From Acidimicrobiia bacterium (GTDB lineage: Bacteria > Acidobacteriota > Terriglobia > Bryobacterales > Bryobacteraceae): a stretch of DNA of 64,000 nt. The notes under the pieces are model-generated. The model worked only from the letters and a program-made list of their open reading frames with translations, had not been told where the DNA came from and ran no database searches. The stretch spans positions 1 to 64,000 of the forward strand of contig VFZE01000028.1 in the NCBI GenBank assembly GCA_016871315.1, given 5' to 3'. Shown here piece by piece: positions 1-64,000 of the stretch. A program made the position numbers and the translations under genes. Each line of letters begins with the position of its first letter. Position 1 is the stretch's first letter.

Positions 1-511
1 CGTCCGGTGGTGGTATGGTTTTTGGCCGGTGCTCGGCGGCCTGCGGCCGCCTGCGCTCCGGCTGGTTGGATGGTTTTCAACCCCAGCGACTCTCATTGGA
101 TTTGGTACATACAATGGGGGCAGGTCAGTCCGACTCCTGATGTTGCTGCAAGAGCATAGCAGTAGGCTGGGTCGTCGAGGTATTCAAATCAGATATACTC
201 AAATGTCCAATATGACGTTCTCCGAGGGAGCGATGGAATTCGAGTGAAGGAGAAGCTATGGTATCGATTATAATTGCTGCCTAGGCACAACTCCGCCTCA
301 AAAGGGCTCTATCGCAGAATGTGTGGGTGCGGCGCAGCGCCCAGGCCCTTGGACGACGGGCCGGGCAGACGCCCCCTTTCCCTCCTCAACAATCCTTCCA
401 GAACGGTTCTCGCCGTCAAGGGTTCGCTACGCCGCGCTCAAACCCGCGCGCCCTTGACCGCTCCGAGCCGTTCCGAACCGCATCCTGAGAAGAGGGAAAG
501 GGGGTTGAACA
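1..511. other. No confident gene; low-coding stretch
   Basis: I see no protein here that I can support. Two short open frames (29-247 and 274-519, plus strand) have no recognisable motif, and the second lies across a nested inverted repeat. Bases from about 90 to 280 look noticeably poorer in G+C than the genes that follow, which fits non-coding or acquired DNA. The window may begin just past the end of a mobile element or gene that lies outside it, but no element end is visible. Confidence 0.5.
372..504. repeat. Nested inverted-repeat element
   Basis: Three nested inverted repeats share one centre. A perfect 13-bp outer arm lies at 372-384 and 492-504, a 6-bp arm at 404-409 and 475-480, and a perfect 8-bp inner arm at 415-422 and 451-458. 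As RNA this would fold into a long branched hairpin; as DNA it has the form of a small non-autonomous palindromic element. No coding sequence depends on it. Whether it is a repeated element, a structured RNA or chance cannot be told from one copy. Confidence 0.5.
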
Positions 512-682
512 CTACCTAGAGAAGCGTCTGGACTTCCCGCGAGACCTCTTGATGAACAGCAAGAGCCGTTTTTTTTCCTCCTCCGTCCAGCCGGCCTGGT
601 CGGGCTCGACCGGCCGCTGGCGGCAGATCCGCTCGTTCAGCGCGGTCAACTCCGAGATCAGCGAATGAAAGCGGTGATACTC
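512..682 (-). pseudogene. Coding-like C-terminal fragment, 57 codons, no start
   Basis: On the minus strand an open frame runs from about 682 to a TAG at 512-514. It reads like a genuine charged, helical protein tail (EYHRFHSLISEL near the beginning, then EEEKKRLLLFIKR and a basic end). No ATG, GTG or TTG with a ribosome site opens it, and upstream it merges out of frame into the TPR gene end. It is either the remnant of a longer gene or a small gene with a start I cannot place. I do not recognise the family. Confidence 0.3.
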
Positions 683-684
683 GC

Positions 685-2142
685 TTACTGCTGCTCCATG
701 ATCTGCCGCACCCGCCGTTCCACTCTCTCGGCTTCCTTGTCCTGATTCGAACCGCGCAGCGAGGCCGTGTAGCCGGCGAGCGACGTCGCTACTTTCGGGT
801 GCGATGCGCCGTAGCTTGTCTCGTAGATTCCGCTCGCCTTGCGGAAATAACGTCCCGCCTCGGTATAGCGTCCCTGCATCTGGCAGCTCAACCCTGCCAT
901 GTGACTTAGATCGGCGATGCCCGGGTTCGCCGGCCCCAGCATTCTCTCGCTCGTATCCAGCGCCCTCGTGAAAAACTGCTCCGCTCCCCGGTACTTCTCC
1001 TGCATGTAGAAAAGCGCCCCCAGGTTCCTCATGATGTTAACCGCCTGCAAGCTGTCGGGGCCTGCTTTCCGCTCGATGATCTCCAACGCCCGCCGGTACA
1101 GTGGCTCGGCCTCGGCGCGCTTCTCCTGCCCCATTCGAATATCCGCCAGGTTGTTCAGCGCCGCCGCCACGTTCGGGTGCGTTTCTCCGTGAACCCTTTC
1201 CCAGATCTTCAGACACCGCTCCATCATCGCGGCCGCTTCCTCGTAATTCCCCTTCACGCGCATCAGCGTTCCCAGATTATTCAAGTTAGTTGCCACCAGT
1301 GTGTGGTCCGGTCCGAACGTCTTTTCCCGGATCGCAAGCGACGTCCGGTAGAACCGCTCGGCCTGCTCCAGATCCCCCTGGTCCTGCAGCATCGCCGCGT
1401 AGTTGTTCAGCGCACTGGCAAACTCCGGATGCTCCTCACCCAGCGCCCGCTGCCGGATCTCCAGCGCCCGCAGGTAAAGCGGCTCCGCTTCCGTGTAGCG
1501 CTGCTGCACGCGGTACAACTCCGCAAGATTGTTCAGGGAAACTGCCACTTGCAGATGTTGCGCGCCAAGGCTCGATTCCTGTAGTTTCAACGCCCGCTGT
1601 TGCGAGGATTCCGCCTCCGTCAGTTGGCCTTTCTCCTGTTGCAGAACTCCGATCGCATTCAACGCGTTCGCCAATTGCACCGGGGCGTGCACCACCGCGC
1701 TCTCGCGCATCTGGAGTGCCCGCCGGTAATACTTCTCGGCTTCCTCCAGCCGTCCCAACTGCCGGCTCAACTCACCGAGGTTGTTCAGGCAGGCCGCCAC
1801 TCGTTCATCGTCCTCTCCCAGCGTTGTCTCCCAAATCTTCAGCGCGCGCAGATAAAGCGGCTCGGCATCGGTGAATCTTCCCTGGATGTGATAATGAGCG
1901 GCAAGATTGTTGTAGCTCTTCCCCCGCCGCGGATCCGTCTCCGGGAGCTTCTCGGCTTCCGCCACTGCCTTCAGGTACAGGGGCCCGGCTTCCCGGAATT
2001 TGCCCTCCGCTTGCAGCCGGTTCGCTTTCAGCAGATTGCTCTCGATGGGATCCTGGCTCCGGGCTTGAACCGTTGTTCCCAGTAGAGACACTACACACAG
2101 GGCCACCCATCGGAGGGTGGCCGGCTTTTTGCCGGTCGTCAT
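685..2142 (-). CDS. Secreted tetratricopeptide-repeat protein (kinesin-light-chain type)
   Basis: A 485-residue protein with an N-terminal signal peptide (hydrophobic stretch about residues 12-27, ending VQARSQ). About nine tandem 42-residue repeats follow from about residue 35 to the end, each with the kinesin-light-chain TPR signature: ALNNLA/G followed by Y/F..AE.LY.RAL.I.E. Such arrays are protein-binding scaffolds; the sequence says nothing about the partner. No enzymatic domain is fused to it. It is exported and probably periplasmic, because no lipobox or membrane anchor is visible. Gene boundaries look normal; ATG start. It appears to be monocistronic, with over 130 bp to the next gene upstream. 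Confidence 0.9.
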   Translation of the reverse strand: MTTGKKPATLRWVALCVVSLLGTTVQARSQDPIESNLLKANRLQAEGKFREAGPLYLKAVAEAEKLPETDPRRGKSYNNLAAHYHIQGRFTDAEPLYLRALKIWETTLGEDDERVAACLNNLGELSRQLGRLEEAEKYYRRALQMRESAVVHAPVQLANALNAIGVLQQEKGQLTEAESSQQRALKLQESSLGAQHLQVAVSLNNLAELYRVQQRYTEAEPLYLRALEIRQRALGEEHPEFASALNNYAAMLQDQGDLEQAERFYRTSLAIREKTFGPDHTLVATNLNNLGTLMRVKGNYEEAAAMMERCLKIWERVHGETHPNVAAALNNLADIRMGQEKRAEAEPLYRRALEIIERKAGPDSLQAVNIMRNLGALFYMQEKYRGAEQFFTRALDTSERMLGPANPGIADLSHMAGLSCQMQGRYTEAGRYFRKASGIYETSYGASHPKVATSLAGYTASLRGSNQDKEAERVERRVRQIMEQQ

Positions 2143-2275
2143 TTGAGTTCCCTCGCTTGTTAGCTACTACGACGCGAGCGCTGCAATTGTTCCGGAAAGT
2201 CCTTTTCCTCTGCTTGCCTGCTGCGATTTTGGACGCACATCAGCCCGGATCGTCTTGCCGGGAACTCGTAAATTT

Positions 2276-2656
2276 TTAGCCCGCGATCGCCATCGCGTCG
2301 ATCTCGATACGCACATCGCGCGGCAGCCGCGCCACCTGCACCGTCGCCCGCGCCGGAGGATTCGATGGAAAATAGCCCGCGTAGATTTCGTTCATCTTCG
2401 GGAATTCACTCATGTCCGCCAAGTAGACCGTCGTCTTCAGCACCGCGTCCATTCCGCTGCCGCACGCATCCAGCACCGCTTGCAGATTATCCAGCACGCG
2501 CCTCGTCTGCTCTTCGATGCCGCCCTCCACAAGCTGACCTGTCGCCGGATCCAGCGGAATCTGACCGCTCAGATACGCGATCCCGTTGTGCACCACCGCT
2601 TGCGAATACGGCCCGATCGCCTGCGGAGCCTTCTCCGTGCTGACTAGCTTCTTCAT
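2276..2656 (-). CDS. ridA: RidA family enamine/imine deaminase
   Basis: A 126-residue protein of the RidA/YjgF/UK114 family. These trimeric enzymes hydrolyse reactive enamines and imines (for example 2-aminoacrylate released by PLP enzymes) to 2-oxo acids and ammonia. Visible hallmarks are the N-terminal APQAIGPYSQAV signature with Tyr17, GQIPLDP, and the substrate-carboxylate-binding Arg103 in NPPARATVQV, followed by the E-I-D-A ending. Length is typical. The ATG overlaps the stop of the dihydroorotate dehydrogenase gene upstream in an ATGA arrangement, so the two are translationally coupled. Confidence 0.95.
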   Translation of the reverse strand: MKKLVSTEKAPQAIGPYSQAVVHNGIAYLSGQIPLDPATGQLVEGGIEEQTRRVLDNLQAVLDACGSGMDAVLKTTVYLADMSEFPKMNEIYAGYFPSNPPARATVQVARLPRDVRIEIDAMAIAG

Positions 2657-3585
2657 TTTTCCGATTCTCCCATCTCCAGCGTTCCCACTAGCTCACTCAC
2701 TTGCGCGATCCTTTCGCGTTTCAAGAACTCCTCCAACTCCCTGCTGATCCGCGACACCGCTCCGGGCTCGGCGAAGCTCGCCGTTCCCACCTGCACCGCC
2801 GACGCTCCCGCCACCAGAAACTCCGCCGCATCCTCTCCGCTGATGATCCCTCCCAGCCCGATCACCGGAATCCGCACCGCCCGCCACGCCTCATGCACCA
2901 TCCGCAGCGCGACCGGCTTGATCGCCGGCCCGCTCAATCCACCGAACCCAGCTCCGATCCGCGGCTTCCGGCTCCGCGCATCCACCGCCAGCGCGATAAA
3001 CGTGTTTACCAGCGATACCGCCGCCGCGCCCGCATCCTCGGCTGCTTTCGCCAGCGGCTCGATCTTAGCCACGTTCGGCGATAGCTTCACAATCACCGGC
3101 CGCCGCGCGATCGCCCTCACCCGCCCCACCAGCTCCGCGAGCATCCCTGCATCGCTCGAAAAAAAGATCCCGCCATGTTTTGTGTTCGGGCACGATACAT
3201 TCAATTCATAGCCTGAAAGTCCCTCGGCCTCCTCCAGCACCCCAACCACCTCGCAGTAGTCCTCCACCGCGTATCCGAACACGTTCGCGAAAACCGCCAC
3301 CGGCAGCTCGGCCAGCCGCGGCAGCTTCTCCCGCACAAACGCTCGCACGCCGATATTCTGCAATCCCACCGAGTTCATCATCCCCGCCTCGGTTTCCCAT
3401 AGCCTCGGCGGAGCGTTCCCGGCCATCGGCTCCTTCGACAATCCCTTCACAACCACACCGCCCACGTGATTCCAATCCAGCAGACCCTCCATCTCCACAC
3501 CATACCCGCACGTTCCCGATGCCGCCATTACCGGGCTCTTCATCTGGATGCCGCACAGGTTGGTCGTTAATCTGCCGCTGCTCAT
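2653..3585 (-). CDS. pyrD: Dihydroorotate dehydrogenase, class 1 (probably 1B)
   Basis: Oxidises dihydroorotate to orotate in pyrimidine synthesis, using FMN in a TIM barrel. The active-site motif NVSCPNT carries the class 1 catalytic Cys (residue 132 from the chosen start). GLGGI and the terminal phosphate-binding region (GASAVQVGTASF) are also present. I chose the ATG at 3585 because family homology starts at L-T-T-N-L; a GTG at 3651 would add 22 residues of unlikely sequence. Class 1B enzymes normally pair with an electron-transfer subunit (pyrK), and none is adjacent. The 3' end overlaps ridA by 4 nt. Confidence 0.92.
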   Translation of the reverse strand: MSSGRLTTNLCGIQMKSPVMAASGTCGYGVEMEGLLDWNHVGGVVVKGLSKEPMAGNAPPRLWETEAGMMNSVGLQNIGVRAFVREKLPRLAELPVAVFANVFGYAVEDYCEVVGVLEEAEGLSGYELNVSCPNTKHGGIFFSSDAGMLAELVGRVRAIARRPVIVKLSPNVAKIEPLAKAAEDAGAAAVSLVNTFIALAVDARSRKPRIGAGFGGLSGPAIKPVALRMVHEAWRAVRIPVIGLGGIISGEDAAEFLVAGASAVQVGTASFAEPGAVSRISRELEEFLKRERIAQVSELVGTLEMGESEK

Positions 3586-3736
3586 TCCCGTTTGTTTGCC
3601 GCCCAAGCCACCGCAGCACAGTCTAGCAAAGACGCCACCCGGCCCGAGCACTGCACGGCGGACTAGCAGCGAATCCGGACCTATCTAAGGCTAATCCCTC
3701 ATAGTAGTTTGGCCTCGATTCACCTAAAAATGAGGT

Positions 3737-5788
3737 ATGCCATCGGGCCCCACCAAAGGCCGCTCTCGAGCCCTGCTTCAGCCCGTGCGCAGCTCGCTTG
3801 CCCGCAAGTACACCATTTTCACTGCGTTACTGCTCGCCTGGGTCACCTTTATCTTCTTCGCCTATGACATGGACCGGCAGAACATCAACCTCGGCAAGGC
3901 GGCCTTGTTGGGTATCGCCGTTCTGATGGTTGCCGGCGCCATTTCCCGCTATACCAATCATCTGATGGCCAGGCCGCTCACCAACCTCCAGAAAGGCATT
4001 TCCGGCGTCCGCGAAGGCCGTCTGGAGACCATCCGAGTCAGCCACACCGGCGATGAGATTGAATACCTCGGTGACAGCCTCAACGCGATGATCGAGGCGC
4101 TTCAGGCCTCCCGCAGCGAGGTCCGCGAGCATCAGCAACTGCTGGAACAGCGCATCCGGCAGCGCACCGAGGCTCTCGAAGAGGCCACGCAGAAAGCCTT
4201 CTCCGTAAGCCGCGCCAAAAGCGAATTCCTCGCCAACATCTCCCATGAGTTGCGCACCCCGATGAGCGGTGTGCTCGGCATGATCGACATTGTGCTCGAT
4301 TCCCAACTCGGCGCCGACCAGCGCGAAAACCTGGAAACCGCCAAGGGCTGCGCCAACACCCTGCTCGCCTTGCTCAACGACATTCTTGATCTCTCCAAGA
4401 TTGAAGCCGGCAAGATGATGCTCGAGCGCATTCCCTACGACGTACGCGCGGTGGCGCAGGACTGCGTCAAGAGTCTCGCGCCGCGATGCCGCCAGAAAGG
4501 CATCGCTATCCGCGCCGAGGTCGACCCAAGCATCCCCGCCCAGTTGCTCGGCGATCCGCTCCGCGTCCGCCAGATCCTCACCAACCTTCTGAGCAATGCC
4601 GTGAAATTCACGGAGCGCGGCGGTGTCGTGCTCAGGGCCGGCGCCCGGGAATCCACCAACCCCAACCTGCTGCTTTGTTTCGAGGTCGCCGACACCGGCA
4701 CCGGCATTCCCAAGGACAAGCAGTCCGCCATATTCGAGGAGTTCACCCAGGCCGACGGCAGCATCAGCAGAAAGTACGGCGGCACGGGGCTCGGCCTCGC
4801 CATCACGCGCCGTCTGGTGGAAATGCACAGCGGCTCCATTCGGGTGGAAAGCGAGCCCGGCCGCGGCAGCACCTTCTTCGTCGAACTCTACGCCGAGCTT
4901 CCCGCTGCGACTGCCGCTTCCAACCAGCCAACCCTCACTCAGGCAGCGCTACGCAAACCCAGGGCCGCCGCCAAACGTTACCGCATCCTGGTTGCCGAGG
5001 ACAATCTCGTCAATCAGAAAGTGGTCTCCACCGTGCTCACCAAGCACGGTTATGGCGTGCAGCTTGCCGGCGACGGCCGCCAGGCCCTGCAGCACCTGGA
5101 AGAATCTCGTTTCGACCTTGTCCTGATGGATGTCCAGATGCCGGGCCTCGACGGGATTCAGGCCACAAGGCATATCCGCGGGAATCCCAAGTATGCCGAC
5201 CTGCCCGTGATCGCGATGACCGCGCACGCCATGAACGGAGACCGGGAACGCTGCCTCGCCGCCGGGATGAACGGATATCTTTCCAAACCCGTTTCCCCGG
5301 CTCACCTGCTTGATGTCATTGCCAGTCATTTGCGCGTTTGGGAAAACACCGATCCCTCTCCCGCACCTCCCGATCTGCCCAACCCCATCGACAGCCAGCT
5401 CGCGCGAAGGATCTTGGAAGACGACAACCGCCTCATCTCCGGCATGGCCTCGCTCTTCATTCAGCTCGCGCCCGAGCGTATGCAGAAACTCAACGCCGCC
5501 GCCGTCCGCATGGACGCCACCGCCTTGCGGTCCCTCGCGCAAAAAATGGCCCATGCCGCCGAGCGCATCGCCGCCATGGAAGTTGTCCGCTGTTCACACC
5601 AACTCGTCGAAATCTCTTCTTCCGGCAACTTCCAGTCCATCCAGGACCAGATCCTCAAGCTCGAGCACGAGATTACTCGCTTGGATTCCCACGTCCGCTC
5701 CCGTGTCGAGCAGTCGCGTGATCTCGCACTCCCGCCCAGCTCCGTCAGAGCCGTCCCGCCGCCTCACGTGCCAACTGCCAAAGCCTGA
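3737..5788 (+). CDS. Hybrid sensor histidine kinase/response regulator with HPt-like tail
   Basis: A 683-residue inner-membrane kinase. Two membrane segments (about 25-45 and 55-71) are separated by only a few residues, so there is no real periplasmic sensor. A HAMP linker (about 75-130) and a coiled coil follow, then HisKA with His170 in SHELRTP, HATPase (N287, DTGTGIP 319-325, GGTGLGL 348-354) and a receiver domain with Asp465 in LMDVQMPG and Lys517. Residues about 553-650 resemble an HPt helical bundle, but the phosphoacceptor His of the usual A-H-x-L-K-G motif is Gln602. Input is therefore likely cytoplasmic or membrane-derived. No cognate regulator lies next to it. The last 44 bp overlap the convergent decarboxylase gene. 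Confidence 0.93.
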   Translation: MPSGPTKGRSRALLQPVRSSLARKYTIFTALLLAWVTFIFFAYDMDRQNINLGKAALLGIAVLMVAGAISRYTNHLMARPLTNLQKGISGVREGRLETIRVSHTGDEIEYLGDSLNAMIEALQASRSEVREHQQLLEQRIRQRTEALEEATQKAFSVSRAKSEFLANISHELRTPMSGVLGMIDIVLDSQLGADQRENLETAKGCANTLLALLNDILDLSKIEAGKMMLERIPYDVRAVAQDCVKSLAPRCRQKGIAIRAEVDPSIPAQLLGDPLRVRQILTNLLSNAVKFTERGGVVLRAGARESTNPNLLLCFEVADTGTGIPKDKQSAIFEEFTQADGSISRKYGGTGLGLAITRRLVEMHSGSIRVESEPGRGSTFFVELYAELPAATAASNQPTLTQAALRKPRAAAKRYRILVAEDNLVNQKVVSTVLTKHGYGVQLAGDGRQALQHLEESRFDLVLMDVQMPGLDGIQATRHIRGNPKYADLPVIAMTAHAMNGDRERCLAAGMNGYLSKPVSPAHLLDVIASHLRVWENTDPSPAPPDLPNPIDSQLARRILEDDNRLISGMASLFIQLAPERMQKLNAAAVRMDATALRSLAQKMAHAAERIAAMEVVRCSHQLVEISSSGNFQSIQDQILKLEHEITRLDSHVRSRVEQSRDLALPPSSVRAVPPPHVPTAKA

Positions 5789-7127
5789 CCAGGTCCTCCT
5801 TCTCCGTGCCGTAATTCCCAATCGCCACACGCAACACCTTCTTCCCCTGAACCTGCCCCGGTGAAAGAAACGCCTTGCCTGACTGGTTGATCTCCTCCAG
5901 CAACTTCGTATTCTGCTCATCGGCGCCGCGATACCGCATACACACCAGCGAAAACAGCACCGGCGCCATCACCTCGAACCTCTCGTCCTGCTCCACCCAT
6001 CCCGCGAACTCCCGCGCGATCTCCATGTGCCGGCGGATGATGCACGCCAGCCCTACCCGCCCATAACTCCTCATCACGAACCAAAGTTTCAGCGCACGGA
6101 ACCGCCGCCCCAACGGCACCCCGTAATCCATCATGTTCACCGCCCGGGGGTCCTCCTCCGTCCGCAAGTACTCCGGCACCAGGGAGAAGGCCCGCCGGAC
6201 AATCTCCGGCCGCCGCGTGTAGAACACGCTGCAATCCACCGGCGTCAGCAGCCACTTGTGCGGATTCACGACCATCGAATCGGCGCGCTCTGATCCCGCC
6301 ATCACATGCCGCATCTCCTCCACAATCGCCGCCGAGCCTCCATACGCCGCGTCCACGTGCAGCCAGATGCCGTGCCGCTCTGTGATCCCGGCAATCTCCG
6401 GCACCGGATCGATTGCGGCCACTCCCGTCGTCCCCACCGTCGCCACCACGCAAAACGGCTTCAACCCCGCCGCCTTATCCGCCCGGATCGCCTCCTCCAG
6501 TGCATCGGCCCGCATCCGGAACTTCTCATCCACGGCGATCTTCCTCACTCGCTCCTGCCCGATCCCCGCCGCCACCGCGCCCTTCTCCACCGAAGAGTGC
6601 GCCTGTTCGGAACAATACAGCGTCAGCTTCTCCCAGTTGCCCCGCCCCCGCTCCTCCGGCGCAGCCATCTCCCGCGCCGCCATGATCGCATGCATAGTCG
6701 CCGTCGACGCCGTGTCGTAGATCGTCCCGAACAACCCCGCCGGCAATCCCATCCACTGCCGCAGCCAGTCCAGCGTCACTTGTTCCAGTTCCGTCGCCGA
6801 AGGCGAACTCTTCCACACCATGCCGTTCACGTTCAACGCCGCCGTCAGCAGCTCCCCCAGGATTCCCGGCCCCGATCCGCTGGTCGCAAAGTACGCCATG
6901 AAGCCCGGATGGTTCCAATGCGTCATCCCCGGCACGATCAGCCGCCGGAAATCGGCCAGGATCAGATCCATCGGTTCGCCATGCTCGGGCCCCGACGGCG
7001 GCAGTGCATCCGCCACTTCCCCCGGCCTCGTCCGCGCCAGCACCGGATAATCCCGTATCGAGGCGCGAAAGTCCGCGATCCAATCCACCACTTCATGCCC
7101 AAATCGGCGAAACTCTTCCGGCGTCAT
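5745..7127 (-). CDS. Group II PLP-dependent amino-acid decarboxylase (aromatic-L-amino-acid type)
   Basis: A 460-residue enzyme of the pyridoxal-dependent decarboxylase family that includes aromatic-L-amino-acid, tyrosine and histidine decarboxylases. It shows the Schiff-base Lys291 in VNPHKWLL, the pyridine-N-binding Asp259 in HVDAAYGG and the ring-stacking His177 in EQAHSS. N-terminal TPEEFRRFG...WIADF is typical for the family start. The product would be an amine plus CO2; the substrate cannot be read from the sequence, though the overall pattern is closest to aromatic decarboxylases. It is transcribed toward the histidine kinase, overlapping it tail to tail. Confidence 0.92.
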   Translation of the reverse strand: MTPEEFRRFGHEVVDWIADFRASIRDYPVLARTRPGEVADALPPSGPEHGEPMDLILADFRRLIVPGMTHWNHPGFMAYFATSGSGPGILGELLTAALNVNGMVWKSSPSATELEQVTLDWLRQWMGLPAGLFGTIYDTASTATMHAIMAAREMAAPEERGRGNWEKLTLYCSEQAHSSVEKGAVAAGIGQERVRKIAVDEKFRMRADALEEAIRADKAAGLKPFCVVATVGTTGVAAIDPVPEIAGITERHGIWLHVDAAYGGSAAIVEEMRHVMAGSERADSMVVNPHKWLLTPVDCSVFYTRRPEIVRRAFSLVPEYLRTEEDPRAVNMMDYGVPLGRRFRALKLWFVMRSYGRVGLACIIRRHMEIAREFAGWVEQDERFEVMAPVLFSLVCMRYRGADEQNTKLLEEINQSGKAFLSPGQVQGKKVLRVAIGNYGTEKEDLVRLWQLAREAAGRL

Positions 7128-7148
7128 GCATCTCAGTGTAGCGTGGCA

Positions 7149-9089
7149 TCAAATATCCTCCACCGCCGCCCGCAACAGCTCCGCCACGCTCCACGCCTGC
7201 GCGATGCATCCCCGCGCATGGTGCGGTGCGTCAGCATCGAAAATCTCCGACACCTGCCCCAATCCTGCCTCTTCCAGATGTCCGGCAAACTCGTCCAGCC
7301 AAAGCCTCGCTTGCGCCCGAGCCTCCGCGCTCCCATCATGCACCCGCACATACGCCTTTACAAACGGACCCAGCAGCCACGCCCAGACGGTTCCCTGATG
7401 ATAGGCCGAATCCCGGCTCCACACATCGCCCTCATACCGCCCCCGGAAGCGCGAATCAAACGGCGACAAACTCCTCAGCCCCATCGGCGTCAACAGCTCC
7501 TCCTGAACCGACCGCACCACCATCGCCGCCCGCTCCCCGGTCAGAATCGGGTGACCCAGGCTCACAGCGAGAATCTGGTTCGGCCGCATCGTCGCGTCGG
7601 CCGCATCCCTATCCACCACGTCATGCAACCTCCCGGGCCCGTCGTTCCAGAACCGCCGCTCGAAACTCCCGCGCGCCCGCTCCGCCATATCGCGATAGGC
7701 CGCCGCCTCCTCCGCGCGCCCGTAACTGGCCGCCAGTTGCGCCATCACGCACAGCGCGTTGTACCATAGCGCCTGCACCTCCACCGGCTTTCCGCGCCGC
7801 GGCGTCACCACCCAATCGCCCACCTTCGCGTCCATCCACGTCAGTTGCACACCCGGCTCGCCGCATTCCAATAGTCCGTCGGAGTCCATCTGGATCCCGT
7901 ACCGCGTCCCGCGCACGTGCCAGTCGATGATTGACTCCATCGATGGATAGATCTGCTCCGCTACAAACGCGCTATCGCCCGTGTAGGCAAGAAACGCGCG
8001 CACCGCCTCGAAGAACCACAGCGTCGCGTCCACCGTGTTGTACTCCGGCTTCTCGCCTGCATCGGGAAACCGGTTCGGCAACATCCCTTGATCGACAAAC
8101 TCCGCATACGCTCTTAAAATGTCGCGCGCCACGCCGAAACGCCGCGTCACCAGCGTAAGCCCCGGCAGCGCGATCATCGCATCCCGGCCCCAGTCTCCGA
8201 ACCACGGATACCCCGCGATAATCGAATGCAAATCTCCCCGCGCCACGATGAACTGATCTGCCGCGGCCATCAGCCGCATCACCAGTTGGCCATCACACGG
8301 AGCCTCGATCTCCTTCCTCCGCGCCAGCTCCTTCTCCCGCAACCGCGCAGCCTCCGCCGCATGGCGCTTCTGCGTGGAAGCGATCACCGCCGCCTCTCCT
8401 CCGGCAGGCAGCCGGTACGTCATGATCACAGGGTTGTACAGGTCCTCCTGAGAATCCAGTCCCCGCTCCTGTTCCCGCGCATACTCGAAGTTGTAATACC
8501 AGCGGCCCGCTGCTTCCACCGCGGGGCCGTTGTGCCCCACGTATAGCGCCGGCATCCCTGCATACGGCGCAAAGCGGAGCACTTCCCCCTCTGCCTTCCA
8601 CGATCCATCCAGCGCTGGATTACTGTGCGTCGTCGCATGGTAATCGCGAAAGGCCAGCAGCGGCCGCAGCTCCAGCACGCACTCCCGCCCTCTCACCGCA
8701 TACTCCACCACCGTCGTGTTCTCCCCGTGCACCATGAAGACGCGCTTCTCCAGTTCCACGTCCTCCACCTCGTACACAAACACCGGAAACGGATCCAGCC
8801 GGAACTCTTTCAGGAACAAATGCCCAGCCGGATGCACAACTCCCGGATACCGGTTGCAGCCGAGCTCATACCGCCGCTCCCCCACCACCAGCGTCTCCTC
8901 GAATTTCGCGAGCAGCACCTGCCGCCCCAGCGGCGGCTTCGTCGCCGCCACCAGCAGCCCGTGGTACCGCCGCGTGTGCATCCCCGCCACCGTTCCCGAA
9001 GCGAACCCTCCCAGTCCGTTCGTCTCCAGCCACTCCCTGGATGAAGACTGTTCGAGATCGCGGCAAACCTCCCTGCCCAATGCGATCAT
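7149..9089 (-). CDS. Glycogen debranching enzyme (amylo-alpha-1,6-glucosidase type)
   Basis: A 646-residue cytoplasmic protein. The N-terminal domain (about 15-230) carries the bacterial GDE hallmark ETNGLGGFASGT followed by TRRYHGLL. The C-terminal (alpha/alpha)6 domain has GYPWFGDWGRDAMIALPGL with the acidic residues expected at the active site, and later WSRDSAYHQGTVWAW. It hydrolyses alpha-1,6 branch points of glycogen-like glucans. No signal peptide is seen. It lies 21 bp upstream of the decarboxylase gene on the same strand, so the two may be cotranscribed although no functional link is evident. Confidence 0.93.
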   Translation of the reverse strand: MIALGREVCRDLEQSSSREWLETNGLGGFASGTVAGMHTRRYHGLLVAATKPPLGRQVLLAKFEETLVVGERRYELGCNRYPGVVHPAGHLFLKEFRLDPFPVFVYEVEDVELEKRVFMVHGENTTVVEYAVRGRECVLELRPLLAFRDYHATTHSNPALDGSWKAEGEVLRFAPYAGMPALYVGHNGPAVEAAGRWYYNFEYAREQERGLDSQEDLYNPVIMTYRLPAGGEAAVIASTQKRHAAEAARLREKELARRKEIEAPCDGQLVMRLMAAADQFIVARGDLHSIIAGYPWFGDWGRDAMIALPGLTLVTRRFGVARDILRAYAEFVDQGMLPNRFPDAGEKPEYNTVDATLWFFEAVRAFLAYTGDSAFVAEQIYPSMESIIDWHVRGTRYGIQMDSDGLLECGEPGVQLTWMDAKVGDWVVTPRRGKPVEVQALWYNALCVMAQLAASYGRAEEAAAYRDMAERARGSFERRFWNDGPGRLHDVVDRDAADATMRPNQILAVSLGHPILTGERAAMVVRSVQEELLTPMGLRSLSPFDSRFRGRYEGDVWSRDSAYHQGTVWAWLLGPFVKAYVRVHDGSAEARAQARLWLDEFAGHLEEAGLGQVSEIFDADAPHHARGCIAQAWSVAELLRAAVEDI

Positions 9090-9148
9090 GCGCGTTCCCT
9101 TTCTTTCCCCAGTACAGCACGATTTTTCCTGCGTGCCATAATACTTGC

Positions 9149-10282
9149 ATGGCGCTTACAAACCGACGGTCCTTTCTTCAATCCGCCATCGCCGGCGCCG
9201 CACTCTCCGCCGCCGCTCCGGCTCCCGCACAGACACGCAACCAACAATCCGGCATGGCCTACCGCAAACTCGGCCGCACCGGCATGATGATCTCCGAGGT
9301 GGTCTCCGGAGGTGATCCCATCCGCAGTGATAACTACGACCATCTCAATCTCGCCCTCGAAATGGGTCTCAACTATCTCGACATGGCCCCCGCCTACGGC
9401 CGCGGCGATTGTGAAACCGCCTATGGCAAACTGCTCGCCCAGTCCCCCGGCCGCCGCGACAAAGTCTTCCTCACCACCAAAATCTCCGGCTTCACCAACA
9501 TCCGCAACCAGATGTATAAGGAGATCTTCGATGGCCTCCCCGCCGACAAGCAGGCCCCCATCCTCAAGCGCGCCGAAGAAATGAAACAGGCCCGCTTTGT
9601 CGAAAAACCCGGCTACTTCCTCGAATACTATCCCGGCCAGCGCAACCAGATCGGGCCCGCTTACCTGAGCAACGCCATGCAGCAGGACTACGCCCACAAA
9701 GTGGACGGCAGCGCCAAGTTCCGCGACTTCATGTTCACCTCCGTCGAAGACAGCCTGAAGCGTGTCGGCGCCGATCACTTTGACCTTGTGATGTGCCCGC
9801 ACGGCGCTTGCACGCCCGAAGAGCTCGACATCCCCGAGATCCTCGAAACCTTCCGCAAACTCAAGCAGCAGGGCAAGGTCCGCTACCTCGGCGTCACCTC
9901 GCACACCGATCCCGGCGGCATCGTGCGCAAAGCCACCGCGCTGGGCCACTACGACGCCTGCATGATCGCCTATAACGTAATCAATGGCGGCTACCTGGAA
10001 CAGCCCATCGCCGAAGCGGCCGCCAAAGGGGTCGGCATCATCGGCATGAAAGTCGCCATGAGCGTCGCCACCCACCACAAATCGCTCCAGCCGGTTCCCC
10101 AGTGGCGCATCGACAAGGTCGAACGCATCGTGCCCGGCGACATGAAGGCGCCCATGAAAGCCTATCTCTGGGCGCTGCAAAACCCCAACATCTCCGCCGT
10201 CATCTCCAATCTTTGGGATAAGACCTATATCAAGGAGAACCTGTCGATCGTAGGCAAGAAAGTCCAACTGCAATCGGCCTGA
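9149..10282 (+). CDS. Tat-exported aldo/keto reductase
   Basis: A 377-residue protein from the ATG at 9149; the frame is open further upstream, but the Tat signal begins here (NRRSFLQ, then a hydrophobic stretch and A-Q cleavage near residue 28). The mature part is an aldo/keto reductase: YRKLGRTGMMIS, Asp78 and Tyr83 in YLDMAPAYGRG, Lys111 in LTTKISG and a His in DLVMCPHG, together the AKR catalytic tetrad. AKRs use NAD(P)H and are normally cytosolic; folding with cofactor before Tat export is inferred. It is divergent from the debranching enzyme and lies 10 bp before the metallohydrolase gene, so those two probably form an operon. Confidence 0.9.
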   Translation: MALTNRRSFLQSAIAGAALSAAAPAPAQTRNQQSGMAYRKLGRTGMMISEVVSGGDPIRSDNYDHLNLALEMGLNYLDMAPAYGRGDCETAYGKLLAQSPGRRDKVFLTTKISGFTNIRNQMYKEIFDGLPADKQAPILKRAEEMKQARFVEKPGYFLEYYPGQRNQIGPAYLSNAMQQDYAHKVDGSAKFRDFMFTSVEDSLKRVGADHFDLVMCPHGACTPEELDIPEILETFRKLKQQGKVRYLGVTSHTDPGGIVRKATALGHYDACMIAYNVINGGYLEQPIAEAAAKGVGIIGMKVAMSVATHHKSLQPVPQWRIDKVERIVPGDMKAPMKAYLWALQNPNISAVISNLWDKTYIKENLSIVGKKVQLQSA

Positions 10283-10292
10283 CCCACGGGCC

Positions 10293-11942
10293 ATGAGCCC
10301 CGCCACCATTCGAGCCATCCTTGCCGCCGCCTTCCTCAGCGCGCTGCTGATCGCGCAACGCCCAGCTTCGTCTCCGTTTCCCGGCCACGTCCGCGCCCGC
10401 TTCTCCATCCTCGACGAGCAGAAGGGCCCCACCGGCGTCCGCCTTCGCATCACCAACCCGCAGGGCGAATACTTCGCCCCGCTCGGCCATCTCTCCCAAG
10501 TCGACACCTCGCGCCGCAGCGCAGGCGACCTCATCCTCGGCGACGACGAAACCTCCCCCCGCCGCCTCTACGCCTACGTCTATGACGGCGCCGAAATCGA
10601 CCTCCCGCACGGCCGCTACTCGCTGGAAGCAACCAAGGGACCCGACTATCACCGCGTCACGCGCGAACTCGACATCTCTCCCCAAACGAAAGCCATCGAA
10701 ATTCCCCTCCGCCGCCTCTGGAACCTGGAAGCCAAAGGCTGGTATCCCGGCGACACGCACATGCACTTCCCCAGCCCCTCTGCCGTCCGTTACGAAATGG
10801 AATGCGAAGGGCTCCGTGTATGCAGCCTGCTGCTGCTCAAAAGCGGCTACAAGTCCGGCAAGCCCGGCGACGGCCACTTCCAGAACGTCGAGCATTTCAC
10901 CGGCAAGCTCCACCCATCCAGTGACGCGCGCCACTTCATCCAGGTCGGCGAGGAGTTCCGCCACGGCCTGCTTGCGCACCTCATCTTTCAGGGACTGCGC
11001 TCGATCGTCTGGCCCGTCTCCACCGGCGGCCTGCGCGAAAACGGAGCCGGCGGCTTTGACTGGCCGCTCATGCTCCACGCCACCGAAGAAGCCCGCGCCC
11101 AAGGGGCCCTTGTCACCTGGGCACACTGGCCCTATCCCTCCATGGAAGCTCCGCTCGATATCGCACTCGGCCACATTGATTCGCTCGATATCCTCACCAC
11201 CGGCAACCCCTTCGAGCATCACCCCATCCTGGTCGACATCTACAAAATGAACGGCCCCAAAGCCTACTCGACGCCGCCCCTCGAGATGTACTATCACTAC
11301 CTCAACTGCGGCTTCCGCCTCGCCGCCTCTTCCGGCTCCGACAAGATGGGCCTCAACCCGCCGCTCGGCAGCGCGCGCACCTACGTGAAAACCGCCGGCC
11401 CGCTCACTTACAACTCCTGGCTCGACGGCATCCGCAAGGGCCGCACCTTCATCACCACGGCCCCGTTGATCGAGTTCACCGTTGACGGCAAGGAACCCGG
11501 CGACATCATCGCTCTCAAGCCCGGCAAGGCCAGCCTCCGTATCAAAGCGCAAGCAGCTTCCATCGAACCCTTCACCGCGCTCGAGATCATCGTCAACGGC
11601 AAGATCGCGGTCTCCACCATGCAAGCCTCCATCGACCAGACGCTCGAAATCGACCGCGGCGGCTGGATCGCCGCCCGCGCCCACGGTCCCACGATGCTCC
11701 CCTACGGCGCAACCTGGTGGCAGATGCCCGTCTTCGCGCACACTTCCCCCGTCTACCTCGACATGCCCGGCCGCCCCGCCGACGCCCACGCATCCGCTTC
11801 TCTTCTCCTTGAACAGCTCGGCTACATGGAGCGCTGGGCGCAATCGCAGGCCAACTTCCCGGCACCGGAAAACAAGGCCGAAACCCTCGCCCATATCGCC
11901 CGCGCCCGCGCAATTTACGAGAAACTGCTCACCCGGCTATAA
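10293..11942 (+). CDS. Secreted CehA/McbA-family metallohydrolase
   Basis: A 549-residue protein with a Sec-type signal peptide (residues about 5-22). After a beta-rich N-terminal domain (about 30-145) comes GWYPGDTHMHFPSP (Asp154, His156, His158), the first metal-binding motif of the PHP-like CehA/McbA hydrolases. Further His/Asp residues follow (EFRHGLLAHL, TWAHWP, SSGSDKMG). Family members cleave esters or phosphoesters; the substrate here is unknown. The C-terminal portion (about 390-500) looks like a beta-sandwich. The gene starts 10 bp after the aldo/keto reductase, with which it likely shares a transcript. Confidence 0.82.
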   Translation: MSPATIRAILAAAFLSALLIAQRPASSPFPGHVRARFSILDEQKGPTGVRLRITNPQGEYFAPLGHLSQVDTSRRSAGDLILGDDETSPRRLYAYVYDGAEIDLPHGRYSLEATKGPDYHRVTRELDISPQTKAIEIPLRRLWNLEAKGWYPGDTHMHFPSPSAVRYEMECEGLRVCSLLLLKSGYKSGKPGDGHFQNVEHFTGKLHPSSDARHFIQVGEEFRHGLLAHLIFQGLRSIVWPVSTGGLRENGAGGFDWPLMLHATEEARAQGALVTWAHWPYPSMEAPLDIALGHIDSLDILTTGNPFEHHPILVDIYKMNGPKAYSTPPLEMYYHYLNCGFRLAASSGSDKMGLNPPLGSARTYVKTAGPLTYNSWLDGIRKGRTFITTAPLIEFTVDGKEPGDIIALKPGKASLRIKAQAASIEPFTALEIIVNGKIAVSTMQASIDQTLEIDRGGWIAARAHGPTMLPYGATWWQMPVFAHTSPVYLDMPGRPADAHASASLLLEQLGYMERWAQSQANFPAPENKAETLAHIARARAIYEKLLTRL

Positions 11943-11953
11943 TACAGACACAA

Positions 11954-12000
11954 GCCATGGTTGCTTCCTTAACCATGGCGCCGCCGGCCTCTGCCGGCGG
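11954..12000. terminator. Two adjacent perfect hairpins after the metallohydrolase gene
   Basis: A 9-bp perfect stem (11954-11962 with 11971-11979, 8-nt loop) is followed one base later by an 8-bp all-G/C stem (11981-11988 with 11993-12000, 4-nt loop). They begin 11 bp after the stop codon of the metallohydrolase gene. No T-run follows, so a simple intrinsic terminator is not certain; they may protect the 3' end of the mRNA or mark a palindromic repeat. Confidence 0.45.
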
Positions 12001-12154
12001 ATCGCCACCCTGGCACAGATCATTTCTGCCGGTTTCCCCATCCAGTCAGTTAAAACCAGCTCTAGACTTTGTCACCATCGGCGGTTGAGCCGGACTTTTC
12101 TTTACCGCCGCACTTCCGGCGGCCCATTTGCGAGAAAATGGAGGGAACCGCACG

Positions 12155-12949
12155 ATGAAAGACCGCTTCGGTTTTAACGCCGCCAACAAACCGCTCGAAA
12201 CCCACATCGCCTGGGCCGCCGCCAATGGTTTCGGCTACATCGATTTCGCCGCCGACGTCCCGCCCAACGACATCCGCTCCTTTGACGCCGCGCGCTCACG
12301 CCGCATCCGCGCCCTGTGCGAGAAGCACGCCGTCCAAATCGGCATCCACACCACCTCCGCCGTCAATGGGGCCGAGTACGTCCCCATCCTGGCCGAAGCG
12401 GTGGACCGCTACCTGCTTGCGAGTCTCGACCTCGCCCAGCGCATCGGCTGCGGTTGGGTCATCATCCACGGCGGCTACCAGTTCGGCGATATCGAGGCCC
12501 GCCGCAAGGCCGCCGTCGAGCGCGTCAAGCGCATCACCCGCGAAGCCGAACGCCGCCACGCCACGCTCTTCTTCGAGAATCACAACAAGGAGCCCGAACA
12601 CTCCGAGATCCGCTACCTGCCTCACCACGTCGAAGAGATGCGCTGGTTCCTCGACGAGATCTCCTCACCCAGCCTGAAGTGGGCCTTCAACGCCGCCCAC
12701 GCGCATCTCGTCCCGGAAGGTTGGAAAGGATTTCTGGACGCCTTCGGCGTCTCCCGCATCGGCCAGGTCCGCCTGAACGACAACAAGGGCGACTACGAAA
12801 TCCACCTCGTCCCTGGCGAAGGAAACATCGATTTCCCCGCCCTCTTCTCCGACCTCCGCGCCCGCGGCTACAAAGGCTGGTTCAGCCTTGGCTTCGGCAC
12901 CGATGCCGACAAGATCCGCGTCCGCGACTGGTTCGCCAAGCTGGTTTGA
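12155..12949 (+). CDS. Sugar phosphate isomerase/epimerase-like TIM-barrel protein
   Basis: A 264-residue protein of the xylose-isomerase-like TIM-barrel superfamily (AP endonuclease 2 fold). The ATG at 12155 has a ribosome site (GGAGGG, 12140-12145); an in-frame TTG at 12128 is less likely. Expected metal and substrate residues are visible in IHGGYQFGD, LFFENHN, FNAAHAHL, RLNDNKGD and HLVPGEGNIDF. This pattern fits a divalent-metal-dependent isomerase or epimerase acting on sugars or inositols, but the substrate is not readable. No signal peptide. It appears to be a single-gene transcript. Confidence 0.85.
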   Translation: MKDRFGFNAANKPLETHIAWAAANGFGYIDFAADVPPNDIRSFDAARSRRIRALCEKHAVQIGIHTTSAVNGAEYVPILAEAVDRYLLASLDLAQRIGCGWVIIHGGYQFGDIEARRKAAVERVKRITREAERRHATLFFENHNKEPEHSEIRYLPHHVEEMRWFLDEISSPSLKWAFNAAHAHLVPEGWKGFLDAFGVSRIGQVRLNDNKGDYEIHLVPGEGNIDFPALFSDLRARGYKGWFSLGFGTDADKIRVRDWFAKLV

Positions 12950-13069
12950 GGCCTGCCGCCACTCCTGCACCGGAAACAGCGTCCTCAGCTCTCCCGCCCT
13001 CGCGCGTGACCATGGAGACTCCAACTCTCTTATATCGGGTATATCGCGGGCTTTCGAGCAAATGACTGC

Positions 13070-13102
13070 TTGACTGGTAACTATAGTCATATATAAAATA
13101 GT
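13070..13102 (+). promoter_or_regulatory. Promoter and palindromic operator of the Phd/PIN module
   Basis: TTGACT at 13070-13075 and TAAAAT at 13094-13099 are spaced by 18 bp. A start of transcription about 7 bp downstream would fall on the GTG of the antitoxin gene, so the message may be leaderless. A perfect 8-bp palindrome, ACTATAGT (13080-13087), lies between the two boxes and half of it recurs as ATAGT at 13098-13102. This is a plausible site for autorepression by the antitoxin. Confidence 0.45.
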
Positions 13103-13105
13103 CTC

Positions 13106-13339
13106 GTGACCGAACAGACCGTCTCCGCCAGCGAGTTCAAAACTCACTGCCTCCGCATCCTCGACGCGGTGGCGCAAGGCAAGACCATAGTCGTCACCAA
13201 GCGCGGCAAGCCGGTCGCGCGCCTAACCCCAGCAGGCCCCATCTCCAAGCCTCTCGGCGGCAGTTGGAAAGGCCGCATTCGCATCCTTGGCGACATCGTC
13301 AACTTCAATGTCGATTCCGAGTGGGAGAGCGCCCGTTAA
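13106..13339 (+). CDS. Type II antitoxin, Phd/YefM family
   Basis: A 77-residue protein starting at GTG. The N-terminal half (TVSASEFKTHCLRILDAV) and the TIVVTKRGKPVARL stretch are the DNA-binding signature of Phd/YefM-type antitoxins. The C-terminal part (LGGSWKGRIRILGDI, then an acidic tail) is the toxin-wrapping segment seen in antitoxins paired with PIN toxins. Its stop codon is immediately followed by the toxin GTG. It is expected to bind and neutralise the toxin and to repress the pair from the palindrome just upstream. Confidence 0.92.
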   Translation: MTEQTVSASEFKTHCLRILDAVAQGKTIVVTKRGKPVARLTPAGPISKPLGGSWKGRIRILGDIVNFNVDSEWESAR

Positions 13340-13741
13340 GTGGCCTCCGTTCTGCTCGACACCCACATCCTCATCTGGTGGCTGATCGATCCCACTCGCC
13401 TCACGCCGCCTCCATGGAAAATGCTGCGCCAGTTGGAACAACAGGGCCAGCCGCTTGCGGTCAGCGCCATCAGTTTATGGGAGGCTGCCTTACTGGTACA
13501 GCGCGGCCGGATCGAGGTGGATGCTCCCCTGGAGACCTGGATCGGTGAACTGGAAACTCACCCGCTCCTGACCGTTGTTCCCATCACCGCCAGGATCGCC
13601 GCTGAAAGCGTCCTCCTCGACGAGGCGTTCCCCAAAGACCCCGCCGATCGCCTGATCGTCGCCACGGCGCGGTGCCATGGCCTGCGCCTGGTCACCGCCG
13701 ATGAACGTATCCGCGCCTGGGGAAAGGTTCCCCTAGCTTGA
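13340..13741 (+). CDS. vapC: PIN-domain toxin, VapC-like ribonuclease
   Basis: A 133-residue PIN-domain protein beginning with GTG directly after the antitoxin stop codon. The acidic metal-binding residues of PIN nucleases are all in place: Asp7 (LLDTHI), Glu48 (SLWEAA), Asp103 (DPADRLIVATA) and Asp121 (TADERI). The protein looks intact. VapC-type toxins are Mg2+-dependent ribonucleases that cleave tRNA or rRNA; the target cannot be predicted here. The partner antitoxin is of the Phd rather than AbrB type, a common combination. Confidence 0.92.
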   Translation: MASVLLDTHILIWWLIDPTRLTPPPWKMLRQLEQQGQPLAVSAISLWEAALLVQRGRIEVDAPLETWIGELETHPLLTVVPITARIAAESVLLDEAFPKDPADRLIVATARCHGLRLVTADERIRAWGKVPLA

Positions 13742-13752
13742 TTGCCGCCGCT

Positions 13753-16700
13753 TCAGAACCCGAACCGCAACGCGAATTGCACCTGCCGCGGCGGCGCGGT
13801 GGACGTAATGGTGCCGAAATTGTTGCTGCTGCGGTTGCCTTCCGGTGTGTTGAAGTTCGTATTGTTGGTCAGGTTGAAGAATTCGGCGCGGAACTCGATG
13901 TTCCAGCCTTCCTTGGGCAGCGGGAATGACTTGTGCAGCCCCAGGTCTGTCTGATAGAAGCCCGGTCCCAGAACCGTGTTGCGTCCCGCGTCTCCGAACG
14001 GATTACTTTCCGCGGTAGGGATGATCAGCACATTGGCCGGATTCAGGTAATTGAACCATTCCCCGTTCGGCGTCTTCGGATCGCCCACCAGGTTGGGGCG
14101 GTACGTTCCGGACGCGGACACCTGCTGGCGGGCAACGGGACCATAGCGCAGATTCACGGGCGTGCCGGTGGTCATCGTGCTGATCTGTGTCAGCCGCCAG
14201 CCGCCGAGCACGGCTTCAGCCGCGCCACTCCAGCCCGACCCGATGCTGCGGCCCTTGCCGAACGGCAGATCCCACACCAGAGTCAGCGTGTCGTTGAACT
14301 TCTGGTTATAGCCGCTCTGCGCCTTGTTCAGCTGCATGCGCGAGAAATGCACGCGGGAATCGTCGCCGTTCTGCACCTCGAGATGGCCGCTGGCGTTATC
14401 CATCGCCTTGGCGTATGTGAAGGAGTTCAGCAGGTAGAAGCCGCCGGCGAACCTCCGTTCCAGCTTGGCTTGCAGCGCGTTGTAGTTGGCCCACCCGCCG
14501 TTGAAGGAGCCTTGGATATAGCCAAAGCCCGGGATCGGCCGGCGCTGGTCCACCGTCAGGTTCTGCCCCGGCAGGTTGAGGCGGGATTCATTCACGTCGG
14601 AGAGAATGATGAGCTTGTTGGAGCGGTTACCCACATAGGCGACGTCCAGCACGAAGTTCTTCGCGATCTCGCGCTGCACCGTGAAGTGCCAGCTCATCGT
14701 GTAGGAGGTGCGCGTATCGGCGGGCGTGTAATTGGTGCGTGTCGTCAGCGTGCTGGCGCGCGTGGGATCCAGCAGGTTCGACGGGTAGCCTTGCTGCGTC
14801 GGACGGAAGCAGGTGTTCGGTGCTTGGTTGGCCGCGCAAGGGCCCTGGCCGGGCTGCTGGTTGACGCCGATATTGAAGATCCCCGGCAGGTTGAAACTGA
14901 GCAGATTCTCTCCGCCCAGCCGGTTGAAATGAATGTAGCTGACCCCGTAGGCAGAGCGGATCACCGTGTTCGGAGTCAAAGTGTAGGAGAGCCCGAAGCG
15001 CGGCGCGAAGTTGTTGCGGTCCTGCCGGACCAGCGTGCGGTCAAACAGGGAACCGTCCTTGGCTTGGACGAGGCGTTGGCTCACCGGATCGAAGTTCGAG
15101 AGGATGTTCCTGTCCTCCCACTGCGGCGTGGCCAGTTCATAACGCAACCCGGCGTTCAACACAAGCTTGGGCGTGACCTTGAAGTCGTCGTGCAGATAGA
15201 GGAAATGCATCCGCTGGCGCAGGTTGACGATGACGGCGTTGGCAAGCGAGTAGCTGTTGCGGAGCCCGAACATGAAGTCGGCCAGGTTGTACAGGTTGTT
15301 GGTGGAGGCAACCGGCGCGCTGAAGCGGCTCCCGTAGTTGTCCTGGCCGTACTTGGGATTGAAGTCGTCGATCTCGGTGCCGATCGACTGGTACTCGTAG
15401 CCGGCCTTGAGCGAATGCCGCCCCTGGATGCGGCTCCAGTTCAGCTTCGGATTGATGACGAAGGGGTTCTGGAATTGCGGATTGGAGGACTGCTGTCCCA
15501 GCTGCGTGTAGCCGGTGATCGACTGCGCATACAAACCTCCGGCGAAGCGCGGATCCTCCGGAATTCCGGTAATTCCATAAGCAACGCTCGCCGGGGGCTG
15601 TCCGATGAAGACGGGGAACTTGCCGCCCTCGGTTTTGCCGATGCCGATGCGGAACTCCATCACGCTGCGGGCATCCATGGTCCAGGTGGCGCCGCCGGCC
15701 AACTGGTAGTTCAGCACGCGGACGTTGCCGTTGGAGTTGCCGCCGGAAGGTCCGGGAATCGCCGGCGGTTCGAAATTATTCATCAAGCGGTGACTGTAGC
15801 GGAAGAAGGTGTTCCAGGCGGAGTTGGCGTAGTAATCCACCTTGATGTCGCCTTTGTTGCTGCCATCGAAACGGCGCGGCAGCGCCTCGAAATTGTTCGA
15901 GATGCCCGGCCGGTTCACCGCCGGCAGCTCGTCCAGCACCTTGCGCGCGAACGGCGTGATGTCGCTCTGCGGGATCACGCCGTTGGTGTACTCGCGCCCG
16001 GTCAGCGGATTCCGCACCGGCAACCCGATATTCCCTTGCCGCTGCGGCATCGTCGGAAGTGTGGAAAGCGTCAGCTGCCGCGTGACACGCCGGAAGCCTT
16101 CATAATCGGCAAAGAAGAACAGCTTGTCGCGCTGGATCGGGCCACCCAGCGCGGCGCCGAACTGGTTCTGCACCATCGTCGGCTTGCGGTTCTCCTGCGG
16201 CTTGAAGAAGCCCACCGCGTTCAGGCTCGTGTTGCGCAGGTACTCCCACGCCGCCCCGTGAAATTCGTTGGTCCCGCTGCGGATGCTGGCGTTGATCACC
16301 GCTCCGCCGGCGCGGCCGAATTCCGCCGAGTAGTTGTTGGTCTGCACCTTGAACTCGGCCACCGTGTCCGGCGAAAGCTGCACCACCTGGTTGGAAAAGC
16401 CCTGGTTCGAAGTCCCGTAGGAGTTGTTGTCCACTCCGTCCACCACAAAATTGTTGAGCGAACTCCGCAGCCCGTTCACATTGAAGGACGCGTCGCGCGA
16501 AACGGCGATGGCGGAGCGGCGGACGCCGGGCACCAGCAGCGCCAAGTCGGCATAGGCTCGTCCATTCAGCGGCAGGTTGACGATCTGCTGCGCGCTGATG
16601 ACCTGCCCGCGGTCGCTCGAGTCGGTTTCCAGCGCCTGCACGGTGCCCGATACGGTTACGCTCTCGGCCACCTGGCCCACCTGCAATATCAAATCCACAC

Positions 16701-17004
16701 GCTGGCGGGCGTTCACCGTGACGGTGAACTCATCCGCGGAGGTTCGGGAAAACCCCTGCTTCTCTCCGGTGACCTTGTACCGCCCGATACGCACGTTCAC
16801 GAATTCGAAACTCCCGTTTGCGTCCGTCTCGCGCGTCATCACCACGCCGGTTTGCACATTCTCGAGCGTTACCTTCACGCCGGTCACAATCGCCTGCGTG
16901 GCGTCACGAACCGTGCCCAGCACGGTGGCCGTTTCAAACTGAGCAAGCGCCGTAACAGGCAGCAGGCAGATCAAGGCAAATAGAGAGCGAGTCAGTGATT
17001 TCAT
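13753..17004 (-). CDS. Oar-like TonB-dependent receptor with carboxypeptidase-regulatory domain
   Basis: A 1083-residue outer-membrane protein. Signal peptide residues 1-22; a carboxypeptidase-regulatory-like (CarboxypepD_reg) domain at about 24-110 (TVLGTVRDATQAIVTGVKV); a plug-like domain from about 120 (QQIVNLPLNGRAYADLALLVPGV); then a long beta-barrel ending in Phe (ALRFGF), as expected for BAM-inserted barrels. This architecture is greatly expanded in Acidobacteriota and is thought to take up or bind oligosaccharides and other large substrates; the ligand is unknown. A strong ribosome site (GGGGAGG) precedes the ATG. It is convergent with the PIN toxin gene, 11 bp away. Confidence 0.9.
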   Translation of the reverse strand: MKSLTRSLFALICLLPVTALAQFETATVLGTVRDATQAIVTGVKVTLENVQTGVVMTRETDANGSFEFVNVRIGRYKVTGEKQGFSRTSADEFTVTVNARQRVDLILQVGQVAESVTVSGTVQALETDSSDRGQVISAQQIVNLPLNGRAYADLALLVPGVRRSAIAVSRDASFNVNGLRSSLNNFVVDGVDNNSYGTSNQGFSNQVVQLSPDTVAEFKVQTNNYSAEFGRAGGAVINASIRSGTNEFHGAAWEYLRNTSLNAVGFFKPQENRKPTMVQNQFGAALGGPIQRDKLFFFADYEGFRRVTRQLTLSTLPTMPQRQGNIGLPVRNPLTGREYTNGVIPQSDITPFARKVLDELPAVNRPGISNNFEALPRRFDGSNKGDIKVDYYANSAWNTFFRYSHRLMNNFEPPAIPGPSGGNSNGNVRVLNYQLAGGATWTMDARSVMEFRIGIGKTEGGKFPVFIGQPPASVAYGITGIPEDPRFAGGLYAQSITGYTQLGQQSSNPQFQNPFVINPKLNWSRIQGRHSLKAGYEYQSIGTEIDDFNPKYGQDNYGSRFSAPVASTNNLYNLADFMFGLRNSYSLANAVIVNLRQRMHFLYLHDDFKVTPKLVLNAGLRYELATPQWEDRNILSNFDPVSQRLVQAKDGSLFDRTLVRQDRNNFAPRFGLSYTLTPNTVIRSAYGVSYIHFNRLGGENLLSFNLPGIFNIGVNQQPGQGPCAANQAPNTCFRPTQQGYPSNLLDPTRASTLTTRTNYTPADTRTSYTMSWHFTVQREIAKNFVLDVAYVGNRSNKLIILSDVNESRLNLPGQNLTVDQRRPIPGFGYIQGSFNGGWANYNALQAKLERRFAGGFYLLNSFTYAKAMDNASGHLEVQNGDDSRVHFSRMQLNKAQSGYNQKFNDTLTLVWDLPFGKGRSIGSGWSGAAEAVLGGWRLTQISTMTTGTPVNLRYGPVARQQVSASGTYRPNLVGDPKTPNGEWFNYLNPANVLIIPTAESNPFGDAGRNTVLGPGFYQTDLGLHKSFPLPKEGWNIEFRAEFFNLTNNTNFNTPEGNRSSNNFGTITSTAPPRQVQFALRFGF

Positions 17005-17030
17005 GGAACCTCCCCAGCAATTATGCTCCT

Positions 17031-17059
17031 AGTATCCCAGCATCCTTGGCTCGGCGCAA
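17031..17059 (-). promoter_or_regulatory. Candidate promoter of the TonB-receptor gene
   Basis: On the minus strand, TTGCGC (17059-17054) and GATACT (17036-17031) are separated by 17 bp. Transcription would start near 17024, about 20 nt before the ATG at 17004, leaving room for the GGGGAGG ribosome site. The match to the sigma-70 consensus is partial (4 of 6 bases in each box). Confidence 0.35.
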
Positions 17060-17082
17060 GGCAGGTTGGGTCTCACCCCGCG

Positions 17083-18147
17083 TCACTTCCTCACGACGTA
17101 CCAGTTGTTCTGAATATCGTGCGCCAGCCGGTTCGTCTCGATCGAGCCGAATCCCGCCTTCCCCAAGTATTCCCGCGTCTTCTCTTCGCCCCACATCGCT
17201 CCCAACCCTTCGCCGCCCTGCGCCAGCGATACCGTCATGCAATGCATGCAGGAGACCGTGTACAGGAACGTTCCGATCGGATGCTCGACGTCCTTGTGCA
17301 CATGGCTGGTCCCGCTGATGTCCTGCATCAGGTAAACTCCGTCCTGCTTCAGCGCCCGGAAAATCCCCCGCAGCACGTTCAGCGGCTTGGCCTGGTCATG
17401 GATCGCATCAAACGTCGTGATCAGGTCGTACGCCTCCGGCTCCGCCGCCTTGTCGAAGTCGCTCAGGTCCGCCTCGACAAACCGCGCATTGCTCAATCCG
17501 CGCTGCAAGGCCTCCAGCCGCGCATGCCCGGTCGCCTCCGCCGACAGGTCCATTCCGGTGAACCTGCTCCTCGGGAACAACTCCGCCAGCTGGTTCACAA
17601 TCCGCCCCCTCCCACAACCCGCGTCGAGCACGCTGATCCCCTCCCGCAACCGGTCGGTCAGTCCGGGCACCAGCGGGAGAATATGCGACTCCAGCGACGA
17701 CAGCACGCTCTGCCCGCTGTCCTCCGCCATCACCTCATGAAACCGCGGGAACTTTTCATACGGCACGCCGCCCCCGTTGCGGAAGCACTCCACAATATCG
17801 TCTTCCACGCGGCCCAATTCGGCGACATACTGCGCGAACACAGCTATATTGTCCGCCGCGGCGGCTCGTGTCAAAAAAGCAGCGTGCTCTGCCGGAAGCG
17901 AATATCGTTTTGTCGCGGGATCCACCTCGACAACCTGCGCCGTCGTCATCGCCCCCAGCCACTCGCGAACGTACCGCTCATTCAGCCCCGCCCGATCGGC
18001 AATCTCACCGGAAGTGGATGGCGCCATGCCCGCCATCGTGTCGAACAGACCCGTGCGGTGCCCCACCGACACCATCAGGCACAGCGCGCCGTGGTTCAGC
18101 GCACCTAACAGGTTCCCCGCAAACGCTTCCGCGCGTGCCGCATCCAC
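17083..18147 (-). CDS. Class I SAM-dependent methyltransferase with N-terminal winged helix
   Basis: A 354-residue protein. Residues about 15-95 form an O-methyltransferase-like dimerisation/winged-helix region (GLFDTMAG...RAGLNERYVREWL). The Rossmann domain starts at motif I, VLDAGCGRGR (173-182), followed by TGMDLS and TTFDAIHD. It should transfer methyl groups from S-adenosylmethionine to an unknown acceptor. It follows the cytochrome oxidase subunit IV gene by only 10 bp and on the same strand, so it is probably the last gene of the cox operon, which is unusual. No known heme-copper oxidase assembly factor matches this architecture, so a role in respiration is only a guess from position. 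Confidence 0.88.
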   Translation of the reverse strand: MDAARAEAFAGNLLGALNHGALCLMVSVGHRTGLFDTMAGMAPSTSGEIADRAGLNERYVREWLGAMTTAQVVEVDPATKRYSLPAEHAAFLTRAAAADNIAVFAQYVAELGRVEDDIVECFRNGGGVPYEKFPRFHEVMAEDSGQSVLSSLESHILPLVPGLTDRLREGISVLDAGCGRGRIVNQLAELFPRSRFTGMDLSAEATGHARLEALQRGLSNARFVEADLSDFDKAAEPEAYDLITTFDAIHDQAKPLNVLRGIFRALKQDGVYLMQDISGTSHVHKDVEHPIGTFLYTVSCMHCMTVSLAQGGEGLGAMWGEEKTREYLGKAGFGSIETNRLAHDIQNNWYVVRK

Positions 18148-18157
18148 CGCCGCACCT

Positions 18158-18478
18158 CTAAGGCCGCATCGACAGCGACCGCATCGCGTCCGGCACCACC
18201 ACGAACATCATCAGGATACAGAACACCGTCATCGGAAACAGGGTCACCGCCAGGGAGAACTTCTCGAACTTCATGTGCATGAAATAGGCGATGATCATCG
18301 CCGCCTTGATCGTCGACAGCCCGATCAACACCACCAACATAATCAGAAGCGGCGTTTGCAGATAGGCCAGTAGCACCTCGATCAGCGTCAAGGCAAGCAG
18401 CCCGATCCACACCATGAGAAACAGCTTGGTCGTCGCCCCCTCGGGAGCATGTTGTTCCGTGTGTCCGTGTGCGCTCAT
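18158..18478 (-). CDS. Cytochrome c oxidase subunit IV family protein
   Basis: A 106-residue membrane protein with a His-rich N terminus (SAHGHTEQH) and three predicted membrane helices (about 20-40, 45-65 and 75-100). The middle helix holds the family-typical K-A-A-M-I-I-A-Y-F-M-H-M-K pattern of prokaryotic subunit IV (CyoD/CtaF-like). The ATG at 18478 is preferred to an upstream in-frame one because it has a GGAGG ribosome site and leaves an 11-bp gap to the subunit III gene. It stabilises the oxidase rather than taking part in catalysis. Confidence 0.9.
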   Translation of the reverse strand: MSAHGHTEQHAPEGATTKLFLMVWIGLLALTLIEVLLAYLQTPLLIMLVVLIGLSTIKAAMIIAYFMHMKFEKFSLAVTLFPMTVFCILMMFVVVPDAMRSLSMRP

Positions 18479-18489
18479 CTTGCCTCCTC

Positions 18490-19116
18490 TTACATCTTCA
18501 CCGACATCAAATAAATCAGCGGGAATACGAACATCCACACCAGATCGACAAAGTGCCAGTAGAGGCCGCTGACCTCCACATCCTCATAGGTGAACTTGCC
18601 CCGGCCCACGCCCGCCGCGATGATCCCCAGATAAATCACCCCGATCGTCACGTGCGTCATGTGCAATCCGGTGATGCCGAAGAATGTCGCCCCGAACAGC
18701 GGCTCGCCCCACGGATTCGAGAACGGCGTCACCTTCTCATCACGGATCAGGTGCATCCACTCCATCATGTGGAGAATCACGAACGCCGAACCGAACACCA
18801 TCGTCGCCAGAATCCACTTCACCGTCTTGCCTCGGTCCCCATGGCTCATCGAATGCACCGCCATCACCATCGTCAAGCTCGAACTCAGCAGCACCAGCGT
18901 CATCACCGTCGAAAAGATGATGCTTGGTGAAAATGCGAACGGCGTCGGCCACGTCGCGGTCGACATGCGCAGGTACGTATATGCCACCAGCAGTGCAGTG
19001 AATGTCAGCATGTCCGACACAATGAACAGCCACATGCCGAACTTCTTCGAGCCGATCGCGTAGGGCGAACCACCGCCCGACCATAACGAGGTTGCCGTCT
19101 TGGCGTCAGATGCCAT
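18490..19116 (-). CDS. ctaE: Cytochrome c oxidase subunit III
   Basis: A 208-residue integral membrane protein with five predicted helices. It carries the subunit III features FGMWLFIVSDMLTF near the start, FVILHMMEW in the middle and GLHMTHVTIG plus SGLYWHFVDLVWMFVFPL at the C terminus. It is the short (five-helix) bacterial form. It sits 6 bp after a second, divergent subunit III-type gene. Both lie in the oxidase operon, so the complex may contain two III-like subunits or one long subunit split in two. Confidence 0.93.
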   Translation of the reverse strand: MASDAKTATSLWSGGGSPYAIGSKKFGMWLFIVSDMLTFTALLVAYTYLRMSTATWPTPFAFSPSIIFSTVMTLVLLSSSLTMVMAVHSMSHGDRGKTVKWILATMVFGSAFVILHMMEWMHLIRDEKVTPFSNPWGEPLFGATFFGITGLHMTHVTIGVIYLGIIAAGVGRGKFTYEDVEVSGLYWHFVDLVWMFVFPLIYLMSVKM

Positions 19117-19122
19117 CTTTCA

Positions 19123-19740
19123 TTACCCCCAGAACTGGAACAGCAGAATCAGATAAATCCACAACCCGGCCAGAAAATGCCAGTACAGCCGGCTCACTTC
19201 CACCGCCGTGCGCTTGCCCGGGCCCAGCCGCAGCCGCAGCGCCTGGTACTCGATATAGAGCAGCGCCACTACGCCTCCCACGACGTGCACCGCGTGCGCC
19301 ACCGTGAACAGATAGAAGAACGACCCGCCGGGACTCGTCGATACGTAAACCCCCTGCGCCAGCAGCTGCCGCCAGGCAGCTGTTTGGCCGCCGAGAAACA
19401 GCAGGCCCAGCATCGTTCCCGCTGTCCACCACACCGTGAATCGCTCGCGCTCGCCTTCCAACAGCCTCCGCCGCGCGATCTCTAAAGCAACCGAACTGAG
19501 TGCGATCAAGGCGCTCGATACCCACAAAATGCCCGGCACGGGAATCCCGGACCAGTCATCGCCCAGCCCACGCCGCACAACCAGCGCCGAGGTGAACGCC
19601 GCAAACAGCATTGTGATCGCCGCGAACAGGACATACATTCCCGTCAGCGACGCACGCCGCTGCTTGCCTGGATCCGGACCCCAGCCGCCTTCTTGCACGG
19701 GCGGCGGAGGAGTCCCTTTGATGGTCTGGCTCGTCGTCAT
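19123..19740 (-). CDS. Second cytochrome c oxidase subunit III-type protein
   Basis: A 205-residue membrane protein of the same family as its neighbour but clearly divergent. It has a proline-rich N terminus (TPPPPVQEGGWGPDP), five predicted helices and the C-terminal signature VSRLYWHFLAGLWIYLILLFQFWG. AHAVHVVGGVVAL matches the conserved GLHxxHV helix of subunit III. It starts 4 bp after the subunit I stop codon. Paired III-type genes like this occur in several oxidase operons; why two are kept is not known. Confidence 0.88.
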   Translation of the reverse strand: MTTSQTIKGTPPPPVQEGGWGPDPGKQRRASLTGMYVLFAAITMLFAAFTSALVVRRGLGDDWSGIPVPGILWVSSALIALSSVALEIARRRLLEGERERFTVWWTAGTMLGLLFLGGQTAAWRQLLAQGVYVSTSPGGSFFYLFTVAHAVHVVGGVVALLYIEYQALRLRLGPGKRTAVEVSRLYWHFLAGLWIYLILLFQFWG

Positions 19741-19744
19741 TCTT

Positions 19745-21496
19745 CTACGCCGGGTCCACCTGCATCACGTGATCCTTTTCCTTGCCCGGCACCGCGTACT
19801 CGTATGGCCCGTGCTGCACCGTCAAGTGCTTCCCGCCGAAATTGTCAAACGGCGGTGGCGACGGGATGGACCATTCCAGCGAGGTCGCCTCCCACGGATT
19901 GTCCGGCGCCTTGGCGCCCTTCTTCATGCTCCAGAACAGGTTGATCACGAACAGCACCTGCACCACCGCCGTGAAGATCGCCGCGTGCGTCATGAACGTG
20001 TGCACGTTCAGCAGCTGCCCCATGAACTCGAACGTCTTGTAATCGGCGTAGCGCCGCGGATTGCCCACGATGCCCAGCACGTGCATCGGCGTGAAGATCG
20101 CGTACACCCCAATAAAGGTCAGGTAGAAGTGAATCTTGCCCAGCGTCTCGTTCATCATCCGCCCGAACATCTTCGGAAACCAGAAGAACGTCCCGGAGAA
20201 CATGCCGAAGATCGCCGCCACGCCCATGATCATGTGGAAATGGCCGACCACGAAGTAGGTGTCGTGCAGGTACAGATCCAGTCCCGGCTGACCCAGGAAG
20301 ATCCCGCTGATGCCGCCGCTCACGAACAGGCTCACAAAGCCCAACGCGAACAGCATCGCCGTCGTCAGCCGGATCTGCGCTCCCCACAGCGTGCCCACCC
20401 AGTTGAACGTCTTGATCGCGCTCGGCACCCCGATCGCCATCGTCATGATCGAAAACGCGATCGAAGTATACGGGTTCATCCCGCTGATGAACATGTGATG
20501 GCCCCACACCACGAAGCCCAGGAACCCGATCGCGAGAATCGCGTAGACCATCGCCTTGTAACCGAAAATCGGCTTCCGCGCGAAGACCGACAACACGTTC
20601 GACGCCAGGCCCATGCCAGGCAGAATCGCGATATACACCTCCGGGTGCCCGAAGAACCAGAACAGGTGCTGCCACAGCAACGGCGACCCGCCCCGGTGGT
20701 CCAGAATCTGATCGTTCACCACCAGCCCCGCCGGCAGGAAGAAGCTCGAACCAGCCGTCCGGTCCATCAGCAGCAGTATGCCCGCCGACAGCAGCACCGC
20801 GAATCCCAGCAGGCTCAGAATCGCTGTCACGAACCAGGCCCAGCAAGTCAGCGGCATCCGCATCAGCGTCATGCCCGGCACCCGCAGGTCTATCGTCGTC
20901 GCAATGAAGTTGATCGCGCCCATCAGCGACGCGCCGCAGAACAGCGCGATCGAGAGGATCCACAAGTTCATTCCCATTCCCTGACCCGGCCCCGCGCTCT
21001 CACCCAGCGCGCTCAGCGGCGCATAGGCCGTCCAGCCGCCCAGCGGTGCGCCGCCTTCCACAAAAAACGCCGCGCACATCACCAGCAACGCCAGAAACGT
21101 CGTCCAGAAACTCAGCATGTTCAGCACCGGAAACGCCATGTCCTCGGCGCCAATCTGTATGGGCAGGAAGAAATTCCCGAATCCGGCCTGCGGAGCTGTC
21201 GTCAACACGAAGAACACCATGATTGTCCCGTGCATCGTCATCAGCGAAAGGTACAGCTCCGGCGTCATCACCCCGCCCGGCGCTCCCACCGGCCACAGCG
21301 ACTCAAACCAGCTCACCTTCGCGTCCGGATACGTCATGTGGAAACGCATCAGCACCGAAAGGAACATCCCCAGGAAAACGGAGAACAGCGCCAGAAAATA
21401 GTACTGCTTGCCGATCACCTTGTGGTCCAGCGAAAAGACGTACTTCCGGATGAATCCGCTCGGCGGCGTATGTACGTGTGTTGCGTGCGATGCCAT
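19745..21496 (-). CDS. ctaD: Cytochrome c oxidase subunit I (heme-copper oxidase, A1 type)
   Basis: A 583-residue catalytic subunit with twelve predicted helices holding heme a, heme a3 and CuB. Seen in order: the heme a ligand in MTMHGTIMVFF, the CuB ligand and D-channel Glu in FWFFGHPEVYIAILPG, the His pair in VWGHHMF and the heme ligands in YFVVGHFHMIM. The Glu in GHPEVY marks the proton-pumping A1 subfamily. The ATG at 21496 has a GAGG ribosome site; an upstream ATG would overlap the subunit II gene. It reduces O2 to water with electrons from subunit II. Confidence 0.96.
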   Translation of the reverse strand: MASHATHVHTPPSGFIRKYVFSLDHKVIGKQYYFLALFSVFLGMFLSVLMRFHMTYPDAKVSWFESLWPVGAPGGVMTPELYLSLMTMHGTIMVFFVLTTAPQAGFGNFFLPIQIGAEDMAFPVLNMLSFWTTFLALLVMCAAFFVEGGAPLGGWTAYAPLSALGESAGPGQGMGMNLWILSIALFCGASLMGAINFIATTIDLRVPGMTLMRMPLTCWAWFVTAILSLLGFAVLLSAGILLLMDRTAGSSFFLPAGLVVNDQILDHRGGSPLLWQHLFWFFGHPEVYIAILPGMGLASNVLSVFARKPIFGYKAMVYAILAIGFLGFVVWGHHMFISGMNPYTSIAFSIMTMAIGVPSAIKTFNWVGTLWGAQIRLTTAMLFALGFVSLFVSGGISGIFLGQPGLDLYLHDTYFVVGHFHMIMGVAAIFGMFSGTFFWFPKMFGRMMNETLGKIHFYLTFIGVYAIFTPMHVLGIVGNPRRYADYKTFEFMGQLLNVHTFMTHAAIFTAVVQVLFVINLFWSMKKGAKAPDNPWEATSLEWSIPSPPPFDNFGGKHLTVQHGPYEYAVPGKEKDHVMQVDPA

Positions 21497-21510
21497 GTTT
21501 TCCTCTTCCC

Positions 21511-22305
21511 CTATTGCGCCTTCAATTTCGCGTCTTCTTCCTGCAGCCACTTCTCAAAATCGGCAGGCTCCATCACCTCAAGCTCCGCCCGCATCTGGTG
21601 ATGCCCCAGACCGCACAGCTCCGAACAGGCCACATCATATTTCCCCACTTTATCGGCCTGGAAATGCAGCGGAATCACCATCCCCGGCACCATGTCCTGC
21701 TTCACCCGCAGTTCCCGCACAAAGAAGTTGTGAATCACGTCCCGGCTCCGCAGGATCAGCCGCACCGGCTTGCCCTTCGGAACCCGGATATTGGAGTTTA
21801 CGACATCGTCCTTGCCCGCCGGGTCCTTCTCATCGATCCCGAACGGGTTTCCCGCCGCGTCGTTGATCTGCTTGATGTCCAGCTTGCCGAACTTCCCGTC
21901 CGCTCCCGCATAGCGGAAGTTGAACAGGAACTGCTTGGCCACCGCCTCGATCTCCACCACCTCGCCTTGCGGAGGGGTCAAGTGCACGCCCGCCCAGATC
22001 CGCGTGCTCAGCAGCACCGCGCCGATAAACAGCACCGCCGCCGCCGAGGTCCAAAGCACTTCCAGCTTGTTGTTGCCGTGCGAATAGGTCGCGCGCCCGC
22101 CGTTGTCGCGGTACTTGAAGATCGTCCACCCCAGCGCAATCTGCGACACAAAGAAGATCGCACCTGTGATGTATAGCGTGGTGGCAAAGTGCTGGTCGTA
22201 TTGGCGCCCGTGTTCGTTGATCGCCTCGGGAAACGTCCAGTAGTCTCCCGCAAACATCCAAACGATCACCACCGTGAACACCCAGATCAGTAGTGCAAGC
22301 AGCAT
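21511..22305 (-). CDS. ctaC: Cytochrome c oxidase subunit II with CuA site
   Basis: A 264-residue protein from the ATG at 22305, which has a GGGAGCGAGA-type ribosome site and lies downstream of the predicted promoter. Hydrophobic segments near residues 1-19, 42-64 and 80-102 anchor it, and the cupredoxin domain lies outside. The binuclear CuA site is complete: His in VIHNFFV and the CSELCGLGHHQM motif (about 227-238). No C-terminal cytochrome c domain is fused, so this is not a caa3-type subunit. It receives electrons from a soluble or bound cytochrome c not found in the operon. Confidence 0.95.
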   Translation of the reverse strand: MLLALLIWVFTVVIVWMFAGDYWTFPEAINEHGRQYDQHFATTLYITGAIFFVSQIALGWTIFKYRDNGGRATYSHGNNKLEVLWTSAAAVLFIGAVLLSTRIWAGVHLTPPQGEVVEIEAVAKQFLFNFRYAGADGKFGKLDIKQINDAAGNPFGIDEKDPAGKDDVVNSNIRVPKGKPVRLILRSRDVIHNFFVRELRVKQDMVPGMVIPLHFQADKVGKYDVACSELCGLGHHQMRAELEVMEPADFEKWLQEEDAKLKAQ

Positions 22306-22363
22306 TCTCGCTCCCTTTCCTCGGCCTCTGAGCCGCGGGACAAAAAAATAACGTGCGAATGAA

Positions 22364-22391
22364 ATTATCACAGTTTCACAGGAAACCGCAA
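22364..22391 (-). promoter_or_regulatory. Candidate promoter of the cytochrome oxidase operon
   Basis: On the minus strand, TTGCGG (22391-22386), a 16-bp spacer and GATAAT (22369-22364) preceded by TG make an extended -10 promoter. It lies in the 96-bp gap between the beta-propeller gene and ctaC, giving a leader of about 50 nt. This argues that the oxidase operon has its own start of transcription. Confidence 0.5.
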
Positions 22392-22401
22392 CCAAAGATT
22401 T

Positions 22402-23757
22402 CTACTTTCCCCCGCCAAAGGCGTACATGGCCCCCCGCGTTCGGAGGTACAGCACACCCTGCCCAATCGCCGGTGTCGCGTAGCACTCTTCCCCAAGATC
22501 GTTCACCGCCAGGATTTCCCACTCCGCCTTTGCGCTCACTACTGTCACCTTCCCCTGCTCTGAAGTGAAGTACACCTTCCCGTTTGCGGCCACCGGTGAC
22601 GAATAATAGGTCCCAACCGCCTTTTCCGCGCGCTCTGTCTTGTGAACCTCCCCTGTAGCCGGATTGACCGACGAAATGATGCCCCCGCTCTTCACCATAT
22701 AAAGAACGTCACGATAGATCACCGGCGTGGGAATTGAATCGTAGCTCCGCTTCTGCCTCCACACCACGTGGGAATCGCTCAGCCGCACCGCCAGCAGCCC
22801 ATGATCGCCGACCGCGGCATTGCGCAGCAGGTCCCACTCCTCCCGCGTCACGTATCCGTCCCCGTTGCGGTCGATCGCTCCGAACTCCTCATCGGCCGCC
22901 TCCTCCCGCGACACCTTCCCGTCCCCATCGGCATCCTTCTTCAACCATTCCTCGAAGGCCGGCCCCATCGGCTTCTCCCCGCCAAACGTCATGAACATCG
23001 CCATCCCCTGATGAACTACCGGCGAACCGATCGTGAAGTATCCTAGCCCGCTCACCGCCGCTACCGGCTCTCCCTTCGCGGCCGAGTAGACATCCAGCCG
23101 GTGCGCGCCCAGCGTGATCAGCCGCCCATCCGCCATCACCGGAGTCGCCCAGCCGTCCATCTTCGCCAGCTTGCGTTCCGCGCGCCACCGCACGCGCCCC
23201 GTGCGCGCATCCACCGCGATCAGAAACCCGTCCTTCCGCGCATCGCACAACAGGTACACCGTATCGCCATAAACCACCGGCGAAGCCCCTAACCCATAAA
23301 ACGTATCGAACGGCCCCAGCGGCAGCCGCCACCGCTCCTTGCCTTCCAGCGTGAACGACACCAACCCCAGGTTCGGGAAAAACACGTACACACTCCGCCC
23401 ATCCGTTGCCGGCGTCGGCGATGCCGGATCGTTCGTCTTGAAGACGGGCGTCGCTTGCGCCTTGGGAATCTCCCGCCTCCACAGCAGCCGCCCATCGCGC
23501 CGCCGCAGGCACAGCGTGATCAGCTTCTCCCCTTCCGACGCCGTCAGAAAGATCCTGTCGCCTGCGATCACCGGCGAAGAGCGCCCAAACGGAACCTGGG
23601 TCCGCCACAACAGATTCTTCGTTTGAGAAAACTCCACCGGCAGCCCCGTTGCCTCCGACACCCCGCTCCCATTCGGCCCCCGCAACCGCGGCCATTCCTG
23701 TCCAGCGAGCCCCGCCGCAAGCAAGCCGGCAACAATCACCCTTCGCATCATGCTCAA
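22402..23757 (-). CDS. Exported PQQ-like beta-propeller protein with two EF-hands
   Basis: A 451-residue protein with a signal peptide (about 1-19). It consists of PQQ-like/BamB-type propeller blades (repeats such as SPVIAGDRIFLTA, SPVVYGDTVYLL, TPVIYRDVLYMV, SPVAANGKVYFTS). Between blades, at residues 275-286 (DADGDGKVSREE) and 296-307 (DRNGDGYVTREE), sit two canonical Ca2+-binding EF-hand loops. No quinoprotein dehydrogenase catalytic residues were recognised, so it is more likely a scaffold or sensor than an enzyme. It is upstream of the oxidase operon on the same strand but probably separately transcribed. Confidence 0.88.
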   Translation of the reverse strand: MSMMRRVIVAGLLAAGLAGQEWPRLRGPNGSGVSEATGLPVEFSQTKNLLWRTQVPFGRSSPVIAGDRIFLTASEGEKLITLCLRRRDGRLLWRREIPKAQATPVFKTNDPASPTPATDGRSVYVFFPNLGLVSFTLEGKERWRLPLGPFDTFYGLGASPVVYGDTVYLLCDARKDGFLIAVDARTGRVRWRAERKLAKMDGWATPVMADGRLITLGAHRLDVYSAAKGEPVAAVSGLGYFTIGSPVVHQGMAMFMTFGGEKPMGPAFEEWLKKDADGDGKVSREEAADEEFGAIDRNGDGYVTREEWDLLRNAAVGDHGLLAVRLSDSHVVWRQKRSYDSIPTPVIYRDVLYMVKSGGIISSVNPATGEVHKTERAEKAVGTYYSSPVAANGKVYFTSEQGKVTVVSAKAEWEILAVNDLGEECYATPAIGQGVLYLRTRGAMYAFGGGK

Positions 23758-23830
23758 GATTATCCTTCACTACATCGTGCCGAATCCGGCCCCTGCCGCG
23801 ATGATATGCTGACTCGCCAGGAGCACATCC

Positions 23831-25084
23831 ATGAACCGTCGAACATTCCTCCTAACCGCAGGACTTCTCCCCTCACTCGCCCGCGCGCAAAACCGCGGCC
23901 TCCAACCGCTCGACGGAGGCAAAATCGGCAACCTCCCGCCGATGAAGATCACCGATATCAAGACCTTCCTGGTCGGCGCCGGCGGACGCAACTGGGTTTA
24001 CGTCAAGATTCTCACCGACCAGGGCATCTACGGAATCGGCGAAGCCTACTCGGCCGGTCCCGACGAGGCCACCGTGAAGGTCATCGAGGATTTCAAGCTG
24101 TGGCTCACCGGTCAGGACCCTCGCAACATTCAATACCTGTTTGACCTGATGGTCAACACCACCCGCTTCCCCGGTGGCATCATCGTCAACTCCGCCATCA
24201 GCGGCATCGAGCATGCCCTCTGGGACATCGCCGGTAAAGCCGCCGGCGTTCCCGTCTGGGCCCTGCTCGGCGGCCGCGTGCGCAACAAGATCCGCACCTA
24301 CCAGTCCACCGGCGGCGGCACGTCCCACAAGCAAGCCGGCGAAAACGCGCGCGCCATGATCGAAAAGTACGGCTACACCGCGCTCAAAATGGGCATCATC
24401 GCACCCGGCGAGATGCCCAACAATCAGGCCATGCGCGAAAGCGCCGAACGTGTCCGCGCCGTACGCGAAGCCGTAGGCCCCGACATCGACATCGGCGTCG
24501 ACATCCACACCAAGTTCGTCGAAGTCGAGCGCGCGATCCGCCTCGCCCGCCTGCTCGAGCCCTACAACATCATGTGGCTGGAAGAACCCATCCGCCCGGA
24601 AAACTTCGCCGCCATGAAAAAGCTCTCCGATCACGTCAACGTCCCGCTGGCCAGCGGCGAATCCAACTACATGCGCCACGAATTCCGTCCCCTCATCGAC
24701 AGCCAGGCGCTCGACTACGTCCAGCCCGACATCTGCTGCTGCGGCGGCGTCTGGGAGATGAAGAAGATCGCCGCCATGGCGGAAGCCCAGTACATCCGCG
24801 TCGCGCCGCACAATCCCATGAGTCCACTGGCAACGGCCGTGAATGTCCACTTCGCCGCCTCCACGCCCAACTTCCACATTCTCGAATACGCCGCCCCGGA
24901 CTCCGGCTCGCGCAAGGATGTGCTCAAGGAGCCGCTCATGGTCAAAAAGGACGGCTACCTCGAAATCCCCAACAAACCCGGCTGGGGCGTCGAGCTCAAC
25001 GAAGAGGCTTTCCGCCACATGCCTCCCGCCCCCTGGCGCCGCGGCACCAACTTCCGCGCCGACGGTTCGGTTTATTTCCAGTAG
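23831..25084 (+). CDS. Tat-exported enolase-superfamily acid-sugar dehydratase
   Basis: A 417-residue protein with a twin-arginine signal (NRRTFLLTAG...LARAQ, residues 1-20) before a mandelate racemase/muconate lactonising barrel. The active site fits D-galactonate/D-mannonate-type dehydratases: Asp224 and His226 in GVDIHTK, Glu251 in LEEPIRP, Glu277 in ASGES and His327 in APHNPMSP. The D-x-H arrangement is used by sugar-acid dehydratases to form 2-keto-3-deoxy acids. The exact sugar is not known. Such enzymes are usually cytosolic; here periplasmic action is implied. An ATG with GGAG-type ribosome site starts it; the neighbours on both sides are on the other strand. Confidence 0.9.
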   Translation: MNRRTFLLTAGLLPSLARAQNRGLQPLDGGKIGNLPPMKITDIKTFLVGAGGRNWVYVKILTDQGIYGIGEAYSAGPDEATVKVIEDFKLWLTGQDPRNIQYLFDLMVNTTRFPGGIIVNSAISGIEHALWDIAGKAAGVPVWALLGGRVRNKIRTYQSTGGGTSHKQAGENARAMIEKYGYTALKMGIIAPGEMPNNQAMRESAERVRAVREAVGPDIDIGVDIHTKFVEVERAIRLARLLEPYNIMWLEEPIRPENFAAMKKLSDHVNVPLASGESNYMRHEFRPLIDSQALDYVQPDICCCGGVWEMKKIAAMAEAQYIRVAPHNPMSPLATAVNVHFAASTPNFHILEYAAPDSGSRKDVLKEPLMVKKDGYLEIPNKPGWGVELNEEAFRHMPPAPWRRGTNFRADGSVYFQ

Positions 25085-25111
25085 CGCCGGCAGCGTAGCG
25101 GCGACTGCATG

Positions 25112-25327
25112 TTACCTCAACTTGCCGAACGCCTCTTCGTCGACGCCCATTTGTTCAAGGATCCTATAGAAAAGCGGAGGTCCGATTTCCCGTCCACCAT
25201 GAAACGGAATCGTGGTCGCGCGGCCGTCATTATGAATCCATCGTTCATGACTGCCCGTCTTTCGCGCAAGATGGAAACCAAGTTTCGCGGCGACACGACG
25301 GAAATCCGCCGCACGAGCGCTAGGCAT
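25112..25327 (-). CDS. hicA: Type II toxin HicA (first hic locus)
   Basis: A 71-residue HicA-type mRNA interferase, double-stranded-RNA-binding-like fold. It shows the N-terminal D-F-R-R-V-A-A-K-L-G-F, the catalytic His in TGSHERWIH and the strand TTIPFHGGREIG. I chose the ATG at 25327, which overlaps the upstream hicB by 8 nt; the frame is open further but with no homology. Order is hicB then hicA. The module looks intact. HicA cleaves mRNAs when not bound by HicB. Confidence 0.88.
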   Translation of the reverse strand: MPSARAADFRRVAAKLGFHLARKTGSHERWIHNDGRATTIPFHGGREIGPPLFYRILEQMGVDEEAFGKLR

Positions 25328-25532
25328 GAACGATTTCAGTGGTATCGCGAGGCATAGGCTTGCCCGCTTCCGTGTGCTCGGCCTCAACCATGCGGAAAAC
25401 CTCCGCAAGCTCAGCCAGAGCAGCCTCCGGGGTTGGCATGAGGGCGTGGCAGCCCGCTATGGCTGGGATCTCGGCAACCCACCCGTCGGGTTGATTCCGA
25501 TAGAGCACGACTTTGTAGTCATCGAAGCTCAC
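25320..25532 (-). CDS. hicB: Antitoxin HicB (first hic locus)
   Basis: A 70-residue HicB-family protein with the partial RNase H-like fold of this antitoxin: YKVVLYRNQPDGWVAEIPAIAGCHALMPTPEAALAELAEV. It ends shortly after that domain, so it lacks the C-terminal DNA-binding domain seen in longer HicB proteins; autoregulation may be weak or absent. It overlaps and precedes hicA on the minus strand. Confidence 0.9.
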   Translation of the reverse strand: MSFDDYKVVLYRNQPDGWVAEIPAIAGCHALMPTPEAALAELAEVFRMVEAEHTEAGKPMPRDTTEIVHA

Positions 25533-25563
25533 AAGTCTCAGTTTACAGCACCGCCGCCCCGCT

Positions 25564-25671
25564 CATCGCCGCTACAGCCCGGCACGAAGGTAAGCAATCA
25601 CATCGGCCAACTGCTGCTTGCTGAGCGAATTCTCCAGATTCTCCGGCATCAGCGAAATCGACGACGATCGG
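25564..25671. repeat. Direct repeat, copy A: orphan 3' end of the heme-binding gene
   Basis: This 108-bp segment matches 26171-26278 with about six differences. On the minus strand it encodes SSSISLMPENLENSLSKQQL and the rest of the last 33 residues of the large heme-binding lipoprotein, with most changes silent or conservative. Upstream of it the reading frame is unrelated, so this copy has no gene body. It bounds one side of the second hic locus. It may be the scar of an insertion at the 3' end of the gene or the tail of a lost tandem paralogue. Confidence 0.85.
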
Positions 25672-25691
25672 TCACCAGCTACACTTATTGC

Positions 25692-25938
25692 GTGGGTGCG
25701 GAAAAGACTCTTCGGCGGATCCTGAGCGGAACCGCGGATGCAGCGATCCGCTTCGATGATTTGTGCCGGCTGCTGGACAGCCTTGGATTTCAGAAGCGTG
25801 TCAGCGGTAGCCATCATCTTTTTCGCAAAGAGGGAGTGGAAGGCAATTTGCACCGGGGTGGGACTCACGCAAAGCCTTATCTTAATGAAGCAAGTGCGAA
25901 CTGTTATTCTGAAATACAGACTCGGCGGTCGCCTATGA
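25692..25938 (+). pseudogene. hicA: Frameshifted hicA toxin gene (second hic locus)
   Basis: From a GTG at 25692 the frame encodes a clear HicA: KTLRRILSGTADAAIRFDDL, then SLGF, GSHHLF and THAKPY. Right after THAKPY (25869-25880) the family C terminus KQVRTVILKYRLGG continues only in the +1 frame, ending at TGA 25936-25938. One extra base in 25881-25884 explains this. That TGA overlaps the hicB ATG, the normal coupling for hicAB, which supports the shifted reading as ancestral. As the DNA stands, translation runs on into hicB as one fused protein of about 151 residues. A sequencing error is the main alternative. Confidence 0.8.
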
Positions 25939-26147
25939 ACCAGTACAAGATCATCATCTACTGGAGCAATGAAGATGAGTCATTCGTGGCGGAGGTTCCC
26001 GAGTTGCCCGGGTGCGCGGCGCACGGAACCACGCAAGAAGCGGCGCTCGCCAGCGCAAAGCAAGCGATACGGCTCTGGATCAAGACGGCAAAAGAGTTTG
26101 GAGATCCAATCCCGGAGCCAAAGGGCAGACGGCTGATTCTCGCATGA
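25935..26147 (+). CDS. hicB: Antitoxin HicB (second hic locus)
   Basis: A 70-residue HicB-family antitoxin: YKIIIYWSNEDESFVAEVPE, LPGC, then TTQEAALASAKQAIRLWIKTAKE and a short basic end. It starts at an ATG overlapping the TGA of the ancestral hicA frame. Because of the frameshift in hicA it is now in frame with the hicA N-terminal part. It may be made on its own from this ATG or only as a fusion. No DNA-binding extension is present. Confidence 0.87.
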   Translation: MNQYKIIIYWSNEDESFVAEVPELPGCAAHGTTQEAALASAKQAIRLWIKTAKEFGDPIPEPKGRRLILA

Positions 26148-26170
26148 TCGGCAGGGTGCGGGGGCTACCG

Positions 26171-26278
26171 CATCGCCGCTACAGCCCGGCACGCAAGTAA
26201 GCAATCACATCGGCCAGCTGCTGCTTGCTGAGCGACTTCTCCAGATCCTCCGGCATCAGCGAAATCGACGACGACCGG
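26171..26278. repeat. Direct repeat, copy B: true 3' end of the heme-binding gene
   Basis: The partner of copy A at 25564-25671, offset by 607 bp in the same orientation and about 94 percent identical by eye. This copy is the functional 3' end of the heme-binding lipoprotein gene on the minus strand. The 499 bp between the copies hold the second hic locus and nothing else I can recognise. Confidence 0.85.
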
Positions 26279-29097
26279 ATCTCGGCGACATTGCTCCTGA
26301 GCAGCGTCACATCCTCCTCCGCGCCGCCGCGCAGCGTGATCGCCCCCGGCGTCTCCGACGCCAGGATGCCGTCGTACATGCGGCCGTCCTTGGTCGTCAC
26401 CACGTAGTTCACGAAGCGCGATTCAATCGCCGCGCTCGGATCGAGAATCGCCGCCAGCAGTTCCTCCTTCGTCTTTACGCTCACTCCAGACAAGTCCGGC
26501 CCCACGCGCGTTCCGCCCAGCCTCCGCGGCATGTGACAGTTGGCGCACGCTTCGGCGAAGGCCAGCTTGCCACGCGCCGCATCGCCGTCGAGCGCCAGCG
26601 CGTCGCGATAAGCTGCCACCACCTTCGCTCGGTCACCGCCGACCTGAAACAGCACCTTCGCCCGCGCCGCGATCTTCGCATCCGTACTCTCCAGCAGCCG
26701 GTTCCGCGAGCCGATATCGACAGCCGCCTTCTCGATCCGCCCGCTCTCAAGCGCCTCCATCATCGCCGGAATCCGCTCCTTCGACGACATCAGCGCCCCA
26801 ATCGCCTTCCCTCTCGCCTCGGGCGAATAGCTTCGCCAGTTCTCGATCAGCTTCCCCGCCACCGCCGGTTCATCAAAGGAGGCCAGCGCCTGCACCGCTG
26901 CCCCTTGTACTGCCGAGGAAGAGGCAACCAGCTTCTCCAGCACCGGAGCGGCCGCGGCGTACGGCGCCCCGCGCAGCGCCGCAATCGCTCGCATGCGTGC
27001 ATCCGCGCCGCGGTTTTCATCCAACGCCTCCCGCGACGCGCGCTCCACAAGTCCCGGCAGCGACAGGAACCGCGCCACCTCCCAAGCCGGCTCAATCCCC
27101 TGATCAATGAACCGCGCAATATGCGCGTCCGAGCCCGCCACGCGAACGTTGCGCGCCCCCGCCAGCCGCAACCCGCGCGCCAGCCCGGAAAGTCCCGGTG
27201 CTGGATCCTTCTGCCTGGATAGCGTTCCCAGCAACGCCTGCAACTCGCCCGCCTGATTCCGCGCCCCCACCAGCGAACCCAGCGCAACGGCCATCTCCTT
27301 GTTCACGCCATCGCCCAGCGAGGCAAGGAACGCGCCTGGATAATTCGCTACCGAGGTCAGAATCGCCGCACGCACCCATCGGTCATCGCCATCCTGCCGC
27401 GCCAGTCTTGCCAACGCGCGGCGCACCGCCGGCGTATCCGCGCCGCCCAGCGTGAAGGCCGTCTGAAAACGCACCCGGACATCGTCATCCTCCGCCATCG
27501 CCAGAACGGCGCGCGGCTCCGCCAGCCGCACCGCCTGCTCCCGAACTCGCGGATGCGCATCCTTCAGCAAGCCTCCTACAAGCGCCGCATCAAGACCGTT
27601 CATCGCCTCCAGCACCCACAACGCCCGCACACGCGCCCGCGCGTCGCGCGTCGAACCCGCCAACTCCCGCAGGGCCGCCAATGCCGTTGCGTCCTGCCTC
27701 TCCATGAGAAGCCGGTGTGCCGTCTCCCGGTGCCAGCCATTCTCATGCTCCAGCAGCCTCACCAACTCCGCCGCGCTCGCCTTGCCCACCTCCACGCGCA
27801 GCGCCCGACGCTGCCGCGGACTCTTATGCGAGAAACGATAAATGCGCCCCAGCTTGTCGCCGCTGTAGAAATCCATCTCCTTGCGCAGCTCCTCCGGAAC
27901 CGAAAGCGGCGTCTCGATGAACTCACGTTGCATGTCCATCATGTACAGGTTGCCGTCCGGCGCATTCGCAAAACAGGCCGGCCGGAACCACTGGTCCGTC
28001 GACGCGAGAAACTCCACGCCTTCCTTGGCGGGGCGCGCCTGGAACGTCACACCATCCGCCTTCACCACATCGCGCCTCACCAGGTTCCCGCTCACATCGC
28101 CCGTGAACACATTGCCCACGTAGCTCTCCGGCCACGCATCGCCGGAATAGAGCGTCCCTCCCGCCGCTCCCGTGATGTAGCCGGCCACGTGCTCCACACG
28201 CCCCGACTTTTGATCATCGAACCGCTCCTGCCGCAGCTTTGTCCGAACCACGCGCCAGTGCTGCGGTTCCGTCAACGGATACATCTTGCGCGGGAAATCT
28301 CCGTACAGGTCCTGCCACACGGAAGCAACCTCCACCAGCGGCGCGCGCAACAGAAAATGCCGCGGCAGCACCACGTGCCTCAGATGAATCGTGTTCTGCG
28401 AAATGAACCGGTTGCCCCAATCGTCGAACGTCGAACCATACTGCGCCGGGCCCGAGGCCGCCTCAAACCGCCCGCTCAGCGGATGGTACCGGAAGTCGGC
28501 GCCGCGGACCTGCACGGCCGGCATCTCCGGATTCTTCAGCGAACGGATCAACCCCTCATTGCCGGCGTTCGAAAAATAGATCCAGTTGTCCAGCCCCAGC
28601 CGCGGATTCGTGATCTGCCCCTCCGGGTTTCCTTGATAGAAGCCCGTGAACAGCACTTCGCGCACATCGGCCCGCCCATCGCCATCGGTGTCCTTCCAAT
28701 ACAGAATCTCCGGCGCCGCCGGAACAATCAGCCCGCCCTTCCACGGCATCAGCCCGCTCACTTGGAGCACGTTCTCGGCGAACACCGCACTCCGGTCCGC
28801 GCGCCCGTCCCCGTCGGTATCCTCCAACATCCTGATCCGCGACCGCGCCGGCCTGCCGTCCACCGGGTCATACGGCAGGTCCAGCATCTCCGCCACAAAC
28901 GCGCGTCCGTACTCATCGAACACCATGTCCACCGGGTCCACAACATCCGGCTCAGCGGCGAAAATCTGAACCTCGAAATCCTCGCTCAATCGGAAACTTT
29001 TCAGCCCTTCCTCAGGCGTCAACGAACCCGGCCCCGAACGCGAACATCCCCCCAAAAACAGAGCGGCAATGGCGAAAAAAATGCGCATGAATCTCAC
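26179..29097 (-). CDS. Large lipoprotein: propeller, HEAT-like repeats, PVC-type heme-binding domain
   Basis: A 972-residue protein with a lipoprotein signal (lipobox LGGC near residue 18). The first half is a membrane-bound-dehydrogenase-type beta-propeller (FRLSEDFEVQIFAAEP, DTDGDGRADR repeats, a pattern shared with sugar dehydrogenases). From about 470 to 800 lie HEAT-like helical repeats (ALAALRELAGSTRDARARVR and similar). The C-terminal cytochrome-like domain has one heme motif, CANCH, near residue 851 and VGPDLSG. It is probably a periplasmic single-heme oxidoreductase or carrier; the substrate is unknown. Its 3' end is duplicated at 25564-25671. Divergent from the Mg/Nramp cluster. Confidence 0.88.
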   Translation of the reverse strand: MRFMRIFFAIAALFLGGCSRSGPGSLTPEEGLKSFRLSEDFEVQIFAAEPDVVDPVDMVFDEYGRAFVAEMLDLPYDPVDGRPARSRIRMLEDTDGDGRADRSAVFAENVLQVSGLMPWKGGLIVPAAPEILYWKDTDGDGRADVREVLFTGFYQGNPEGQITNPRLGLDNWIYFSNAGNEGLIRSLKNPEMPAVQVRGADFRYHPLSGRFEAASGPAQYGSTFDDWGNRFISQNTIHLRHVVLPRHFLLRAPLVEVASVWQDLYGDFPRKMYPLTEPQHWRVVRTKLRQERFDDQKSGRVEHVAGYITGAAGGTLYSGDAWPESYVGNVFTGDVSGNLVRRDVVKADGVTFQARPAKEGVEFLASTDQWFRPACFANAPDGNLYMMDMQREFIETPLSVPEELRKEMDFYSGDKLGRIYRFSHKSPRQRRALRVEVGKASAAELVRLLEHENGWHRETAHRLLMERQDATALAALRELAGSTRDARARVRALWVLEAMNGLDAALVGGLLKDAHPRVREQAVRLAEPRAVLAMAEDDDVRVRFQTAFTLGGADTPAVRRALARLARQDGDDRWVRAAILTSVANYPGAFLASLGDGVNKEMAVALGSLVGARNQAGELQALLGTLSRQKDPAPGLSGLARGLRLAGARNVRVAGSDAHIARFIDQGIEPAWEVARFLSLPGLVERASREALDENRGADARMRAIAALRGAPYAAAAPVLEKLVASSSAVQGAAVQALASFDEPAVAGKLIENWRSYSPEARGKAIGALMSSKERIPAMMEALESGRIEKAAVDIGSRNRLLESTDAKIAARAKVLFQVGGDRAKVVAAYRDALALDGDAARGKLAFAEACANCHMPRRLGGTRVGPDLSGVSVKTKEELLAAILDPSAAIESRFVNYVVTTKDGRMYDGILASETPGAITLRGGAEEDVTLLRSNVAEIRSSSISLMPEDLEKSLSKQQLADVIAYLRAGL

Positions 29098-29137
29098 GAG
29101 TTCTATGCTACATTGAGAGGGCCGTGGAATCGCAACA

Positions 29138-30379
29138 ATGCCGGAGAAGCTGCTTTATCTCACGGAGTTGGTGGGCCTTGTCGTCTACGACCTCAAAGGC
29201 CGCAGAATCGGCCGTATCCGCGATGCCGCGCTTGTCCCTCTGATCGATCCCGCCCGTATTGACCGCTTCCTCATCGGCGGCGGCTGGAGTTGGCTCGTCT
29301 TCCGCCACGACCAGGTCCGCTCCATCTCGCTCAAGGGCATCCACCTCAAGGACGAGAAGCTCATCCCCTACCACGCCGACGAGTACATGCTACGCCTCGT
29401 CCGCGACCTCATGGACAAACAGATCATCGACGCGCAGGGCCGCAAAGTGGTCCGCGTCACCGACGTCACCTTCGCCATCCACGAAAACGGAAGCGGCAGC
29501 CAGCTGCGTGTGCTCGAAGTCGACGTCGGCCTGCGCAGCATCGTCCGCCGCATCTTCCAGGGCGCCGTCCCCCGCAGCGGGATCCGCAAGATCCAGAACC
29601 CTATTCCCGTCAACTCCATCCGCTGGGAACTGACCAACATCCTCGAGCCAGACCCGCAGCGCCGCCTGCGCCTCAACATCTCTCACGCGCTGCTTGAAAA
29701 AATGCACCCCGCCGACCTCGCCGACATCGTCGAAGAGCTCAGCCCCGACAACCGCGAAGCCATCTTCGAAGCCATCGATGAGGAAGTGGCCGCCGATACG
29801 CTCTCCGAAGTCGAGCCCGACATCCAGGCCAGCATTCTCGAGTCACTCGAAACCGACCGCGCCGCCGACATCCTCGAAGAAATGGCCCCCGACGAGGCCG
29901 CCGACGCGCTTGGCGAACTCGAAGAGGACACCTCCGCGGGCATCCTCGCGGAAATGGAAAGCGAGCCGAAAACCGAAGTCCGCGAGCTGCTCGAATTCAA
30001 GGAAGACACAGCCGGCGGCTTGATGAACACCGAATATGTGGCCCTGCACTCCAAGGCGACCATCGCCGACGCCTTCGAGGCCCTCCGAGGTAATGAAGAG
30101 CTGCATGATTCGCTGAACTCGCTTTTCCTGGTGGATGAGGACGGCAAGCTGACGGCCGCCGTCCCGCTGGCGCGCTTGTTCAGCGGCACGGTCCAGACTC
30201 CATTGGCCGAACTCGCCGTGGAGCTGCTGATTCAAGTCGATGTCACCGCCAAGCAGGACAAAGTCACCGAGCTGTTCGACAAGTACAACCTGCTCAGCCT
30301 GCCCGTCGTCGATGAGGAAGGCGTCATGGAGGGCGTGATCACCGCCGATGACGTGATCACGGTGCTGCGCGAAAAATGA
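29138..30379 (+). CDS. Soluble MgtE N-terminal/CBS domain protein with PRC-barrel-like start
   Basis: A 413-residue protein without membrane helices. Residues about 1-160 contain two PRC-barrel-like segments (VYDLKGRRIGRIRDAAL and MDKQIIDAQGRKVVRVTDVTF). An MgtE-N helical superhelix follows (about 190-290: MHPADLADIVEELSPDNR and LEEMAPDEAADALGEL), then a CBS pair (about 300-413: VALHSKATIADAFEALR, LPVVDEEGVMEGVITADDV). In MgtE channels these domains sense Mg2+ and gate a pore, but the pore itself is missing. The stop codon overlaps the start of an Nramp-like transporter by 4 nt. It is likely the metal-sensing subunit of that transporter. Confidence 0.88.
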   Translation: MPEKLLYLTELVGLVVYDLKGRRIGRIRDAALVPLIDPARIDRFLIGGGWSWLVFRHDQVRSISLKGIHLKDEKLIPYHADEYMLRLVRDLMDKQIIDAQGRKVVRVTDVTFAIHENGSGSQLRVLEVDVGLRSIVRRIFQGAVPRSGIRKIQNPIPVNSIRWELTNILEPDPQRRLRLNISHALLEKMHPADLADIVEELSPDNREAIFEAIDEEVAADTLSEVEPDIQASILESLETDRAADILEEMAPDEAADALGELEEDTSAGILAEMESEPKTEVRELLEFKEDTAGGLMNTEYVALHSKATIADAFEALRGNEELHDSLNSLFLVDEDGKLTAAVPLARLFSGTVQTPLAELAVELLIQVDVTAKQDKVTELFDKYNLLSLPVVDEEGVMEGVITADDVITVLREK

Positions 30380-31626
30380 GGGTCGCGCGCTTCTTCCGGC
30401 GTTTCAAACACCGCATCGGCATCTTTCTGGCCGTGCTCGGGCCCGGCTTGATTACCGCCATTGTCGATAATGACGCCGGCGGCATCTACACCTACTCGCA
30501 GGCCGGCGCCAAGTACGGCTATCTTCCTCTCTGGACGCTGGCCCCTATCACGCTGCTGCTCATCGTCACCCAGGAGATGTGCTCGCGCATGGGCGCCGTT
30601 ACGGGCAAGGGCCTCTCCGATCTGATCCGTGAAGAGTACGGCGTCCGCACCACCTTCGTGATGATGGCCGCCCTCGTTGCCACGAACCTCACCAACGTCA
30701 TGGCCAACTTCGCCGGCGTCGCCACTTCGCTGGAGCTGTTCCATGTCAGCCGCTACATCTCCGTGCCGCTGGCCGCGCTCGCCGTCTGGCTCCTGATCGT
30801 CAAGAACAGTTACGCCCGTGTGGAGAAAGTCCTCCTGTTCTCCTGCTCCCTCTATGTCTGCTACATCATCGCCGGATTCCTGGTGAACCCGGACTGGAAG
30901 GAGGCCGCCGTCTACAGCGTCCGCCCCGTGCTGATGCTCGATCCCGGCTATCTCGGCCTACTCATCGGCATGGTCGGCACCTCGGTCGCGCCGTGGATGC
31001 AGTTTTACCTGCAAGCGGCCATCGTCGAAAAGGGCGTCACCGTCAAGGAGTACGCCGAATCGCGCGTCGAGGTGATCGTTGGCTGCATCGTCATGTCCGT
31101 GATCGCCTTCTTCATCATCGTCGCCTGCGCCGGCGCCATCTGGGACGTTAAGCCGCGCGACATCACCGACGCCACCGACGCCGCGCTCGGCTTGAAACCC
31201 TTCGGCGAGTACGCCTACCTGCTGTTCTGCGCCGGCTTGCTCAACGCTTCCCTGTTCGCCGCCTGCATTCTGCCGCTCTCTACCGCCTACACCGTCTGCG
31301 AGGGCCTCGGCTTTGAATCCGGACAAAGCCTCGACTTCAAGCAGGCGCCCATCTTCTACTGGCTATTCACTCTGCTGATCGCCGCCGGAGCCGGAGTCAC
31401 GCTGCTGCCCGGCTTCCCGCTGGTGAAGATGATCCTGTTCAGTCAGGTCATCAACGGCGTGCTGCTGCCGTTTGTGCTGATCTACATGATCCTGCTGGTG
31501 AACAAGCCGCGCGTGATGAAGACTCACATCAACTCGCGCTGGTACAATTTTGTCGCCTGGACTTCGGTGGTCGTGATCATCGGCATGACACTCGCCTTGG
31601 TCGGCATCACCATTCGTGACTTATGA
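30376..31626 (+). CDS. Nramp-related divalent metal transporter with non-canonical binding motifs
   Basis: A 416-residue membrane protein with about eleven predicted helices and the Nramp fold. The first-helix metal motif, DPGN in MntH/NRAMP, is here DNDAGG (31-36) in a setting otherwise typical of the family (GPGLITAIV...YSQAGAKYGY). In helix 6 the usual M-P-H is A205-P-W. Loss of that Met is reported for Nramp-related Mg2+ transporters, so Mg2+ rather than Mn2+/Fe2+ is a reasonable guess. The gene overlaps both neighbours by 4 nt, linking it to an MgtE-N/CBS protein upstream and a CRTAC1-like protein downstream. Many genomes annotate such proteins simply as divalent metal transporters. Confidence 0.9.
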   Translation: MRVARFFRRFKHRIGIFLAVLGPGLITAIVDNDAGGIYTYSQAGAKYGYLPLWTLAPITLLLIVTQEMCSRMGAVTGKGLSDLIREEYGVRTTFVMMAALVATNLTNVMANFAGVATSLELFHVSRYISVPLAALAVWLLIVKNSYARVEKVLLFSCSLYVCYIIAGFLVNPDWKEAAVYSVRPVLMLDPGYLGLLIGMVGTSVAPWMQFYLQAAIVEKGVTVKEYAESRVEVIVGCIVMSVIAFFIIVACAGAIWDVKPRDITDATDAALGLKPFGEYAYLLFCAGLLNASLFAACILPLSTAYTVCEGLGFESGQSLDFKQAPIFYWLFTLLIAAGAGVTLLPGFPLVKMILFSQVINGVLLPFVLIYMILLVNKPRVMKTHINSRWYNFVAWTSVVVIIGMTLALVGITIRDL

Positions 31627-33344
31627 GAGTGCGCCACTGGACATTTCTGCTGACTGCATCCGCGTTGCTCGCGCAAGGCGTCGCGACACGCACCGTGAAA
31701 CCGCAACCCCGAGGCAAACCATCCGGCCGCCCCTTCCACGCCAAGTTCACCGATGTCGCGGCCGAAGCCGGCTTGAGGCACCCGCTCATCTACGGCGCCT
31801 CCGACCGCAAGACCTATATCCTCGAAACCACGGGCCCCGGCGCAGCCTTCATCGACTACGACAAGGACGGCTGGCTCGACATCTTCCTTTTGAGCGGCAC
31901 GCGCCTGGACGGCGACCCACCCGGCGTCTCCAATCGCCTCTACCGCAACACCGGAAAAGGCCGCTTCGAGGACGTCACCGAAAAAGCCGGACTGCTCCGC
32001 GCCGGCTGGGCCTCCTCGGTCGCCGCAGGCGACTTCGATAACGACGGCCATACCGACCTGTTCATCACCTACTGGGGTCAGAACATCCTCTACCGCAACA
32101 CCGGCAAAGGCCGCTTTGAAGACATCACCGCCAAGGCCGGCCTGCTCCAAAAGGGAGTGTACTGGGGCGCCGGCGCGACCTTCGTCGATTACGACCGCGA
32201 CGGCGACCTCGACCTGTTCGTCTCGAATTACCTGGTCTTCGACATTGCCAAGGTCCCCAAGCCCGGCCAGACCAACAACTGCAACTGGAAAGGCATTCCC
32301 GTAAACTGCGGCCCGCGCGGCCTGCCGCCCGCCCGCCACTGGCTCTACCGCAACAACGGCGACGGCACTTTCTCCGACGTCTCCCGTGCCTCCGGTATAC
32401 TGGCCGCCGAAGGCAGCTACGGCATGACCGCCGTCGCCGCCGATTTCGACAACGACGGCTGGCCCGACATCTACGTCGCCTGCGACTCGACGCCCAGTCT
32501 CTTCTTCCGCAACAACCACGACGGTACCTTCACCGAATCGGCGCTCGAGCGCGGCATTGCGTTGAACGAGGACGGCATGGAGCAGGCCGGCATGGGCCTC
32601 GGCATCGGCGACTATAACCTCGACGGCTCGCTCGACATCTTCAAGACAAACTTCGCCGACGACACCAACACGCTTTATCGCAATGACGGCAAGGGCAATT
32701 TCCAGGACGTCACCATCCCCAGCGGCCTGGGCGTCGAAACGCGCTATGTCGGCTGGGGCGCCGCCATCGCCGACCTCGACAACGACGGCCTGGCCGACCT
32801 TTTCTATGTCACCGGCAGCGTCTACCCGGAAGTGGAGGCCAAGCTCCCGCAATATCCCTACAAGACCCCGCGCGTCGTCTTCCGCAACCTCGGCGGCGGC
32901 AAGTTCGAGGAGCTGCTCGAGGAAGCCGGACCCGCCATCCCCGTCCCGCATGCCAGCCGTGGCGCCGCCTTCGGCGATTTCGACAACGACGGTGACATCG
33001 ATGTGCTGGTTGTGAACATGCACGAGCCGCCGTCATTGCTCCGCAACGACCTCTCCGGCAACCGCAACTGGCTGCAAGTGAAACTGGAGGGCGTCAAATC
33101 CAACCGCGACGCCATCGGCGCCCGCGTCACCGCCCGCTACGGGGGCAAAGTGCAAGCCCAGGAAGTGCTCAGCCAAGCCAGCTTTTATTCGGTCAACGAC
33201 TTCCGCCTCCACTTCGGCCTAGGTGCGGCGGAGGAAGTGGATCTCGAAATCCGCTGGCCCAACGGACAGGTGGAAAAGATCGGCCGCGTCAAGCCCAACC
33301 GCGTGGTGCGGATCCTAGAGGGATCAGGCAATGAGAAGAAGTGA
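31623..33344 (+). CDS. Secreted CRTAC1-like FG-GAP protein with ASPIC/UnbV domain
   Basis: A 573-residue protein with a signal peptide (about 1-20). It has a seven-bladed integrin-alpha-like propeller built of FG-GAP/VCBS repeats with Ca2+-binding DxDxDG motifs (DYDKDGWLDIFLL, DFDNDGHTDLFI, DYDRDGDLDLFV, DFDNDGWPDIYV). The C-terminal ASPIC/UnbV domain (about 480-570) includes DAIGARVTARYGG and EIRWPNGQVEK. Function of the family is unknown; extracellular or periplasmic binding is likely. It overlaps the transporter gene by 4 nt, so it is translated from the same message. Confidence 0.9.
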   Translation: MRVRHWTFLLTASALLAQGVATRTVKPQPRGKPSGRPFHAKFTDVAAEAGLRHPLIYGASDRKTYILETTGPGAAFIDYDKDGWLDIFLLSGTRLDGDPPGVSNRLYRNTGKGRFEDVTEKAGLLRAGWASSVAAGDFDNDGHTDLFITYWGQNILYRNTGKGRFEDITAKAGLLQKGVYWGAGATFVDYDRDGDLDLFVSNYLVFDIAKVPKPGQTNNCNWKGIPVNCGPRGLPPARHWLYRNNGDGTFSDVSRASGILAAEGSYGMTAVAADFDNDGWPDIYVACDSTPSLFFRNNHDGTFTESALERGIALNEDGMEQAGMGLGIGDYNLDGSLDIFKTNFADDTNTLYRNDGKGNFQDVTIPSGLGVETRYVGWGAAIADLDNDGLADLFYVTGSVYPEVEAKLPQYPYKTPRVVFRNLGGGKFEELLEEAGPAIPVPHASRGAAFGDFDNDGDIDVLVVNMHEPPSLLRNDLSGNRNWLQVKLEGVKSNRDAIGARVTARYGGKVQAQEVLSQASFYSVNDFRLHFGLGAAEEVDLEIRWPNGQVEKIGRVKPNRVVRILEGSGNEKK

Positions 33345-33443
33345 TGGAACGAATTCTGCATGATCGCGTGGCTGCCCCGCTGGCCCGTGCTTCTCCAGGA
33401 TGCGGCAAGCCTCCTCGCCTGACAGTGGCCGGAGCCTACCCAA
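33324..33443 (-). pseudogene. hicA: Truncated hicA toxin remnant (third hic locus)
   Basis: A TTG-started frame of 39 codons overlaps the end of hicB on the minus strand. Its first 20 residues (GRLRPLSGEEACRILEKHG) match the N terminus of HicA toxins; after that the sequence is unrelated and the catalytic GSH motif is absent. It runs into the 3' end of the CRTAC1-like gene. The toxin has therefore been cut off, leaving an orphan antitoxin. Confidence 0.55.
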
Positions 33444-33663
33444 CCGGGACCTCAACTTGGGTGATGAAAACGTCGGGGTGGAAGCGGCTCTCGATCTCCA
33501 AGGGGTCGGCTGTTTCCAGAAACAGCGTCAAAGCCTCGGTCAAGTTGGCGCGCGCCTCCTCAACGGTTTTACCTTGACTGGCGATGTCGAATTCCGGGCA
33601 GGTGGCGACATACCAGTCGCCGTCTCGCTCGATGATGGCCGTTACTCGCCGGCTGGTCGCCAT
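33436..33663 (-). CDS. hicB: Orphan HicB-family antitoxin (third hic locus)
   Basis: A 75-residue HicB-type protein from the ATG at 33663 (an in-frame ATG 8 codons earlier is possible). Its core, TAIIERDGDWYVATCPEFDIASQGKTVEEARANLTEALTLFLE, is typical of short HicB antitoxins. The hicA gene that should follow is reduced to 20 recognisable codons, so this protein has no intact local toxin. It could still neutralise HicA from another locus. Confidence 0.85.
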   Translation of the reverse strand: MATSRRVTAIIERDGDWYVATCPEFDIASQGKTVEEARANLTEALTLFLETADPLEIESRFHPDVFITQVEVPVG

Positions 33664-33713
33664 GCCCTGATTGTACCGCCCCGCCAAAGGAAGGCATGGA
33701 GTAGTATTTACCT

Positions 33714-35057
33714 ATGAACCGCCGAACCTTCCTGCAAACTGCCCTGGCGGCGCCACTGGCGGCCGCCTCGCGAAAACCGAATATCGTGCTGCTGTTTGCC
33801 GATGATCTGGGCTACGGGGGCACCGGCCCCTATGGCGAGCGCGACTTCCCGACGCCGCACATTGACTCGATGGCGCGGAACGGGGTCCGGTTTACCAATG
33901 GCTACGTCTCCTGCCCGGTGTGCAGTCCGACGCGGGCGGGGATGATGACAGGGCGGTATCAGCAACGGTTCGGGCATGAGTTGAATCCAGGACCGGCTGA
34001 TCTGGCATTGAACGAGTTCGGGCTGCCACTGACCGAGACAACCATCGCGGACAGGCTGAAATCGCTCGGATATGCGACCGGCCTGATGGGCAAGTGGCAC
34101 CTGGGTTATCAGCCGGAGTTTCATCCGATGAAGCGCGGCTTTCATGAGTTCTTCGGGTTTCTCGGCGGGGCGCACTCCTATAACGACGCGCTCGCCGACA
34201 CGGCCAATCCGATCCTGCGCGGGACCGAGCGGGTGAACGAGAAGGAGTATCTCACCGACGCGCTGGGGCGCGAAGCGATCAGCTTCATTGACCGGCACAA
34301 GGCAGGCCCGTTCTTCCTCTACCTATCGTTCAACGCCGTACACGCACCGATGCAGGCGATGGAGAAGTACACGGACCGGTTTGCGGGGATCGCCGACCGC
34401 AACCGGCGCATTCACGCCGGAATGATGGCGGCGATGGACGATGCCATCGGCGGCGTGCTCACCACCTTGCAGCGGAACAAGCTGATGGAGGACACGCTGA
34501 TCTTCTTCATCAGCGACAACGGCGGCCCGACGCCGGTCAACACCTCGCGGAACACGCCGCTACGCGGATTCAAGGGACAAGTCTATGAGGGCGGCATCCG
34601 CGTGCCTTTCCTGATGCAATGGAACGGGAAGATCCGGAAGGGCTCGGTGTACGAACAGCCGGCCATCGCGCTGGATGTGCTGCCCACTGCCGTGGCGGCG
34701 GCCGGGGGCTCTATCGATCCGAACTGGAAGCTCGACGGCGTCGACCTGATGCCGCACGTCACCGGCAAGAACAAGAAGGCGCCGCATGAGACGCTCTACT
34801 GGCGGTTCGGCGCACGCAGCGCCATCCGCAAGGGCAACATGAAGCTGCTCAAGGAGGGCGGCGAGGCGGAGCTGTACGACCTTGCTAAGGACGTCGGCGA
34901 GCAGAACAACTTGGCGGCCACGCGGGCCGAGGCGGCGGCGGATCTGCAACGCGACTTCGAGGCTTGGAATAGCCAATTGATGGCCCCAAGATGGCGAAAT
35001 CCTCGAAATGATCGCCCCCAAAAGGGCCGTAAGAAAGCTGAATCGCGTTTCTGCTAA
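33714..35057 (+). CDS. Tat-exported sulfatase
   Basis: A 447-residue formylglycine-dependent sulfatase. Twin-arginine signal (NRRTFLQTALAAPLAAAS), metal ligands Asp30-Asp31 in LLFADDLGYGG, and the modification motif C70-S-P-T-R in SCPVCSPTRAG; GKWHLG and FFISDNGG also match the family. It hydrolyses sulfate esters, probably from sulfated polysaccharides or glycolipids. The Cys-type motif needs a formylglycine-generating enzyme, which is not in the window. The C-terminal 25 residues are basic and atypical. From here the coding strand is visibly G-richer than the genes before. Confidence 0.92.
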   Translation: MNRRTFLQTALAAPLAAASRKPNIVLLFADDLGYGGTGPYGERDFPTPHIDSMARNGVRFTNGYVSCPVCSPTRAGMMTGRYQQRFGHELNPGPADLALNEFGLPLTETTIADRLKSLGYATGLMGKWHLGYQPEFHPMKRGFHEFFGFLGGAHSYNDALADTANPILRGTERVNEKEYLTDALGREAISFIDRHKAGPFFLYLSFNAVHAPMQAMEKYTDRFAGIADRNRRIHAGMMAAMDDAIGGVLTTLQRNKLMEDTLIFFISDNGGPTPVNTSRNTPLRGFKGQVYEGGIRVPFLMQWNGKIRKGSVYEQPAIALDVLPTAVAAAGGSIDPNWKLDGVDLMPHVTGKNKKAPHETLYWRFGARSAIRKGNMKLLKEGGEAELYDLAKDVGEQNNLAATRAEAAADLQRDFEAWNSQLMAPRWRNPRNDRPQKGRKKAESRFC

Positions 35058-35101
35058 TATAGTCATAAGGAATTCTTTTCCCCAAAAGGAAGATCGACCC
35101 T

Positions 35102-35332
35102 ATGGCTAAGCCAGCCTTCGCCAGCGGCGCCCAGGTGGAACACGGAAAATTCGGTCTCGGCTCGGTGATGTCCTGTAATGAGGAGTACACCGTAATCAAG
35201 TTCGACGACCATGGCGAGAAGAAGTTTGTATCGTCCATCGTGATCCCGAATCTGAAGAAGAGCGACCGTCAGCCGCCCGCCGAAAAACGGGCTTCTCGTT
35301 CCCGCAAAAAGGCGACACCCGCCAGCGCCTGA
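35102..35332 (+). CDS. Stand-alone UvrD/PcrA C-terminal tudor-like domain protein
   Basis: A 76-residue protein whose core, FASGAQVEHGKFGLGSVMS followed by TVIKFDDHGEKKFVSSIVIPNL, resembles the small tudor-like beta-barrel found at the C terminus of UvrD/PcrA helicases (pattern G-x-x-V-x-H-x-x-F-G-x-G-x-V, then F-x-x-x-G-x-K-K). A basic, Lys/Arg/Ser-rich tail of about 25 residues follows. In PcrA the domain contacts RNA polymerase. Here no helicase is attached, so it might bind polymerase or nucleic acid by itself. This is motif-level recognition only. It is preceded by AAGGAAG 12 nt upstream. Confidence 0.65.
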   Translation: MAKPAFASGAQVEHGKFGLGSVMSCNEEYTVIKFDDHGEKKFVSSIVIPNLKKSDRQPPAEKRASRSRKKATPASA

Positions 35333-35352
35333 GATTTGATGCAATAAGGACC

Positions 35353-36804
35353 ATGCGAACCATGGTCCTGGTGTGTCTTGCGGCATTAGTGTGCCGCGCC
35401 GAAGTAACTCCCTCCGGACTTCTTGCGGGCGTGGCGCGCGCCGACATCACTCCGCCCTCCGGCATCGCGCAGATGAACTGGGGCGCGCAGCGCCATGTCG
35501 CGGCGGCGGGCATCGACGCGGCCGGCTTCATCGCCACGGCGCTGGTGGTGAGCGACGGCCGGCAGAAGTTCGCCATGGTGGATGTGGATGCCTTGAGCGT
35601 CCGGCACCTGGACAAGCTCATCCCGCGCGCGGCTGCCGCCACCGGCATCCCCGCTACCCACATCCGCCTTGGAGCGACGCACACCCACGCCGGGCCGATG
35701 CTAACCGGCGTCAAAGGTCCGGTGGGCATGGACCTTTCGCCGTTCCGCGAACCCTACGATCGCTACTGGGCAACCGTGGCCGATAAGATCGTGGGCGCGA
35801 TTGTCGAGGCCAATGCAAAGCTCGCGCCGGTGCATGTGGGCGCCGGGCGTGGCGTGGGCACGATCAACATCAACCGCCGCATTCGCGCGGCGGACGGCAA
35901 GCCGCCGGCTGTCGGCGTCAATCCCGAAGGCTTCATCGATGGCGACCTGAACGTAGTGCGAATGGACGATGCGGCGGGCAAGCCCGTTGCGGTGATTGTG
36001 AATTATCAGTGCCACGGCACGGTGATGGCGTGGGACAACGAACACATCTCGCCGGACTGGCCGGGCATGATGCGCAAAGTGGTGGAGCGTGCGCTGCCCG
36101 GAGCGCTGTGCCTGTTCTTCCAGGGCGCGGCGGGCGATCAGGGACCTGTGGAGGGTTTCACGGGCGACTTGAAGGTGGCGCACCGTTTGGGAACGATCCT
36201 CGGACATCAGGCGGCGGCGCTTGCGCTGCAGGTGGAAACGACGAAGCGCGCGCCGCGGTTTGAGGGCTTTGTGGAGTCGACCGCTTATATCGCAAAACAG
36301 CCGTGGCGGGTGGATGGTCCGCGCGACGGGACGCTGAAGTTCGCTTCCAAGATCCTGGAGTTGCCGCCGCGCAAGTACACGGCGGCCGAGATGGAGCGGA
36401 TGAGGACGGCGGTGAAGGAGGCTGAGTCACAGCTGCCCTCCGCAGCGGATAAGCAAGTGGCCGAGGCGCGGCTGCGGCGGGTGCGGGATCTGCTGGAGCA
36501 GTGGCAGCGGCCGTACGACGCGACGCCGGTGAAGGTGCGGGTGCAGGTGCTGAGGATCGGCGAGGTGGCGCTGGTTGCCATGCCGGGCGAGCCGTTCGCC
36601 GAGATCGGCGTAGCGGTGAAGAAGGCATCGCCGTTCGCGGTGACGCTCTTCTGCGGCTACTCGAGCGGGGAGGGCGGCGACTACATGCCGATGGAGTCCG
36701 AGTACGACTTACAGGGCTATGAAGTTGACCGCACGCCGTACGGGCGCGGGGCCGCGGCGAAGCTGATCGCGGAGATGCCGGCGCTGTTCAAGCTTGTTCA
36801 ATAG
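35353..36804 (+). CDS. Secreted neutral/alkaline ceramidase N-terminal-domain protein
   Basis: A 483-residue protein with a signal peptide (1-16). It matches the N-terminal domain of neutral/alkaline non-lysosomal ceramidases: LLAGVARADITPP at the start and LGATHTHAGPML with metal-type His residues. The segment where true ceramidases carry their nucleophilic Ser (G-D-x-S-P-N) reads FQGAAGDQGP here, so no Ser is present and amide hydrolysis of ceramide is doubtful. Length is shorter than full ceramidases, lacking the C-terminal domain. It starts 20 bp after the tudor-like gene with an AAGGA ribosome site, and its 3' end overlaps the convergent aminotransferase by 17 bp. Confidence 0.82.
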   Translation: MRTMVLVCLAALVCRAEVTPSGLLAGVARADITPPSGIAQMNWGAQRHVAAAGIDAAGFIATALVVSDGRQKFAMVDVDALSVRHLDKLIPRAAAATGIPATHIRLGATHTHAGPMLTGVKGPVGMDLSPFREPYDRYWATVADKIVGAIVEANAKLAPVHVGAGRGVGTININRRIRAADGKPPAVGVNPEGFIDGDLNVVRMDDAAGKPVAVIVNYQCHGTVMAWDNEHISPDWPGMMRKVVERALPGALCLFFQGAAGDQGPVEGFTGDLKVAHRLGTILGHQAAALALQVETTKRAPRFEGFVESTAYIAKQPWRVDGPRDGTLKFASKILELPPRKYTAAEMERMRTAVKEAESQLPSAADKQVAEARLRRVRDLLEQWQRPYDATPVKVRVQVLRIGEVALVAMPGEPFAEIGVAVKKASPFAVTLFCGYSSGEGGDYMPMESEYDLQGYEVDRTPYGRGAAAKLIAEMPALFKLVQ

Positions 36805-38104
36805 CCTGGACAAGGCTCTTTTCGATCAGGGCGCACATCTCATCGAGATCGGACTCTTCGGCGATCAAGGGCGGGGAGACGGCGAACCAGCCGGGGTCGA
36901 CGCGGAGGATGACGCCGTTGTCGATGGCGGTGGTCTTGAGCGCCGTGCCGATCTTGGGATCGGTGAGCTCGACGCCGAGCAAGATGCCTTTGCCGCGAAC
37001 CTCGCGCACGACGCCGTGGCGTGAGAGGGCTTCGAGCTTCGGGCGCAGGTAGGCGCCGAGCCGCGCTGCCTTCTCCCACAAGCGCTTCTCAACAATCTCA
37101 TCCATGACGGCGATGCCGGCGGCGCAGGCCAGCGGATTGCCGGCATACGTGTGGCCGTGCATGAACTGCAGCTGCTGCTCGGGCCGGCCGAGGAAGGCGT
37201 CGCCCATCTCCTGGCGCGCGGCCATGGCAGCCAGCGGGATGGCCCCGGAGGAGATGCCCTTACCGAGGCACATGATGTCTGGCGTCGTACCGAAGGTCTC
37301 GGCGGCGAACATGCTTCCGGTCTTGGCGAAGCCGGTGATGATCTCATCGAAGATAAGCATGACGCCGTAACGGTCTGCGATCTGGCGCAGGATGCGGAAA
37401 TATTCGTCCGTCGGGGTGACGATGCCGCCGGTGTTGCCGATGGGTTCGACGATGATGGCGGCGACGGTGGAGGGATCCTCGTTGAGGATGACGTCCTCAA
37501 ACGCGCGGGCGGCGAAGCGGTTGCATTCCTCCCAATCGGAGAAGCGGTCGCGGTAGTAGGTGGGAGGAGGGACCTTGAGGAAGCCGGGCATCTGCGGCTC
37601 AAAAGGTGTTTTGCGCGGACCGGTGCCGCTGGCGGCCATGGCTCCGAAGGTGCCGCCGTGATAGCCGTGGTAGCGGCTGACGACCTTGTAGCGTGCGGGC
37701 TGTGCGATCTGTTTGAAGAACTGGCGGGTGAACTTGAAGGCGGCCTCGACGGCTTCCGAGCCGCCGGAGAAGGGTTTCACGTAGTTTAGATTGGCGGGGG
37801 TGATGGCGCCGAGCTTGGCGATGAACTCGAGCGTGACATCGGCGATGGAATGAAGCGGGGGAGCAAAGGTGATGCGCTCCATCTGGCGGCGCATGGCCTC
37901 CATGACACGCGGGTGCCGATGGCCGAGCACGGCGACGAAGATGCCGCCGATGGCGTCGAAGTAGCGCTTGCCGGCGGCGTCCCAGAGAAAGAGTCCCTCG
38001 GCGCGCTCGATGACGAGCGGACGGCGGGCGAACTCCTCCATTTGCTGGAAGTCGACGGCGGTGAGCAGGAGCAGCTCTTCAGTTGACGGCACGAAGCTCA
38101 TCAT
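36788..38104 (-). CDS. Class III PLP-dependent aminotransferase
   Basis: A 438-residue fold-type I aminotransferase of the omega/ornithine class. The PLP Lys282 lies in CLGKGISSG, the pyridine-binding Asp253 in LIFDEIITGF, and the phosphate-binding region SGGSEAVEAA starts at 113. YHGYHGGTFGAM is also typical. The amino donor and acceptor cannot be told. No operon partner: the neighbour downstream is convergent and overlaps by 17 bp, and upstream lies the divergent small membrane protein. Confidence 0.92.
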   Translation of the reverse strand: MMSFVPSTEELLLLTAVDFQQMEEFARRPLVIERAEGLFLWDAAGKRYFDAIGGIFVAVLGHRHPRVMEAMRRQMERITFAPPLHSIADVTLEFIAKLGAITPANLNYVKPFSGGSEAVEAAFKFTRQFFKQIAQPARYKVVSRYHGYHGGTFGAMAASGTGPRKTPFEPQMPGFLKVPPPTYYRDRFSDWEECNRFAARAFEDVILNEDPSTVAAIIVEPIGNTGGIVTPTDEYFRILRQIADRYGVMLIFDEIITGFAKTGSMFAAETFGTTPDIMCLGKGISSGAIPLAAMAARQEMGDAFLGRPEQQLQFMHGHTYAGNPLACAAGIAVMDEIVEKRLWEKAARLGAYLRPKLEALSRHGVVREVRGKGILLGVELTDPKIGTALKTTAIDNGVILRVDPGWFAVSPPLIAEESDLDEMCALIEKSLVQAIEQA

Positions 38105-38112
38105 ATCGAGGC

Positions 38113-38141
38113 TTGACAGGAGCGCGCAGGGGCGTTAAGAA
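38113..38141 (+). promoter_or_regulatory. Candidate promoter of the small membrane protein gene
   Basis: A perfect TTGACA at 38113-38118, a 17-bp spacer and TAAGAA at 38136-38141 (four of six consensus bases). Transcription would begin near 38148. It stands in the gap between the divergent aminotransferase gene and the 46-residue reading frame. Confidence 0.45.
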
Positions 38142-38161
38142 GAAGGCGGAGGGTGAGAGTC

Positions 38162-38302
38162 ATGATTGAACTGTCGAAGCATCATCGCCCGCCGGAACCG
38201 AACCTGAAGCGGATCATCGTGCTGGAGTTTGTCGCGGCGGCGGCCGTGCTGGGGGTGATCGGCGTCGTGCTATACATGGTGTTCACCTATAAGCCTGTGT
38301 GA
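38162..38302 (+). CDS. Small single-pass membrane protein, 46 residues
   Basis: Starts at the ATG 38162 with a GGAGGG ribosome site at 38148-38153, eight bases away, and ends at TGA 38300-38302. The protein has a basic, proline-containing N terminus (MIELSKHHRPPEPNLKR) and one membrane helix (about residues 18-43, IIVLEFVAAAAVLGV and on), then a short KPV end. It is too short for most gene finders. No family recognised. It resembles small accessory subunits of membrane complexes, but no such complex is adjacent. The promoter and ribosome site are the main reasons to believe in it. Confidence 0.6.
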   Translation: MIELSKHHRPPEPNLKRIIVLEFVAAAAVLGVIGVVLYMVFTYKPV

Positions 38303-38310
38303 CTGGTGCG

Positions 38311-39315
38311 TTAGAGGCGGATCACCTGGCCGGCGCGGTGGGATTCATAGCAGGCGAAGACGGCTTGGACGGAGGGGAGATAGGCGGCGGCATCGCATTC
38401 GCAGGGGGCTCCGGATTGGAGGGCGGAGATGATGTGGCTTTGGAGGGCGAGGATGCTGTCGCCCTTGTAGCCGGTCTCGGGCCGGTGGAAGGGGTGTTCG
38501 GTTTCGGGCTTGCCGTATTCGGTGAGCCAGAGTCGGCCGTCGGGGGTCATGCGGAGCAGGCCGCGGTCGCCCTCGAGGCGCATGTGAGCGAAGGCTTGTT
38601 CGGGGGGGAAGGGGCCGCTGACGCGGTTGGCGTCGAAGGCTCCCAGGACGCCTGACTTGAAGGAGCATTCGATGACGACGCAGTCCTCGCCCTGGATGAC
38701 GGGGTTGACGCGGCGCATGGAGCAGCGGAGGGAGTCGAATTCGCCGGCGAGGTAGCGGAAGGTGTCGATGAAGTGAATGCCCATTTCGTACATGAGGAGT
38801 TGGGGCATTTCGCGGAAGTAGGGCTGGGCGGGGTAGGGTTCAGGGCCGCGGCCGTCGCCGGTGCGGAGATGGAAGCCGGCGTAGAAGAGGTTGCCGAGGA
38901 GGCCGTTGTCGAGTATCTTGCGGGCTTCGCGGTACCAGGGCTGCCAGCGCCAGTTCTCGTGAATGAAGAGGCGGACGCCGGCCTTCGAGCAGGCGTTCAT
39001 CATGGCGCGGCAGTCCTCCATGGTGGGGGCCATGGGCTTCTGGCAGATGACCTGGGCTTTGTGGGAGGCGGCGAGGCGGGTTAGCTCGAGGTGGGTGTTG
39101 GGGCGGGTGACGATGTCGACGAAGTCCGGCCTTTCGGCGGTGAGCATTTCGGCGGCATCGGTGTAGTGGTGGGGGATGGTCCACTTGGCGGCGAACTCGG
39201 CGGCGCGTGAGGGGAGCGGGTCTGCGACGGCGGTGATTTCGACATGGGGCATGCGATTCCAGGCGTCGGCTTGGAAGTGGGAGAAGAAACCGGCCCCGAT
39301 GATGACTCCGCGCAT
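38311..39315 (-). CDS. Gfo/Idh/MocA family oxidoreductase
   Basis: A 334-residue NAD(P)-dependent oxidoreductase from the ATG at 39315 (MRGVIIGAGFFSHF); the frame is open 12 codons further but without homology. The Rossmann GxGxxS-type start, the family Lys in VICQKPMAP (usually EKP) and FIHENWRWQPWYREA are visible. Such enzymes oxidise or reduce sugars and inositols. No signal peptide. Its 3' end stops 9 bp from the small membrane protein stop; upstream it diverges from the DUF1549 gene. Confidence 0.9.
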   Translation of the reverse strand: MRGVIIGAGFFSHFQADAWNRMPHVEITAVADPLPSRAAEFAAKWTIPHHYTDAAEMLTAERPDFVDIVTRPNTHLELTRLAASHKAQVICQKPMAPTMEDCRAMMNACSKAGVRLFIHENWRWQPWYREARKILDNGLLGNLFYAGFHLRTGDGRGPEPYPAQPYFREMPQLLMYEMGIHFIDTFRYLAGEFDSLRCSMRRVNPVIQGEDCVVIECSFKSGVLGAFDANRVSGPFPPEQAFAHMRLEGDRGLLRMTPDGRLWLTEYGKPETEHPFHRPETGYKGDSILALQSHIISALQSGAPCECDAAAYLPSVQAVFACYESHRAGQVIRL

Positions 39316-39361
39316 CCAACCAGTGTTTGCATTGGTTGGGATAAAATGCAACTAACCGGAT

Positions 39362-42307
<2,946 letters not shown>

Positions 42308-42310
42308 GAG

Positions 42311-43672
42311 ATGAGGCGTCGGGATTTTCTGGGATCGGTGGCGCTGGCATCGCTGGGGAACAGCCAGTTGTTCGGGGCGGCGGCGAAGGCGAAGCGGATG
42401 ATCTACCTGTTCCAGTCGGGCGCGCCGTCGCAGATCGAGACGTTCGACTACAAGCCGCGGTTGATGGAGTGGCAGGGCGTGGAGCTGCCGGATTCGGTGA
42501 GGCAGGGGCAGCGGCTGACGGGGATGACATCGACGCAATCGAGCTTCCCGGTTGTGCCTTCGAAGTTCGGGTTCGCGCGGCACGGCAAGTCGGGGGCGTG
42601 GGTGTCGGAGCTGCTGCCGCACACGGCGAAGGTGGCGGACGAGCTGTGCTTCATCAAGACGCTGCACACCGAAGCGATCAACCATGACCCGGCGATCACG
42701 TTTTTCCAGACGGGGTTTCAATTGGCGGGGCGGCCGTCGATCGGGGCATGGCTGAGCTACGGGCTGGGGAGCGAGAACAAGGATCTGCCGGCCTACGTGG
42801 TGATGGTGAGCCAGGGAAGCGGGAACAAAGGGGACCAGCCGCTGTACGACCGGCTGTGGGGAAGCGGGTTCCTGCCGAGCAAGCATCAGGGAGTGAAGCT
42901 GCGGTCGGTGGGCGATCCGGTGCTGCACCTGTCGAACCCGCCTGGGTTTGAGACGGCGGACCGGCGTCAGTTCATCGATGATCTGAAGCAGCTGAACCAG
43001 ATGAAGCTGGAAGAGACGGGCGATCAGGAGATCGCGACGCGGATCGCGCAGTATGAGATGGCGTTCCGGATGCAGGCGTCGGTGCCGGAGCTGACGGATT
43101 TGAGCGGGGAGCCGGAGTCGACGTTCGCGTTGTATGGGCCGGAGGCGCGCAAGCCGGGCAGCTACGCGGCGAATTGTTTGATGGCGCGGCGGCTGGCCGA
43201 GCGCGGGGTGCGGTTCATTCAACTGTTCCATCGCGGATGGGATCAGCACAATCATTTGCCGGAGCAGATACAAGCGCAGTGCCGGGACACGGATCAGGGG
43301 TCGGCGGCGCTGATCACGGATTTGAAGCAGCGGGGGCTGTTGGAGGACACGCTGGTGGTGTGGGGCGGGGAGTTCGGGCGGACGGTGTACTGTCAGGGGA
43401 AGCTGACGAAGGAGGATTATGGGCGGGACCATCATCCACGATGCTTCACGGTGTGGCTGGCGGGCGGGGGAGTGAAGGCGGGGCAGAGTTATGGCGAGAC
43501 GGACGAGTACTGCTACAACATCGTTTCCAATCCCGTGCACGTGCACGACCTGCACGCGACGTTGTTGCACACTTTGGGCGTAGACCATACGAAGTTGACC
43601 TATAAGTACCAGGGGCGGCACTTCCGGTTGACCGATGTTCACGGAAAACTGGTGAGGGAAGTGGTGAGTTAG
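42311..43672 (+). CDS. Tat-exported DUF1501 protein
   Basis: A 453-residue DUF1501 protein (sulfatase/alkaline-phosphatase-like fold). It has a twin-arginine start ([16 protein letters not shown]), then [42 protein letters not shown] and [17 protein letters not shown], the conserved His/Asp/Glu clusters of the family. It is nearly always encoded beside a DUF1549/DUF1553 protein, as here (3-bp gap), so the two probably act together in the periplasm. Enzymatic activity is unproven. The last 4 bp overlap the convergent gene. Confidence 0.92.
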
Positions 43673-44280
43673 GGCCTCCTGGGGGGCATTTTGCGAAGGC
43701 GCTCGCGGGCAAACATCCATTCGGTGTAGCGATCGGGGTCGGCGGGAGGGTTCGGAGAGGTCTTCCAGTCGTCTTTGTCGGGTTTGGGGTGAGTTCGATT
43801 TGCAAGTTTGAGAGTTTGCGTGGGGTTGGCGAGCTTGGGACGCTCGGGTTTGTTGGATTGGTCTGGTAGAACGCGGCTGAGATGGCGGGTGGATTGAAGG
43901 AATTTGAGCTCGCGGAGGCAGGTACGAGCGGTACCTTCGTAACGCGTGCGGTAGCGCATGACGCGGTCGTACTCATCATCGAGGGATTTGTCACGGCCGG
44001 AGGAGAAGGGGTCGGCGTTTTGGGCGGCGAGCTCGGCGAGGCGTAGCTCGGCGCGGTGGAGGTTCCAGTTGGCGATCAAGTAGCGGTTGAAGTGAAACTC
44101 TTCGAGACCGGTTTCGGGGAGGATGTTCTGGAAGAGGCTGACGCGGAGCATTTGGAATTCCATTTCCATGCCTGGAGGGATGAAGAGGCCGGCGGAGGCG
44201 AGGCCGTGGGTGCGGGCGTTTTGCGAGGAGATGGCTTTGCCTTCGGGCGTGCGGGGGCCAGTAGAGAGGTTCTTTTTCAT
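43669..44280 (-). CDS. Uncharacterised TGPRTPEGK-type protein
   Basis: A 203-residue, charged, mostly helical protein. Its start, [24 protein letters not shown], is a signature common in uncharacterised acidobacterial and planctomycete proteins (T-G-P-x-T-x-E-G-K followed by N-A-x-x-H-G-L). A helical middle (about 50-135) and a proline/lysine-rich, low-complexity tail follow. No catalytic motif or signal peptide. Function is unknown. It has its own extended -10 promoter at 44369-44377 and an AAGGA ribosome site; its stop overlaps the DUF1501 gene. Confidence 0.75.
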
Positions 44281-44368
44281 AAGAGTGTCCTTTGTGATTA
44301 GACAGAGATTTCCCCGCAGAGCCGCGAAGGGGAGGAGCGGGCTCCTGGGCGGGAGACGTCCTATCCGT

Positions 44369-44377
44369 ATTATAGCA
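44369..44377 (-). promoter_or_regulatory. Extended -10 promoter of the TGPRTPEGK-type gene
   Basis: TGCTATAAT on the minus strand (44377-44369) is a perfect extended -10 element. No good -35 box is seen, which extended -10 promoters can do without. The leader would be about 80 nt and contains a small GGAGC/GCTCC hairpin. Confidence 0.5.
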
Positions 44378-44486
44378 GAGCGAGAAAAATGGTTTGCACT
44401 TAACGGCTGTTAAATGAGAGAGTTATGGTTTGTGACTGGGGGTGCCGGGAGGATCAAAAACCTGGGGGTGGAGTGAAAGCTACGGT

Positions 44487-44585
44487 TCATTGGGAGAGGA
44501 GGCGGGCGAGGCGGATGGGGGTGGCGGAAGCAGAAGATGGTGCGAATGGGGCCGCCAGGAGCGCGAGGGTATCGCGGCGGGTCAT
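44487..44585 (-). pseudogene. Orphan export-signal reading frame, 32 residues
   Basis: A short minus-strand frame begins with an ATG at 44585 and reads MTRRDTLALLAAPFAPSSAS, then ATPIRLARLLSQ and a stop. The RR-D-T-L-A-L-L pattern and Ala-rich end look like a Tat signal peptide, but nothing follows it. It is probably the surviving 5' end of a deleted exported-protein gene. It lies 31 bp after the serine hydrolase gene. The rest of 44281-44616 holds the promoter above and nothing else I can support. Confidence 0.45.
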
Positions 44586-44616
44586 GACTAGAATTGTAGC
44601 TCGGGTGGTGAGTTGG

Positions 44617-45798
44617 CTACTTCCGCCAGGAGTAGACGGCGCGGTCGAAGTCTTCCAGGAGTTGGTTGGGGCCTGGATCGAGGCCCGGGGACATCTGGGT
44701 CAGCAGAATGCCGATGGTTTTGCGTTCGCGGTCGATCCAAAAGAAGGTGTTGAAGATGCCGGCCCAGGCCATGGTGTTGCGGCCGCGGCCGCCTTCAATG
44801 GCGTTGGAGTTGAGAGCGAAGCCGAGACCGAACTTGTCGAGGGAACCGGGCAGCTCGGCTCCGTCGGTGGCGAATTGGGGCACGAGGCTGCGGAAGGGCG
44901 TGATGATCTGATCGGCGATCTGGTTTTCGCCCATCGAGTCGACGGTTTGGGGCTTGAGGATGTATTTACCGGAAAGGATGGCCTGGCAGAAGCGGGTATA
45001 GTCGAGGGCGGTGGAGAAGAGGCCGCCGCCGCCGGAGAAGAAGGTGGTTGCGGGGGGCAGGGCCATTTTACCTGGCTCGAAGCCGCCATCGGGGGTGCGC
45101 TGGTGGATGGCAGCGAGGCGGGCTTTTTTGTCCTCGGGGACGACGAAGAAGCTGTCGTGCATGCCGAGGGGTTGGAAGATATGCTCGTGGAAGTATTCGG
45201 CGAGGTTTTTGCCGCTGACCTTTTCGACGATGCGGCCGAGCCAGTCGGTGTTGATGCCGTATTCCCAGCGCGTGCCGGGATCAAACAGGAGGGGGGCTTT
45301 GAGAAAGCCATCGCCGCCGGCCATGATGCTGGGGGTCTTGCCGGCTTTGACGTGGGCGGCGATCTGCTGGTTCATGAACTCGTAGCCGAAGCCTGCGGTA
45401 TGGGCGAGCAGGTGGCGCACGGTGACGGGGCTTTTGGGTGGGCGGAGTTTGCCGTTTTCGAGCACCTGGAGATCGGCGAGCTCGGGGGCGTAATGGGAAG
45501 CGGGGTCGTCGAGCTTGATCTTGCCGGATTCCACCAGTTGCATGACGGCAGCGGAGGTGATGGGCTTGGTCATGGAGGCGATGGCGACGATGGCGGACTT
45601 GTCCATCGCGGCGGCGCCTTCATAGAAGATGGAGGTGGAGTTGGCGACGATAGCTACAGCGCCGGGGACTTGTTTTTTCTCGACCGCGGAATGGAGGAGC
45701 TGATCGACGGAAGAGGCGAGCGGAGCGGTGTCGAGTTTTGGCGGGGCGCTGGTGCACCCCGCCAAGAACAGAATGAGTAAGGGAAGAACCAGTGTCAC
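44617..45798 (-). CDS. Beta-lactamase-fold serine hydrolase lipoprotein
   Basis: A 393-residue class C beta-lactamase-like hydrolase with a lipoprotein signal (LAGC, Cys15). The nucleophile motif is S75-M-T-K78 (ASMTKPI), and the second motif Y-x-N is WEYGINTDW; the third, usually K-T-G or H-x-G, appears as WAGIFN near the C terminus. FGLGFALN precedes it. The family includes esterases, D-aminopeptidases and beta-lactamases; the substrate is not predictable. It starts 3 bp after the TonB-receptor stop codon, so the two are probably cotranscribed. Confidence 0.9.
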   Translation of the reverse strand: MTLVLPLLILFLAGCTSAPPKLDTAPLASSVDQLLHSAVEKKQVPGAVAIVANSTSIFYEGAAAMDKSAIVAIASMTKPITSAAVMQLVESGKIKLDDPASHYAPELADLQVLENGKLRPPKSPVTVRHLLAHTAGFGYEFMNQQIAAHVKAGKTPSIMAGGDGFLKAPLLFDPGTRWEYGINTDWLGRIVEKVSGKNLAEYFHEHIFQPLGMHDSFFVVPEDKKARLAAIHQRTPDGGFEPGKMALPPATTFFSGGGGLFSTALDYTRFCQAILSGKYILKPQTVDSMGENQIADQIITPFRSLVPQFATDGAELPGSLDKFGLGFALNSNAIEGGRGRNTMAWAGIFNTFFWIDRERKTIGILLTQMSPGLDPGPNQLLEDFDRAVYSWRK

Positions 45799-45801
45799 AT
45801 A

Positions 45802-48800
45802 CTAAAAATAGAACTTCGCGGCCAATTGCACAAGTCTGGGATTGCGAGCGGCGGTGATGGCGCCGAAGCCGTAGCGTCCGCCGCCTCCGCCGCGGGAGGT
45901 GGGCAGGTTGGTGATCTGGCCGGTGACGCGGTCAAACTGGGCGGTGCGGTTGTAGTCGGAGAACTGGGTGTGGTTCCAGGCGTTGAACATCTCGAAGCGG
46001 AGCTGGAGGAAGCGGCCCTCGGCGCCCATGGGGATCTCCTTGAAGATGGAGAGGTCCCAGTTGTTGATGCCGGGACGGCGGATGGGGCGGGAGGCCGATT
46101 CCAGGCCGAGGCTGCCGCGCTCGCGAGGCAGCGCGAAGACGCCGGTGTCGATCCAGCCGTCAATCGCCTTGCCCTTGCCGTGAGCGTTGCCCGTGTAGAT
46201 AATGCGCGGGCCCCAGTTTTCCGAACCGGTCCAGATGCGGTTGACATCGGCGCCACCGAGGCCGCGAACGGACAAATTGATGAAGTCGGGCTGGCCGGTG
46301 GAGAAGGTGGTGATTCCGGAGATGACCCAGCTGTTGAAGATGCCGCGGCCAAGCCTGTTGTCGAGGAAGTTGCCGCCGCGAGCCGCCTTGGGGAGGGTCC
46401 AGGTGAAGTTGCCGACGAAATTGTGCTGGATGTCGAAGCTGAGCGGACCGTAGTTGGCCATGCGGGCGTTGGTGGGGTGTAGGGTGTCGCCATCGCCGCT
46501 GGTCGTGCCCATGGCCTTGGACCAGGTATAGGCGATACCGAACTGAAGATCCTTGCTCAAGCGGCGGTTGGCGCTGATCTGAAGCGAATTGTAGTTGGAG
46601 TCTGCGCCGAAGGTGGTGACGGAAGTGGAGCCGTAACCGAGGTATGGCCTGTAGAGGTCGACGGGCTTGGTGGTGGTACCGTCAAAGCGAGGATTGGGGT
46701 TGGTGGGGTCCTGGTTCTGCGGCAGCCAAGCGGAGCCGAAGGGGACGATATTGAAGTCGGTGCGGCCGAGGTTGTGTGTGGAGCGGGAACCGACGTAGCC
46801 GATGTCGAACAGGATACCCATGGGGAGTTCGCGCTGGATGGTGAAGTTCCAGTTGATAGTGGTGGGCACCTCACCGAGCAGGTCGAAGCCGCGGACACCT
46901 GCCGGGAAAAAGACGCCGGCGGTGGAACCGATAGTTGCCAGGTTGCCGTAGAAGAGGGTGGGGCTGATGGTGGAGGGTGGATTGGGCAGCTGGTCGAATA
47001 CGGGGTTGCCCTGGAAGCGGTCGTAGAACATGCCGCCGCCGGTGCGGATGACGGTCTTGGGGGCGACTTCCCAGGCGATGCCGATGCGCGGGGCGTAGTG
47101 GATGCCACGGTCATTGATGAGGCCCTTGGGATAGCCGTCGACGCCTGCGCGGCCCATGCCATTGGCGTAGAGGCCGTTGACGAATCCACGATTGGTGTTG
47201 ATGATGGAGCCGATCAAAGCGCGAGGCGCTTCCTGGCCGGTGATGGGATTGCGCGACACAATCGTGCCGGCCGCATTGCGGAAGGGCTGCATCTGGACGG
47301 CGGCGTTGGCGGGATTGAAGAGGGCCGGGTTGAAGGAGGAGGTTTGCAGCGCCTGGTCAAACTGCGGTTGGATCCAGTAGAAGCGCATGCCCACGTCGAT
47401 CACGAGGCCCTTACGGACGCGCCAGTTGTCCTGCACGTACCATTCGATGTTCCAGTTGCGGTACTCGCCGTTCAAGACGGTGTTGGACTGCTGGAGGCGC
47501 TGGTAGTTGCCGATCAAGGCGTTGGAGAAGGCCCAGTTGGTGTCGCCGGGGTTCTGACCGTCGCGGTCAAACCAGATGTTGCCGTTGACGGAGGTGAAGG
47601 CGGTCTGGTCTTTCCAGCTGCGGTGGACGTAGATGCCCGCCTTGAAAGTATGTGGACCGGTGACCTTGCTGACGTTGTCGGTAATGTCCCAGGTGTGGTT
47701 GAAATTGCGGAAAGGCGTCCCGTTGAATCCGGTGAAGGGGGAGTTGGGGACGTTGTAGCGCCAGTTCTGGACCAAGCCGATCTTATCGGCATTGGGGAAA
47801 GGCATCTGGTAGCTGAGGCCGAGCTTGTCACGCTTGAAGGTGTCGTCGACGGGATCGATATTGAGCACGTTCTTGGAAGAGCCGAAGATGAACTCGTTGG
47901 TGAGGGTCGGATTGACGACGGTGGTGACGTTGGTGATGAAGCTCCAGCCGGGATTGCCGAAATTCATCGGCGCGAAGGGAATGTTGTAGTCGGCGCTCCA
48001 CTGGCCGTAGGCGCGATCCTGCTCGCTGCGCGTCCACAAGTAGCGGGAGTACAGGCGCCACTTCTCATTGATGTTGTAATCGCCGCGGAGCAGATACTCG
48101 CGGCGGGGAAACTGGTCGGAGACCTGAGTCTGGTGGTTAAAGGTGGGGTCATTGACGGCGAGGGCGTTGGGTTGGGGATACCAGTTCAGGATCTTGCGGC
48201 CGTCGGCGCTGATCTGGCTGGCCGGGATGATGTTGCCGGGGTAGGGATTGCGGTTATTGCTGGGGTCGCGGACGACGAGCGGGGAGCCGTCGGCTTCCCT
48301 GCTGCGGCTGAAATTGCCGGCGCGTTCGAGTTCGGTGGGCAACAAGACATTGCGCAAGCCATTCGGGGAGAGCTGGGACTGGAATTCCTGGGAGAAGAAG
48401 AAGAAGAGCTTGTTGCGGTCCTTGTTGAAATTACCCGGGAGAATGACGGGGCCGCCGATGTTGTAGCCGAAGAAATTGTAGCGGAAGAGCTGGCGTGCGC
48501 GACCCTCCTGGTTATTGCGCCAGTCATTGGCGTTCAGGCCTTCATGGCGGTGGAACCAGTAACCGGTGCCGTGGAACTCCGTGGAGCCGCTCTTGGTGAC
48601 GATCTGGATGGCCGCGCCGGAGGAGCGACCGATTTCGGCCGGCTGGGAGTTGGTCATCAGTTTGAACTCGGCGATCTGGTCGATGTTGAGGGTGGCCAGC
48701 ACGCCGCCGTTGGAGCCTGTGTCGACGTTGGTGACGCCGTCGACGGTGAGGTTGTTCTGATTGCCGCGCGCGCCGTTGGCGAAGATGCCGCCGAGGCCGC

Positions 48801-49299
48801 CGGTGTAGACAACGCCTGGTACAGTGGCGGCAAGGTCAAAGAAGCTGCGTGTGCGCACGGCGAGGTTGACGACCTGGTTGCCGGTGAGCACGCCGGCGCG
48901 CTCGGCGGAGCGGGTTTGCAGGACAGCGGCTTGTGCTTCGACGGTGATGGTCTCGCTGACCTGGCCCAGTTCGAGGACGATGGAAGGCAGGGCGATACGG
49001 TCACTGGCGAAGATCTTGATCTCTTTCTGCTCGAACTTCTTGAACCCTGGCGATTCGACGGAGATGGTATAGACGGCCGGCTGGAGTGGAGTGAACATGA
49101 AGCTACCGTCAGAGAGGGTAAGCATTTCACGGCTAGTACCCTGTCCGGTGCTAACCAGGACGACCTTGGCGCCGGCGATGACGGCTTGCTGATTGTCGCG
49201 GACGACGCCGCTGATGGAGCCGGAAATCTGCTGTGCCGATACGGGAAGAACGATGGCAAGCAAGCAAAGCGCGAGAATTGTCAGACGGATTCTATTCAC
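45802..49299 (-). CDS. Oar-like TonB-dependent receptor (second)
   Basis: A 1165-residue outer-membrane receptor. I place the start at the GTG 49299, which has an AAGGGG ribosome site and a proper signal peptide (NRIRLTILALCLLAIVLPVSA); the in-frame ATG at 49386 lies upstream of the predicted promoter. CarboxypepD_reg domain about 24-110 (GSISGVVRDNQQAVIAGAKVV), plug (TGNQVVNLAVRTRSFFDLA) and long barrel ending in KFYF. The ligand is unknown. The serine hydrolase gene follows after 3 bp. A fragment of a related receptor lies just upstream at 49412-49579. Confidence 0.9.
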   Translation of the reverse strand: MNRIRLTILALCLLAIVLPVSAQQISGSISGVVRDNQQAVIAGAKVVLVSTGQGTSREMLTLSDGSFMFTPLQPAVYTISVESPGFKKFEQKEIKIFASDRIALPSIVLELGQVSETITVEAQAAVLQTRSAERAGVLTGNQVVNLAVRTRSFFDLAATVPGVVYTGGLGGIFANGARGNQNNLTVDGVTNVDTGSNGGVLATLNIDQIAEFKLMTNSQPAEIGRSSGAAIQIVTKSGSTEFHGTGYWFHRHEGLNANDWRNNQEGRARQLFRYNFFGYNIGGPVILPGNFNKDRNKLFFFFSQEFQSQLSPNGLRNVLLPTELERAGNFSRSREADGSPLVVRDPSNNRNPYPGNIIPASQISADGRKILNWYPQPNALAVNDPTFNHQTQVSDQFPRREYLLRGDYNINEKWRLYSRYLWTRSEQDRAYGQWSADYNIPFAPMNFGNPGWSFITNVTTVVNPTLTNEFIFGSSKNVLNIDPVDDTFKRDKLGLSYQMPFPNADKIGLVQNWRYNVPNSPFTGFNGTPFRNFNHTWDITDNVSKVTGPHTFKAGIYVHRSWKDQTAFTSVNGNIWFDRDGQNPGDTNWAFSNALIGNYQRLQQSNTVLNGEYRNWNIEWYVQDNWRVRKGLVIDVGMRFYWIQPQFDQALQTSSFNPALFNPANAAVQMQPFRNAAGTIVSRNPITGQEAPRALIGSIINTNRGFVNGLYANGMGRAGVDGYPKGLINDRGIHYAPRIGIAWEVAPKTVIRTGGGMFYDRFQGNPVFDQLPNPPSTISPTLFYGNLATIGSTAGVFFPAGVRGFDLLGEVPTTINWNFTIQRELPMGILFDIGYVGSRSTHNLGRTDFNIVPFGSAWLPQNQDPTNPNPRFDGTTTKPVDLYRPYLGYGSTSVTTFGADSNYNSLQISANRRLSKDLQFGIAYTWSKAMGTTSGDGDTLHPTNARMANYGPLSFDIQHNFVGNFTWTLPKAARGGNFLDNRLGRGIFNSWVISGITTFSTGQPDFINLSVRGLGGADVNRIWTGSENWGPRIIYTGNAHGKGKAIDGWIDTGVFALPRERGSLGLESASRPIRRPGINNWDLSIFKEIPMGAEGRFLQLRFEMFNAWNHTQFSDYNRTAQFDRVTGQITNLPTSRGGGGGRYGFGAITAARNPRLVQLAAKFYF

Positions 49300-49348
49300 A
49301 AGAAACCCCTTTCCACTCCCGAAACCCGTTTGGGCGGAGATTATGTAT

Positions 49349-49376
49349 ATTTTAGGGAGAAAAGCCGCAAAGTCAA
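49349..49376 (-). promoter_or_regulatory. Candidate promoter of the second TonB-receptor gene
   Basis: On the minus strand TTGACT (49376-49371), a 16-bp spacer and TAAAAT (49354-49349). Transcription would start near 49342, about 43 nt before the GTG at 49299. This position is what rules out the upstream ATG as the start codon. Confidence 0.5.
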
Positions 49377-49411
49377 TCGGAATCATGGTGTTTTCTAGGA
49401 TTAACTTGTTT

Positions 49412-49579
49412 TCACAGGCTATGGACGAGTGGTTCCCCGTCCCGGAGCGTCCGCCGCAACTGATTGATCAGCTTGACCTTGGTGCCGGGGACAGCGGTGT
49501 TTTGGTCTTGCAGGATCCCACTGAGAGAGCCGGAGGTCTGGTGCGCTGACGGACCTATGCGATCCGCTCCAAGTGGGCA
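49412..49579 (-). pseudogene. Fragment of a TonB-receptor N-terminal domain
   Basis: An open minus-strand frame without start codon encodes HQTSGSLSGILQDQNTAV, then PGTKVKLINQ, which is the opening of a CarboxypepD_reg domain as found in Oar-like receptors (compare QISGSISGVVRDNQQAV in the intact gene next door). It ends in a TGA after about 20 unrelated residues. It is best read as a relic of a third receptor gene or of a partial duplication of the neighbour. The rest of 49387-49678 shows nothing I can support. Confidence 0.5.
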
Positions 49580-49678
49580 TTAAGTATGGCACTACTTGGC
49601 GTGTGGGAAGAGTATGCCAACAGATGAACCTGGTGTCTAGAGAGCATGAGTCAACGCGAACTTCAGCTTATCTATGGA

Positions 49679-51286
49679 TTAGGCTGAGACCGGCCCGTCG
49701 CCCTGGGAAAGGGTCGCGAGAAGCTTCTCCTTCCTCTGGACACAAGCCGACACAGAGGACTCCATCGCCACCCAATAGATGAGTGACCCGAGCGTGAGCG
49801 AAAATCCCAAAACCCCGTAAAAGGCCAGCTGGCTGTCGAAGGCGTATCGCGCCAGGTAGGCAAGCACGATCGGGATCGACATGATCGGGTAGATCATGAG
49901 CAGCATCGCCTGGAAACGGCCTGCCGAAGCCGACCTCCAGGAATGGGCCGGGTTCACCGGCCGCGGAAAATGCGTAGAGCTGAGGTTGCCGATGGCGATC
50001 AGAAATACGGTCATCACCAGCGACACGGCGTAGGATTCGACCAGTTTCGATGCCGAGATCGGCATCCGCAACAGCGTGCAGGCCACCGCCACGGCGCTGA
50101 TCTCGAGGAAGACGAAAATCGCCGCGGCGATGTTCTTCGCCACCAGCACTGCCGCCATCGGCACCGGAACCAGGTAATAAAGCTGCGAGGCGCTCCTGTC
50201 AAAGCCGAAGGTGTTCCAGAAGGAGACCTCGCCCAACAGCAGCAGCGCGTAGAGGGTGACGAAGGTGAGATAGTTCGACGCAAAGGCGGAGGAGGAATCG
50301 CTGCCGGAGCGATAGGCGATGGGCAGCCAGATGAGCAGGCCGAAACTGAAGCCCATCATGAAGACCAGCCGGAAGCGTGGAGCGCGGCTGAGAAACCGAA
50401 TCTCCTTTTCGACAATGGCGCCCAGCGGGTCGGGAAGCAGCATTGCCGGCAGGCGGTAGAGCCTCTCCAGTAGTCCGGCCGGCTTCAGCGGTTTGGTTAC
50501 CGTCGCCCGTTCCGCCTCGGCGTCGAACTTGAAGCCCCGCTCAAACTGCCATCGGCCGAACAGGAATGCGGCCGCGGTCCAGCCGGCCAGGACTCCAATC
50601 ACCAGCAAGTCCGGCCGCCCGAGCACCACCTGAGCCGCCATTGTCCATGGCCACCAGGGAAAGTGGAACCGGTTGATGAGCTGCCTGGCCCAGTCCGGCA
50701 GTCCGGCCAAGAAATAGAGCTGCGGAAGCGCGGCCACCAGGACGAGGCCGAAGATGGCCAACTCGCGAATCCTGCGTTTGCCCAGCCAGCGGCTGAGAAT
50801 CTGGCGCAGTGCCACGGACAGGAAGAGGTTCGTGGCGATGAAGGGAACAAAGCCCAGACAGCTCCACCACGGGATGGCCGGATTCAGCAGCAGGCCAATG
50901 GTGGCGCCGGTCAGCACGATCAGCATCTCGACGCCTGTGCTGAAGCGCAGCAGCACCTCGAGCCCGAAGAGCCGGCTGTGCGAGATCGGGTAAACGATCA
51001 GCCGCTTCAGGTCGAGGCTGGCGCCGGTGGAAACCAGCACGATGGGCACGATCTGCCAGTAGAGAAAGGCCAGCAGCAGTCCGCCCGTCAGCACGCGTTC
51101 GACGATCGCCAGCCGGCCGGGGCTGGAGAACAGGATACCCACGCCCGTGGCGCCAGTTGCCACCATCCCGTACCAGAGCGCCGACATCACCACCGTGAAA
51201 ACGAGGCTGGTGTAGTGGCCGCGGGGATAGAAGTTGCGCAGCGTGCGCCATTGTGCCCAGAGAATGGCACGCAACTGAAGCAGCAT
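49679..51286 (-). CDS. ABC transporter permease
   Basis: A 535-residue integral membrane protein with about twelve predicted helices in two groups separated by a cytoplasmic stretch (about 245-300, ERGFKFDAEAERATVTKPLK). It fits large ABC-2-like permeases that function as homodimers or heterodimers for export. No substrate-specific motif is visible. Its start is 1 bp from the ATPase gene stop, so both are one operon; the order is ATPase then permease. Confidence 0.85.
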   Translation of the reverse strand: MLLQLRAILWAQWRTLRNFYPRGHYTSLVFTVVMSALWYGMVATGATGVGILFSSPGRLAIVERVLTGGLLLAFLYWQIVPIVLVSTGASLDLKRLIVYPISHSRLFGLEVLLRFSTGVEMLIVLTGATIGLLLNPAIPWWSCLGFVPFIATNLFLSVALRQILSRWLGKRRIRELAIFGLVLVAALPQLYFLAGLPDWARQLINRFHFPWWPWTMAAQVVLGRPDLLVIGVLAGWTAAAFLFGRWQFERGFKFDAEAERATVTKPLKPAGLLERLYRLPAMLLPDPLGAIVEKEIRFLSRAPRFRLVFMMGFSFGLLIWLPIAYRSGSDSSSAFASNYLTFVTLYALLLLGEVSFWNTFGFDRSASQLYYLVPVPMAAVLVAKNIAAAIFVFLEISAVAVACTLLRMPISASKLVESYAVSLVMTVFLIAIGNLSSTHFPRPVNPAHSWRSASAGRFQAMLLMIYPIMSIPIVLAYLARYAFDSQLAFYGVLGFSLTLGSLIYWVAMESSVSACVQRKEKLLATLSQGDGPVSA

Positions 51287-51287
51287 G

Positions 51288-52118
51288 CTACAGCCAGTCG
51301 AGCGATTCCGAAGTACGCTCGGCCCCCACTACGCGCACGAAGGCGTCCTCCAGCGTCTCGGAAGCTCCGCGCAGTTCGGCCATGTCGGCTTCCATGACGA
51401 GGCTGCCGCTGGAAATAATCGCCACGCGGGTGCAGAGCCGCTCCACTACCTCCAGCACGTGCGAAGTAAGAAAGATGGTGGCGCCGCGACGGACCTGATC
51501 GAGGAGAATGTCTTTCATCAGCCGGGCGCCGACGGCGTCGACGCCTTCAAACGGCTCGTCCAGCAGGAACAGCTTCGGGCGATGGATCAGCGCGGCGGCC
51601 ATGGCCACGCGCTTGCGCATCCCTTTGGAGTACTCCGAGATCAGCTTGCGTGGATGACCATCCAGCTCAAACAAGGTCATCAGCTCCCGCGCCCTGGTGC
51701 GCGCCACTTCGCGCTCCAGTTTGTACATGCGTCCGACGAACTCGACGAATTCGAGTCCGGTGAGATGGTCAAAGAGCAGCGATTCATCCGGCACAAGGCC
51801 GATGTTGGCCTTGATGGTCTCGGCCTGTTCCGGCATCGGGAGCCCGAGCAGCTCCATGGTGCCCGAGGTTGGCGGCGCCAGTCCCATCAGCATCTTGATG
51901 GTGGTGGTCTTGCCGGCGCCGTTGGGTCCGAGGAAGCCGAAGAAGCAGCCGGAGGGCACGGTGAGATTCAGCCCATCGACGGCGGCCTTGTTCCCATAGA
52001 CCTTGCGCAGTAGGCGCGTGAGGATGGCGGGCGGCGGCGGGGTAATGGAATCCTGCGGCAGCGAGAGGGAGTCATCCCAGGAAACCGAGCCTGGGGCGGA
52101 TTCCGGCATGGGAACCAT
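51288..52118 (-). CDS. ABC transporter ATP-binding protein
   Basis: A 276-residue ATPase, all motifs intact: Walker A GPNGAGKTT, Q-loop region NIGLVPDESLLF, signature SEYSKGMRKRV (a C-loop variant), Walker B LFLLDEP and the switch His in LTSHVLE. It matches ABC-2-type exporters. The ATG at 52118 (MVPMPESA) is chosen because the earlier ATG at 52139 has no ribosome site and its start codon would directly abut the start of the divergent HDOD gene. With the permease it forms a two-gene exporter of unknown substrate. Confidence 0.92.
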   Translation of the reverse strand: MVPMPESAPGSVSWDDSLSLPQDSITPPPPAILTRLLRKVYGNKAAVDGLNLTVPSGCFFGFLGPNGAGKTTTIKMLMGLAPPTSGTMELLGLPMPEQAETIKANIGLVPDESLLFDHLTGLEFVEFVGRMYKLEREVARTRARELMTLFELDGHPRKLISEYSKGMRKRVAMAAALIHRPKLFLLDEPFEGVDAVGARLMKDILLDQVRRGATIFLTSHVLEVVERLCTRVAIISSGSLVMEADMAELRGASETLEDAFVRVVGAERTSESLDWL

Positions 52119-52139
52119 TATCCTACGCAAGGAACTCAT

Positions 52140-53048
52140 GTGGAATTCGACTCAAGCCTGGCGGGCGCCGGTCCGATAAGCAAGAGGGTGGAAACGATCA
52201 CGCTGTCCGCATCTCACTACCAGGATAAGGCGCTCAGGAGTTTGGGCAAGTTGCCGCCCTTCTCGCCGATCCTGAACAAACTGATGGGGACGCTTGCCGA
52301 TGAGGATGTGAGCTTCGGCGAGCTGGCGGACCTGATAGAAAAGGACACGGTGCTGGCGGGCAACGTGCTGCGGATGGTGAACTCGGCTCTGTATGGCCGA
52401 CGTGGGACAATCAACTCGGTACGCCACGCGGTGAGCCTGATCGGGTTGTCCAAGCTGCGCAACGTGACAATGAGTCTTTCGCTGGCGCGGATGTGGTCTT
52501 CGCAGACCGCGGTGAAGGGCTGGTTTCCAGCGCCGTTCAATCAGCACTCGGTGGCGTGCGCGATCCTGGCGGACCTGCTGGCGACGGAAATGCCTGTGGA
52601 TTATCCGGAAGGCGCGTTCACCGCGGGCCTGCTGGGCAATATCGGGATGATGCTGATCGCGCTAAGCCTGCCCGAGGAGCGCAACATGATTCAGGAAAAC
52701 TACACAACGACCAGCGCGAGCCTCACCGATTGCGAGCGCACGGTGCTTCAGCTCACCCACGCCGAACTGTCCGCGGAAGGGCTACGCCACTGGAACCTGC
52801 CTGCGCCGATACAAACCGCCGTGCTGCATCATCACGGTCCGCATCCGGATTCCGAAGGCGGCATCGCGATGAGCTTTGTCCTGGAACAGGCTGACCGCAT
52901 AGTTCAGCAGCATGGCATCGTGGTGCAGCCGTGGCTCCGGCCGGCTGAGGGCGTTCCCGCCGAGACCCTCTCCCCGCTGGGCGTCTCCAACAGAATTCTG
53001 GAATCTTTCCAAACCGAGTTTGAATCCATCCGCGCTCTGTTCGGATAG
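52140..53048 (+). CDS. HDOD-domain protein
   Basis: A 302-residue HDOD (HD-related output domain) protein; LGKLPPFSPILNKLMGTLADEDVS, then ADLIEKDTVLAGNVLRMVNSALYG and AVSLIGLSKLRNV are diagnostic. HDOD domains lack the metal-binding HD pair of phosphodiesterases and act in signalling. The GTG at 52140 has an AAGGA ribosome site six bases upstream. The gene precedes the electron-transfer operon by 72 bp on the same strand, so it may be its first gene or an adjacent regulator. C-terminal 80 residues are not assigned. Confidence 0.88.
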   Translation: MEFDSSLAGAGPISKRVETITLSASHYQDKALRSLGKLPPFSPILNKLMGTLADEDVSFGELADLIEKDTVLAGNVLRMVNSALYGRRGTINSVRHAVSLIGLSKLRNVTMSLSLARMWSSQTAVKGWFPAPFNQHSVACAILADLLATEMPVDYPEGAFTAGLLGNIGMMLIALSLPEERNMIQENYTTTSASLTDCERTVLQLTHAELSAEGLRHWNLPAPIQTAVLHHHGPHPDSEGGIAMSFVLEQADRIVQQHGIVVQPWLRPAEGVPAETLSPLGVSNRILESFQTEFESIRALFG

Positions 53049-53120
53049 ACCACTCCTATTACCCCCGGTTGATTGCTTCGCCCGGGATCTGCCATAGTGG
53101 ACGGTTGTCCATGACGGTCC

Positions 53121-55400
53121 ATGGCTAAAGACGTCATCCTGGCCGCTGATCTCGGCGGCACGCCATTATCTTCGGAGGAGCTGGCGGCGGTTCCCGACTT
53201 CGCCGGCATACGGCCACAAATCTGGGAAAAATTCCCGGGCGCCATTGCGAAGAAAACCTACCGCCCCGGCGAGTACCTGATGAGGGAGGGTGAGAGCGGC
53301 ACCACGGCCTTTTACCTGATGTCCGGTGTGGTGGAAGTCTTCCTCTCGAGCCCCGTCCAGGGCGTTGAGGCCACCAAAGGAGCGGCCAAGCGCGGCTTCT
53401 TCCGCGGCTTCACCAAATTCACCGACTACATCAAGGGCGCCCCGGACTCGAGCGGACAGAAAGCGGCAACACGGACGCACATTCCCATCGATGCCTCGGT
53501 GGATCTGCCGATGTCGAACCCGATCGCCGAACTCAAGGCCGGCGACATGATAGGCGAACTGGCGGCGCTGGCGGCGCTCAAGCAGGAGAGGTTGAAGCGG
53601 CCCAAGTTCTATCCGCGCTCGGCGACCGTGAGGGCAAAGAGCGAAGTGGTGGCATTTGAAATGCTGCCCAATATCCTCAACAATGTTTTGTACAATGCGC
53701 CGGCTTTTAAGAACCAACTGAACGAGAACTACCGCAACCGTGCTCTGGTGACACACCTCCGGTCTGTGCCGGTGCTGGCCGGGTTGACCGTGGAGTTTCT
53801 GGATTCGCTCAAGGATCGCGTGGAGCTGGTGGACGTCCCGCCAGGGGAAGTGATTGTGCGCCAAGGCGACATCGCCGACGCGTTCTATCTCATCCGGCTA
53901 GGCTTCGTGAAGGTCTCGCAGGATTTTCCCGGCGGGGAATTGGTGCTGAACTATCTCTCGCGCGGCAACTATTTCGGTGAGATGGGCCTGCTGCCGCCGG
54001 CCTTCCGCGTGCGCGCCAGTGGCCAGGAGCCCGGCCAAAGCGCGGAAGGAGCCGTTGCCGCGCAGCCGGTCCGTGGGGGCCGCGCGCCGGAGGGCGAGCG
54101 GAAACTCGAGACGCCCTGGGACGAATTCGTTTCGCGCGACCATTTCGAGATGCGGGTGGAGGGCAATCAAGTGCGCGTCATGCGGCTTCCGTCGGGGCGC
54201 AATCGCATTACTTTCCGCATGCGCCCGGCCGATTCGTTTCTCATCTCGCCGGGGGAACAATTCGTCATCGGCAACACGACGTTCGAGGTTCTGGAGGACC
54301 CTCTCCAGGCCGGGCGGCGCACGGCCACCTGCACGGCGGTGGATTACGTGCAGCTGGTGCGGATCAAGGCGGAAGATTTCACGCTCATGCTGGAGCGCCA
54401 TCCGAAAGTCCGGGATTCGATTTCCGAGGTGGCGCGGTCGCGCCGGCAGATGGATGCCGAGATCCTGAACCGGGTGCAAATGGTGCCGCTCAACCGCTTC
54501 CTGGAGCAGGAGTTGATGCAGGGACAGAACCTGCTGCTGATCGATCTGGAGCGATGCACGCGGTGCGACGAATGCGTCAAGGGCTGCGTGGCCACGCATG
54601 AGGACAACGTCACTCGCCTGATCCGGGACGGCCTGCGCTTTGACAAGTACCTGGTGCCCACCAGTTGCCGCGCCTGCATGGATCCGCTCTGCATGACGCG
54701 GTGCCCGGTGGGCTCGATCCGGCGCAAGGAAACGCTGGACATAGTCATCGAGGACTGGTGCATCGGCTGCTCCAACTGCGCCGCCGATTGCCCTTACGGC
54801 AATATCAACGTGACGATGATTCCCGTGCCGGGCTCGGGCACGGGGAAAAAGGCGGAGTACAAGCCGAAGGCGGTGGTTTGCGATCTGTGCGTGGACTACG
54901 CGGAACCCAACTGCGTCCGAGCCTGCCCGCACGACGCCGCCATACGGGTGGAGCCGAAGAGCTTCTTCGCGCGCGATCTGGCCGGAACGCAGCTGGCCGT
55001 CGCGGTGGATCAGCCGAAGCAGAAGGCCGCCGCGCCGGCACAGCCCGCCGCTCACGTGGAGACGCAGGTGCTGTCGAATATCGACGAGCTGATGGAGTTG
55101 ATGCCTCGCCTTCGCGGGATGGCCGGCGCGCATGCGGGAAGCATGTTGCAGTTGCGCCATCCGGAGACCAGTTTCGGCCGCGCGCCGGAGGCGGACTACC
55201 GGTTCGCCGAAGATGACCAAGTGTCACGCCTGCACTGCAAAATCGTCAGCGGCAACGGCAAGCATATTCTGCGGGATCCCGGCTCCACCAACGGCACACG
55301 GGTTAATGGCGCGGCAATCACGGAGGCCGAGTTGCGCAACGGCGATATCATCGAGTTCGGATCACAGAAGTTCGAATTCCTGGAGGGCATGCGCGCATGA
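53121..55400 (+). CDS. Fusion of cNMP-binding, FHA and four-cluster ferredoxin domains
   Basis: A 759-residue soluble protein. Residues about 45-185 form a first cyclic-nucleotide-binding domain with a 50-residue insert; a second starts at about 215 and is interrupted after its phosphate-cassette start FGEMGL (285-290). An FHA-like segment (SRDHFEM 338-344, RNRITF 360-365) fills about 330-395, and the cNMP domain resumes at RTATCTAVDY. Four [4Fe-4S] clusters follow, as in HybA/DmsB/PsrB subunits: Cys 479/482/485/489, 516/519/524/528, 547/550/553/557 and 587/590/598/602. A canonical FHA domain ends it (SFGRAPE, VSRLHCKI, STNGTRVNG, 684-755). It likely passes electrons to the membrane protein encoded next, with which it overlaps by 4 nt (ATGA), under cNMP and phosphopeptide control. 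Confidence 0.9.
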   Translation: MAKDVILAADLGGTPLSSEELAAVPDFAGIRPQIWEKFPGAIAKKTYRPGEYLMREGESGTTAFYLMSGVVEVFLSSPVQGVEATKGAAKRGFFRGFTKFTDYIKGAPDSSGQKAATRTHIPIDASVDLPMSNPIAELKAGDMIGELAALAALKQERLKRPKFYPRSATVRAKSEVVAFEMLPNILNNVLYNAPAFKNQLNENYRNRALVTHLRSVPVLAGLTVEFLDSLKDRVELVDVPPGEVIVRQGDIADAFYLIRLGFVKVSQDFPGGELVLNYLSRGNYFGEMGLLPPAFRVRASGQEPGQSAEGAVAAQPVRGGRAPEGERKLETPWDEFVSRDHFEMRVEGNQVRVMRLPSGRNRITFRMRPADSFLISPGEQFVIGNTTFEVLEDPLQAGRRTATCTAVDYVQLVRIKAEDFTLMLERHPKVRDSISEVARSRRQMDAEILNRVQMVPLNRFLEQELMQGQNLLLIDLERCTRCDECVKGCVATHEDNVTRLIRDGLRFDKYLVPTSCRACMDPLCMTRCPVGSIRRKETLDIVIEDWCIGCSNCAADCPYGNINVTMIPVPGSGTGKKAEYKPKAVVCDLCVDYAEPNCVRACPHDAAIRVEPKSFFARDLAGTQLAVAVDQPKQKAAAPAQPAAHVETQVLSNIDELMELMPRLRGMAGAHAGSMLQLRHPETSFGRAPEADYRFAEDDQVSRLHCKIVSGNGKHILRDPGSTNGTRVNGAAITEAELRNGDIIEFGSQKFEFLEGMRA

Positions 55401-56362
55401 TCCTGGCCGACAGCCAACGCTGGATCTTCCCCTGCACGGCCGGGGCGCTGGCGGCGACGGCCTGCTACCTCCTGTATGCGTGGATGTCGCCGAACGGGCC
55501 TAGCGGCGGCTCCATTCCGGGCCTGGTGTTCGGCTTCGCGGGCACGTTGATCATCATTTTCGAGTGCCTGCTGAGCCTGCGGAAAAAGTATCCTGCTTCG
55601 CCGCTCGGCCGCGTCAGCTGGTGGCTGCGCGCGCATGTCTGGCTTGGCCTGCTGAGCTTTCTGCTGATTCTCTTCCACACCGGCTTGCAGTGGGGTGAGG
55701 GGCTGGCGGCGTTGCTGATGTGGCTGTTCGCGATTATCACGGTCAGCGGCATCTTCGGCGTGCTGCTGCAAAACTGGCTGCCGCGCCGCATGATGGAGTT
55801 GGTACGGCGCGAGGCGCTGTATGACCAGATCCCGATGCTTGTCTGGCAATTGCGCCTGGAGGCCGATGAGCGGATGGAGTTCCTGACAGCCGATCTCGGC
55901 ATGCAGGAGGATGAGAAGGAATTCGTGCGCGCCGGCGGCGTGAAGCAGTATTTCGACGAGGCGCAGAAGGCCTCGGCGAGGGAAAAGATTCAGGCCGTCA
56001 TCGACAAGCGGCGCGCCACGCGGCAGATCGACATCGGCGATGCCGCGGCGCAGGCGATGAAGGCGCACTATCTGGAGGAGGTTCGTCCGTTCTTATTCGA
56101 TCCGCCGTCGGCCTACACGAAGAAGCTCTTCGCCACCGGTGACAAGGTGGCCGCCTACTTCAACCATTTGCGCACGATCATGCCGATTCCCGCGCATGAG
56201 GTGCTTGGCGATGTGCAATCGATCTGCGAGGAGCGCCGCCAGTTGGCGCTGCAAGCCACGATGCACCGCTGGCTGCATGGCTGGCTATACGTGCATGTCC
56301 CATTGTCGATGGGATTGCTGGTGCTGACGTTGGTGCACGCGGTGATGTCGCTCAAGTATTGA
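55397..56362 (+). CDS. Diheme cytochrome b-type membrane protein
   Basis: A 321-residue protein with about four to five membrane helices, three or four in the first 130 residues and one at the C terminus. His residues that could bind heme b across the membrane occur in RAHVWLGLLSFLLILFHTG and in MHRWLHGWLYVHVPLSMG, with another in LTLVHAV. The region between (about 140-270) is soluble, charged and helical. This resembles ferric-reductase/cytochrome b561-like anchors and is a plausible quinone-side partner for the ferredoxin fusion before it and the cytochrome after it. Family assignment is uncertain. Overlaps upstream by 4 nt and is 1 bp from the cytochrome gene. Confidence 0.75.
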   Translation: MILADSQRWIFPCTAGALAATACYLLYAWMSPNGPSGGSIPGLVFGFAGTLIIIFECLLSLRKKYPASPLGRVSWWLRAHVWLGLLSFLLILFHTGLQWGEGLAALLMWLFAIITVSGIFGVLLQNWLPRRMMELVRREALYDQIPMLVWQLRLEADERMEFLTADLGMQEDEKEFVRAGGVKQYFDEAQKASAREKIQAVIDKRRATRQIDIGDAAAQAMKAHYLEEVRPFLFDPPSAYTKKLFATGDKVAAYFNHLRTIMPIPAHEVLGDVQSICEERRQLALQATMHRWLHGWLYVHVPLSMGLLVLTLVHAVMSLKY

Positions 56363-56363
56363 T

Positions 56364-57695
56364 ATGTCCAAGGAAGACAAGCCGCTCGAATACGAACGAC
56401 GAATACAGGACACCAAGAGTGTGGCGCAGCGCGTCGACCTGGACTACCTGAAGCGGGGAAACCGGTTTCGCGATCTGCGGCGGAAATTGACCTGGGCCGC
56501 GCCACTGGTGGCGATGATCGGCGTAGCGCCGTTTCTGGCCGGCATCGGCGGCGGCGAAAAGATTTTTTCTAATGGCGCTGTTTCCCGCTCCCATGCGATG
56601 TTTGAGAGCAACTGCCCGGTCTGCCACACCGGCGTTTTCACCTCCGTGGCGGATGCGGCCTGCAAGAACTGCCACGACGGGCCTCCGCATCCGGCCAAGG
56701 CCATCGATACCGGGAAGCCGAATTTCGAGCTGCGCTGTGCGCAGTGCCACCTGGAGCACCAGGGCAGCGCGTTGTTGGCCGAAGTTGCCGACGGCAATTG
56801 CACAGTATGCCACGATAACTTGACGGCCAACGCCGGCAACGTGAAGCTAGCCGCCAACAGCGTCACTGCCTTCCGGGAAGGCAAGCATCCGGAGTTCGCC
56901 GCGCTCAAGCTGAAAGACGGCCGCGCCCTGAAGCTGAATCACGCCGTGCACATGCCCGCTCAACCCAAGACAATCCGCAATATCAAGCTGCCGATGAAGT
57001 GCGGGGACTGCCACACCACGGACCTGAATTCTCCCAAGGGCGATCTGATGCCGGTTAGCTTTGAGCAGCATTGCCGGGAGTGCCACCGGCGGGAACTCGA
57101 GTTTGACGTCTACCAGGCGCTGGGGGCGCAATCGGCGCCCGCGCCGCATACCAAGGACCCGGAGGCGATCCACAACCACATTGTCACGACCTATCAGAAC
57201 GCACTGGCGGCCAACCCGTTTCTGCCGCAGCGGGCTCTGGGGCGCGATTTTCTTCCTTCGGCCAGCCCGGCTGCGTGGCTGGAAAAAGTGGTTCGTGACT
57301 CGGAAACATTCCTATTTGAACGAAAGTGCAAATACTGTCATGAGTACGAAGGATCGCTGGGCGGTTATCCGGTGGTGCAGAAGGTGGCGCCCATTCAGGG
57401 ACGCTTCGCCGGCGCCGGCCAGCCGGGTCTGCCGTGGCTGGTGCGCGGTGAATTCTCGCACCGGGCGCACCGCGCCATGGAGTGCGCTTCCTGTCACACC
57501 GCGGCCGCGGCGAGCAAGACGACCAGCGACGTGCTGATCCCGAAGATGGCCGATTGCGAGCAGTGCCACGGGGACAGCGGCACGCATCTGGACCGCTGCG
57601 CGCAGTGCCACCAGTACCACAACAAGGCGAAAGAGACGGACAAAGACCGGCGGCCGGTGGATCAGTTGATTGGTTACCGGAGGGAGGGCAGCTAG
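56364..57695 (+). CDS. Decaheme-type cytochrome c with N-terminal membrane anchor
   Basis: A 443-residue protein with a basic N-terminal cytoplasmic stretch, one membrane helix (about 41-63, signal-anchor) and ten CxxCH heme motifs outside: CPVCH, CKNCH, CAQCH, CTVCH, CGDCH, CRECH, CKYCH, CASCH, CEQCH and CAQCH. Motifs are spread in two groups separated by a heme-poor stretch (about residues 245-310). It is probably an inner-membrane-anchored periplasmic electron carrier, analogous in place to CymA/NapC or MtrA-type proteins, though not clearly homologous to either. It is 2 bp from the phosphatase gene. Confidence 0.9.
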   Translation: MSKEDKPLEYERRIQDTKSVAQRVDLDYLKRGNRFRDLRRKLTWAAPLVAMIGVAPFLAGIGGGEKIFSNGAVSRSHAMFESNCPVCHTGVFTSVADAACKNCHDGPPHPAKAIDTGKPNFELRCAQCHLEHQGSALLAEVADGNCTVCHDNLTANAGNVKLAANSVTAFREGKHPEFAALKLKDGRALKLNHAVHMPAQPKTIRNIKLPMKCGDCHTTDLNSPKGDLMPVSFEQHCRECHRRELEFDVYQALGAQSAPAPHTKDPEAIHNHIVTTYQNALAANPFLPQRALGRDFLPSASPAAWLEKVVRDSETFLFERKCKYCHEYEGSLGGYPVVQKVAPIQGRFAGAGQPGLPWLVRGEFSHRAHRAMECASCHTAAAASKTTSDVLIPKMADCEQCHGDSGTHLDRCAQCHQYHNKAKETDKDRRPVDQLIGYRREGS

Positions 57696-57697
57696 GG

Positions 57698-58429
57698 ATG
57701 GGGCTCATGTTGGAGTATGCCGGAGATACGCATGTGGGCAACGTGCGCCGGAACAATGAAGACGGTTATGCCATCGAGCCGGAGTTGCATCTTGCTATCG
57801 TCGCCGACGGCATGGGCGGCGCCGCCTGTGGAGAAGTGGCTTCGGAACTGACCATCAGCACGACCGTGGAGATCGTGCGCGATTCCAAGCTGGCGCCGGA
57901 GGAGTTGCTGAAGGAAGCCGTGCGGGAAAGCAATCGCCGGGTCCGTCAAACTTCGGAAGGCCGCCCGGACTGCAAGGGCATGGGCTCCACGGTGGTGATT
58001 GCGTTGTGGCGCGAGGGCCGAATGTGGATCGCCAACGTCGGGGATAGCCGCGCGTATCTATGGCGAGGCGGCCAGATGCGCCAGCTTTCCTACGACCAGA
58101 ACGTGGCCAATGAGCTGCGCAGCAACCTGAAAATGACCGAGGAGCAGATCAGCAAGTATCCTCACCGGAACGTGCTGACGATGGCCATCGGCTCGGCTAG
58201 CGAGGTGATGGTCCGGATCTGTTCGGAGGAACTGGAATCCGGCGACGCGGTCCTGCTTTGCTCGGACGGTCTGTACGGACCGGTAGGCGACCCCGGTCTG
58301 GAGGAGTTGCTGAGTGATTCCCGGCAACTGGAGGCTTGCATCGGCCGGATGATCGCTAAGGCGAACGCCTGTGGAGGTCCGGACAACATTACGGCTGTGC
58401 TTCTGCGGTGGAGGGATAAATCCGCTTGA
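57698..58429 (+). CDS. PP2C-family serine/threonine phosphatase
   Basis: A 243-residue PPM phosphatase from the ATG at 57698, two bases after the cytochrome stop; the open frame extends far upstream only as a shadow. Metal-binding motifs are complete: RRNNEDGY, VADGMGG, CSDGLYG and GPDNITAVLLR. MGSTVVIAL and NVGDSRAYLW are also present. It removes phosphate from Ser/Thr on proteins in the cytoplasm, using Mn2+/Mg2+. Being inside this operon, the FHA fusion or its phospho-partner is a likely target, but no Ser/Thr kinase gene is in the window. Confidence 0.93.
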   Translation: MGLMLEYAGDTHVGNVRRNNEDGYAIEPELHLAIVADGMGGAACGEVASELTISTTVEIVRDSKLAPEELLKEAVRESNRRVRQTSEGRPDCKGMGSTVVIALWREGRMWIANVGDSRAYLWRGGQMRQLSYDQNVANELRSNLKMTEEQISKYPHRNVLTMAIGSASEVMVRICSEELESGDAVLLCSDGLYGPVGDPGLEELLSDSRQLEACIGRMIAKANACGGPDNITAVLLRWRDKSA

Positions 58430-58453
58430 CGACGTTATGCGTACTGCTAGACT
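58426..58453 (+). promoter_or_regulatory. Possible internal promoter before the c554-like gene
   Basis: TTGACG at 58426-58431, overlapping the phosphatase stop codon, and TAGACT at 58448-58453 are spaced by 16 bp in the only gap above 40 bp within the operon. A GGAGGA ribosome site follows before the ATG at 58475. This would let the last three genes be transcribed separately. Confidence 0.35.
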
Positions 58454-58474
58454 GTACAAGAACACGGAGGAATT

Positions 58475-59734
58475 ATGCCGCGATCTATTCGCTCCTTCTG
58501 TACCCTCTGGATTCTCTGGGCGGGGCTTGCCGCCGGGCAGCAGCCGAATTATATAGGCGCCGGAGGTTGCGCCTCATCCAATTGCCATGGCGCCACCAGC
58601 GCCGCGCCGGAAGCCGAAAGCCGCATCCTCGGCAACGAATACTCGATCTGGTCTGTCAGCGACAAGCATTCGCAGGCCTACAAGGTGCTGCTGGAGCCGC
58701 GCTCCAAGCGCATGGCGCAGATCCTCGGTATTGCCGATGCCACCAAGGACAAGAAGTGCACATCCTGCCACGCCGTGGGGTCGCCGGAACGTTCCGTCTC
58801 TGACGGTGTGGCCTGCGAAGGCTGTCACGGTCCTGCGGAGAAATGGCTCGGGCCGCATACGCAGAAGGATTCGCACGCGGCCAGCGTCGCGGCCGGATTG
58901 ATCGACACGAAGAACCTGGTGGTTCGCGCCAAGACGTGCCTGGAATGCCATCTCGGCACCGGCGACAAGATCGTGGATCACGACCTGATCGCGGCCGGGC
59001 ACCCCGATCTTGCGTTTGAACTGGACACGTTCAGCTGGGCGCAGCCCATCCACCATCGAGAGCCGAAGCCTGCGGCGGGCAACACGCTTCCACGCGCGCG
59101 CAACTGGGCGGTGGGGCAGGCGGTGGCTTTCACAGAAGGTATGCGACTGCTGGCCTCGCGCGCCAACCGCCTGTGGCCGGAATTCGCCGAGCTGGAATGC
59201 TACCAGTGCCATCATGATCTGCGTGCCGACAGTTGGCGCATCCAGCGAGGCTATGCGGGACGCCGTCCCGGCTCCCTGCAATTGAACCAGGCGAGGTTTG
59301 ATGTGCTTCGGGTGATGGTGGAGCAGTTGGCTCCGTCGCAATCCGGCGCCGTGAACGGCGCGGTGCAACAAGTGGCGTCCGTTGTCTCGACGCGCCTGGG
59401 CGATGCCGGTGGCGTGGCCTCGGCGGCCATGGCCGCCGCGCGGCAAGGAGACGCGCTGGTGAACGCGATGCTTTCGGCGGACATTACGCAGGAAAAGGCT
59501 CGCGGGATGGTGAAGGCCCTGGTGGGCGACATCGCCCGCATCGCGGGTAACGGCCCGCATTCGGCGGAGCAGGCAACCATGACGCTGGATACGCTGAGCG
59601 CGGCCTATCTCGGCAACCAGCCGGCGGCGCAGCAGGCGATGGCGGAGCTGTACAACTACCTGGAGCATCCCTCGCTGTATCAATCCGGCGAATTCGCGGC
59701 GCTGTTCCGCAAGGTCGCGGCGAAGGTTCAATAA
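58475..59734 (+). CDS. Secreted cytochrome c554-like multiheme protein
   Basis: A 419-residue periplasmic protein with a signal peptide (about 1-21). The first 240 residues resemble cytochrome c554/c-prime, with four standard heme motifs (CTSCH, CEGCH, CLECH, CYQCH) and one atypical C-x4-C-H site, CASSNCH (32-38). Additional His residues (SQAYKV region, HDLIAAGH, IHHRE) could be distal ligands. The last 160 residues are helical and heme-free. It probably carries electrons across the periplasm. GGAGGA ribosome site; 12 bp to the beta-barrel gene. Confidence 0.88.
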   Translation: MPRSIRSFCTLWILWAGLAAGQQPNYIGAGGCASSNCHGATSAAPEAESRILGNEYSIWSVSDKHSQAYKVLLEPRSKRMAQILGIADATKDKKCTSCHAVGSPERSVSDGVACEGCHGPAEKWLGPHTQKDSHAASVAAGLIDTKNLVVRAKTCLECHLGTGDKIVDHDLIAAGHPDLAFELDTFSWAQPIHHREPKPAAGNTLPRARNWAVGQAVAFTEGMRLLASRANRLWPEFAELECYQCHHDLRADSWRIQRGYAGRRPGSLQLNQARFDVLRVMVEQLAPSQSGAVNGAVQQVASVVSTRLGDAGGVASAAMAAARQGDALVNAMLSADITQEKARGMVKALVGDIARIAGNGPHSAEQATMTLDTLSAAYLGNQPAAQQAMAELYNYLEHPSLYQSGEFAALFRKVAAKVQ

Positions 59735-59746
59735 GAGGCCTGATCC

Positions 59747-61840
59747 ATGCGCGCATGGCTGGCCGCCATCCTGATACTGACACCGGCACTGCTGGCGCAG
59801 CGGGCGCAGCTTGGTGTCAAGGGCCGCCAGCAGGAAAGGGTGCGGCCCCGCAAACTGGAGCCGATCCGCAAACTGCCGCGCCGCGGCCCGCCGGGCGTGG
59901 AGCGCATCTACGGGCCCTCCCCGTTGGAGCAGTACCTGGAGAAGCAGCGCGCGGCGCAACCGCCGCCGCTGCCCGTACCGGCCGACCGCACCAGGCGGCT
60001 GGTTCGCCGCACACCGGCGCCGGCGGCCGCGCCCGCGCTTGGGCCGGCGGAGAAGTACGCCTACTTCCCATTGCCGCGCAAAGCGGAAGGCGAGCCCGGG
60101 TTCATCGCCACTCTGCCGCCGGACTTCGCCGTACCGTCTCCTCCCGCCGAAGATCCGTCGATCCCCAACCGCTGGCGCATCGGCCTGCCTCACTGGCGGC
60201 GCTATGAGAACACAAAGCTCGACGCGATCTACACGCGCTCCCGCTGGTGGGATCCGTTCAACCTGAATACACTCAAAGGCGACTATCCGCTGTTCGGCAA
60301 ACGCCACTTCCTGAATTTCACCGGCTCTTCAGACACGTTGGTGGATACGCGCCGCATCCCGGTGCCCAGCGTCGCCAGCGCCGCGCGTCCGGGCGACTTC
60401 GGTTTCTTCGGGCGCGGCGAGCAGATGCTGCTGCGCCAGAGCTTCCGATTGAGCTTCGACCTGTTTGGCGGCAACGCGGGGTTCAAGCCCGTTGACTACG
60501 AGCTGCGCATCACGCCGGAGTTCAACATCAACTATGCAGTGGTCCGTGAGAACGCGCTCACGCGCATCGACGTGCGGGAGGGCAGGCGGCGCACCGACAC
60601 CAACATCGGCATGCAGGAGCTGTTCCTGGAAAAGCGCCTCTTTACGCATTCCACGGCCGCGTTCCGGCCAGGCAAAGATGTGGATGACCGCGGCAGCGCC
60701 TACTTCGATTTCACTTCACTCCGCTTCGGCATCCAGCGCTTCACCTCCGATTTCCGCGGCTTTGTCTACAGCGATGAGCAACCTGGGGCGAGGCTATTCG
60801 GAACCATCAAGAACAACGTCTTTCAGTACAACCTGGCCTTTTTCCGCATGCTGGAGAAGGACACCAACAGCGGCCTGAACCGCTGGCGGCAGCGCAATCA
60901 GAGCGTCTATGCGGCGAATCTTTATTGGAACGACTTTCTCACCCTCGGCTATAACTTCAACTTCAGCCTGTTGTACAACAACGACCAGCCGACGTTCCAC
61001 ATCGATAAGAACGGCTTTCTGGTGCGGCCTGCTCCCATCGGCCTGCCGGCGCCGCACAAGATCCGCGCCGGGTATGCGGGAACCTCCAGCGACGGACATA
61101 TCGGGCGCTACAACTTCGCGCATGCCTTCTACTACGCCTTCGGGCGCGACAACAATCACGGGATTCCCGCGATGAAACAGGCGCAACATATCCGCGCCTT
61201 TCTCGCCGCCGCGGAGCTGAGCTATGAGCGCGACTGGGCCTTCTTCCGTACATCTTTCTTCATGAGCACGGGCGACAACGACGTCAACGACGGCGTGGCG
61301 AAGGGCTTTGATGGCATCGTGCCCAACCAGCAGTTCGCCGGCGGCGGATTCCTGGGGAATCCCGCGCTGGCCGACCGGGGGCTGATCAACAACGTGTTTG
61401 AAGGCGGCGGGACCAATTTCCTGAACCGCCAGTTCATTCCGCTTACCGGGACCGGCGTCACGCTGTTCGGGCTAAACAGCCTGATGCCGACGATGCGCGC
61501 GGGCCTGTTCCAGGGCCAGGCGAACTTCATTAACCCCGGCGTAATGCTTGCCAACGTAGGGATGGACGCCAAGCTGACGCCGAAGCTGCGCTCCACCATC
61601 AACGTGAACTACCTGCGGTTTCACCGCACGGAGGTGCTGGAGGCGGTGCTGTTCCAAAGCGGCATCCGTCACGGCATCGGGCTGGATAGCGGATTCGGTC
61701 TGCAATACCGGCCCAAGCTAAGCGAGAACATCGTCGTGACCGGCGGCTTCGGGCTGTTGTTTCCGCACGCCGGGTTCAAGGATATTTACACCGGCCGGAC
61801 GCAGTTGTCGGGATTCATCAACGTGAGGGTACTGTTCTGA
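59747..61840 (+). CDS. Predicted outer-membrane beta-barrel protein
   Basis: A 697-residue exported protein (signal peptide about 1-17). A basic, proline-rich, probably disordered stretch runs to about 130. The rest is rich in alternating aromatic/polar strands (FRLSFDLFGGNAGF, YNFNFSLLYNN, YNFAHAFYYAFG) and ends GFINVRVLF with a terminal Phe, which fits a large outer-membrane barrel. There is no TonB plug. Flanked by multiheme cytochromes, it is the candidate porin of a porin-cytochrome conduit, comparable in position to MtrB or OmbB but not clearly homologous. Its stop overlaps the next start by 1 nt. Confidence 0.72.
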   Translation: MRAWLAAILILTPALLAQRAQLGVKGRQQERVRPRKLEPIRKLPRRGPPGVERIYGPSPLEQYLEKQRAAQPPPLPVPADRTRRLVRRTPAPAAAPALGPAEKYAYFPLPRKAEGEPGFIATLPPDFAVPSPPAEDPSIPNRWRIGLPHWRRYENTKLDAIYTRSRWWDPFNLNTLKGDYPLFGKRHFLNFTGSSDTLVDTRRIPVPSVASAARPGDFGFFGRGEQMLLRQSFRLSFDLFGGNAGFKPVDYELRITPEFNINYAVVRENALTRIDVREGRRRTDTNIGMQELFLEKRLFTHSTAAFRPGKDVDDRGSAYFDFTSLRFGIQRFTSDFRGFVYSDEQPGARLFGTIKNNVFQYNLAFFRMLEKDTNSGLNRWRQRNQSVYAANLYWNDFLTLGYNFNFSLLYNNDQPTFHIDKNGFLVRPAPIGLPAPHKIRAGYAGTSSDGHIGRYNFAHAFYYAFGRDNNHGIPAMKQAQHIRAFLAAAELSYERDWAFFRTSFFMSTGDNDVNDGVAKGFDGIVPNQQFAGGGFLGNPALADRGLINNVFEGGGTNFLNRQFIPLTGTGVTLFGLNSLMPTMRAGLFQGQANFINPGVMLANVGMDAKLTPKLRSTINVNYLRFHRTEVLEAVLFQSGIRHGIGLDSGFGLQYRPKLSENIVVTGGFGLLFPHAGFKDIYTGRTQLSGFINVRVLF

Positions 61841-64000
61841 TGCGCACCGCGATCTTGGTTGTCGTGCTTGGAATGTCCCCGCTGGGGGCGCAGGATCTGC
61901 TCCGGCAGAGCGCGGAGGCGCAAAAGGGGAAGAGTGCCGGATGCGAATCGGCGAAGTGCCACGTGGGGATTGAGCCGATGCACGTTTCGCCCGCCGTGCG
62001 GCTGGGCTGCACGGATTGTCACGGCGGCAACGCGAACACGGAAGACAAGCTGCAAGGCCACGTTGCGCCACGGAACAAGCGCCTGTGGCCCACGTCAGCG
62101 AATCCGGAGCGGACTTACGCACTGCTCAATCAGGAGTCCACGGAGTTCGTGCGGTTCATCAATCCCGGCGATTTCCGAGCGGCCGAGCAGACGTGCGGCT
62201 CCAGCGGCTGTCACGCCGAGATCGTCTACAAGGCCAAGACCAGCCTGATGACGCACGGGTCGTTCCTGTGGACCGCGGTGCTGTATAACAACGGCGGCTA
62301 TCCGTACAAGAACGGCTTTTTTGGCGAAGCCTATGACAACAAGGGCAGGCCGAGGCAGCTGTTCACTTTCCCCAAGCCGACCACGGAGGAGACGCGGTTA
62401 AAAGGGATCATCGAGCGAATCATGCCGTTGCCGCAGTTTGAAGCGACGCAGCCCGGCAACACACTGCGCGTGTTTGAACGCGGTGATTCGCGGCTTTCCA
62501 ACCGTGGCTTCGGCACGCTGACACGAACCGATCCGGTCTTTCAGGGGATGCAACGCACGCGGTTGCTGGACCCGCTGCTGTCGTTCCTCGGCACAAACGA
62601 TCATCCTGGCGACTACCGCTCCAGCGGCTGCACGGGCTGCCACGTCATCTATGCCAACGATCGCGACGCGGTGCACTCCGGTCCCTATGCGCAGTATGGC
62701 CACCAGGGTCTGAGCTTCACCAAGGACCCGACGATTCCCAAGAAGGAGCGCGGCCATCCGATTCAGCACCGGCTGACACGATCGATTCCCACCTCGCAAT
62801 GCGTCATCTGCCACGTGCATCCAGGCACCAGCTTCGCCAGCCAGTACACCGGCTACATGTGGTGGGACAACGAAACCGACGGCGAGCACATGTATCCGGC
62901 CAAGAGCAAGCAGTGGGACCCGGAAGCGAGGGCACGCAGCCTGGCGCGCAATCCCGAAGCCAGCTCACTGCGCGGCAACTGGAGCGATGTGGAGTTTCTC
63001 AGCAACCTCACCGATCTGAATCCGAAACTGAAGCAGACGCAGTTTGCCGATTACCACGGCCACGGATGGGTTTACCGCGCCGTGTTCAAGCATGACAAGA
63101 AGGGCAACTGGCAGGATAAGGAAGACCGCGTCATCGCTTTCAACGATCCCGAACGGATGAAGAAGGCCGTGCACCTGAAGGATATTCACCTGGAGAAGGG
63201 AATGCACTGCGTGGACTGCCACTTTGAACAGGACGCGCACGGCAACGGGAAGCTCTACAACGAAGCGCGTGCAGCGGTGGAGATCGAGTGCATCGATTGC
63301 CACGGCAGTGCGTCGAAGCGGCCGACGCTGAAGATGTCCGGCCCCGCGGCGCCGAACCCGCCGCATGATCTGACGCTGCTACGCACGCCGTTCGGCGCGC
63401 GGCGCTTTGAATGGCAGGGAGAGAAGCTGATTCAACGCTCGGTGGTGGAGCCGGACAAGCAGTGGGTGGTGTCGCAAGTTTACGATTCCGTTCGGCCGGG
63501 CTCGGAGAACTACAACGAGAAAGCGAGGCTGGCAAAGACGATCCGAAAGGACGGAGCCGTGTGGGGCGATGTCCCGTCGAGCACCGCGGAGCTGGCGCAT
63601 CAGGACGAACGCATGTCCTGCTATACGTGCCACACCTCCTGGATGACCTCCTGCTTCGGCTGCCATCTTTCGATGAAGGCCAACGCCAACCGGCCCTCAC
63701 TGCACTGGGACGGCAAGGGGGACACGCGCAACTTCACTACGTACAACTACCAGGTGCTGCGCGACGACGTTTTCATGATGGGCATCGACAGCACGGTGAA
63801 GGGCCACCGCATCGCGCCGGTGCGCAGCTCGAGCGCGGTGCTGGTGAGTTCGCAGAACCAGAACCGCGAGTGGCTCTATTCGCAGCAGCAGACGATTTCG
63901 AGCGAAGGCTACAGCGGGCAGGCGATGAACCCTCACTTTCCGCATACCGTGCGGACGCGTGAAACGCGCACCTGCACGGACTGCCACGTGTCGAAAGACA
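61840..64000 (+). CDS. Large multiheme cytochrome c, cut by window end
   Basis: A secreted protein beginning at ATG 61840 (signal peptide to about residue 17) and still open at the window end after 720 codons. Ten heme sites are visible so far: CESAKCH (35-41) and CGSSGCH (119-125), both with four residues between the cysteines, and CTDCH (57-61), CTGCH, CVICH, CVDCH, CIDCH, CYTCH, CFGCH and CTDCH. Between hemes lie long unassigned stretches. No lipobox. It could be the terminal or outer cytochrome of the conduit, or an enzyme. True length and heme count are unknown. Confidence 0.9.
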   Translation, partial: MRTAILVVVLGMSPLGAQDLLRQSAEAQKGKSAGCESAKCHVGIEPMHVSPAVRLGCTDCHGGNANTEDKLQGHVAPRNKRLWPTSANPERTYALLNQESTEFVRFINPGDFRAAEQTCGSSGCHAEIVYKAKTSLMTHGSFLWTAVLYNNGGYPYKNGFFGEAYDNKGRPRQLFTFPKPTTEETRLKGIIERIMPLPQFEATQPGNTLRVFERGDSRLSNRGFGTLTRTDPVFQGMQRTRLLDPLLSFLGTNDHPGDYRSSGCTGCHVIYANDRDAVHSGPYAQYGHQGLSFTKDPTIPKKERGHPIQHRLTRSIPTSQCVICHVHPGTSFASQYTGYMWWDNETDGEHMYPAKSKQWDPEARARSLARNPEASSLRGNWSDVEFLSNLTDLNPKLKQTQFADYHGHGWVYRAVFKHDKKGNWQDKEDRVIAFNDPERMKKAVHLKDIHLEKGMHCVDCHFEQDAHGNGKLYNEARAAVEIECIDCHGSASKRPTLKMSGPAAPNPPHDLTLLRTPFGARRFEWQGEKLIQRSVVEPDKQWVVSQVYDSVRPGSENYNEKARLAKTIRKDGAVWGDVPSSTAELAHQDERMSCYTCHTSWMTSCFGCHLSMKANANRPSLHWDGKGDTRNFTTYNYQVLRDDVFMMGIDSTVKGHRIAPVRSSSAVLVSSQNQNREWLYSQQQTISSEGYSGQAMNPHFPHTVRTRETRTCTDCHVSKD

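Follow-up and report, generated by a model that had tools for sequence, protein, structure and literature searches.

Gene content and extent of the locus

Seven packed genes follow one another on the + strand from position 53121 of the window, by which we mean the whole analysed stretch of 64,000 nucleotides (contig C28 of genome G000). Neighbouring genes overlap by up to 4 bases or are separated by up to 45, with ATG 57698 taken as the start of the PP2C gene. The genes, and the parts of the first one, are as follows.

53121..55400, + strand: cytoplasmic protein of 759 amino acids with two cNMP-binding domains, a four-[4Fe-4S] region and a C-terminal FHA domain (Pfam; invariant Cys)
54018..54311, + strand: FHA-like insert within the second cNMP domain, splitting its phosphate-binding cassette (weak: PF16697, E 0.007, under the curated cut-off)
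54555..54929, + strand: four-[4Fe-4S] region, HycB-like (profile matches; Cys pattern)
55119..55379, + strand: C-terminal FHA domain (PF00498, E 1e-18)
55397..56362, + strand: integral membrane protein, probable diheme cytochrome b (four invariant His; five hydrophobic segments)
56364..57695, + strand: decaheme c-type cytochrome with one N-terminal membrane anchor (10 CXXCH; hydrophobic segment 45-63; PF14522, PF14537)
57698..58429, + strand: PP2C-type Ser/Thr phosphatase (PF13672, E 2.5e-18; NF033484, 223.7 bits, just under the cut-off of 230)
58475..59734, + strand: secreted pentaheme c554-like cytochrome with 4 CXXCH and 1 CX4CH (PF13435; profile match to 1bvb)
59747..61840, + strand: putative outer-membrane beta-barrel (signal-like N-terminus, no heme motif, C-terminal F/Y in relatives)
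61840..64000, continuing to 65370 (L009:1840-5370), + strand: decaheme cytochrome with 8 CXXCH and 2 CX4CH and a C-terminal LVIVD propeller (motif count, Pfam)

A sequence-only reading had already placed these seven genes here with at least 25 heme sites. Both claims were borne out: all genes lie on the + strand, the parts it listed agree with the Pfam and motif scans, and the heme sites number 25, namely 22 CXXCH and 3 CX4CH. The anchored decaheme, the c554-like protein and the large cytochrome hold 10, 4 and 8 CXXCH and 0, 1 and 2 CX4CH, respectively.

The operon extends past the window, because the gene of the large cytochrome stops at 65370, beyond 64000. A gene for an HbpS-like secreted protein follows directly at its 3' side with no gap (L009:5371-7011). 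At the other end 72 bases separate the Fe-S gene from an upstream HDOD gene on the same strand; in loci L090, L093 and L094 the region upstream of the Fe-S gene gave no HDOD match.

Inspection by eye of the surroundings yielded three further observations. Genes on the - strand at 18158-22395 of the window resemble a cytochrome c oxidase operon, judged from the translation starts only, which suggests an aerobic host; the host is probably an aerobic soil acidobacterium. The + strand at 39362-43672 encodes a large protein with a CXXCH close to its N-terminus and, in the next gene, one with a twin-arginine-like start; we take the pair to resemble the DUF1549/DUF1501-type pairs known from Planctomycetota. 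About 4 kb beyond the operon, on the - strand, lies what is likely a gene for catalase-peroxidase (KatG; L009:11176-13386).

The cytoplasmic Fe-S protein

By Pfam the product of the first gene has two cNMP stretches and Fer4 domains, and ends in an FHA domain. In an alignment of 24 such proteins, which left out the partial L073 and the later found L093-L095, all 24 contain cNMP and Fer4 domains and the 16 cluster-ligand Cys are invariant, while a pyridine-nucleotide oxidoreductase is fused to six of them. The profile of the four-[4Fe-4S] region matches HycB3/HycB4 of HDCR and formate hydrogenlyase subunit 2.

By sequence, the window protein carries two intact candidate cyclic-nucleotide cassettes with the phosphate-binding Glu and Arg in place. 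Across the family the Gly-Glu of the first cassette is kept in 24/24 and its Arg in 15/24 (it differs in 9/24); the corresponding values for the second cassette are 20/24 for Glu and 12/24 for Arg.

The insert in the second cassette was found by similarity in four genomes of one family, the window's included, and GR and SR-x-H motifs are kept in all four. PF16697 matched the insert of L094 with an E of 0.0016, under the curated cut-off like the match in the window protein, and PF00498 did not match the insert. Its fold model (pLDDT 39.1) was too poor for a fold search. Because of the Pfam scores below cut-off and the poor model we call the insert FHA-like only.

The diheme membrane protein and the anchored decaheme

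His 80, 94, 300 and 314 of the second gene product are invariant in 17/17 aligned sequences and form two pairs, each 14 residues apart, in two of its five hydrophobic segments. Two H-x13-H pairs also occur in 8/8 further relatives outside the alignment, three of which are Fe-S fusions. This conservation supports the earlier assignment of the protein as diheme, and the pairs would fit two b hemes, one near each membrane face. No Pfam family matched over cut-off, neither of the NrfD type nor of the ferric-reductase type, and a profile search of the PDB returned no membrane protein (best E 0.26), i.e. no solved structure similar by sequence.

The third gene product matches the cytochrome c7/c3 families of Pfam. 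In L063, L065 and L066 a membrane helix stands on either side of a decaheme and both ends of the protein match FHA; these are Pfam matches in L063 and weak matches to the window FHA domain of 20-22 bits in L065 and L066. The N-terminus of the L012 decaheme, considered an FHA domain by eye, gave no FHA match and was rejected.

The outer cytochromes and the putative barrel

The c554-like protein has four CXXCH and one CX4CH in 16/16 aligned sequences, a count that leaves out weaker 4- and 8-heme relatives in L075, L086, L088 and L089. Its profile matches cytochrome c554 (1bvb) with an E of 2.7e-8. For the large cytochrome the sum of CXXCH and CX4CH was 10 in 28/28 complete frames, the window's included; 28 of 29 sequences entered the count, which left out the broken frame of L084, and 20 of 29 the alignment. 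Because these totals are conserved across relatives, we count CX4CH as heme sites. A crude lipobox pattern was absent from the large cytochrome of the window; in the c554-like protein the pattern did match, but the Cys concerned belongs to the CX4CH heme motif.

Between these two cytochromes lies the gene of the putative barrel. The protein has a signal-like N-terminus and no heme motif, and its C-terminal residue is F or Y in 24/24 complete aligned sequences. Contig ends truncate the other two of the alignment, which took 26 of 28 and omitted L026 and L074 as partial or broken. A homologue at L070:14404-16764 carries four CXXCH hemes fused at its N-terminus. The putative barrel matched no Pfam family at all and no PDB profile, and hhalign against the MtrB profile gave a probability of 1.4%, i.e. 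no similarity. An AlphaFold model from four sequences reached a pLDDT of 30.5 and was too poor for a fold search. Strand alternation was weak with z of 1.5 and 1.8, compared to 6.1 and 7.0 for an MtrB alignment; an earlier alternation test found 27 windows versus 18.1 in shuffles at one threshold, and a z of only 0.9 for the single sequence. An outer-membrane beta-barrel is a plausible, not a proved, assignment for the sixth gene; a non-membrane fold, which would have spoken against the sequence-only reading, did not emerge either. Paralogous clusters at L086 and L088 combine the same inner genes (cNMP-Fe-S protein, cytochrome b and decaheme) with another barrel-like protein, which ends in F, is encoded between multiheme cytochromes and has no Pfam match.

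Association of the two modules across genomes

The cNMP/four-[4Fe-4S] protein, the diheme b protein and the anchored decaheme constitute an inner module, which in related Acidobacteriota-type genomes, and in one contig labelled Proteobacteria, co-occurs with an outer module of the pentaheme c554-like protein, the putative barrel, the decaheme-LVIVD protein and the HbpS-like protein. Among 247 genomes of the phylum the Fe-S protein was found in 17 (at least 100 bits) and the outer cytochrome in 26 (at least 450 bits), with both in 13 (Fisher p 1.3e-11). In twelve of the remaining 13 genomes that have the outer cytochrome, the Fe-S match reaches only 51-66 bits, and in G296, where the cytochrome frame is broken, it is weaker still. 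Three of these twelve (L069, L070 and L092) read as cNMP-Fe-S-cytochrome b fusions with a weak or absent first cNMP match.

In L063-L066 inner and outer modules stand side by side, and the c554 gene adjoins them in L064 and L065. Beyond the phylum sample one scan of genome contigs was conducted, which gave three loci. A contig labelled Proteobacteria (L012) has the same set plus PP2C, an FHA-like gene and a GltD-type fusion; the parts are reshuffled there, with 26-47% identity in the best segments, as they are across the phylum sample.

Paralogous inner modules of cNMP-Fe-S protein, cytochrome b and decaheme were also seen without an ExtM-like partner beside them (L062, L075, L085-L089). They adjoin other multiheme and barrel-like genes, and L086 also has a receiver-kinase fusion and a histidine kinase.

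NAD(P)H flavoproteins

None of the nine proteins scanned in and beside the window set was recognised as an NAD(P)H flavoprotein. Relatives have several kinds: a GltD-type flavoprotein fused to the Fe-S protein, a Pyr_redox + FHA + Fer2 gene in the cluster (Pfam-checked in L062 and L086), a NuoEF-type flavoprotein (by Pfam in L054 and L055, by similarity in L095 and L096), an FNR-type flavoprotein (L089) and an NDH-2 with its own cNMP domain. The latter accompanies the Fe-S gene in L094 and L096 and the outer module in L056.

L056:2360-3994, L094:14680-16323 and L096:8403-10043: type II NADH dehydrogenase with a C-terminal cNMP domain

Elsewhere in the genome of the window, C25:44917-46494 of G000 matches the NDH-2-cNMP protein by similarity over residues 25-547 of 548. 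The distance between such a match and a class III cyclase is about 1.4-2 kb in G039 and G280. An NDH-2-cNMP match was close to the module in 3/21 genomes, based on the 14 strongest of 28 matches, some of which (G001, G131, G037:C196) may be without the cNMP part; the weaker ones cover the NDH-2 part only. The fused or adjacent NAD(P)H flavoproteins of many relatives point to the electron source.

Signalling genes near the module

Nucleotide cyclases were searched in the 32 genomes found with the outer cytochrome or the barrel; the proximity analysis was first run on 21 of them. The 32 genomes contain 69 class III cyclases (PF00211), and in six at least one lies no more than 10 kb from the module, while 0.41 was expected (p 4e-6). 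Without G014, which had been noticed before the test, the result was 5/31 (p 3e-5), and with one genome per family 4/17 with 0.21 expected (p 4e-5). A flank of 5 kb gave 4/32 (p 2e-4); with the 21 genomes p was 0.011, 5.5e-5 and 1.5e-5 for flanks of 2, 5 and 20 kb. Module spans were taken from a crude ORF picker with provisional starts; for G225 and G183 they follow the match alone. The six near cyclases comprise three with CHASE2, one FHA-GAF-cyclase, one kinase-cyclase beside the c554 gene and a sixth in G294. The other 26/32 module genomes, G000 among them, have no cyclase within 10 kb.

PP2C is encoded inside the module in 5/32 genomes (0.22 expected) and absent from it in 27/32. Four of the five belong to one family; with one genome per family the result was 2/17 (p 0.0055). 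A PP2C of G021, missed by the ORF picker, was found by the PP2C search. Ser/Thr kinases adjoin the module in L071, L094, L062, L086 and L011, and kinases are common generally.

The sequence-only reading had regarded the locus as an operon which moves electrons to or from the outside under control of second messenger and phosphorylation. These data uphold it in part: the electron-transfer and signalling parts belong together, as they recur in relatives, and class III cyclases are near the module more often than expected by chance.

Proposed mechanism and alternatives

From the sequences we take the parts, their heme and cluster ligands, the conserved association and the cyclase enrichment. On this basis we lean, with modest confidence, towards a trans-envelope electron conduit with a signalling-gated cytoplasmic entry, for which we infer route, direction, outer-membrane crossing and gating as follows. 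Electrons of NAD(P)H would enter through a flavoprotein, which is fused or adjacent in many relatives and here perhaps encoded elsewhere in the genome, and pass to the four [4Fe-4S] clusters of the cNMP/FHA protein. From there they would cross the inner membrane via two b hemes to the anchored decaheme, proceed to the secreted pentaheme, and traverse the outer membrane by way of the barrel and the decaheme-LVIVD protein to an acceptor outside. Two inputs may gate the entry. A cyclic nucleotide on the two cNMP domains could open or close access to the Fe-S clusters, and FHA domains could do so by docking on phosphothreonines, which a Ser/Thr kinase would add and the PP2C of the operon would take off again.

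The same genes might instead encode a cell-envelope reductase for a soluble oxyanion of nitrogen, sulfur or selenium, where the barrel admits the substrate and the decaheme-LVIVD protein is the enzyme. All 20 scanned outer cytochromes weakly match ExtM of a selenite/tellurite operon, but the window's protein is far off the curated ExtM cut-off with 87 of 800 bits. Three of the 20 match the model of a pentaheme nitrite reductase subunit, yet the CXXCK motif is absent from all 20. The profile match to octaheme nitrite reductase (E 2.4e-5) has a best stretch of only about 43 residues. The profile match of the fifth gene, c554, comes from ammonia oxidation. A likeness also exists to what has been proposed for the Geobacter ext cluster, where the paper describes that deletion of ExtI affects selenite and not Fe(III) reduction (PMC5877670). 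On balance we consider an oxyanion reductase unlikely.

Flow could also run the other way, with the same chain taking electrons from a donor outside the cell to NAD(P)+. In principle the flavoprotein types can work in both directions, and PioAB is an inward porin-cytochrome system, but the uphill transfer to NAD(P)+ needs an energy input and no proton-pumping part was recognised in the set; we regard electron uptake as distinctly improbable. Still a little less probable in our estimate is that the Fe-S/cNMP/FHA protein is a redox sensor instead of a gate and reports the state of the envelope to kinases and cyclases. The same gene association, with CHASE2 and FHA-GAF cyclases and kinases nearby, would be compatible with this, and HbpS-like proteins are known heme or redox sensors. 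On the other hand, 25 hemes and the NAD(P)H flavoproteins of relatives would seem to exceed the needs of a sensor.

If the conduit with gated entry is real, respiration to the outside would be switched directly by cell signalling, and it would add a candidate electron-export route for a probably aerobic soil acidobacterium. Provided that the entry protein binds cyclic nucleotides and phosphopeptides, electron exit could open or close within seconds, and such direct control of respiration would be testable in the purified complex. To our knowledge, most descriptions of how extracellular respiration is controlled concern transcription or RNA. More tentatively, and with some doubt, we suggest a widespread undescribed class of NAD(P)H-to-surface wire in which messengers and reversible phosphorylation might gate the electron carriers themselves, including decahemes with a cytoplasmic FHA domain on either side and an FHA-like domain nested in a nucleotide cassette of the entry protein.

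Comparison with known systems

A four-cluster ferredoxin, a membrane subunit and a periplasmic multiheme protein are also the components of transmembrane redox complexes of the Hmc/Qrc/Dsr type. In contrast to these, the membrane protein here has no NrfD-type match, and signalling domains and putative outer-membrane partners are added. NADPH oxidases and ferric reductases share the two membrane His pairs 14 residues apart and the NAD(P)H flavoproteins inside, but here there is no Pfam ferric-reductase match and Fe-S clusters stand in between.

Like the porin-cytochrome conduits OmbB-OmaB-OmcB and MtrCAB/PioAB, the locus encodes a putative barrel between multiheme cytochromes; those adjoining it are secreted, a pentaheme and a decaheme, and have conserved heme numbers. 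Unlike in MtrCAB/PioAB, the putative barrel is by profile unrelated to MtrB. PF11854, the MtrB/PioB barrel family, had 0 matches in G000, while 29/119 phylum genomes have one. MtrCAB has already been reported in Acidobacteria, in the passage concerned with no inner-membrane quinone oxidoreductase nearby (PMC8805035), as have other porin-cytochrome clusters (PMC7399161).

The outer cytochrome is distantly ExtM-like, and the Geobacter ext cluster (extHIJKLMNOPQS) is described as grouping a porin with several multiheme cytochromes and a b-type cytochrome (PMC5877670), an arrangement which the locus, with its putative barrel and probable cytochrome b, would share. The ext cluster as described there includes a Rieske protein and a bc-type cytochrome b (PMC5877670), whereas the present one has the cNMP/four-[4Fe-4S] protein and another membrane protein; no Rieske or bc-type cytochrome b Pfam match was obtained among the nine proteins scanned. 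The term LVIVD is absent from the main text of the ext-cluster paper (PMC5877670). The locus would work like a porin-cytochrome system, but since it has no MtrB match, its outer cytochrome scores under the ExtM cut-off and the barrel is putative, we do not file it as an MtrB-type or ext member.

Word searches of open papers found none that joins FHA domain, multiheme cytochrome and cyclic nucleotide, none that joins cyclic nucleotide-binding with porin-cytochrome, and none that joins multiheme cytochrome, protein kinase, extracellular electron transfer and second messenger. The nearest parallel in control known to us, cGAMP in Geobacter, acts via riboswitches on RNA, whereas here the candidate binding domains are on the redox protein itself. 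Common to both would be that a second messenger controls extracellular respiration, as described for metal respiration in Geobacter (PMC6456294). The system is best read as a new variant of the porin-cytochrome-like conduits, with signalling built into its inner-membrane entry.
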